32,184 nucleotides of DNA from Nostoc sp. TH1S01 (GTDB taxonomy: Bacteria; Cyanobacteriota; Cyanobacteriia; Cyanobacteriales; Nostocaceae), in assembly GCA_018993265.1 (NCBI GenBank), contig JAGKSW010000007.1, positions 1-32,184 of the forward strand, written 5' to 3'. The notes beneath the pieces are model-generated. The model did not search any database and was not told the DNA's origin. It worked only from the letters and a program-made list of their open reading frames with translations. Shown here piece after piece: positions 1 through 32,184 of the stretch; within the stretch, counting starts at the first letter, position 1, and every line of letters starts with the position of its first letter. The translations under genes and the position numbers were made by a program.

Positions 1-311
1 CCAGCCTCAACAATTTAGCATTACTCTACGATTCCCAAGGCAGATACAGCGAAGCCGAACCGTTGTACATTCAAGCTTTGGCACTGAGGCGCAAACTCCT
101 GGGTGAAGAACATCCCTCTGTCGCCACCAGCCTCAACAATTTAGCCGGACTCTACCACTCCCAAGGCAGATACAGCGAAGCTGAACCTTTGTTCATTCAA
201 GCCCTAGATATTTGTAAGCGACGCTTAGGGGTAGATCATCCTAATACTGTTACTGTGCGTGAAAATTTAGCACTTTTGCGCGATCGCCTATCCTCAGAAC
301 AATCACGTTGA
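1..311 (+). CDS. TPR-repeat protein, 3' end only (5' part off the window)
   Basis: The frame is open from the left edge (first full codon at 3) to TGA at 309-311, so only the last 102 residues are seen. They contain two and a half copies of the 42-residue kinesin-light-chain type tetratricopeptide repeat, with the landmarks SLNNLA, YxSQGRYSEAEPL and QALxxxxRxLGxxHP. The last copy runs into a short charged tail (RENLALLRDRLSSEQS). In this family the repeats stack into a helical superhelix that binds protein partners. Cyanobacterial members often carry an NB-ARC or CHAT domain upstream, which cannot be checked here. The two visible repeats are almost identical at DNA level, which points to recent internal duplication. 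The TTG at 63 is not a true start. Confidence 0.9.
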   Translation, partial: SLNNLALLYDSQGRYSEAEPLYIQALALRRKLLGEEHPSVATSLNNLAGLYHSQGRYSEAEPLFIQALDICKRRLGVDHPNTVTVRENLALLRDRLSSEQSR

Positions 312-377
312 GTCCCATATCTTTTTTTATCTCGCGCAAAGGCGCAAAGAGGAGCGCAAGAGTGTAGTTTCAAGCTC

Positions 378-719
378 GAAGTTTCGTGTTCGGAAGTGAA
401 ATGATGAAGTTGTGAAGGTGATCGCTTGACCTTTTTACTCAAAGTTTCGTGTTCTGAGTTGGAATGATGGAGTGACGAAGGCAATCGCTTGACCTTTTTA
501 CTCAAAGTTTCGTGTTCTGAGGCGGAATGATGGAGTTATGAAGGCGATCGCTTCACCTTTTGACTCGGCGTTTCGTGTTCTGAAGTGGAATGATGAAGTT
601 TTGAAGGCGATCGCTTGACCTTTTTACTCGAAGTTTCGTGTTCTGAAGTGGAATGATGAGCTTTTGAAGGCGATCGCTTGACCTTTTGACTCGGAGTTTT
701 AGGTTCTAAGTTGAAATCC
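378..719. repeat. 63-bp tandem repeat array, five full units plus a partial sixth
   Basis: Units start at 378, 441, 504, 567 and 630; each is exactly 63 bp, and a 27-bp remnant follows at 693-719. A unit reads GAAGTTTCGTGTTCTGA..., then GGAATGATG..., GAAGGCGATCGCTTGACC and TTTTACTC. It holds a HIP1 octamer in three units and one-base variants of it in the other two. The units differ by substitutions only, with no indels. Because 63 is a multiple of three, the minus strand keeps a long frame of 21-residue repeats (SEHET, KVKRSPS, LHHST), but a TAA in the third unit (about 536) breaks it. There are no unique spacers, so it is not a CRISPR array. Region 312-377 holds nothing I recognise. Confidence 0.9.
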
Positions 720-917
720 TTATATTGTTTTTGTTCTACTCTCATCAAGGTTGCCTTCGCATTTGAGATTACCTCGATAAGCCTTGATTTTTTCTTGCTG
801 CTTTAGTTTAATCAGTGTCTTCAACCCAAGTTCAATTACTTCTTGTGTCGTCTTCAGCCCAGTGACTCTAATTGCTTCATCTATCAACTTTTCGTCAATC
901 ACAAAATCAGTTTTCAT
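720..917 (-). CDS. VapB-type antitoxin, orphan
   Basis: The 65-residue protein has the build of a type II VapB antitoxin. It starts MKTDFVIDEKLIDEAIRVTG, a ribbon-helix-helix DNA-binding region typical of the family, continues with a helix rich in Lys/Gln (TLIKLKQQEKIKAYRG), and ends with the family tail pattern GNLKCEGNLDESR, the part that normally wraps the toxin. VapB proteins neutralise a PIN-domain VapC ribonuclease and repress their own operon. In intact loci vapC follows directly, usually overlapping by a few bases. Here the downstream side (below 720) holds the 63-bp repeat array and no PIN protein, so the antitoxin looks orphaned. Start is ATG at 917. Family assignment is from sequence pattern; whether the protein is still made is unknown. 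Confidence 0.8.
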   Translation of the reverse strand: MKTDFVIDEKLIDEAIRVTGLKTTQEVIELGLKTLIKLKQQEKIKAYRGNLKCEGNLDESRTKTI

Positions 918-950
918 AACAGGTTGAGATGTTTGTATTACGATTTTACT

Positions 951-1000
951 GAAAACTTTGCGTTCAGAAGGGGAATAATGGGGTTGAAAGGGTGATCGCT
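951..1000. repeat. Degenerate copy of the 63-bp repeat unit
   Basis: The segment AAACTTTGCGTTCAGAAGGG through GGGTGATCGCT lines up along 50 bases with the 63-bp unit of 378-692 in the same orientation, with scattered mismatches. It lies on the other side of the vapB gene, so copies of one repeat family bracket that gene. The rest of 918-1213 is AT-rich. It also contains TGCGTAAGTGCT at 1088-1099, one base different from the end of the MITE-like element at 31.8-32.0 kb. Confidence 0.65.
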
Positions 1001-1213
1001 ATCGTTGAAAACATCCGCTGTAAACTGTTTTGTCATCTATTCCAGCAATATAATGCGATCGCTTAATCCCTGGATTTTGCGGATTCATGCGTAAGTGCTA
1101 AATGTGTAAAGTTGATACAGCAGATAGCCATCAAGCTTTTATATATGCAAAATAGAAATTTGTAGGAACTGCAATTTAAAACTAAGTTAGTAAATCGATA
1201 TTTTTCAGCCAGT

Positions 1214-1447
1214 ATGATGGAGCCAAATCAGCATCAACAGCGCCGCGCCGCTAATCAAGACTTTGAAGAATCTCTCAACCAATTAGGAGGTATTTTACAC
1301 GAGGAAAATCTGGCTGAGAATGAAGCAACACAGGCTGAGGAGATAACTGATGCTGACTTAGCGGATGAGTTGACAGATATTGATTTAGCAGCTTTTGAGG
1401 ATGCAGTTGCAGATATTGAACAGTATTTAGAAGAAAACGCCAAGTGA
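1214..1447 (+). CDS. Small acidic cyanobacterial protein of unknown function
   Basis: A 77-residue protein with no recognised domain. The N-terminus is basic and Gln-rich (MMEPNQHQQRRAANQDFEES) and the remaining two thirds are very acidic, with three similar segments ending in ADLADEL, IDLAAFE and VADIEQYLEE. It is probably soluble and helical, and I see no signal peptide or membrane segment. Two ATG codons lie in tandem (1214 and 1217) without a clear Shine-Dalgarno. It converges on the RNA methyltransferase gene with a gap of only 7 bp. The antisense frame of similar length is a shadow produced by its GC-poor, stop-free composition. I do not recognise a function. Confidence 0.7.
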   Translation: MMEPNQHQQRRAANQDFEESLNQLGGILHEENLAENEATQAEEITDADLADELTDIDLAAFEDAVADIEQYLEENAK

Positions 1448-1454
1448 TGCTTGT

Positions 1455-2237
1455 TTAGCTTGTAGTTATTTGTCGTCGAGCTTCGTATAACATTAAAGCA
1501 GCTGCGATCGCCACATTTAAAGACTCGACTCCCGGACTCAGGGGAATATTGACTTGTTTATCTGCCATGTTTGCCAAGTCTGCCGATAAACCCGCGCCTT
1601 CATTCCCCAATAAAATTAAACTGGGTTTGCGCCAATCAATTTCCCAATAAGTTAATTTTGCTGTCGGCAAAGTCGCTATCACTTGCATTCCCGCCTGCTG
1701 ACTTTGCTGGACTGTGGTTAATAAATCTTCACTCACTGCCATATTTAAGCGAAACCATTGTCCAGCAGTCGCCCGCAACACCTTGGGATTATCTAAATCT
1801 ACACTATCACCAGTCAACCATAATCCCGATGCACCAGCCGCCGCAGCTGTACGAATAATCGTACCTAGATTCCCAGGGTCTTGGATGGTTTCTAAAGCTA
1901 AAACAATCCCATCAAAGGGGACTTGATTGATAGATTCGCTGCGTCTGGCTGTGGCAACTACTCCATCTGGTTGTATTGTAGTAGCGATCGCTCCTAAAAC
2001 TTCCTCGCTGACAATTTCTGCCCTTTCACAACGACTGCACAATTCTGCCCACAAGGAAGCATGAGCAGCTTGCCAGTCTGGTGTACAACACACCGTGACT
2101 AAAGGATAATTCACCGCACAAGCTTCTTCTAGCAAATGCGTCCCTTCTAACAAAAACAATTCTTGCTTGTGACGCTCCTTAGTAGAGTGCAGCTTGCGAA
2201 TTTGCTTGACTAGAGGATTTTGTAAACTAGTTAACAT
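1455..2237 (-). CDS. TrmH/SpoU-family RNA 2'-O-methyltransferase
   Basis: This SPOUT-fold methyltransferase transfers a methyl group from AdoMet to a ribose 2'-OH of rRNA or tRNA. Its N-terminal part (LTSLQNPLVKQIRKLHSTKERHK...FLLEGTHLLEEA) is the usual SpoU substrate-binding domain. All three SpoU motifs follow: motif 1 DPGNLGTIIRTAAAAGA, motif 2 LLGNEGAGLS, and motif 3 IPLSPGVESLNVAIAAALMLYE, which together form the trefoil-knot AdoMet site. I chose ATG at 2237 because the protein then begins at the conserved MLTSLQNPLVKQ. A GTG at 2282 would add 15 residues that look unconserved. The exact target nucleotide cannot be told from sequence. The gene ends 7 bp from the convergent acidic-protein gene. 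Confidence 0.9.
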   Translation of the reverse strand: MLTSLQNPLVKQIRKLHSTKERHKQELFLLEGTHLLEEACAVNYPLVTVCCTPDWQAAHASLWAELCSRCERAEIVSEEVLGAIATTIQPDGVVATARRSESINQVPFDGIVLALETIQDPGNLGTIIRTAAAAGASGLWLTGDSVDLDNPKVLRATAGQWFRLNMAVSEDLLTTVQQSQQAGMQVIATLPTAKLTYWEIDWRKPSLILLGNEGAGLSADLANMADKQVNIPLSPGVESLNVAIAAALMLYEARRQITTS

Positions 2238-2333
2238 TTGCTCATAATTTGCTAGTAGTGGAGCCTTGATTTTACTCAGCACGGGCTAAACGCCCCGCTC
2301 CGCTAACAGCACTCAGCACTTTTTACTTTAAAA

Positions 2334-2415
2334 TGCGGAACCCGGGACTTGAACCCGGAAGCCTTGCGGCACTAGAACCTGAATCTAGCGCGTCTGCCAA
2401 TTCCGCCAGTTCCGC
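2334..2415 (-). tRNA. tRNA-Leu(CAG)
   Basis: Read on the minus strand, a class II tRNA is seen. The acceptor arms GCGGAAC (2415-2409) and GTTCCGC (2341-2335) pair fully, with discriminator A at 2334. The D-arm is TGGCGGAATTGGCAGAC. The anticodon stem CTAGA/TCTAG encloses loop TTCAGGT with anticodon CAG, reading CUG. There is a long variable arm (TGCCGCAAGGCTT) and a T-arm CCGGGTTCAAGTCCCGG. The long variable arm and discriminator A are identity marks of tRNA-Leu. CCA is not encoded. Plus-strand open frames across this stretch are shadows. Confidence 0.95.
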
Positions 2416-2444
2416 TGGCATCGTTTTTATATCGACAATTTCTA

Positions 2445-2473
2445 ATTGTTACTCAATTATTTATTTTTGTCAA
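2445..2473 (-). promoter_or_regulatory. Probable promoter of tRNA-Leu
   Basis: On the minus strand a perfect -35 box TTGACA (2473-2468) is followed 17 bases later by a weak -10 box AACAAT (2450-2445), placing the start about 20-25 bases before the mature tRNA 5' end. The remaining stretch up to murA (2474-2749) is AT-rich and must contain the murA promoter, but I cannot point to convincing boxes. Confidence 0.5.
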
Positions 2474-2749
2474 CTAATCCTCAAATATCTGTGTTGTAGA
2501 TATTTCAAATTTCCGATTGGGAACTATGATGGGTGGTTGAGTTTCAAAATAAACTTGAGTATCGACGACGGAGTGTGGCGATCGCAACTGAGCGGAATTT
2601 CTCAATTCACCTTAGACTAAACTATGGTTGTTTTCCGCCCTCAGTTCACGAGCAAAAAAATATATTGATTAATACAAAATGTAGACAAATTAAATCTTTA
2701 CTGTAGAATCAAAACCAACTTCAACCCTTGAAAATTACGTATTATTTTT

Positions 2750-2764
2750 GGAGGTAGGCTTATT
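2750..2764 (+). promoter_or_regulatory. Shine-Dalgarno that places the murA start on an ATT codon
   Basis: A perfect GGAGG (2750-2754) sits 7 bases before ATT (2762-2764), which is in frame with murA. The frame is closed upstream by TGA at 2729-2731, and no ATG, GTG or TTG lies in frame between that stop and TTG at 2822, which has no Shine-Dalgarno. This makes ATT the best-supported initiation codon. Confidence 0.65.
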
Positions 2765-4135
2765 AATCCTTCTACCAGCTTACCAGATGCCAAGCTTGCA
2801 TCTCAAGCAGACTCCTCAGTCTTGCAAATTTGGGGTGGGCATCCTTTGCACGGTCATGTAAAAATTAGCGGAGCAAAAAATTCAGCACTGGTAATCATGG
2901 CTGGAGCATTGCTCTGTTCAGGAGATTGTCACATCCGTAATGTTCCCTTGTTGGCGGATGTGGAAAAAATGGGGCAAGTTTTATCAGCTTTAGGTGTAAG
3001 TGTTTCACGTCAGGGCGACATTTTAGATATTAATGCCAGCAACATTAGTACATCTAAAGCTCCCTACGAACTTGTTACTCAACTACGAGCCAGTTTTTTT
3101 GCCATTGGTTCTATACTAGCCAGGCTAGGGGTAGCACAAATGCCATTACCTGGTGGCTGTGCAATTGGCGCTCGACCAGTTGATTTGCACGTTCGGGGGC
3201 TACAAGCGATGGGAGCCGAAGTGCAGATTGAACATGGCATTTGTAATGCGTATGTTCCCGGTGGTGGCAGATTAAAAGGAGCCAAAATTTACCTCGACAC
3301 TCCTAGCGTGGGAGCAACAGAAACATTGATGATGGCTGCCACGCTTGCAGATGGCGAAACTATCATCGAAAATGCGGCGCGTGAGCCAGAAGTTGCTGAT
3401 TTAGCGAATTTCTGTAACGCAATGGGAGCCAAAATTCACGGTGCTGGCACTAGCATAATTACAATTGTGGGTGTTCCCCAATTGCATTCTGTTGACTACA
3501 GCATTATTCCCGATCGCATTGAAACTGGAACTTTTTTAGTTGCTGGTGCAATTACTCGTTCTGAAATCTCATTATCCCCAGTTGTCCCCGACCATTTAAT
3601 TCCCGTAATTGCTAAACTGCGGGAAATTGGTGTACCCATCATTGAGGAAGCCCCAGATTGTTTGCGACTGCTACCTGCGGAGAATCTCAAGGCGACATAT
3701 ATTGAAACCTTGCCTCATCCCGGCTTTCCCACAGATATGCAAGCACCGTTTATGGCATTGCTCACCTTAGCTGAAGGTGACAGCATCATTAACGAATCTG
3801 TGTTTGAAAATCGCTTGCGTCATGCTTCCGAGTTAAATCGCTTGGGTGCAGATATTCGCGTTAAAGGAAATGCAGCCTTTATCAGGGGAGTACCAAAGTT
3901 ATCAGGTGCGCCCGTTTTAGGCACAGACTTGCGTGCATCAGCCGCCCTAGTCTTAGCTGGACTAGCAGCAGAAGGACAAACTACCTTCCAAGGATTGCAT
4001 CACCTAGATCGCGGCTATGATCGCCTGGATATTAAGTTGCAACAATTGGGCGCTAAAATCAAGCGTGTGAATGAAGTTTCAACACCAGGGGTGACACCTA
4101 ATGGTAGTACCCCACCAGTAACGATTTCAACCTAG
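2762..4135 (+). CDS. murA: UDP-N-acetylglucosamine 1-carboxyvinyltransferase (first step of peptidoglycan synthesis)
   Basis: MurA moves the enolpyruvyl group of phosphoenolpyruvate to UDP-GlcNAc in the cytoplasm and is the target of fosfomycin. With the ATT start the protein has 457 residues, against about 419 in E. coli; the extra length is an N-terminal tail ([20 protein letters not shown]) and a loose C-terminal tail. Catalytic elements are present: Lys-Asn in SGAKNSAL (residues 39-40), the catalytic Cys loop [15 protein letters not shown] (Cys133, corresponding to E. coli Cys115), [21 protein letters not shown] with the catalytic Asp, and the C-terminal [10 protein letters not shown] containing the conserved Arg. 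The start rests on GGAGG spaced 7 bases from ATT; TTG at 2822 is the fallback. The gene stands alone, diverging from tRNA-Leu. Confidence 0.93.
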
Positions 4136-4141
4136 TACTTG

Positions 4142-4158
4142 GGTGGGCAATGCCCACC
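4142..4158. terminator. Palindrome just downstream of murA
   Basis: GGTGGGCA and TGCCCACC form a perfect 8-bp inverted repeat around one base, 7 bp after the murA stop. There is no long T run, so it may be a weak terminator or a dispersed palindrome. A solo TGCGTAAGTCCT (4195-4206), the end sequence of the MITE-like element at 31.8 kb, follows in this gap. Confidence 0.5.
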
Positions 4159-4306
4159 TTAACCAACTTATTCTCAAACAACCGATAATCTTTGTGCGTA
4201 AGTCCTTGACTAATGACAAATGATAACCTTGACAATTGGTTATGTAATTTTGATTCTGTTTTAGCTTACTATTCATTGTGAAATTTGCATTTTGAATTGA
4301 TTAGCT

Positions 4307-4576
4307 ATGCCCAAATACGTACTCTGGGGAACTTACTGTGACGACGTTTTAGAAAAACGCGCTCCTTACCGTCAAGCTCATTTGGATGGGTTAGCCAAAC
4401 AAAAAGAATCTGGTGTGTTAATTACCATTGGCCCAACCAAAGATGTCACAAAAGTTTTTGGAATTTACGAAGCTGAAGACGAAGCCACTGTCCGCCAATT
4501 AATCGAAAATGACCCCTATTGGCAAAATGGGATTTGGACAGAATACTCTATCAAAGAGTGGATTCAAGCTTTTTAA
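4307..4576 (+). CDS. YciI-like (YCII-domain) protein
   Basis: The 89-residue protein is a complete single YCII domain, a small dimeric ferredoxin-like fold. The family's conserved His is in YRQAHLDGL (His25) and the conserved Asp in ENDPYWQNGIW (Asp69), the pair proposed as an active site. The stretch GVLITIGPT and the strand FGIYEAEDEATVRQLIE are also typical. The biochemical role of most YciI proteins is not established, so no reaction is claimed. Start is ATG at 4307, preceded only by a weak purine stretch. The gene is monocistronic, closed by a strong hairpin at 4595. Confidence 0.9.
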   Translation: MPKYVLWGTYCDDVLEKRAPYRQAHLDGLAKQKESGVLITIGPTKDVTKVFGIYEAEDEATVRQLIENDPYWQNGIWTEYSIKEWIQAF

Positions 4577-4594
4577 CTTCAGGAAATTAATGAG

Positions 4595-4646
4595 TAAGAA
4601 TTCAGGAATCAGAATATTTTCTGCTGATTTCTGAATTCTTATTTTT
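4595..4646 (+). terminator. Rho-independent terminator of the yciI-like gene
   Basis: TAAGAATTCAGGAATCAG (4595-4612) pairs with CTGATTTCTGAATTCTTA (4624-4641) over 18 bp with a single G-U wobble, and is followed by TTTTT. The loop is 11 bases. Confidence 0.8.
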
Positions 4647-4969
4647 GCTATATATATTTAATTCTTGCTGTTGATGTGTCAGTTTATTTATTGTCTACTA
4701 CGTTAATAAGCCAAGTTTTAGCTAAGCAAAAGAGGTGAAAATAACCGAACTATGTAAATAAAAATCAAACCCTCTTAACTCTTGCCTTATACCAGATTTT
4801 GAAGTAAAGATTCCTAACTTTTAGTAGATGTAATTATATTTCTATTTATGTAATTATCAAAATATATCTCTCAGAGATAATGTTGTTATTGTCTAGAATA
4901 AAAAAGAGTTAGCGATCGCACTTTAATTTAGCTGTTCACCAATCGTTTGATTTTGAGGGGGTACTACCC
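4647..4969. other. AT-rich intergenic region before the glycine-zipper gene
   Basis: About 320 bp without a credible open frame. It contains a short palindrome ATCTCTCAGAGAT near 4865-4878 and one GCGATCGC at 4913. It should hold the promoter of the following gene, but I cannot assign boxes with confidence. Confidence 0.5.
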
Positions 4970-5398
4970 ATGCAACACATCCTAAAACGTGCATTTCTAC
5001 CTAGTTTAATGGCTGTTAGTTTAACCAGTGTCAGCCTCATTCCATCTCAACCTGCTGCTGCTGATGATAGAGTATTAAATAATGCAGCGATAGGTGCTGG
5101 TGCTGGTGCTTTAACTGGAGCTTTAACAGGTTGCGGGTCTTTTTTAAATAATGCCTTGACAGGTGCTGCGGCTGGTGCAGCTGTTAATGGTGCTAACGGT
5201 CTAAGAACTAGAAGTGACAGAAGAGTTAACGGACGTAGCATTATTCGAGATGCTGGTGTAGGCGCAGGCGCTGGTGTAGTAACAGGTGCCATTACTGGCG
5301 GTTGTCGAAATACCTTGAAAAATGGCATTAATGGTGCTGCTGCTGGTGCGGCTGTGCATTTGCTAGATCGCAGACCTGCCAAAGTCAGAAGAAGATAA
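4970..5398 (+). CDS. Exported glycine-zipper protein with internal duplication
   Basis: The 142-residue protein starts with a typical signal peptide (basic MQHILKR, hydrophobic core LPSLMAVSLTSVSLI, then PSQPAAADD with a probable AxA cleavage site near residue 31). The mature part is two halves of one unit: NNAAIGAGAGALTGALTGCG...LTGAAAGAAVNG and RDAGVGAGAGVVTGAITGGC...INGAAAGAAVHL. Each has GxxxG-type glycine-zipper helices and one Cys, so the two Cys could form a disulphide. A basic linker (LRTRSDRRVNGRS) joins the halves and the tail is also basic (RRPAKVRRR). Related zipper proteins insert in or associate with the outer membrane. The exact function is unknown. A GAGGGGG sequence precedes the ATG. 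Confidence 0.8.
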   Translation: MQHILKRAFLPSLMAVSLTSVSLIPSQPAAADDRVLNNAAIGAGAGALTGALTGCGSFLNNALTGAAAGAAVNGANGLRTRSDRRVNGRSIIRDAGVGAGAGVVTGAITGGCRNTLKNGINGAAAGAAVHLLDRRPAKVRRR

Positions 5399-5405
5399 TT
5401 TATGA

Positions 5406-5444
5406 TGGATAATTCGTAATTAATGACCAAGCACGAATTATCCA
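5406..5444. repeat. 12-bp perfect inverted repeat after the glycine-zipper gene
   Basis: TGGATAATTCGT (5406-5417) and ACGAATTATCCA (5433-5444) are exact complements around a 15-base loop, 7 bp after the stop codon. It may act as a terminator, though no T run follows. Confidence 0.6.
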
Positions 5445-5494
5445 TTGTGGATTATGCCAATGTAAACACTCTGAGAAATAAATAGATTAATTAT

Positions 5495-5528
5495 GGGGGT
5501 GCAGCTAGCTGTTTGCATCCCCATTTTG
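5495..5528 (+). terminator. Hairpin with T-rich tail
   Basis: GGGGGTGCA (5495-5503) pairs with TGCATCCCC (5514-5522) over 9 bp with one G-U, loop GCTAGCTGTT, tail ATTTTGTT. It fits a Rho-independent terminator for transcription through the glycine-zipper gene. The short open frame that begins inside the hairpin (5493-5678) is not credible as a gene. Confidence 0.6.
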
Positions 5529-5748
5529 TTAATTCAGGTCTTTCTAATTTTTGAAAAGAGTCATTATATCTTGTCTGGCGAAAGACTTATAATGAATGCC
5601 GCAGGGGAGCAGAAGAATTTTTCGGAAAGTTTGTTCAATTTTAATGCAGTGATGTTAATACTCAGCACTTTGCTTTAAAAATCAGTTTGGACTACAATTT
5701 TCTTTAATTTATATAAGCTTACTTCTATTTTTACTAGCAGCATCTAAA

Positions 5749-5820
5749 GACAGATAAGACATTTTAAAAATAAGTTTAGAATATAGCGGACAGATAAGAC
5801 AATTAAGACATTTAAAAACC
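5749..5820 (+). repeat. Direct repeats GACAGATAAGACA(TT) upstream of the WD40 gene
   Basis: GACAGATAAGACATTTTAAA starts at 5749. GACAGATAAGACA starts at 5789 and runs straight into a further TTAAGACATTTAAAA. The pair is 40 bp apart and lies 170-210 bp before the WD40 start. The same motif recurs at 10615 and 10646. It could be a regulator binding site or a small dispersed repeat. Confidence 0.6.
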
Positions 5821-5960
5821 TTTAAAAGTAAATTTTTGCTTGGTTTTTAATAAAAAAAATGCAAAATTAGAGTTCAGATGTTTACAATAAAGGAACTCTT
5901 ATTAAAAATATTAATTATAAAATTTAATTTTGGTCTTCTTGTGAAGATGCTTACAGCATT

Positions 5961-8900
5961 ATGAAATACCAAGTTGGTGGTAGTCTCCCTAGTGATGATC
6001 CAAGCTATGTGATTCGGAAGGCAGACGAACAGTTATATACCAGCTTAAAAGCTGGAAATTTTTGTTACGTCTTAAATTCCCGCCAAATGGGAAAATCCTC
6101 TTTATTACATCGCACAAGTGGTCATCTCGCACAAGAAGGTTACAGTTGTATTTACTTAGATGTCACTCGCCTCGGCAGTGAAGATACCACAGCCGAACAA
6201 TGGTATAAAGGCATTATCCTCAGTCTTTTTTATCACTTAAATTTAGCCGAAAATTTCAATTTTAAAACTTGGTGGTCAACACAAACAGGTGTTTCTCCGG
6301 TGAGAAAACTGCATCAATTTGTTGAGGAAGTATTACTGAATTTGACAGCAAATCAATCAATTTTGATTTTTATTGATGAAATTGATAGTTTATTAAGTTT
6401 AAGTTTTGCGGTAAATGACTTTTTTGCTTGGATTCGTCATTGTTATAACCAAAGAGCCTATGATGCTAAATATCAACGCTTAGGTTTTGCGCTGTTTGGT
6501 GTGGCAAGTCCGGCAGATTTGATTACTGATAAACGCCGCACACCTTTTAATATTGGCACAGCAATTGAATTAGATGGTTTTACTTTAGATGAAGCTACAC
6601 CCTTACTGTGCGGCTTGAATGGTGTTGTTAGTCAACCAAAGATAATTTTACAAAAAATTCTAGAGTGGACAAGTGGACAACCGTTTCTCACGCAAAAACT
6701 CTGTCAGTTAGTGGTGCAAATTGGCTCACAAACAGCCAATGGCAGAATTGATTTACCTCAAGGTACCGAAGGGTATTGGGTCGAACAACTCGTCCACAAG
6801 CAAATTATTCAACATTGGGAATCAAAGGATGAACCAGAACATCTTCGCACAATCCGCGATCGCCTGTTGTTTGATCAGCAGAAAGCTGCACGGTTGTTAG
6901 GACTGTATCAACAAGTCCTGCAAGCTGAAGAACAACAAGTTAACTCTCCATTAGCGTTGAATGATAGCCGTGAACAAACAGAATTGTTACTGTCTGGTTT
7001 AGTGAAAAGACAAGATGGCTATCTCAAAATTAAAAACCCAATTTATCGTTGTGTATTTAATCAGCAATGGGTAGTGCGACAGTTAGATAGTTTGCGGCCT
7101 TACTCACAAATCTTTAATGCATGGGTGTTATCAGGTTATGAAGATGAGTCGCGCTTGTTGCGGGGACAGGCGCTCAAAGATGCTCAAAGTTGGGCGCAGG
7201 GGAAAAGTTTGAGCGATTTGGATTATCAATTTTTGGTGGCGAGTCAAGAATGTGAACGGCGTGAGGTGCAAATTGCTTTAGAGGCTGCACGAGTGAAGGA
7301 AATAGAAACAAGGTTGGCTCAACAGAAGAAAACTGCTTTGTTGCAGAGATATTTGTTAGTTGCAGTCTGTATTGGTTTATTTGTTTCTACTAGCTTGGGC
7401 ATAGGCACTTTTATTTTGTATCGCCAAGCCAAACAAAGTGAAACTCAAGCCAAAAATAGCGAAATGCGAGCGTTAATCTCGGCTTCGGAAGGAATGTTTG
7501 CCTCAAATCGCCGCTTGGATGCACTTGTAGAAGCAATCAAAGCCAAACAAAAACTAGGCAAACTCAGTCGAGTTAACCCCAAAATAGCGCGACAGGTTGA
7601 TGCTGTATTACAACAAGCAATTTATGGTGCAGATGAATACAATCGTTTTTGGGGTCATACAGCAGCTGTTTTAGCAGTCGATGTCAGTCCTGACAGTTCT
7701 TTAATTGCCTCAGCCAGCGTAGATAAAACCATCAAACTTTGGCGACGTGACGGTACAGCAGTCGCCACTCTCACAGGTCATACAGCCACAGTTAGATGCG
7801 TCAAATTTAGTCCTGATGGTCAAGTGCTGGCCTCGGCGAGTGAAGATGGTACTGTGAAACTGTGGACAAAAGAAGGTAGGTTATTAAAAACACTCAAAGG
7901 CCACAATGCTTCTATTTGGGGAGTCGCCTTTAGTCCTGATGGCCAAACTATTGCCTCTGCCAGTTATGACAGAACCATAAAACTCTGGAAGCAAGACGGT
8001 ACATTACTCAAAACTTTTTCCGGTGAACGAGTGGGGTTTTGGGGAGTTGCTTTTAGTCCCGATGGTCAACTTGTGGCAGCCAGTAGCATAGATGGGGTAG
8101 TCAAAATTTGGAAAAAAGCAGGTGCAGACTGGCAAAACGCCCAACTGCTGCAAACTCTCAAAGGTCATAGTACTTGGGTAATTGCAGTAGCTTTCAGCCC
8201 TGACAGTCAAATGATTGCTTCTGCTAGTGAAGATAAAACAGTCAAACTGTGGCGACGCAACCCTGAAGATTATACCTATCGCTTGGATAAAACTCTGCAA
8301 GGTCATAGTGCAGGTGTTTGGGGAGTAGCATTCAGTCCCGATGGCCAGACTGTTGCTTCTGCTAGTCTCGACAAAACAATTAAACTTTGGAACATTGATG
8401 GTACAGAATTAAGAACTCTCAAGGGACACACCGCATCTGTTTGGGGAGTAAGTTTTAGTCCTGATGGTAACTTTATTGCTTCGGCGGGTGCAGAAAATGT
8501 TGTCAGACTTTGGCAAAGTCAAAACCCCTTTCAAAAGTCGGTCATTGCCCATAAATCGGGAATTTGGTCATTGGATATCACTTCAGACAGTGCCATCATT
8601 GGTACAGCTGGTCACGAAAACACCGCTAAACTGTGGAGTCGCCAAGGTAAATTGCTGCAAACTTTTACGGAATCTGGGGGGGCAATTTTCGAGATTTCCT
8701 TCAGTCGTGATGGTAAACTAATTGCTCTTCGGACTTATGGCGATAAAATAAAACTTCAGCAACGAGATGGAAAGTTAATTGCTACTTATCAAGATCCTCT
8801 CGGTAAACTTTTAGCAGCCGTATTGAGTCCCGACGGTCAAGCGATCGCTATGTCAAATGTTGATAAAATAGCGCAAATCTGGCATCGCAATCAACCTGCA

Positions 8901-9491
8901 CCACAGATTCTTAAAGGACATCAAGCAGAAGTTTGGCAAGTGGCTTTTAGTCCAGACGGTAAAATGCTGGTATCCGTCAGTGGTGATGGTACTGCTAAAT
9001 TATGGACATTAGATGGCAAATTACGCACAAACTTGGTAGGACACGCAGCCGCAGTTTGGCGAGCAGCTTTTAGTCCAGACGGTAAAATGGTGGCAACTGG
9101 TAGTGGCGATAATACTGTTAAATTGTGGACAATTGACGGTAAGTTACTGCAAACATTCAAAGGTCACACAGCGGCAATTTGGGGAGTTGCATTTAGTCCT
9201 GATGGCAAAATCCTAGCTTCGGGGAGTATCGATGCCACAATTAAACTGTGGAAATTGGATGGAACAGAAATCACCACCCTCAGAGGACATACCGCAGGTA
9301 TTCGCAAAATTGCCATCAGCCGCGACGGCAGTTTTTTAGCCTCTGGTGGTGATGATAACACCCTGATTTTATGGAATTTGCAGCGGATTCTCAACCTCAA
9401 AGCACTGAATTATGCTTGTTCTCTTGTCCGCGATTATTTAAGAACTAATACAACATTAGAGGAGAGCGATCGCTCTTTGTGCCAGAGTTAG
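5961..9491 (+). CDS. AAA-like ATPase / WD40-repeat membrane protein (STAND-like)
   Basis: The 1176-residue protein has three parts. Residues 1 to about 400 are an AAA-like domain of the cyanobacterial AAA_35 type, with a P-loop NSRQMGKSSLL (Lys45, Ser46) and a Walker B ILIFIDEID (Asp139-Glu140). After a charged helical stretch there is one membrane segment at about 464-487 (YLLVAVCIGLFVSTSLGIGTF). From about 562 to 1150 there are 14 WD40 repeats of about 41 residues, most with GHTAxVWGVAFSPDG...ASxDxTIKLW, enough for two seven-blade propellers; repeats 9 and 10 are the most worn. Such proteins are thought to be NTP-switched signalling hubs that bind partners through the propeller, but the ligand is unknown. 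Start ATG is at 5961. It is monocistronic and converges on the phytochelatin-synthase-like gene. Confidence 0.92.
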   Translation: MKYQVGGSLPSDDPSYVIRKADEQLYTSLKAGNFCYVLNSRQMGKSSLLHRTSGHLAQEGYSCIYLDVTRLGSEDTTAEQWYKGIILSLFYHLNLAENFNFKTWWSTQTGVSPVRKLHQFVEEVLLNLTANQSILIFIDEIDSLLSLSFAVNDFFAWIRHCYNQRAYDAKYQRLGFALFGVASPADLITDKRRTPFNIGTAIELDGFTLDEATPLLCGLNGVVSQPKIILQKILEWTSGQPFLTQKLCQLVVQIGSQTANGRIDLPQGTEGYWVEQLVHKQIIQHWESKDEPEHLRTIRDRLLFDQQKAARLLGLYQQVLQAEEQQVNSPLALNDSREQTELLLSGLVKRQDGYLKIKNPIYRCVFNQQWVVRQLDSLRPYSQIFNAWVLSGYEDESRLLRGQALKDAQSWAQGKSLSDLDYQFLVASQECERREVQIALEAARVKEIETRLAQQKKTALLQRYLLVAVCIGLFVSTSLGIGTFILYRQAKQSETQAKNSEMRALISASEGMFASNRRLDALVEAIKAKQKLGKLSRVNPKIARQVDAVLQQAIYGADEYNRFWGHTAAVLAVDVSPDSSLIASASVDKTIKLWRRDGTAVATLTGHTATVRCVKFSPDGQVLASASEDGTVKLWTKEGRLLKTLKGHNASIWGVAFSPDGQTIASASYDRTIKLWKQDGTLLKTFSGERVGFWGVAFSPDGQLVAASSIDGVVKIWKKAGADWQNAQLLQTLKGHSTWVIAVAFSPDSQMIASASEDKTVKLWRRNPEDYTYRLDKTLQGHSAGVWGVAFSPDGQTVASASLDKTIKLWNIDGTELRTLKGHTASVWGVSFSPDGNFIASAGAENVVRLWQSQNPFQKSVIAHKSGIWSLDITSDSAIIGTAGHENTAKLWSRQGKLLQTFTESGGAIFEISFSRDGKLIALRTYGDKIKLQQRDGKLIATYQDPLGKLLAAVLSPDGQAIAMSNVDKIAQIWHRNQPAPQILKGHQAEVWQVAFSPDGKMLVSVSGDGTAKLWTLDGKLRTNLVGHAAAVWRAAFSPDGKMVATGSGDNTVKLWTIDGKLLQTFKGHTAAIWGVAFSPDGKILASGSIDATIKLWKLDGTEITTLRGHTAGIRKIAISRDGSFLASGGDDNTLILWNLQRILNLKALNYACSLVRDYLRTNTTLEESDRSLCQS

Positions 9492-9544
9492 GGAATAGGG
9501 ATAGGACTTAGGGACTTCAGCTTAAATGTTGGCTTCGTCACCCG

Positions 9545-9677
9545 CCTTGAACTCAAGTTCAAGGCTAATAGCTCAAGTCTACTCAAGTAGACTAAATAAT
9601 TTTAGCTATATTTAGTCATCTTCAGAGGACTTTTGCTATCAGCAAGGAACTTAAGTTCCTTGCTGGATATGAGCTAT
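9545..9677. repeat. Cluster of nested perfect hairpins between convergent genes
   Basis: Four hairpins lie in 133 bp. CCTTGAACT/AGTTCAAGG is at 9545-9564 and AGTCTACT/AGTAGACT at 9576-9593, both with loop CA. GACTAAATA/TATTTAGTC at 9590-9617 shares its 5' end with the second hairpin and so is mutually exclusive with it. A perfect 24-bp palindrome with arms AGCAAGGAACTT and AAGTTCCTTGCT is at 9641-9664. ATAGCTC (9568-9574) and GAGCTAT (9671-9677) can close an outer stem around the last three. It separates the WD40 gene from a convergent gene and may terminate both. Confidence 0.75.
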
Positions 9678-9745
9678 ACGTTAAGTAGACAGGTATGACG
9701 GCCGTTCGCCCCTACAAATTCTAACTTTTGCTGTAACTACAACAC

Positions 9746-10408
9746 TCAACTATTTTCTGAGTGGAGAGCATTCAAAGCAAGTTCCGCTGGATGAACTGCG
9801 CCGTTATCTGATTTGGCTGGCTCTAATCTGCGAAGTACAATCATCCCACGAGAGCGATTTGATGAGGAATCTTTATCTACGCAAGCAGCATACATCCGCT
9901 GAATTGAGCATTTCCAAAACCTGGTATACCGCTTGGGATTTGTATCTGCGATGGTGACTTCTTGAGTTTGTGGGTCATAATCTGCTAATAAAGAGAAGTG
10001 ACCACCTTCTAAACTGGGATTTTCATGAGAAATCCGAGTATTGAAGTTGAGAATATGCACATCATTTTCATTACAAACGGCAGTTTCAACTTCGCGGATG
10101 AATGCTTCAAGTGTCATACTCGGTTTGTCAAAATGATCCATCCGAATTGACAAAGGTAATCCCTTTCTTTCTATGTAAATTTTGCAGGTGTCGTAAGTTT
10201 CTGCTAAAGTCATGCCATCATCTAAAACTGAGGCAATTGGCAGTTGCGTGACATAGAAAATCTCATCAACAGTGGTTAAATATCCTAATGCTGTCAAAGC
10301 ATAGGCGATCGCAGTTACATTACAACAATAGATAGGTTGTTGAAACTGATGTAGTTGAATTATTTCTAGGTCTCTTTTAGAAATTTGACCTATATTATCA
10401 ATATCCAT
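9746..10408 (-). CDS. Phytochelatin-synthase-like protein (papain-fold cysteine transferase/peptidase)
   Basis: The 220-residue protein matches the catalytic domain of phytochelatin synthase, which in plants links gamma-Glu-Cys units from glutathione. Bacterial short forms mainly cleave Gly from glutathione or its conjugates. The probable catalytic Cys is in QQPIYCCNVTAIAYALTALG (Cys28, with a second Cys29), His137 in GGHFSLLADYD and Asp155 in VTIADTNPKRYTRFWKC. The His-Asp distance of 18 equals that of plant PCS1 (His162/Asp180), and Cys-His (109) is close to the plant 106. Asn122 in LNFNTR follows the family pattern. The plant C-terminal Cys-rich metal-sensing domain is absent. I see no signal peptide. 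AAAGGAGT precedes the ATG. The adjacent Cys pair at the nucleophile is unusual. Confidence 0.85.
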   Translation of the reverse strand: MDIDNIGQISKRDLEIIQLHQFQQPIYCCNVTAIAYALTALGYLTTVDEIFYVTQLPIASVLDDGMTLAETYDTCKIYIERKGLPLSIRMDHFDKPSMTLEAFIREVETAVCNENDVHILNFNTRISHENPSLEGGHFSLLADYDPQTQEVTIADTNPKRYTRFWKCSIQRMYAACVDKDSSSNRSRGMIVLRRLEPAKSDNGAVHPAELALNALHSENS

Positions 10409-10866
10409 ATTTTCTGACTCCTTTAAATATTATATTGATTGATTATAGTGGTAGACTAAAATTAATAGACTAATAATTTAGATTGTTGAAATAATTTCCT
10501 AAATTCCTCTCAATAAAGTTTATTTTTTATTTACATTTAGTCTTTAACTCGTACACTTAATAATTCCCTTTCTGACGCTCATATATTTTCTTCATATTTG
10601 CGACAACATACAAGGACAGTTAAGACATTTAAGCAACTAAATTCAGACAGTTAAGACATTTAAGGAAATTTAAGTGTGAATTATGTATAAGCTGGTTCAC
10701 CAAAGCACTGAATTAGAACCTAAAGAAGCAATCCCATAGGTAGAATTTTCGACCATTGCATATTTCTGAAGATGAGCAAACCTGTCGTCAGAGAGAAGCC
10801 AAGGTTTTCTAGGAATGATAGGAATATTTTGGTACGTTAGCGATCGCTGCTTAAAATTTAACTTTT
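10409..10866. other. Divergent intergenic region with direct repeats
   Basis: About 460 bp between divergent genes. It contains two copies of GACAGTTAAGACATTTAAG starting at 10615 and 10646 (31 bp apart), in the orientation of the lipid-kinase gene and 220-250 bp before it. The same motif is found upstream of the WD40 gene. AT-rich TAGACTAA repeats lie near 10452-10473, with one GCGATCGC at 10841. Promoters for both genes must lie here, but I cannot assign boxes. Confidence 0.6.
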
Positions 10867-11871
10867 ATGAATCGTTCCGCCTGTCTTATTTTCAATCCAG
10901 TAGCGGGTCAAGGCAACCCAGAACAAGAACTGATAGAAATTCGCGCATTATTAGAACCAACTATTGACTTAGATATTCATTTCACAACCGAAGAAGTCGG
11001 CGCTGATCAACTTGCTTATGACGCAGTTCAGCGAGGAGTGGATGAAATTATCGCCTCTGGTGGTGATGGTACACTCTCAGCAGCAGCAGCAGCGGTGATT
11101 AATACGAATATTCCTTTTGGAATTATTTCACGGGGAACAGCCAACGCTTTTGCCAATGCTTTAGGTATTCCCGACACAATTGATGCAGCCTGTCAAACAA
11201 TTTTACAAGGGGCAACTCGGAATGTAGATGTAGCTTACTGCAACGATCGCCCATTAATATTACTCGCTGGTGTGGGTTTTGAGGCGGAAACTGTAGAAAA
11301 AGCTAACCGAGAAGCGAAAAACCGCTTTGGAATTATTGCTTACATCTTGGCAGGACTCCAACAATTACGGGAATTACAGAGTTTTGATGTCGAAATTGAG
11401 ACAGAAGAAAAAATCATTAAAACCACCGCCGCAGCCGTGACAGTTGCTAACGCGGCACCACCGACATCCGTTTTGGCGCAAGGGCCAGGCGGAATAATTT
11501 ATGATGATGGATTACTTGATGTCACAATTGTAGCTCCCGTAAATAAAGCTGGCGCGATCGCTGCGACATATCATTTATTTCAAAGTGCTTCTTCTGGGAA
11601 TGCAGCCGAACGAGATGATATTGGCTATCTCCGCGCTAAACAATTTAAAATCACTACTGACCCAGTACAAAAAGTTGTCTTGGATGGCGAGATAGTAGGC
11701 ACAACACCAATAGAAGTGAAGTGTGTCCCGGCAGGTTTGCGAGTATTTGTACCAACGGTAGAAGAAGTTGAACTCGCGGAAAAACTGGAAGGATTGCCGA
11801 ATTTAGTCATTGAGTTGAAAAATCCTCAAGAAACTGAGGCGGAGGCGGCAGAGTTATCTTCTGTGCAGTGA
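10867..11871 (+). CDS. YegS/BmrU-type lipid kinase (diacylglycerol kinase catalytic domain)
   Basis: This 334-residue enzyme belongs to the DAGK_cat superfamily, which phosphorylates diacylglycerol, sphingoid bases or related lipids at the membrane face. The N-terminal FNPVAGQGNPEQE and the nucleotide-binding loop ASGGDGTLSAAAAAV (GGDGT at 65-69) with FGIISRGTANAFANALGIP are diagnostic. The C-terminal beta-rich domain has GVGFEAETVEKANREAKNRFG, YDDGLLDVTIVAP and VVLDGEIVGTTPIEVKCVPAGLRVFVP, the usual family ending. An acidic tail (NPQETEAEAAELSSVQ) follows. The lipid substrate cannot be told. The next gene starts 27 bp after the stop, so both are likely in one transcript. Confidence 0.92.
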   Translation: MNRSACLIFNPVAGQGNPEQELIEIRALLEPTIDLDIHFTTEEVGADQLAYDAVQRGVDEIIASGGDGTLSAAAAAVINTNIPFGIISRGTANAFANALGIPDTIDAACQTILQGATRNVDVAYCNDRPLILLAGVGFEAETVEKANREAKNRFGIIAYILAGLQQLRELQSFDVEIETEEKIIKTTAAAVTVANAAPPTSVLAQGPGGIIYDDGLLDVTIVAPVNKAGAIAATYHLFQSASSGNAAERDDIGYLRAKQFKITTDPVQKVVLDGEIVGTTPIEVKCVPAGLRVFVPTVEEVELAEKLEGLPNLVIELKNPQETEAEAAELSSVQ

Positions 11872-11898
11872 GTGATGATCATAGAGGAGTAAAATGTT

Positions 11899-13449
11899 TT
11901 GAAGCTTGTTTCTGATCCGGCGATCGCCAAAAAAATTCAGAAGATGAACCAGCGAGTCCGCTGGCAAGATCCTGTAATTAAAAGGCGCGGTATAGACCAA
12001 ACTCACTTGGTATTGGAAGATGGTCAAGCCGATAATCCTGAATTTTCGTTTTTGGTAGTCGGAGATAGCGGTTCAGGGAGACATGGGGGACAAAATCCCC
12101 AAAGGCAAGTAGCGGAACTGACATTACCTCATCTCAATGACTGTCGTTTTATGCTGCATACAGGCGATGTCATTTATTTAGTGGGGTCAAGTGAGTATTA
12201 TCAGCAAAACTTTATTCGGCCTTACAAAGAATATCTTGTTGGTGGAGATTTTCCTAAAAAAATTGCCTACGACAAGATGACTTTTCGTGTACCGATTTTG
12301 CCTGTACCGGGAAATCACGATTATTATGATTTACCCATAGTCTTGAACTTGCTATCAGTTACAACATTACCAATTCGCCGCTTATTGCGATCGCGCCTCG
12401 ATATGGATGTTGGTTTACATGGTTCAGCAATAGGCGAGGCTTACGCCAAAGCATTTCTTGATTATCTCTGTGCGTTGAAGTTTCCTGGTGATTTAGACCG
12501 ACATTTAGAGACATACTACACCGCCAACACAGATACAGGTCGCTGTCTGTCCTACCAGCCGGGAAAATTTACCCGTCTACCAAATCGTTATTATAGTTTT
12601 CGTTATGGTGGGATTGACTTCTTTGCTTTAGATTCCAATACCTTCAATGATCCGCCATCACTCCCCCAAACCGCAGAAGGCGACGCACAACGGAAAAACT
12701 TAGAACAACGTCGCCAGGAATTTGAACAAGAAAAACAGCAAATTCTAGAAACATCCAGCAAACTAAATCCAGATAATCCCCACGAAGCCGAACATCTGGA
12801 TGATTTATACGTCAAGTTGTCGCAAATTGAAGAACTGGTAGTTGATATTGACAAACAATTAGCGCCGCAACAAGCCACCCACACAGATATAGAACAGTTG
12901 GAATGGCTAAAACAAAGGTTAATTGCATCTTGGCATAATTCCCAAGTGCGAGGAAGGGTGGTTTATTTCCATCATCCTCCCTATGTTACGGAAGCAACCA
13001 AATGGCAACAAGCACAAACACTAGCAATTCGTAGTCGCTTGCGTGAAGTTTTCAACGCAGTAGCGCAAACAGTGGGTGATGTAACTCAAGGTCGTGCTGT
13101 AGTAGATTTGGTATTAAACGGCCATGCTCATTGTTTAGAATATCTGCAAACATATAACACTGGACATGCAGACTCTGCGATTAACTGGATTGTGTGTGGC
13201 GGAAGTGGGTTTAGTTTGCGGCGACAACGAACTGAAGGTGCTGATTTAGTTGAGGGAAATCAATTAATTGCGCGATCGCATTTTTTTGTTGGTCGTAATG
13301 GTCATGGATCGGAAAAACGCCGTCCTTACTCATGTTTGCGAATTGATGTCACAGGCGAAGGTCGTCCTAAATTTATCGTCCGACCTTTAGTCGCCGAATG
13401 GTATCAACGCCACTGGCACAATTACGAACTAGAACCTTTGGTGATTTAA
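11899..13449 (+). CDS. Calcineurin-like metallophosphoesterase with coiled-coil insert
   Basis: The 516-residue protein carries all five metallophosphoesterase motifs: Asp56 in VVGDSGSG, HTGDVIY (Asp91), PVPGNHDYYD (Asn140-His141-Asp142), VYFHHPPY (about His358) and LNGHAHCLE (His409, His411). These ligate a two-metal centre. Between motifs III and IV is an insert at about 262-330 that is charged and predicted coiled coil (EQRRQEFEQEKQQILE...EELVVDIDKQL). I see no signal peptide. Start is TTG at 11899 with GAGGAG at 11884-11889. An ATG at 11894 closer to that site opens only a two-codon frame (ATG TTT TGA) overlapping the true start, and the next in-frame ATG is at codon 15. With the upstream lipid kinase it forms a kinase/phosphatase pair. 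The substrate is unknown. Confidence 0.88.
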   Translation: MKLVSDPAIAKKIQKMNQRVRWQDPVIKRRGIDQTHLVLEDGQADNPEFSFLVVGDSGSGRHGGQNPQRQVAELTLPHLNDCRFMLHTGDVIYLVGSSEYYQQNFIRPYKEYLVGGDFPKKIAYDKMTFRVPILPVPGNHDYYDLPIVLNLLSVTTLPIRRLLRSRLDMDVGLHGSAIGEAYAKAFLDYLCALKFPGDLDRHLETYYTANTDTGRCLSYQPGKFTRLPNRYYSFRYGGIDFFALDSNTFNDPPSLPQTAEGDAQRKNLEQRRQEFEQEKQQILETSSKLNPDNPHEAEHLDDLYVKLSQIEELVVDIDKQLAPQQATHTDIEQLEWLKQRLIASWHNSQVRGRVVYFHHPPYVTEATKWQQAQTLAIRSRLREVFNAVAQTVGDVTQGRAVVDLVLNGHAHCLEYLQTYNTGHADSAINWIVCGGSGFSLRRQRTEGADLVEGNQLIARSHFFVGRNGHGSEKRRPYSCLRIDVTGEGRPKFIVRPLVAEWYQRHWHNYELEPLVI

Positions 13450-13491
13450 GATTAATTAACCGCAGATGAACGCCGATAAAAGATAGTAAGG

Positions 13492-13609
13492 GACTTCCAA
13501 GTAAAAAAATATCCAAAATTTCTTGTGGGATGGGTGTCCTCACCCGTCCCGTCTCAAGGGCAGCCAAGATGCCTACCCTACAAAATAAATAATTTATTTC
13601 TTGGAAATC
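13492..13609. mobile_element. MITE-like inverted-repeat element, about 118 bp
   Basis: The ends GACTTCCAAG (13492-13501) and CTTGGAAATC (13600-13609) are inverted repeats with one mismatch, and the A-rich stretch inside the left end is matched by a T-rich one inside the right. In the middle is a hairpin GGGATGGGTG/CACCCGTCCC (13527-13550) that could terminate transcription from the phosphoesterase gene. There is no coding capacity. The rest of 13450-13795 is plain spacer containing the promoter of the next gene. Confidence 0.55.
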
Positions 13610-13795
13610 ACTAATATTTTACCTCCGGTTGGTGAACGGAGCCGAACCACTGCCTCCTCCTATAAAACTACGACTTTCGGAAACATACTTTACCCCCTAA
13701 GAAAGTGTCAGCTAAAGAATTTGGTACTTAGCGTAGGAAGTAGCCAGTTGTTTTAAAAATAACTGGCATTTAATGAGTATGAATGAGAAAATACT

Positions 13796-16700
13796 ATGCT
13801 TCAAATTGTCGAAAATTCTTTAGGATGGCATTGGCTGAATCATAGATTAGCAGCCATAACCGAAGTGCAAGAAATACTAACTCCAGAACAAGCATCTTTG
13901 GTTTTTTCTGGGCCGAAATTTTTAGTTTCATTAGTGGCTGGTGTCTTAATGGCATTTGCCTTTCAATTGTTACTGACTAACTTCGCAGTCGCTTTAAGAA
14001 TTTCTGCCGCAGATAATGATTCATCTTCTAGTGATGATGATGAAAGCTTAGGTGATACAATTCGTAAAGTAGAGAATAAAGTGGGTTTTTGGGCCTTAAT
14101 TAGCGCCACTATTGCATTATTCATTGCTTCCTTTTTTGCAGTAAAACTCAGCTTAATTGATAGTGCATTTTTAGGCGCAATTATTGGTGTAGTTATTTGG
14201 TCTGCCTATTTTTCTATAGTTGTTTGGTTTGGTTCTTCGACAGTTGGTTCATTAATTGGTGCAGTGGCGAATACTGCTAATAGTGGCATCAAGTCATTAA
14301 TGGGAACTGCGACTAGTGCTATTGGTGCAAATGTGGCTAAACAACAGATGGTTTCGACTGCGGAAGATATTACAGCCGCCGTTCGCCGCGAATTAACTTC
14401 TGGGTTTGATGTTGGCAGTATTCAAAATACACTGCAAAATTCTTTGAGTGCTTTGCAAAGACCACAACTAGATTTACCAAATATCCGCAAACAATTTGAT
14501 CAGATTTTCGGTGATATCGATTGGCAATCTCTCCCTGATAATTTGACGCAAAATTTCAATCGTCAAACTTTTGTTGATTTAATTAGCGATCGCACAGATT
14601 TCTCGAAAGCTGATATTAATAAAATCGCTGACCAATTAGAAGCGGCTTGGAATCAAACTTTAGCGCGTCGCAACCCGGCACAGCAAGTAATTAACTTGAT
14701 TACATCGGCAACTCCCGAAGAATTGCAATCAGATGAATTAGGCGATCGCTTGCAAGAGTTAGTGACTGTCGGTGGTAACGATAATGGTAGTAATGGCGGC
14801 ATCAGTAAAGCCATTCAATCGGGTTTAACTGCTGCTTTACCAGTAGTTTTAGAAAGAGTCAATGTCTCTGATATAGATGTGAACAAAATCACAAATCAGT
14901 TGCAAAAGCTCAAAGATAAAGTTCAAGATTTAGATATTGAGAATATCACTCATCAACTGCAAGAAACTATTGAAAAGACTACCCAAGGACGAGGCGGTGC
15001 ATCAAACTCTAACTACCGTCAAGATGTAGAATCTTACATTCAAAATTCTTTACCTTGGCACTTTAACCGCATCACCATTAAAGATGAATTCCGCGATGTT
15101 ATCTATGACCCGCAAGCAGATGCGGCAACTATGCGGCAAGAATTAGAAGGATTCAATCAAGAAGAGTTTGCAAATTTGCTTATCCGTCGGAGTGATATTA
15201 GCGAAGTTAGAGTCAAAGAAATTGCTCAGCAGATGGAAGAAATTCGCCAAGAAGTTTTAGAAACTTTGCAACAGACGGAAGTTAAAGATAAGAGTCAAGA
15301 TTTACGTAACCGCCTCGAAAATTATCTACGTTCGACAGATAAAAAAGAATTAAACTCTGAAGCTGTTGAGCGAGATTTTGCTAAATTACTGACAGAATTA
15401 AATGCGGATTTCGATGATTTAAATGGTCGCTTACAGGGATTTGACCGGGATGTGTTACTGCAAGTTTTACAGCAACGACAAGATTTCAGTAACGAAGAAG
15501 CTAATAATTTGCTGAATCAGTTAGAAAGTGTCCGGGATTCTGTTTTAAATCAATTACAGGAACAAGCGACAACCCAAACTGAAAACTTACGCCAAAGAGT
15601 CGAAGATTATTTACGAAATACTAATAAGGAAGAATTAAATCCTGAAGGTATTCGTCGTGATTTCAGCACTTTACTGCAAGACCCCCAAGCCGGATTTAAT
15701 TTGTTGCGTCAGCGTTTATCGCAGTTTGATCGTGATACTTTAGTTAGCCTGCTAACTCAGCGTCAAGATTTGAATGAGGATGAAGTTAACCAAATTATTG
15801 ATCAGCTAGAAGCAGTCAGAGATAACATCTTGCAAACCCCACAAGCTGTAGCAGATCAAGCTAAAGAACAGTACGAACAAACCATAACTAAAATTGGAGA
15901 ATATCTCCGCAATACTAACTTGGAAGAACTCAATCCAGAAGGTATCCGCCAAGATTTAGAAAAATTGCTAGTTGATCCGCAAGCAGGAATTTCTGCAATT
16001 CGCGATCGCTTGTCGCAAGTTGACCGCGAAACCTTAGTTAAACTCGTCAGCCAACGGGGAGAGTTAAGCGAAGAACAAGTTGAGCGGCTAATTGACCAAG
16101 TACAAGAGGCGATTACTAACATTATTAAAGCGCCGCGTCGCTTGGCAAACCGTACCATTCAGCAAGTTGTCGATTTTGAAAGAAATCTCGAAGATTATCT
16201 GCGTCACACCAATAAAGAAGAACTCAACCCAGACAGCATTAAGCGTGATTTACAACTGCTGTTGCGAGACCCCCGCGCCGGAGTTGGTAACTTAAGCGAT
16301 CGCTTATCTCAAGTTGACCGTTCCACAATTGTGGCGTTACTATCCCAACGTGAGGATATTTCTGAAGAAGACGTTAACCGCATTGCTGATCAAATATTAT
16401 CGGTGCGGGATGTAGTTGTGAAGCAATTCCGGCAAATTCAACAAGGTGTGCAATCAGCAACCGAACGAGTGAGAAATAGAATTCGTAACTATCTCAATTC
16501 GTTGAATCGTCCTGAACTGGATTATGAAGGGATCAGACATGATTTTGCTAAATTGTTTGATGACCCCCAAGCCGGATTTGAAGCCTTGCGCGATCGCTTG
16601 AGTGAATTTGACCGTGATACCTTAGTTGCTGTCCTCAGTTCCCGCGAGGACATTTCCCAGGAAGACGCTAACCGCATTATCAACCAAATCGAATCCGCCC

Positions 16701-16918
16701 GCGATAGTGTCCTGCAACGCGCTGAACGCATTCAGCAAATCACCAAAGAACGCTTACACAGCATTCAACACCAAGCGAAAAAACAAGCCGAAGAAACCAA
16801 AAAAACCGTTGCTAACGCCGCTTGGTGGTTATTTGGGACAGCACTCACCTCTTTGGTTGCAAGTGCGATCGCTGGTGCTATAGCTGTAACAGGTTTAACT
16901 ATCTCTGCTATTGGTTAG
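13796..16918 (+). CDS. Large membrane protein with six ~97-residue helical repeats
   Basis: I do not recognise a named family for this 1040-residue protein. Three membrane segments lie near the N-terminus (about 42-67, 98-120 and 125-148), with an acidic Ser/Asp loop (SSSSDDDES) between the first two, and one Gly/Ala-rich segment closes the C-terminus (about 1008-1040). Between them six repeats begin near residues 411, 507, 603, 701, 799 and 897. The unit pattern is YLRNTNKEELNPEGIRRDF, then LLxDPQAGxxxLRxRLSxxDRDTLVxLLSQRxDxSEEDVNRIIDQ. A worn copy lies at about 230-290. The repeats are strongly amphipathic and charged, with long helices between them, suggesting an extended rod anchored at both ends in the membrane. 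It follows the lipid kinase/phosphoesterase pair on the same strand, but 346 bp away with a hairpin between. Confidence 0.8.
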   Translation: MLQIVENSLGWHWLNHRLAAITEVQEILTPEQASLVFSGPKFLVSLVAGVLMAFAFQLLLTNFAVALRISAADNDSSSSDDDESLGDTIRKVENKVGFWALISATIALFIASFFAVKLSLIDSAFLGAIIGVVIWSAYFSIVVWFGSSTVGSLIGAVANTANSGIKSLMGTATSAIGANVAKQQMVSTAEDITAAVRRELTSGFDVGSIQNTLQNSLSALQRPQLDLPNIRKQFDQIFGDIDWQSLPDNLTQNFNRQTFVDLISDRTDFSKADINKIADQLEAAWNQTLARRNPAQQVINLITSATPEELQSDELGDRLQELVTVGGNDNGSNGGISKAIQSGLTAALPVVLERVNVSDIDVNKITNQLQKLKDKVQDLDIENITHQLQETIEKTTQGRGGASNSNYRQDVESYIQNSLPWHFNRITIKDEFRDVIYDPQADAATMRQELEGFNQEEFANLLIRRSDISEVRVKEIAQQMEEIRQEVLETLQQTEVKDKSQDLRNRLENYLRSTDKKELNSEAVERDFAKLLTELNADFDDLNGRLQGFDRDVLLQVLQQRQDFSNEEANNLLNQLESVRDSVLNQLQEQATTQTENLRQRVEDYLRNTNKEELNPEGIRRDFSTLLQDPQAGFNLLRQRLSQFDRDTLVSLLTQRQDLNEDEVNQIIDQLEAVRDNILQTPQAVADQAKEQYEQTITKIGEYLRNTNLEELNPEGIRQDLEKLLVDPQAGISAIRDRLSQVDRETLVKLVSQRGELSEEQVERLIDQVQEAITNIIKAPRRLANRTIQQVVDFERNLEDYLRHTNKEELNPDSIKRDLQLLLRDPRAGVGNLSDRLSQVDRSTIVALLSQREDISEEDVNRIADQILSVRDVVVKQFRQIQQGVQSATERVRNRIRNYLNSLNRPELDYEGIRHDFAKLFDDPQAGFEALRDRLSEFDRDTLVAVLSSREDISQEDANRIINQIESARDSVLQRAERIQQITKERLHSIQHQAKKQAEETKKTVANAAWWLFGTALTSLVASAIAGAIAVTGLTISAIG

Positions 16919-17390
16919 AAGGCAGGAGGCAGGAGGTAGGAAGAAAAGTCTTAGTATTCCTAGCATTCACGCTTCAAATTGTCCTCACAACCGCTATAAC
17001 CCTCTTGTGTCACTTTCCCGGAGAGCAATCGCTATAAGCCTGACCAGGCAATCAATACAAGCTATCCTATTAGAAAAAAATGGGTCTTGTATTTTTGATT
17101 AGAAAATAATCGTGCGATCGCTTGCTATGCAAAAGCCTTAGAATTCAGCAACAGCAAATGTTTTCGGAGAGTGACAGAAGAGGGATAACTCTCAATCAAT
17201 GCTTGTGACTACAAGCTTATAGCTATCACCCAACAGATCACGAAAATGATTATGTGTTTGGGTGATGGCTTTTTCCATTGCTGCGATCGCTGAAAACTGA
17301 GATGAAAGCCGTTTTGCGATCGCTCCTACCTATATACTCTGTATAGTTACTTAGCTATTGAATTTTAATTTGATATTGAGGGATTTAAAA
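16919..17390. other. Intergenic region with heptad repeat and isolated hairpin
   Basis: About 470 bp with no convincing gene. It starts with three heptads GGCAGGA GGCAGGA GGTAGGA (16921-16941). A terminator-like hairpin lies at 17221-17276, listed separately. There are three GCGATCGC octamers between 17116 and 17327. Short open frames here (16911-17102 and others) run through the repeat and look spurious. Confidence 0.6.
17221..17276 (+). terminator. Terminator-like hairpin, 170 bp before thioredoxin
   Basis: AGCTATCACCCAA (17221-17233) pairs with TTGGGTGATGGCT (17258-17270) over 13 bp with one wobble, followed by TTTT. It lies 300 bp after the large membrane-protein gene, so it ends either a long 3' UTR or a separate small transcript. 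Confidence 0.6.
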
Positions 17391-17723
17391 ATGTCTACCG
17401 AAGCTGGTACAGTTGCCGATATTCAAGAAAGTGAATTTTATACCCTTTTAACTCAAGAGAAAATTCTAGTTGTTGATTTTACTGCTACTTGGTGCGGCCC
17501 CTGTCGCCTTGTCAGTCCCTTAATGGAACAACTTGCAGCAGAATACAACGGACGCGCTAAGGTCGTTAAAGTAGACGTAGATAACAACAAACCACTATTT
17601 CGACAATATGCGCTTCGTAGTATTCCCGCCATTTTAATCTTTAAAGATGGTGATTTAGTTGAAAAAATTATTGGAGTTTCACCTTACGAAAAGTTTAAAG
17701 AAGCTGTTGACAACCTTCTTTAA
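17391..17723 (+). CDS. Thioredoxin
   Basis: A 110-residue classical thioredoxin that reduces protein disulphides in the cytoplasm, fed by ferredoxin- or NADPH-thioredoxin reductase. The active site is WCGPC (Cys35, Cys38) in VVDFTATWCGPCRL, followed by VDVDNNKPLFRQYALRSIPAI with the conserved cis-Pro after Ile, and FKDGDLVEKIIG. Length and order are standard for the m/TrxA type. I chose ATG at 17391 with GAGG about 10 bases upstream; a TTG at 17358 would add 11 residues that are not part of the fold. It is monocistronic, with a 28-bp palindrome 5 bp after the stop. Confidence 0.93.
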   Translation: MSTEAGTVADIQESEFYTLLTQEKILVVDFTATWCGPCRLVSPLMEQLAAEYNGRAKVVKVDVDNNKPLFRQYALRSIPAILIFKDGDLVEKIIGVSPYEKFKEAVDNLL

Positions 17724-17727
17724 CAAA

Positions 17728-17755
17728 GTAGAGACGTTACATGTAACGTCTCTAC
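17728..17755. repeat. 28-bp perfect palindrome, likely bidirectional terminator
   Basis: GTAGAGACGTTACA (17728-17741) is followed directly by its exact complement to 17755. It lies between convergent genes (thioredoxin and the metallophosphatase paralogue). Similar TAGAGACGT palindromes are common dispersed repeats in Nostocales genomes (from memory). Confidence 0.75.
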
Positions 17756-17832
17756 ATAGTTTTGGGTTTTACCCTTGTATCTTATGTACCCAAAACATGC
17801 TGTAGCGAGTATTTTAACCTTATTAATACTCA

Positions 17833-18597
17833 TTAATAGATGCTAGATTTCGCCTTTTTACTCGCAGATTGGCTGTTAAATCCTTTATTACTACCGTAAT
17901 ATACAGTTTTAAATTCCACTTGATTGCTACTAGGGTGATAAAGAGTGTAAGTTGCTTGTCCTGGTGTGCATCCTACGTTACCAACACCGATGACTTGACG
18001 AGGGGAGACGGTAATCATTTGCTGAGACTGTTGGGAATCAAGTGTTGTAAGACTTGTGGTAATCGAACCAGTTTGCAATTGATATTGAAAGGTTAAACCA
18101 GAACGACCGCAAAACAAATTATTTGCTTGCATCCGCGACAGCCTATCAAGCATTTGAATTGGCGGAGTTTCGGGAGTCAGTTCTTCAGCCACACTGACTG
18201 TTGAACCGTGGATTAACAAACAATCTAATTCAAAAAAACCAAAGTCGAGCGATCGCAACCATTGTATAGTCTTACGAGAAACACTATCCCACAGCAGTTT
18301 TACGGTATCGCCCCCATATTTGGCAATTAATTCTGGAGCATCCCCACTCGCCCCCAAACCATGCAAAATCAAACATTGTTCTTCCCACCATCCCTTACAA
18401 ATCAAGGGTTCTAATTCTCCCCGTCTTGGGTTCATTACTCTTTCGACTAACTTTTCTGTTTCAGGTCTTGGCCCTACCAAATCACCTAAAATATACAAAG
18501 CTTCTATCTGATGACCATAACGTTTAATATCTGCCATTACAGCCTCATAAGCGGCAAGATTTCCGGTAATGCCACTTAAAATTGCCCATTTATTCAT
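17833..18597 (-). CDS. Degenerate metallophosphatase paralogue (probable pseudo-enzyme)
   Basis: The 254-residue protein aligns with the neighbouring metallophosphatase: AILSGITGNLAAYEAVMADI, YILGDLVGPRP, LLIHGSTVS, NLFCGRSGLTF and IGVGNVGCTPGQATYTLY fall at matching places. The metal ligands are mostly lost. Motif I DxH is GxT (Gly9, Thr11), motif III GNHD is GWWE (69-72), and motif V GHTH is GRSG (164-167). Only GD of motif II and His130 remain. It is therefore unlikely to bind the usual two metals, and could be a binding or regulatory partner. Start is ATG at 18597; the frame stays open to 18813, but that extension is translated from a dispersed repeat. It lies 300 bp downstream of its paralogue on the same strand, so co-transcription is uncertain. 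Confidence 0.8.
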   Translation of the reverse strand: MNKWAILSGITGNLAAYEAVMADIKRYGHQIEALYILGDLVGPRPETEKLVERVMNPRRGELEPLICKGWWEEQCLILHGLGASGDAPELIAKYGGDTVKLLWDSVSRKTIQWLRSLDFGFFELDCLLIHGSTVSVAEELTPETPPIQMLDRLSRMQANNLFCGRSGLTFQYQLQTGSITTSLTTLDSQQSQQMITVSPRQVIGVGNVGCTPGQATYTLYHPSSNQVEFKTVYYGSNKGFNSQSASKKAKSSIY

Positions 18598-18900
18598 AAT
18601 CGTTGATTTTTTTAATACAGAGGAATGGGAAGGAAGTCCTAATGAAACTGATTTCACAAACCTAGTACAACAAGGCAAAAGTAAAAAGTGAGCCACTGCG
18701 TTGGGCGGGTTTCCCGACTTGAAGCAAGTGGCGAACTCTGAAGGAGTCAAAAGGAAAAAGAAGGAATATTTATACCACCAGCCTTTTAGCAATTCCAGAT
18801 GATCACTGAGCATAGTCGAAGTGTGGTCTGTTTATTTACACCTTGCTGTACTAGTATGTTTACTCAGCACTCAGCACTTTCAACTTAGAAAAGAGAGAAA
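18598..18900. repeat. Intergenic dispersed repeats (GCGTTGGGCGGGTT element and CACTCAG heptads)
   Basis: Positions 18694-18718 contain GCGTTGGGCGGGTTTCCCGA, which recurs in reverse orientation at 31939-31962. It is framed by GCCACT and AAGTGGC, giving a hairpin. Heptads ACTCAGC repeat at about 18864-18881. The open frame that extends the metallophosphatase N-terminus across this DNA has a composition unlike the protein proper. Confidence 0.65.
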
Positions 18901-19710
18901 TTACCTTGTACATACATGGGTTGGGTCATCGGCTCGTTCTGCATACTCCAACCCATGTGCTAAACGCCAAGCAAAAATGGCAGGTAAACCTTTTTCGATA
19001 ATTGCTGCACAGGTTTTTTGGTAATCGTAAGCTACTTCTCGCAGTTGGATGTCTTGAGTATCTGTGTTGTAAATTACATAAGTGGCGTTTGGCCTACCAT
19101 GTCGGGGTTCGCCCACTGAACCGACATTGACAATTCGTTTGAGAGGCGATTTAAAGCTAATTTCTTGTGCTTTTTCTTCTTGAGCAACCTTTACTTGCAA
19201 CTGACCTGCATCTAAAGTTCGGGCATAAGGTACATGGGTATGACCACAAAACAACACATCTGCTTCTGTGGAAAGTACACGTTCTAGTGCCGTAAAAGCA
19301 TTGATTTCTGGTAACAAATACTCATGGTTACTGTAAGGGCTACCATGAACAAAGGCTAAATTTCCTTGTTTGAGACTGTGGGGTAATTGGGCTAAAAATT
19401 CACGGTTCTCTGGATAAATTTCTTTATTAGTCCATTCATGAGCCTTGATACCTCTTTTTTCTGCCAATAATGAAGGATAGCTACACTCACAAGCGTTCAA
19501 TCCTTCGATGATATCTTCATCCCAACAACCGACACAGGTAGGAATATCCAAAGACCGAATTTGGCTAATCACTGCATTGGGATGCGGCCCATATCCAACT
19601 AAATCACCAACACAAAAGATTTTCTCAGCTTTTTGTTGGTCAATATCAAGTAATACCGCTTCTAAGGCGGCGTAATTGCCATGAATACATGACATAACGG
19701 CAATTTTCAC
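18901..19710 (-). CDS. Metallophosphatase (YfcE/MJ0936-like), divergent motifs
   Basis: The 269-residue calcineurin-like phosphoesterase reads MKIAVMSCIHGNYAALEAVL, CVGDLVGYGPHPN, FVHGSPYSNHEYL, LFCGHTHVPY and RIVNVGSVGEPRHGRPNATYVIY, the layout of small YfcE-type phosphodiesterases. The metal ligands His10, Asp36, His122, His157 and His159 are present. Two usual positions differ: the Asp of motif I is Cys8, and motif III GNHD is GCWD (61-64). Cys at these sites could favour zinc. Start is GTG at 19710, overlapping the CobW-type gene stop by 4 bases (GTGA), so the two are probably translationally coupled. This links the enzyme to metal handling. The substrate is unknown. Confidence 0.87.
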   Translation of the reverse strand: MKIAVMSCIHGNYAALEAVLLDIDQQKAEKIFCVGDLVGYGPHPNAVISQIRSLDIPTCVGCWDEDIIEGLNACECSYPSLLAEKRGIKAHEWTNKEIYPENREFLAQLPHSLKQGNLAFVHGSPYSNHEYLLPEINAFTALERVLSTEADVLFCGHTHVPYARTLDAGQLQVKVAQEEKAQEISFKSPLKRIVNVGSVGEPRHGRPNATYVIYNTDTQDIQLREVAYDYQKTCAAIIEKGLPAIFAWRLAHGLEYAERADDPTHVCTR

Positions 19711-20480
19711 ACTAATTCCCCTTGTAATAAAATTTGCTGTACTTGTTTTTGGTATTGCGAAATCAACCCATCAGATAAACAGCAATCTAGTAAGGTTTGT
19801 TTTAAATTTGCTTCATCTAAGTTTTGTCCTACCACTTCCAAACCACTGAAACGCTGAGGTCTACCATCCAAGCAACGTGGTAGGTCTAATTCCAGAAAAT
19901 CTGTTTGAGGAACACCAGCCACAAAATCACAGTAAATTGAACGACCATCGTTAACATCAAAAATACCTTTGGCGCGGCTGATAACACCGTAAGCACCGTG
20001 GGTAATTTCGTACCAAAATTCTTCTAAACTGGTTTCATCCACGACTTGAACGTTGCTGGCTACCCGCCATAAACTTGCAGTCTGATTTGCTGGGGCTGGT
20101 GCGCCTGGTATAATTTCGGTTGCCCAAGTGTGATATTCAGAGTTCATCAGGTTGGGTGGTAAGACAGCGACAGCATGGTAATCTTGATTACCTAAAATTT
20201 GGGCGATCGCTCCCAACTCAAAGTAAAAACCTAATTCTAAATACACTGCTTCGGCTTGGGGTATTTGGCTGAGAAATTCAGTTTCCTGTCCTTCACCAAA
20301 AACTTTTATTCCCGGAAACTCAGTTAATATGAGGGTTTTGTCAATTGGAACAGTCCCAGTACCAGGGCTGAAATAAATTACTTGGTCAACAGCACTCATA
20401 TCTCTTAACTGTTGACAAATCCAGGTAGTTTTTCCAGCGCCAGATGTGCCAACAATAACGGTGATCGTTGGTTTAGTCAT
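19707..20480 (-). CDS. CobW/COG0523-type GTPase, probable zinc metallochaperone
   Basis: The 257-residue G3E P-loop GTPase begins TKPTITVIVGTSGAGKTTW (Walker A, residues 11-19) and ends in a CobW C-terminal domain (SRAKGIFDVNDG...FSGLEVVGQNLDEANLKQTLLDCCLSDG). The switch region LELGFYFELGAI replaces the usual ESSG-type motif, and the CxCC metal-binding motif typical of the family is missing, so it is a divergent or short member. COG0523 proteins deliver metals, often zinc under starvation. I chose ATG at 20480; the ATG at 20507 would place the Zur-box-like palindrome inside the gene. It is followed, with 4-bp overlap, by a metallophosphatase. The gene upstream ends 61 bp before this start. 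Confidence 0.85.
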   Translation of the reverse strand: MTKPTITVIVGTSGAGKTTWICQQLRDMSAVDQVIYFSPGTGTVPIDKTLILTEFPGIKVFGEGQETEFLSQIPQAEAVYLELGFYFELGAIAQILGNQDYHAVAVLPPNLMNSEYHTWATEIIPGAPAPANQTASLWRVASNVQVVDETSLEEFWYEITHGAYGVISRAKGIFDVNDGRSIYCDFVAGVPQTDFLELDLPRCLDGRPQRFSGLEVVGQNLDEANLKQTLLDCCLSDGLISQYQKQVQQILLQGELV

Positions 20481-20487
20481 AATAGAA

Positions 20488-20502
20488 TGATAATCATTTT
20501 TA
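20488..20502 (-). promoter_or_regulatory. Zur-box-like palindrome before the CobW-type gene
   Basis: TGATAATCATTTTTA (plus strand) differs at one position from the cyanobacterial Zur box TGANAATNATTNTCA as I recall it, and holds the perfect palindrome AATGATTATCATT on the coding strand. It ends 7 bases before the ATG, so a bound repressor would block transcription start or ribosome loading. It is also close to a Fur box, so iron control is an alternative. Confidence 0.55.
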
Positions 20503-20541
20503 TTCAATATTAAACATATTACTTTTTAGTTGCATTGAAAG

Positions 20542-20886
20542 TTACTCTGGTTGGTCAATTAACTTGAAACCCCAAGGTTTTAAAGCTGCGATCGCAATTT
20601 CTCGATCTACACCTTCATACACCTCCCATTCATAGGGATGTTCTTTCGGATGTCCTTCACCGACATTACCAGCAACCTTGATTACTGGAAAATTCGCTAC
20701 GCGATCGCGTTCTAATCTTTTTGGTACGACCAATCGGACTTTATGTCCAATAAACTTAGTTGTACTGTCCTTCACTACAGATTCACGGATTAAACAGATA
20801 TCACCAGCAGTCCCCCAAGTCGTCTCGTAGATGTAGAGAAAGGATATGTAAATTGCTGGCTTGATGGGTCTTTTTATCGGTCGCAT
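20542..20886 (-). CDS. Conserved 114-residue protein of unknown function
   Basis: A small soluble protein without a recognised domain. The N-terminal 20 residues are basic and hydrophobic (MRPIKRPIKPAIYISFLYIY), then follow ETTWGTAGDICLIRESVVKDS, FIGHKVRLVVPKRLERDRVANFPVIKV and a Gly/His/Glu-rich segment GNVGEGHPKEHPYEWEVYEGVDRE, and the end is ALKPWGFKLIDQPE. The alternation of strands suggests a small beta barrel. HP and EHP could bind metal, but this is a guess. AAGGA lies 9 bases before the ATG. It precedes the CobW-type gene with a 61-bp gap that contains the Zur-box-like site, so it is probably a separate transcription unit. Confidence 0.75.
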   Translation of the reverse strand: MRPIKRPIKPAIYISFLYIYETTWGTAGDICLIRESVVKDSTTKFIGHKVRLVVPKRLERDRVANFPVIKVAGNVGEGHPKEHPYEWEVYEGVDREIAIAALKPWGFKLIDQPE

Positions 20887-21336
20887 TATCTGTAATCCTT
20901 ACGCAAGGCATGAAAAATCATACAACTGTTGTCTATCACTAGCTACAGCCATTTTTATTTTAAAACCCTAATCCAAATAACGTTAATGGCGTTTTGCTAA
21001 TAACCATACAAAATATCTCATTTCTCCGCGTTCTCTAGGCGACGGACACGATTCGTGGAGGTCGATATTATAAGCGATCGCTCATTATCCCTCACAATTG
21101 TGGAAAATAATAAATTAAGTCGAGTATCACAATACTCACTTCATTTCCAATATTCTCGGATAAAACTTCGAGCGTCCTAAAATAAGATCCCCCCGCCTAC
21201 GGCGACCCCCTTCAAAAGGGGGTTAAAAAAATCATCCTCTTCAAAAGTAGAGGATAAGTAGAAAAATAGCCCCCCTGCTTTTTAAGGGGGGTTGGGGGGA
21301 TCTCCTCAACTGAAAAATCATTTCTTCTAGGAAAAT
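20887..21336. other. Divergent intergenic region upstream of metH
   Basis: 450 bp between two divergent genes. Positions 20887-21185 are AT-rich with one GCGATCGC and should hold both promoters, though none is assigned. Positions 21186-21302 are an inverted-repeat element listed separately. I looked for a cobalamin riboswitch (conserved GCCACTG box) and saw none. Confidence 0.6.
21186..21302. mobile_element. Inverted-repeat element (GATCCCCCC ends) in the metH leader
   Basis: GATCCCCCC (21186-21194) and GGGGGGATC (21294-21302) form perfect 9-bp ends of a 117-bp element. Inside are three hairpins: CCCCC-TTCAAAA-GGGGG at 21206-21222, ATCCTCT/AGAGGAT at 21234-21255, and CCCCCC...GGGGGG at 21270-21291. 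It ends 34 bp before the metH ATG, so it is probably in the mRNA leader. It resembles non-autonomous G/C-run repeats common in Nostocales. Confidence 0.65.
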
Positions 21337-24300
21337 ATGACTCATCCTTTCCTTGAACGCCTGCGTAGTCCTGATAGCCCGGTGATTGTTTTTGACGGGG
21401 CGATGGGGACTAACTTGCAAACCCAAAACCTGACTGCTGAAGATTTCGGTGGCGCACAATATGAAGGTTGTAACGAATATTTAGTCCACACAAAACCTGA
21501 AGCTGTCGCCAAAGTGCATCGTGACTTTCTCGCGGCTGGTGCGGATGTAATTGAAACAGATAGTTTTGGTAGTACCTCGATTGTACTGGCAGAGTATGAC
21601 TTGGCAGACCAAGCCTATTACCTCAGCAAAAAAGCTGCTGAACTAGCCAAAAGTGTGGCTGCGGAATTTTCCACACTCGAAAAACCCCGCTTCGTTGCAG
21701 GTTCCATCGGCCCGACAACCAAACTCCCCACCTTGGGACATATTGACTTTGACACCATGAAGGCTGCTTTTGCGGAACAAGCCGAAGCATTAATAGATGG
21801 TGGTGTTGATTTATTGTTGGTTGAAACTTGCCAAGATGTGTTGCAAATCAAAGCTGCACTGAATGGGATAGAAGAAACCTTTGCGAAGAAAGGCGATCGC
21901 ATACCGTTGATGGTATCGGTGACAATGGAAAGTATGGGGACAATGCTGGTAGGTACAGAAATCAGTGCTGTCCTGACAATTTTAGAACCTTATCAAATAG
22001 ATATTCTTGGTTTGAACTGTGCCACAGGCCCAGACTTGATGAAACCACACATCAAGTATTTGGCAGAACATTCGCCGTTTACTGTTTCTTGTATTCCCAA
22101 TGCGGGTTTACCGGAGAATGTTGGCGGTCAAGCACACTACCGCTTGACACCGCTAGAATTACGTATGGCTTTGATGCACTTTGTTGAAGATTTGGGTGTC
22201 CAAGTGATAGGGGGTTGCTGTGGGACGCGTCCAGAACACATTCAACAATTGGCTGAAATCGCCAAAGACTTAAAGCCAAAAGTCAGACAGCCAAGCCTAG
22301 AACCGGCAGCTGCATCAATATATACTACTCAGCCGTACACCCAAGACAATTCTTTCTTGATTGTCGGGGAACGTCTCAACGCCAGCGGTTCTAAAAAGTG
22401 CCGCGATTTACTCAACGCCGAAGACTGGGACGGACTGGTTTCAATGGCCAGGGCGCAAGTGAAAGAAGGCGCACACATCTTGGATGTCAACGTCGATTAT
22501 GTTGGGCGTGACGGTGTGCGGGATATGCACGAATTAGTTTCGCGCATCGTGAATAATGTTACCTTACCTTTAATGCTCGACTCCACCGAATGGGAAAAAA
22601 TGGAGGCAGGGTTAAAGGTAGCTGGTGGTAAGTGTTTGCTGAACTCCACCAACTACGAAGACGGCGAACCGCGCTTTTTGAAAGTGCTGGAGTTAGCTAA
22701 ACAGTACGGTGCGGGTGTAGTTATTGGTACTATCGATGAAGAAGGTATGGCGCGAACAGCCGAGAGAAAATTTGCGATCGCTCAACGTGCCTACCGTCAA
22801 GCTGTAGAATATGGCATTCCACCCACAGAAATCTTCTTTGATACCTTAGCCCTACCAATTTCTACCGGGATTGAAGAAGACCGAGAAAACGGCAAAGCCA
22901 CCATTGCAGCCATTCGTCGCATTCGCCAAGAATTACCCGGATGTCATGTAATTTTGGGTGTTTCCAATATTTCCTTTGGACTTTCCGCCGCTGCGCGTAT
23001 CGTCCTTAACTCCATGTTTCTCCACGAAGCAATGGCAGTAGGAATGGATGCCGCAATTGTCAGCGCCAGCAAAATTTTACCACTGGCGAAGATTGAAGCC
23101 CGACATCAAGAAGTTTGTCGCCAGTTGATTTATGATGAGCGAAAATTTGAGGGCGATGTCTGCATTTACGACCCCCTAGCAGAACTTACTACATTATTTG
23201 CCGGAGTCAGCGCGAAACGCGACAAAGGCGTTGACGAAAGCCTCCCCATTGAAGAAATTCTTAAACGCCACATTATTGACGGCGAACGCATCGGTTTAGA
23301 AAAGCACCTCACCAAAGCCTTAGAAACCTACAAACCACTAGATATTATCAATACTTTCTTACTAGATGGGATGAAAGTAGTCGGTGAATTGTTTGGTTCA
23401 GGGCAAATGCAGCTACCCTTTGTATTGCAGTCTGCCGAAACCATGAAAGCAGCGGTAGCTTACCTAGAACCTTTCATGGAAAAATCCGAGGCGGGGAATA
23501 ATGCCAAAGGCAAGGTAATTATTGCCACAGTCAAGGGTGATGTCCACGACATTGGTAAAAACCTAGTGGATATTATCTTGTCCAACAACGGCTACAAGGT
23601 AATTAACCTGGGAATTAAGCAGCCAGTAGAAAACATCATCGAGGCGTACAATCAACACAAAGCTGATTGTATTGCCATGAGTGGTTTGCTGGTAAAATCC
23701 ACCGCCTTCATGAAAGAAAACTTAGAAATATTCAACGAAAAAGGAATTACTGTCCCCGTAATTTTAGGCGGCGCGGCGTTAACTCCTAAATTTGTTCATG
23801 ATGATTGCCAAAACACTTACAAAGGTAAAGTAGTTTATGGCAAAGATGCCTTTTCTGACTTGCATTTCATGGATAAATTAATGCCAGCCAAAGCCGCTGG
23901 TAACTGGGATGACTTGCAAGGGTTTTTGGATGAAGTCAGTGATGAAGCAGAAATCACTCAGCACTCAGCACTCAGCACTCAGCACTCAGCACCCAGCACT
24001 CCCCACTCCCCACTCCCCATTGATACAAGGCGTTCTGAAGCCGTCGCGGTAGATATAGAACGTCCCACGCCGCCATTCTGGGGAACCAAGTTATTACAAC
24101 CTGCTGATATTCCTCTAGAAGAATTGTTCTGGTATTTGGACTTGCAAGCTTTGATTGCGGGACAATGGCAATTCCGTAAGCCAAAGGAACAATCAAAAGA
24201 AGAATATCAGGCTTTCTTAGATGCAAAAGTTTACCCAATTTTAGAAAGTTGGAAGCAGCGAATTATTGAGGAGAATTTATTACATCCTCAAGTAATTTAC

Positions 24301-24867
24301 GGGTATTTCCCTTGTCAGGCTGATGGGAATACGCTGTATGTGTATGAAACCAATAACTTAGATGCAAAAGTAAAAGCCAGCTTTGAATTTCCCAGACAGA
24401 AATCTTTGCGACGCTTGTGCATTGCAGATTTCTTTGCGCCCAAGGAGTCGGGAATCATTGATGTTTTCCCGATGCAGGCGGTGACTGTGGGTGAAATTGC
24501 GACAGAATACGCTCAAAAGCTGTTTGCAGATAATCAATACACCGATTATCTCTACTTCCACGGTTTATCCGTACAGATGGCGGAAGCTTTAGCTGAGTGG
24601 ACACACGCCAGAATTCGCCAGGAGTTAGGTTTTGCTGCTGAGGAACCTGATAATATTCGGGATATTTTAGCCCAACGCTATCGCGGTTCGCGCTATAGTT
24701 TCGGCTATCCAGCTTGTCCCAATATTCAAGACCAGTACAAGCAATTAGAGTTGTTAGACACTGCCAGAATTAATCTGTATATGGATGAAAGTGAGCAACT
24801 TTATCCCGAACAGTCCACAACGGCAATTATTACCTACCACCCAGTAGCAAAGTACTTTAGTGCATAG
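21337..24867 (+). CDS. metH: Cobalamin-dependent methionine synthase
   Basis: This 1176-residue enzyme moves the methyl group of 5-methyltetrahydrofolate through cob(I)alamin to homocysteine (E. coli MetH has 1227 residues). Domains in order: homocysteine-binding barrel with zinc Cys228 and Cys294-Cys295 ([10 protein letters not shown]); pterin-binding barrel from about 340 ([30 protein letters not shown]); the B12 cap and B12 domain with base-off His737 in GDVHDIGKN; and a C-terminal AdoMet activation domain from about 900, including [15 protein letters not shown]. Residues 874-894, between the B12 and activation domains, are encoded by nine heptanucleotide repeats. A GATCCCCCC inverted-repeat element lies just before the gene. 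The start ATG at 21337 has a weak upstream AGGAAAAT. A repeat hairpin follows the stop. Confidence 0.97.
23956..24018 (+). repeat. Heptanucleotide repeats inside metH
   Basis: Five copies of ACTCAGC, one ACCCAGC and three ACTCCCC make 63 bp, a multiple of three. Translated, they give three related heptapeptides, [14 protein letters not shown] and TPHSPLP, a linker of MetH. The same ACTCAGC heptad is found outside genes at about 2308, 5659, 18864 and 26448. Confidence 0.95.
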
Positions 24868-24871
24868 GTAA

Positions 24872-24932
24872 TTAAGGGTGTAAGGGTGTGAGGGTGTAGG
24901 TATTCAAAACTCTTATAACCCTTCACCCTTAA
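24872..24932 (+). terminator. Repeat-derived hairpin after metH
   Basis: Direct 8-mers AAGGGTGT, AAGGGTGT and GAGGGTGT (24874-24897) are partly mirrored by ACCCTTCACCCTTAA (24918-24932), giving a stem of about 15 bp starting 5 bp after the metH stop. The spacer to 25209 also holds a CTTTGCGTCC repeat and CGCAAGAACTCTCTTAAACT at 24950-24969, which resembles the left end of the element at 31805. I see no gene in it. Confidence 0.55.
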
Positions 24933-25203
24933 ACCTTGAGTACTGACGCAAGAACTCTCTTAAACTCTTATAACTTTGTGTCCTTTGCGTCCTTTGCGGT
25001 TCGTTTTTCCATAATTTTGCGCCAGTCATAACCTTTTTTCTCAAACATCTGTATTCTTCTGATGAGTAGAATCTGGGGTTGTAGTATTTAGTATGGCGTG
25101 CTAAAAGTGTGTAGTTGCATTCTGAATCAGAAGTCACAGCAGTGTCTCTTAAATGTTAATGCTGCACTAACAGTACCTCAAAATTCAATTGAATGCTCTG
25201 TAA

Positions 25204-25578
<375 letters not shown>

Positions 25579-25585
25579 TTTTTCT

Positions 25586-25643
25586 ACCCATCATTAGCCA
25601 TCATTGAATTTACTTGAGGAGATGATGAAATTGTGATGGGTAT
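25586..25643 (+). terminator. Imperfect long hairpin after the zinc-ribbon gene
   Basis: TACCCATCA (25586-25594) pairs with TGATGGGTA (25635-25643) and, inside it, CATCAT (25600-25605) with ATGATG (25623-25628). It starts 7 bp after the stop. No T run follows, so its role as a terminator is uncertain. Confidence 0.5.
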
Positions 25644-25852
25644 TCCTGTTTATTTGGTGAGTAATAAAATAACCAAAAAGAGATTTATTGGTAATCTCAG
25701 GTGTTGTTATGCACTAAGTTAGCAATTTACTTGAGAACGTAATATTAATATTTATATGGGTCGTAGCAAAACCCAATTTGATTGTAAGCACACCTTGAAT
25801 ATCTCAAATATCAAGGTATTTATCCCACTGTTTGTACTGGCTAAAAACTTCT

Positions 25853-26425
25853 ATGATTCCCCAGGAAACTGATACAAAAGCAGCTAATACCTCATCAAAA
25901 ACATGGCGTGGTTGGCGAGAAAATTTAACTTTAGTAGCGATCGCTTTATTACTGGCAGTATTAATCAGAACTTTTGTAGCCGAACCTCGCTACATCCCTT
26001 CTGATTCTATGGTGCCAACTTTATATGAAGGCGATCGCTTGGTGGTAGAAAAAATTTCTTACCATTTTCAACCTCCCGCCACTGGGGATATCGTAGTTTT
26101 TCAAGCCCCTGAAGAATTGCAACGTCGCGGCTATCCCAAAGACCAAGCTTTTATTAAACGCGTAATTGCGACACCAGGAGAAACCATTAAAGTGGCTGGT
26201 GGCAAAGTTTATCTCAACGGTCAACCTTTGCAAGAAGATTATATCGCCGAACCACCAAATCAACCCTTTCCAGCAGTGCAAGTTCCACCAGATGAATTAT
26301 TTGTCATGGGAGACAATCGTAACGATAGTAATGACTCCCGTTATTGGGGTTTTCTCCCCAGACAAAATATCATTGGTCGGGCAGTATTTCGCTTTTGGCC
26401 ACTCAACCGCATAGGGTTTATTTAA
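25853..26425 (+). CDS. lepB: Signal peptidase I
   Basis: This 190-residue membrane protease removes signal peptides from exported proteins. One N-terminal membrane segment (about 25-42, LTLVAIALLLAVLIRTFV) is followed by the catalytic Ser52 in YIPSDSMVPTL and the general base Lys102 in FIKRVIATPGE. The C-terminal box VMGDNRNDSNDSRYWGFLP is complete. The size is that of the short cyanobacterial and Gram-positive forms with a single anchor. ATG at 25853 is preferred over TTG at 25832, which adds seven residues. It converges on panB with 43 bp between, including an AGCACTCAGCACTTT repeat at 26447-26461. Confidence 0.95.
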   Translation: MIPQETDTKAANTSSKTWRGWRENLTLVAIALLLAVLIRTFVAEPRYIPSDSMVPTLYEGDRLVVEKISYHFQPPATGDIVVFQAPEELQRRGYPKDQAFIKRVIATPGETIKVAGGKVYLNGQPLQEDYIAEPPNQPFPAVQVPPDELFVMGDNRNDSNDSRYWGFLPRQNIIGRAVFRFWPLNRIGFI

Positions 26426-26468
26426 TACCAAGTGGGCGTAGGGAATAGCACTCAGCACTTTACAAAAA

Positions 26469-27239
26469 TTACGGAAATTTTCGCTCCCGCACTTCCATTG
26501 CGTAATTCTGTACAGCTTGAGTAATTGTCTCTCGCAGGTTGGTGTAGTTTTTAGCAAATGGTGGTTGCTTGGCGGAAAGACCAAGAACATCTGAAGTAAC
26601 TAACACTTGACCATCGCAGTAGGAACCAGCACCAATCCCAATTGTGGGAATGCTGAGTTTTTCTGTGATTTGCCTTGCCAAATCTGCGGGAATATGCTCT
26701 AACACAATGGAGAAGACACCTGCTTGTTCTAAAGCGATCGCTTCATTTAAAATTCTTTCTGCTTGTTCTTCAGTCTTTCCCTGCTGGCGCAAACCCAGTT
26801 GATGAACGGATTGCGGTGTCAACCCCACATGACCCATCACCGGAATTCCCGCTTGGACTAAACGCGCAATTGTTTCTACCATTGCTGGGTAGCCACCTTC
26901 TAGCTTGACTGCTTGCGCCCCAGTTTCCTTTAAAATTCTGCCAGCTGAGTGCATAGCTTGAGCAATACTTTCTTGATAAGTTAAGAATGGCAAATCAACC
27001 ACCACTAAAGCGCGTTTGACACCCCGACGCACCGCTTTAGCATGAAATAGCATTTCCTCTAGGGTAATGGGGAGTGTGGTTTCATAACCTAAAATCACCG
27101 CCATTGAGTCTCCAACCAAAATTAAGTCTACACCAGCCGCGTCGATCAGTTGGGCGATCGCATAATCCCAAGCAGTTAACGCGGCGATCGCACGTCCCTG
27201 TTGTTTCCATTGAATCAATTGCTGGGTAGTAACTGGCAT
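26469..27239 (-). CDS. panB: 3-methyl-2-oxobutanoate hydroxymethyltransferase (pantothenate synthesis)
   Basis: PanB makes ketopantoate from 2-oxoisovalerate and 5,10-methylenetetrahydrofolate, the first committed step to pantothenate and CoA. The 256-residue protein has the whole (beta/alpha)8 barrel of the family: [26 protein letters not shown] with the metal-binding Asp44, VVVDLPF (Asp82), [25 protein letters not shown]-type [18 protein letters not shown] with the catalytic Glu, and [24 protein letters not shown]. The length is normal. Start is ATG at 27239. The propeller-protein gene upstream on the same strand ends 106 bp before, separated by heptad repeats, so it is probably a separate unit. 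Confidence 0.96.
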
Positions 27240-27260
27240 TTTTTACTGGGGGGGAGTAGG

Positions 27261-27349
27261 GGTTAGAGGCTAGAGGTTAGAGGCTAGAGGTTAGATGTTA
27301 GGGTTAGTGTAAAGTTTCTAATCCCTAGTCCCTAGCCTCTAGTCCCTAC
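27261..27349. repeat. Heptad repeats in mirror orientation
   Basis: Alternating GGTTAGA and GGCTAGA (five units, 27261-27295) are followed by TCCCTAG, TCCCTAG, CCTCTAG and TCCCTAC (27322-27349), roughly their complement, so the segment can fold into a hairpin. It fills the gap between the propeller gene (and overlaps its last codons) and panB. Confidence 0.8.
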
Positions 27350-28467
27350 TTAACTGCACGACTGAAAGCAAGATGGGGTTTTGCACCATTCTTTTTGGGC
27401 ATTAACCAAGCTAAACCTTCACTAGTACCGATCCATAATTTATTACCAATATCGGGTACAAGAGCAAGAACTCGACTAGAAGGAAGTCCCCCAACTTGAT
27501 CTAAAAGAACGCCTGTATTTGGATTTAATCGTAACAAACCGTTACTCGTCCCTACCCAAACACTACCATCTTGGGCAAAGCGCACTGCTGTGACATTTCT
27601 CCCTCGCAATGGAGTTACAGACCGTAGTACTTTATCTGTTTTTGGGTCGATTACTAGCAAATTATTTGCCATTCCCGCCCAAATCAAACCTTCTGGACTA
27701 ATAGCTAAAGTTTGTACTGTTGTGCCTGGTAATCCGTCAATCCGCTTCATAATATAAGCATTAGCAGTATTTACCCGCACCAATCCATCCAAAGTCCCCA
27801 CCCAAAGTTGACCTTCCGCATCTAAAGTCAAAGTATTGGCGCTGACTCCAGGCAAATTTTTCACTGTCGTCATAATTAAACCTTGGTCGGGACTAATTAA
27901 AGCTAAACCGCTATCAGTTCCTACCCACAAGTAACCACGTTTATCAACCAACATCGACAACACCCGCTTGGAAGGCAAAAATAAATTCTGCGCTGTAATC
28001 TCATTAGTGCGGGGGTCAACTCGCATTAGTCCTTCATAAGTTCCCACCCATAAACGCCCTACTTTATCTTGTGCTAAAGCACCAATAGCAACATTGGGTA
28101 AATTTACACGCGCCAATATCTTACCTGTCTTGGGGTCAATCCGCGATAGTCCCCGCCAAGAACCCACCCACAGATTGCCTTTAAAGTCCTTCAGCAAGTT
28201 ACTTACACGATAATCTGTTTCTATAAATCTTTCTTCAACATTTCTCTCATCAGGTAAAGGTTTTACTTGTGGCGGTGGTGCTGAAGCTGGGTAATAAGGA
28301 GCCAACTCAGATGGCTTAATATCTGGAGTTTGGGGTGATGGAGTACCACTACTTGTTTGCGCCTTTGCTGGATTTGTCATCAGTACAAGGCCAATGTTTG
28401 CCAAAGTCATTAATCCCAGCAACATCGAAGTAATCAAAAAACTAATACGCTTGCGAAACAATACCAC
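27346..28467 (-). CDS. Seven-repeat regulator-type beta-propeller protein, membrane-anchored or exported
   Basis: The 373-residue protein starts with a basic N-terminus and a hydrophobic segment (about 8-35, ISFLITSMLLGLMTLANIGLVLMT, then NPAKAQT, a possible cleavage site), then a Pro-rich linker. Residues from about 85 on contain seven copies of the Reg_prop pattern LWVGTxxGLxRxDPxTGxI (LWVGSWRGL, LWVGTYEGL, LWVGTDSGL, LWVGTLDGL, IWAGMANNL, VWVGTSNGL, LWIGTSEGL), enough for one seven-blade propeller. In hybrid two-component sensors this module is the periplasmic ligand sensor. Here it stands alone, without kinase or DNA-binding domains, so it may be a free binding protein. Start is GTG at 28467 with GAGG 10 bases upstream. 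It diverges from rbcL. Confidence 0.87.
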   Translation of the reverse strand: MVLFRKRISFLITSMLLGLMTLANIGLVLMTNPAKAQTSSGTPSPQTPDIKPSELAPYYPASAPPPQVKPLPDERNVEERFIETDYRVSNLLKDFKGNLWVGSWRGLSRIDPKTGKILARVNLPNVAIGALAQDKVGRLWVGTYEGLMRVDPRTNEITAQNLFLPSKRVLSMLVDKRGYLWVGTDSGLALISPDQGLIMTTVKNLPGVSANTLTLDAEGQLWVGTLDGLVRVNTANAYIMKRIDGLPGTTVQTLAISPEGLIWAGMANNLLVIDPKTDKVLRSVTPLRGRNVTAVRFAQDGSVWVGTSNGLLRLNPNTGVLLDQVGGLPSSRVLALVPDIGNKLWIGTSEGLAWLMPKKNGAKPHLAFSRAVK

Positions 28468-29318
28468 AGTGACATTTCCTCAAAAGAGAGTAAGTTTAGC
28501 CATTGCCTAAACTGGCTGGCGGTTAAACTCAGTGTTCCCCTGATTGATATTGTTTAAATCGTCTTCAAGAATTTTTCCTAGAAATTGCTGAGTAATGGTT
28601 AATAGTGATTTTCCCCTGCACCCTTATTCCCTATTCTCGACTCCCTATCCCCTACTCCCCAATCTATCGTTCATATTTCATTACAATCAAAAGCAACATT
28701 TGTAAACTAGGTTTAACAAAATGTTTAAATATTTATGTAATAACAAATTTAAATATATAAGTTAAGAACTTTCAAAGAATAACTTATGCAATTTATTGAT
28801 ATATTGTGAGACAAGTTACAAATTACGTTGTGTGCCATTTTGTCTTTCGCTCACTGCTCGACTAAATCAGCGTCCAGCAGATTCTCTCCTAGACTGGTTT
28901 CTATAAGAGGAACACAGCAAGAGTGCGGATGCAGGAGTGTAAGCTAGATAGCTCATTCCCTGAAATAACCGAATTTAAAAGAGAATAATCTCATACTTTC
29001 TGCGAAGTGGAGAGTTTTTAGTGAGGCTGAGAAGATTTAGCGAGTAAAGAGGAATAAATAAAAGAAATATTTTCATCAAACGAGGGAAAAGCAAGAGCGT
29101 CAGATGATGCCCTGCTAGGCGTGAATGGCACTGGTGAAGCGGGTTGCCGCCACAGCAAGTGTTAATAAGAAAAATGCTCCCTTTTGGCGAAGACAACCTC
29201 TAACAAAAATTTTGCCTAATCTTCTCCTCTGCTGATCAGGGAAAGAAAAAAAGGTGAGAGGAAGTTGCACAAAACGTGATTTGATAAGTAAAAAGAGTGA
29301 CATCTTGGAAGGATAGAT
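28468..29318. promoter_or_regulatory. Long rbcL upstream/leader region
   Basis: 850 bp without a credible gene. At 28617-28668 there are CCCTATC-type heptads. At 28757-28787 ATAAGTTA and TAACTTAT form an exact 8-bp inverted repeat 15 bases apart in an AT-rich stretch, a plausible site for a LysR-type regulator such as RbcR/CbbR. Positions 28830-29306 are less AT-rich and probably the long mRNA leader. GGAAGGA at 29308-29314 is the rbcL ribosome site. I looked for an NtcA site (GTA-N8-TAC) in the AT-rich part and saw none. Confidence 0.5.
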
Positions 29319-30749
29319 ATGTCTTACGCTCAAACGAAGACTCAGTCAAAAGCTGGGTATCAAGCCGGGGTTAAAGATTACAGACTTACATATTACACAC
29401 CCGATTACACACCAAAAGACACAGATATTCTGGCAGCGTTCCGTGTTACACCTCAGCCCGGAGTTCCTTTTGAGGAAGCAGGCGCGGCTGTAGCGGCTGA
29501 GTCTTCCACTGGTACTTGGACAACCGTATGGACAGACTTGTTGACCGACCTAGATCGCTACAAAGGTCGTTGCTACGATATCGAACCCGTTCCTGGCGAA
29601 GACAATCAATTTATTGCCTACATTGCCTATCCTCTAGATTTGTTTGAAGAAGGTTCTGTAACCAATATGTTTACCTCCATTGTAGGTAACGTATTTGGTT
29701 TCAAAGCGTTGAAAGCTCTGCGTCTAGAAGACTTACGGATTCCTGTTGCTTACCTCAAGACCTTCCAAGGCCCTCCCCACGGTATCCAAGTTGAGCGTGA
29801 CAAGTTAAACAAATACGGTCGTCCTCTGTTGGGATGTACAATCAAACCCAAATTGGGTTTGTCTGCTAAGAACTACGGTCGTGCAGTATATGAGTGCTTG
29901 CGCGGCGGTTTGGACTTTACAAAAGATGATGAAAACATCAACTCTGCACCATTCCAAAGATGGCGCGATCGCTTCTTGTTCGTAGCTGACGCTATCCACA
30001 AGTCTCAAGCAGAAACAGGCGAAATCAAAGGTCACTACTTAAACGTAACCGCTCCTACCTGCGAAGAAATGTTGAAGCGGGCTGAGTACGCTAAAGAACT
30101 CGGTATGCCCATCATCATGCATGACTACCTAACCGCAGGTTTCACCGCTAACACCACCTTGGCTCGTTGGTGTCGTGACAACGGTTTGTTGCTGCACATC
30201 CACCGCGCGATGCACGCAGTAATCGACCGTCAAAAGAACCACGGTATCCACTTCCGTGTATTGGCTAAAGCTCTGCGGATGTCTGGTGGTGACCACATCC
30301 ACACCGGTACTGTTGTAGGTAAACTAGAAGGCGATCGCGGTATCACAATGGGCTTCGTTGACCTGTTGCGTGAAAACTACGTTGAGCAAGACAGATCTCG
30401 CGGTATCTACTTCACCCAAGATTGGGCTTCCATGCCTGGTGTAATGGCAGTTGCTTCTGGTGGTATCCACATTTGGCACATGCCCGCACTAGTTGAAATC
30501 TTCGGTGATGACTCCGTACTACAATTCGGTGGTGGTACACTAGGCCACCCCTGGGGTAACGCTCCTGGTGCAACCGCTAACCGTGTTGCGCTCGAAGCTT
30601 GTATCCAAGCTCGTAACGAAGGTCGCAACCTAGCTCGTGAAGGTAACGATATCATCCGCGAAGCTGCTAAGTGGTCTCCTGAATTGGCTGCTGCTTGCGA
30701 ACTGTGGAAAGAAATTAAGTTCGAGTTTGAGACTGTTGATACCGTCTGA
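29319..30749 (+). CDS. rbcL: RuBisCO large subunit, form IB
   Basis: RuBisCO fixes CO2 on ribulose-1,5-bisphosphate in the carboxysome. The 476-residue chain is complete and of cyanobacterial/green type. The carbamylated Lys202 (Lys201 in plants) is in [13 protein letters not shown] and the catalytic Lys176 in TIKPKLGLS. Loop 6 [12 protein letters not shown], the GGHIHxW-type GGIHIWHMP and the [11 protein letters not shown] phosphate loop are intact. Codon use is visibly more biased (AAC, CGT, GGT) than in neighbouring genes, as expected for very high expression. GGAAGGA precedes the ATG. It leads the rbcL-rbcX-rbcS operon, and a hairpin-forming repeat lies between it and rbcX. Confidence 0.99.
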
Positions 30750-30754
30750 TAATC

Positions 30755-30821
30755 AAGTAAAAGGTAAAAAGTTAAAAGGTAAAAGAAATCTTTTTACTTA
30801 TTTACTTTTTACTTTTAACTT
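30755..30821 (+). repeat. A-rich repeat hairpin between rbcL and rbcX
   Basis: Repeats of AAAAGGT and AAAAGTT on the left are mirrored by TTTTTAC-type repeats on the right: AAGTAAAAGGTAAAAAG at 30755-30771 against CTTTTTACTTTTAACTT at 30805-30821. The imperfect stem begins 6 bp after the rbcL stop. It could stabilise the rbcL message or reduce read-through into rbcXS. Confidence 0.75.
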
Positions 30822-30841
30822 AAATTTGGGCTGGGTCAAGC

Positions 30842-31249
30842 ATGAATCTCAAGCAAATTGCGAAAGATACAGCCAAAACTCTCCAAAGCTACCTGACTTA
30901 TCAGGCGTTGAGGACTGTACTGGCACAGCTAGGCGAAACAAATCCACCATTGGCAGTTTGGCTGCATAACTTTTCCGCCGGAAAAGTCCAGGATGGAGAA
31001 GCTTATATAGAACAACTTATCCAAGAAAAGCCAGAATTAGCTTTGCGGATAATGACAGTCAGAGAACATATTGCTGAAGAAGTTGCTGAATTTTTACCAG
31101 AAATGGTTCGCACTGGTATTCAGCAAGCCAATATGGAACAGCGTCGCCAGCATTTAGAACGCATCACGCAGCTGAGTTTATCAAACCCCAGTCCTGAATC
31201 AGAACAACAAAGATTTTCCGATCCTGACTGGGACAACTTAGCCAGTTAG
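30842..31249 (+). CDS. rbcX: RuBisCO assembly chaperone RbcX
   Basis: RbcX is a dimeric four-helix chaperone that clamps the C-terminal tail of RbcL and promotes assembly of the L8 core after GroEL release. The 135-residue protein shows the family sequence from the start: [41 protein letters not shown], and the second half with [21 protein letters not shown] and the conserved [13 protein letters not shown] helix. The C-terminus is a disordered Ser/Pro/Glu tail, as in other members. It sits between rbcL and rbcS, the order typical of beta-cyanobacteria with the rbcLXS arrangement, 92 bp after rbcL and 46 bp before rbcS. Confidence 0.97.
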
Positions 31250-31295
31250 GAAATATCCAAGCCGTCACAAAATAGCAAACCGTTATTATTTAGCT

Positions 31296-31625
31296 ATGCA
31301 AACCCTACCAAAAGAGCGCCGCTACGAAACCCTTTCTTATCTTCCTCCTCTGAGCGATGCTCAAATCGAGAAGCAAGTTCAGTACATTCTGAATCAAGGT
31401 TACATCCCAGCGATCGAGTTTAACGAAACCTCTGAACCCACCGAGTTCTACTGGACACTGTGGAAGTTGCCTTTGTTCGGTGCTAAATCCACACGCGAAG
31501 TATTGAGCGAAGTTCAATCCTGCCGTTCTCAATATCCTACCCACTATATTCGTGTTGTAGGTTTCGATAACATCAAGCAGTGCCAAGTTCTCAGCTTCAT
31601 CGTTCACAAACCCAACAGATACTGA
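31296..31625 (+). CDS. rbcS: RuBisCO small subunit
   Basis: The 109-residue small subunit caps the L8 core to form L8S8. It starts [21 protein letters not shown] and contains the hallmark [14 protein letters not shown] and [23 protein letters not shown], the normal length for cyanobacteria, which lack the longer plant betaA-betaB loop. Codon use is as biased as in rbcL. It is the last gene of the operon; a strong terminator lies at 31681-31714. Confidence 0.98.
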
Positions 31626-31680
31626 AAAGGTTACAGGTAAAGGGTAAAAATCCTAATACCTGTGTTGATTCAATTTAAAG

Positions 31681-31714
31681 AAGAGAGGTCAAAGTAACAG
31701 CCTCTCTTTTTTTT
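31681..31714 (+). terminator. Rho-independent terminator of rbcLXS
   Basis: AAGAGAGG (31681-31688) pairs with CCTCTCTT (31701-31708) and is followed by a run of T to 31714, 55 bp after the rbcS stop. It is the clearest terminator in the window. Confidence 0.9.
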
Positions 31715-31804
31715 GGGTATGCATGAAAAATAGCATGATTCTTAATCATACTTAACATTACACTCTTGTATGTGTTTCTAGTTATGATTGTGTCCTTTAC
31801 AGTT

Positions 31805-32011
31805 AGGACTTACGCAAAAAAACTCTCAAACTCTCATTCTTCCATGAAGCGCCAATGAGGGAGTCTGGCGAGCAAATGCACTGGCTTCTCTGTGTCTGGA
31901 GTGGTAACCTGCGGAAAACCCTTCGAGTTCAGCAGTGAGTCGGGAACCCGCCCAACGCACTGCTTCACCGCTAGCGCGTCTAAAGTTTTTCTTAGCCTCT
32001 GCGTAAGTCCT
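31805..32011. mobile_element. MITE-like element, 207 bp, 12-bp terminal inverted repeats
   Basis: AGGACTTACGCA (31805-31816) and TGCGTAAGTCCT (32000-32011) are exact inverted repeats; one further mismatch extends them to 14 bp. The interior has no transposase. It includes GGGAACCCGCCCAACGCA (31942-31959), which recurs in reverse at 18.7 kb. The minus-strand frames crossing it (31826-32041 and 31834-32025) are repeat translations. No clear target-site duplication is visible. Solo copies of the end sequence lie at 4195 and, with one change, at 1088. Confidence 0.7.
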
Positions 32012-32045
32012 GAAGTGATATTCAAAAATTTTTTTTGCCAAACCC

Positions 32046-32074
32046 TTGACGATCCGATAAGTAGTTGTTAATCT
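32046..32074 (+). promoter_or_regulatory. Probable promoter for a gene beyond the right edge
   Basis: TTGACG (32046-32051), 17 bases, then TAATCT (32069-32074) is a good sigma-70-type match. The remaining 110 bp to the edge is stop-rich in all frames and looks like an untranslated leader. The gene it serves is not in the window. Confidence 0.5.
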
Positions 32075-32184
32075 AGATAAGTGTCAAGGCAAGAGCCGAG
32101 ACGACTGAACCGAGAAAAAAAAATACTTTGAAAGCTTAAATATAGACCAATCCTCGTCAAGCAAATTGGTTTTGGGATATCCCA

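Follow-up and report, generated by a model that had tools for sequence, protein, structure and literature searches.

The murA gene of Nostoc sp. TH1S01 likely starts at an AUU codon, and AUU, AUC or AUA start sites recur in cyanobacterial murA

Our analysis of a stretch of 32,184 nucleotides from Nostoc sp. TH1S01 (the window, by which we mean the whole stretch) indicates that the AUU codon at position 2762 is likely to be the real start of murA and to have been kept weak by selection. A preceding sequence-only reading of this DNA had proposed that murA begins at ATT, a rare non-AUG codon, and comparison with other genomes speaks for that proposal: ATT, ATC or ATA (hereafter AUH, or ATH in the DNA) occupies the site in 28 of 42 sampled cyanobacterial families. 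The best reading of these comparisons appears to be that the AUH start of murA is ancient in cyanobacteria and has been kept by selection. It is also plausible, as had been suggested, that initiation of murA is poor or regulated.

The identity of the gene is clear, since its product scores 556.1 bits against the MurA family model TIGR01072 (UDP-GlcNAc 1-carboxyvinyltransferase; cut-off 392.7) and is matched by MurA chains in the PDB with E-values down to 1e-131; MurA catalyses the first step in building the cell wall. Direct reading of the DNA agrees with the layout described earlier. The murA frame is closed on its 5′ side by an in-frame TGA (2729-2731), after which come the codons AAA TTA CGT ATT ATT TTT GGA GGT AGG CTT and then ATT (2762). 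From there the frame continues as ATT AAT CCT TCT ACC AGC TTA CCA GAT, and later reaches GTC TTG (2822). Between the TGA and this TTG, the murA frame contains no ATG, GTG or TTG. GGAGG lies at 2750-2754 and is separated from ATT 2762-2764 by a spacer of exactly 7 bases (2755-2761). Read from ATT, the protein has 457 amino acids; the list of open reading frames, which was restricted to ATG, GTG and TTG, opened murA at TTG 2822, giving 437 amino acids. The features of the start region are as follows.

2729..2731, plus strand: in-frame upstream stop TGA (direct reading)
2750..2755, plus strand: Shine-Dalgarno sequence GGAGGT (direct reading)
2762..2764, plus strand: ATT, likely murA start codon (reading and comparison across genomes)
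2762..4135, plus strand: murA coding sequence from ATT, 457 amino acids plus stop (alignments with PDB MurA chains begin at query residue 19-26)
2765..2818, plus strand: N-terminal extension (about 18 codons), not covered by the alignment of any PDB MurA chain
2822..2824, plus strand: TTG, first canonical in-frame start codon, without a Shine-Dalgarno sequence 5′ of it (direct reading)

Whether ATT is kept in other Nostocales or stands in place of ATG was the comparison that the sequence-only reading had proposed. Among 80 loci from named Nostocales genomes (the best 80 of 306 loci encoding a relative), the start position is ATT in 68 and ATC in 12, and ATG, GTG or TTG in none. All 80 carry GGAGG 7 to 9 bases before an in-frame ATH, and GGAGGTAGGCTT 5′ of the start codon is almost invariant among them. 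The same holds within the genus, where the 11 genomes, the window's own included, have ATT (8) or ATC (3).

For a broader view, we drew on a search that found murA in 384 of 388 genomes and assembled a sample of 170, consisting of the 11 genus genomes and 159 genomes spread over 42 cyanobacterial families. The latter comprise the 29 loci returned by the class search besides the window's own, part of the further listed places, and, for families missing from that listing, 60 of 62 individually searched genomes (G019 and G084 were left out, their match being broken or at a contig end). The sample was picked for family coverage and is therefore non-random, its families are phylogenetically non-independent, and it overlaps with the named set, since 16 of the 170 start regions are identical to one among the 80 loci. 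GGAGG or AGGAGG stands 7-9 bases 5′ of an in-frame ATH in 131 of the 170 genomes and in 28 of the 42 families, so that a strong Shine-Dalgarno sequence before a weak start, as in sigR-type genes, is the common state. The codon is ATT in 91 of these 131 genomes, ATC in 31 and ATA in 9, and the spacer measures 7 bases in 32, 8 in 96 and 9 in 3. Three of the 131 sites precede the GAKN motif by 68-74 codons and could be chance occurrences, though 28 families remain without them. Four further genomes have ATT at the site and were not counted among the 131 (L116 behind GGGGGG, L125 behind GGAGG, L192 and L219 behind GAGG). By this test 12 of the 42 families show no AUH site or only a doubtful one (f5), and the feature is therefore dispensable; in f11 and f35 an AUH site follows GAGG. 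One genome of family f13 (L163, G324) retains ATT at the site, has lost the Shine-Dalgarno sequence and carries an in-frame GTG five codons upstream, likely a transitional state.

The arrangement of GGAGG followed after 7 to 9 bases by ATH occurs in murA more often than chance would produce. A simpler scan of the 170 genomes placed GGAGG with ATH at this distance in the murA frame in 132 (L125 being included here), whereas the +1 frame yielded a single such genome and the +2 frame none. Other orders of the same five bases gave 13 hits for GAGGG, part of which overlap GGAGGG sites, 7 for GGGAG, 1 for GGGGA and none for AGGGG; CCTCC likewise gave none. When the in-frame codon behind GGAGG was tallied irrespective of its identity, ATT was found 92 times, ATC 31 and ATA 9 times, ATG and GTG once each, and TTG, CTG and ACG never. 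The infC gene served as a control: 36 genomes supplied 30 loci, all readable but L282, and each of the 29 readable ones has an ATG, GTG or TTG in frame before the conserved INE motif. AUH is therefore not what the method, or these genomes, yield for genes in general. The same result leaves the idea of infC as a second cyanobacterial AUH gene unsupported, and the device known from E. coli seems not to be at work in the gene for cyanobacterial IF3 itself.

How the codon has changed over time was traced by parsimony on a tree of 150 MurA proteins, and one of several equally short solutions involves 20 changes of the start state, of which 14 are exchanges among ATT, ATC and ATA, 5 lead from AUH to another arrangement and 1 leads from another arrangement to ATG. 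The non-AUG codon is conserved across species and AUG is rare, as ATG occupies the site in a single one of the 170 genomes (L200; f40, G090). There, AGGAGG is followed after 8 bases by ATG and then by ACT CTC as in AUH relatives, which makes a direct step from AUH to AUG likely, unlike its placement by parsimony, and thus yields a ratio of about 14 to 1. AUG is tolerated in L200, which offers a natural revertant for comparison. At fourfold sites of the same genes G makes up 21% (mean over families, 26%), and the probability that 28 families would all lack G comes to about 1e-4 if they were independent, a rough figure given that the families are related and that f40 holds the one ATG. Furthermore, GGAGG before a canonical start is rare, being confined to L200, L220, L222 and L227 among the 35 genomes without AUH; hence the strong Shine-Dalgarno sequence and the weak codon go together. 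If the initiator tRNA decodes AUH, ATG would specify an identical protein, and its rarity would therefore point to selection for a weak start. We conclude that AUG at the murA start is probably selected against.

The region around the start contains further elements that might bear on its expression.

2682..2709, plus strand: putative sigma-70-type murA promoter, TAGACA, 16 nt, TAGAAT (consensus match at 10 of 12 positions)
2753..2784, plus strand: possible Nostocaceae hairpin, GGUAGGCU (2753-2760) with AGCUUACC (2777-2784), with ATT in the loop (fold)
2809..2822, plus strand: AGACU-CCUC-AGUCU, an unproven candidate for a further small hairpin (hardly any variation in its columns, with one double change)

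Five promoter-like sites were observed in the region as compared to 1.4 in shuffled sequences, and 73 of the 80 named Nostocales loci have a -10-like motif 55-61 nt 5′ of the start codon. With the putative promoter at 2682-2709, the leader would probably be about 45 nt long. In those 73 loci the -10-like hexamer (2704-2709 in the window) and a YRAAAC following it are kept together; a slightly looser form of this pair occurs in 53 of the 131 AUH genomes, and its distance from the start is 50-65 nt in 51 of these. A known RNA leader was rejected, because a search of region 2300-2900 (E up to 1) matched no Rfam family over the murA leader or start and returned only a tRNA on the minus strand, which lies at 2334-2415. 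Further away in the window (370-710) we noticed by eye about five degenerate head-to-tail repeats of about 62 bases each (AAGTTTCGTGTTCTGA...GGAATGATG...GGCGATCGCTTGACCTTTT); a core resembling GCGATCGC recurs in every one of them.

According to folding, the hairpin of GGUAGGCU and AGCUUACC would cover part of the Shine-Dalgarno sequence. Among 50 chosen Nostocaceae loci, 96.8% of the cells of the stem are paired and 13 are unpaired; there were no compensatory changes in the stem in these loci, RNAalifold saw practically no covariation around the murA start, and the hairpin did not form in L069, L082, L100 and L118 or in the non-Nostocaceae that were folded. A start-region hairpin in Nostocaceae is thus possible, though unproven. 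The loop of the second candidate hairpin is complementary to GAGG of the Shine-Dalgarno sequence. In Nostocaceae (78 of the 80 named loci), synonymous conservation reaches 0.97-1.0 over codons 2-9 and 15-22, with a variable stretch between them, and lies at 0.62-0.76 in ten-codon blocks counted from codon 51.

With respect to how such a start might work, we propose that the 30S subunit would be placed by the near-perfect Shine-Dalgarno sequence GGAGGU 7 bases upstream of AUU 2762, and that the initiator fMet-tRNA would pair with two of the three bases of AUU, such that MurA would begin with fMet. The third base of the codon could then drift among U, C and A, with G being avoided. The initiation rate would be low, most likely because the mismatched third base is discriminated against, chiefly by IF3, and synthesis of MurA would come to depend on the level or activity of IF3, as is the case for infC of E. 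coli and sigR of Streptomyces. Passages of a study of IF3 (PMC10158994) report that the factor favours stronger third-base pairs and that, when a test amino acid was used in vitro, weak pairs, AUU with the anticodon CAU being one of those tested, yielded hardly any product. We also considered, and rejected, a special initiator tRNA whose anticodon would differ from the usual one, as the exact-arm pattern CGGGCTNATAACCCG gave one copy in the genome, with the anticodon CAT.

For the genus, the anti-Shine-Dalgarno sequence was checked in the genus mate G001, in which a 16S 3′ end pattern with ACCTCC occurs in 3 copies. Of 5 genomes searched for the 16S 3′ end GGATCACCTCCTTT, 2 contained it, this draft assembly not being one of them; a shorter 16S 3′ end (GGCTGGATCACCTCC) turned up in 3 of 6, the exceptions being this draft, G041 and G035. 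On the side of the factor, 14 of the 36 cyanobacterial genomes searched, this one included (G000:C151:17376-17822), contain a second IF3-like match, which is divergent in 12 of the 14, scoring 126-157 bits as compared to about 240 for normal infC. This raises the question whether a second IF3 could alter start-codon choice.

Dependence of MurA synthesis on IF3, taken by itself, strikes us as an even proposition. The fuller idea, which we put forward tentatively, is that the amount of MurA made reflects the state of translation initiation, that is, the level or occupancy of IF3, by way of an AUG-avoiding start that has persisted through most of cyanobacterial evolution and is possibly tuned by the second IF3-like protein and, in Nostocaceae, by the start hairpin. 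If true, cell-wall growth would be hard-wired to the status of the ribosome.

Several other readings have to be weighed against initiation at AUU 2762, the most obvious of which is that TTG 2822 is the real start in this organism and the ATT region a conserved leader. This TTG (codon 21) is present in 83 of 85 Nostocaceae loci examined, PDB MurA chains align from about there, and a product starting there would fall short of E. coli MurA by just a few residues. However, no Shine-Dalgarno sequence precedes it, TTA or CTG takes its place in L046, L073, L100, L112 and L118 and CTT in three f39 loci, and the Shine-Dalgarno sequence with in-frame ATH recurs in 28 families. In 20 of the 131 AUH genomes, from 11 families, the stretch between the upstream stop and a point 12 codons short of GAKN, about the first strand of the enzyme, contains no ATG, GTG or TTG, and in 14 of the 131 there is none up to GAKN itself; G041 (f26, L206) is one AUH genome without any canonical alternative. 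In those 20 genomes AUH, or something stranger, must therefore be used. The window is not one of them, as TTG 2822 remains available as an alternative, and among the named Nostocales only 2 of 80 are free of canonical codons to 12 codons before GAKN and none to GAKN itself, because the TTG at codon 21 is kept. Taken together, we regard a start at TTG 2822 as improbable. A start further upstream, at an NTG overlapping the Shine-Dalgarno sequence, or entry from another frame by frameshift or recoding, would make ATT an inner codon. Such in-frame NTG codons do exist in 71 of the 131 AUH genomes, and 40 of the 103 codons concerned sit at codon -5, where they overlap the Shine-Dalgarno sequence itself; but they are otherwise scattered, 102 of the 103 have no Shine-Dalgarno sequence of their own, 60 genomes, the window's own among them, have none, and the likely RNA start, judged from the promoter match, is only about 45 nt 5′ of ATT. 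As to other frames, a start-bearing +1 frame crosses the site in 71 of the 80 named Nostocales loci, in most cases with the TTG within TTGGAGG, 14 bases 5′ of ATT, as its opening codon, yet in 53 of the 131 AUH genomes no start-bearing frame does so, which makes a conserved frameshift unlikely. Within the extension the murA frame is open, with stops in the +2 frame in 122 and in the +1 frame in 88 of the 131 genomes. As a general reading, an upstream start or a frameshift was rejected as unconserved, and for the window it is very improbable. An error of sequencing or assembly hiding a true ATG is the least credible of all: ATT or ATC in 11 of 11 genus genomes and in 80 of 80 named loci refutes it for the clade, and these independent genomes make it very unlikely that resequencing would reveal ATG at 2762, the outcome named earlier as decisive against an ATT start.

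The remaining alternative accepts AUU as the true start and departs from the IF3-dependent reading in the last step only, in that the codon would set a constant low level of MurA without regulation by IF3 or anything else. The same sequence evidence speaks for it, and no response to a signal is visible in the data. Yet a constant low level could also be attained with AUG behind a weaker Shine-Dalgarno sequence; instead, a strong Shine-Dalgarno sequence and a poor codon are paired in 28 families, as in sigR, which passages of one report describe as controlled by IF3 (PMC5472188). We therefore regard a constant level as a serious contender, if one with somewhat less than even prospects.

Irrespective of how the last step is resolved, initiation of murA at AUH would have several implications. 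In 28 of the 42 families sampled, an essential metabolic gene carries an AUH codon at its start site; AUG could be reached by a single base change that leaves the protein the same, yet it occurs there in 1 of 170 genomes. The murA start may thus be looked upon as a natural selection experiment on initiation efficiency, and the shared odd start suggests that the cell gains from inefficient initiation of MurA. Why a cell would want a poor start codon for this enzyme is directly testable in transformable cyanobacteria. In practical terms, annotation that allows only ATG, GTG and TTG as starts would truncate MurA by about 20 residues.

To our knowledge, well-studied natural AUH starts are few, mainly those of infC and pcnB, and little is understood of how such starts are used in genes other than infC. 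The pcnB gene of E. coli, which starts with AUU, is such a gene other than infC, and it differs from murA in function and lineage. Among cyanobacteria, passages from a proteogenomic study of Nostoc sp. PCC 7120 (PMC8557916) mention eight revised genes that begin with ATA or ATT and cite Sato and Tajima 2012 (Genomics 99:138) for such starts; these genes belong to the same group of bacteria as the one described here and are not named in those passages. Among the matches listed in our literature search, no title or abstract mentions a murA with a non-AUG start, though the ATT start of cyanobacterial murA may already be in print. The closest parallels are found in passages on Streptomyces and E. 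coli (PMC5472188), according to which infC starts with AUU in E. coli and with ATC in Streptomyces and IF3 discriminates against this start. Nor is infC the only known case of a non-canonical start used for control, since the same passages describe sigR as experimentally shown: its GTC start lies behind a very strong Shine-Dalgarno sequence, AGGAGGTG, is repressed by IF3 and is conserved in Streptomyces. With infC, murA shares the AUH start codon; infC, however, encodes IF3 and regulates itself, while murA encodes a cell-wall enzyme. With sigR, it shares the combination of a non-canonical start and a strong Shine-Dalgarno sequence in a gene that does not encode IF3, but on the evidence of those passages sigR is a sigma factor gene with GTC in one genus, whereas murA has ATH in many families of a phylum. 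It would thus appear that murA joins the genes of the infC/sigR type, in which an AUH or similarly weak start stands behind a strong Shine-Dalgarno sequence, and that it is remarkable among them for the evolutionary depth of the arrangement and for the gene concerned.
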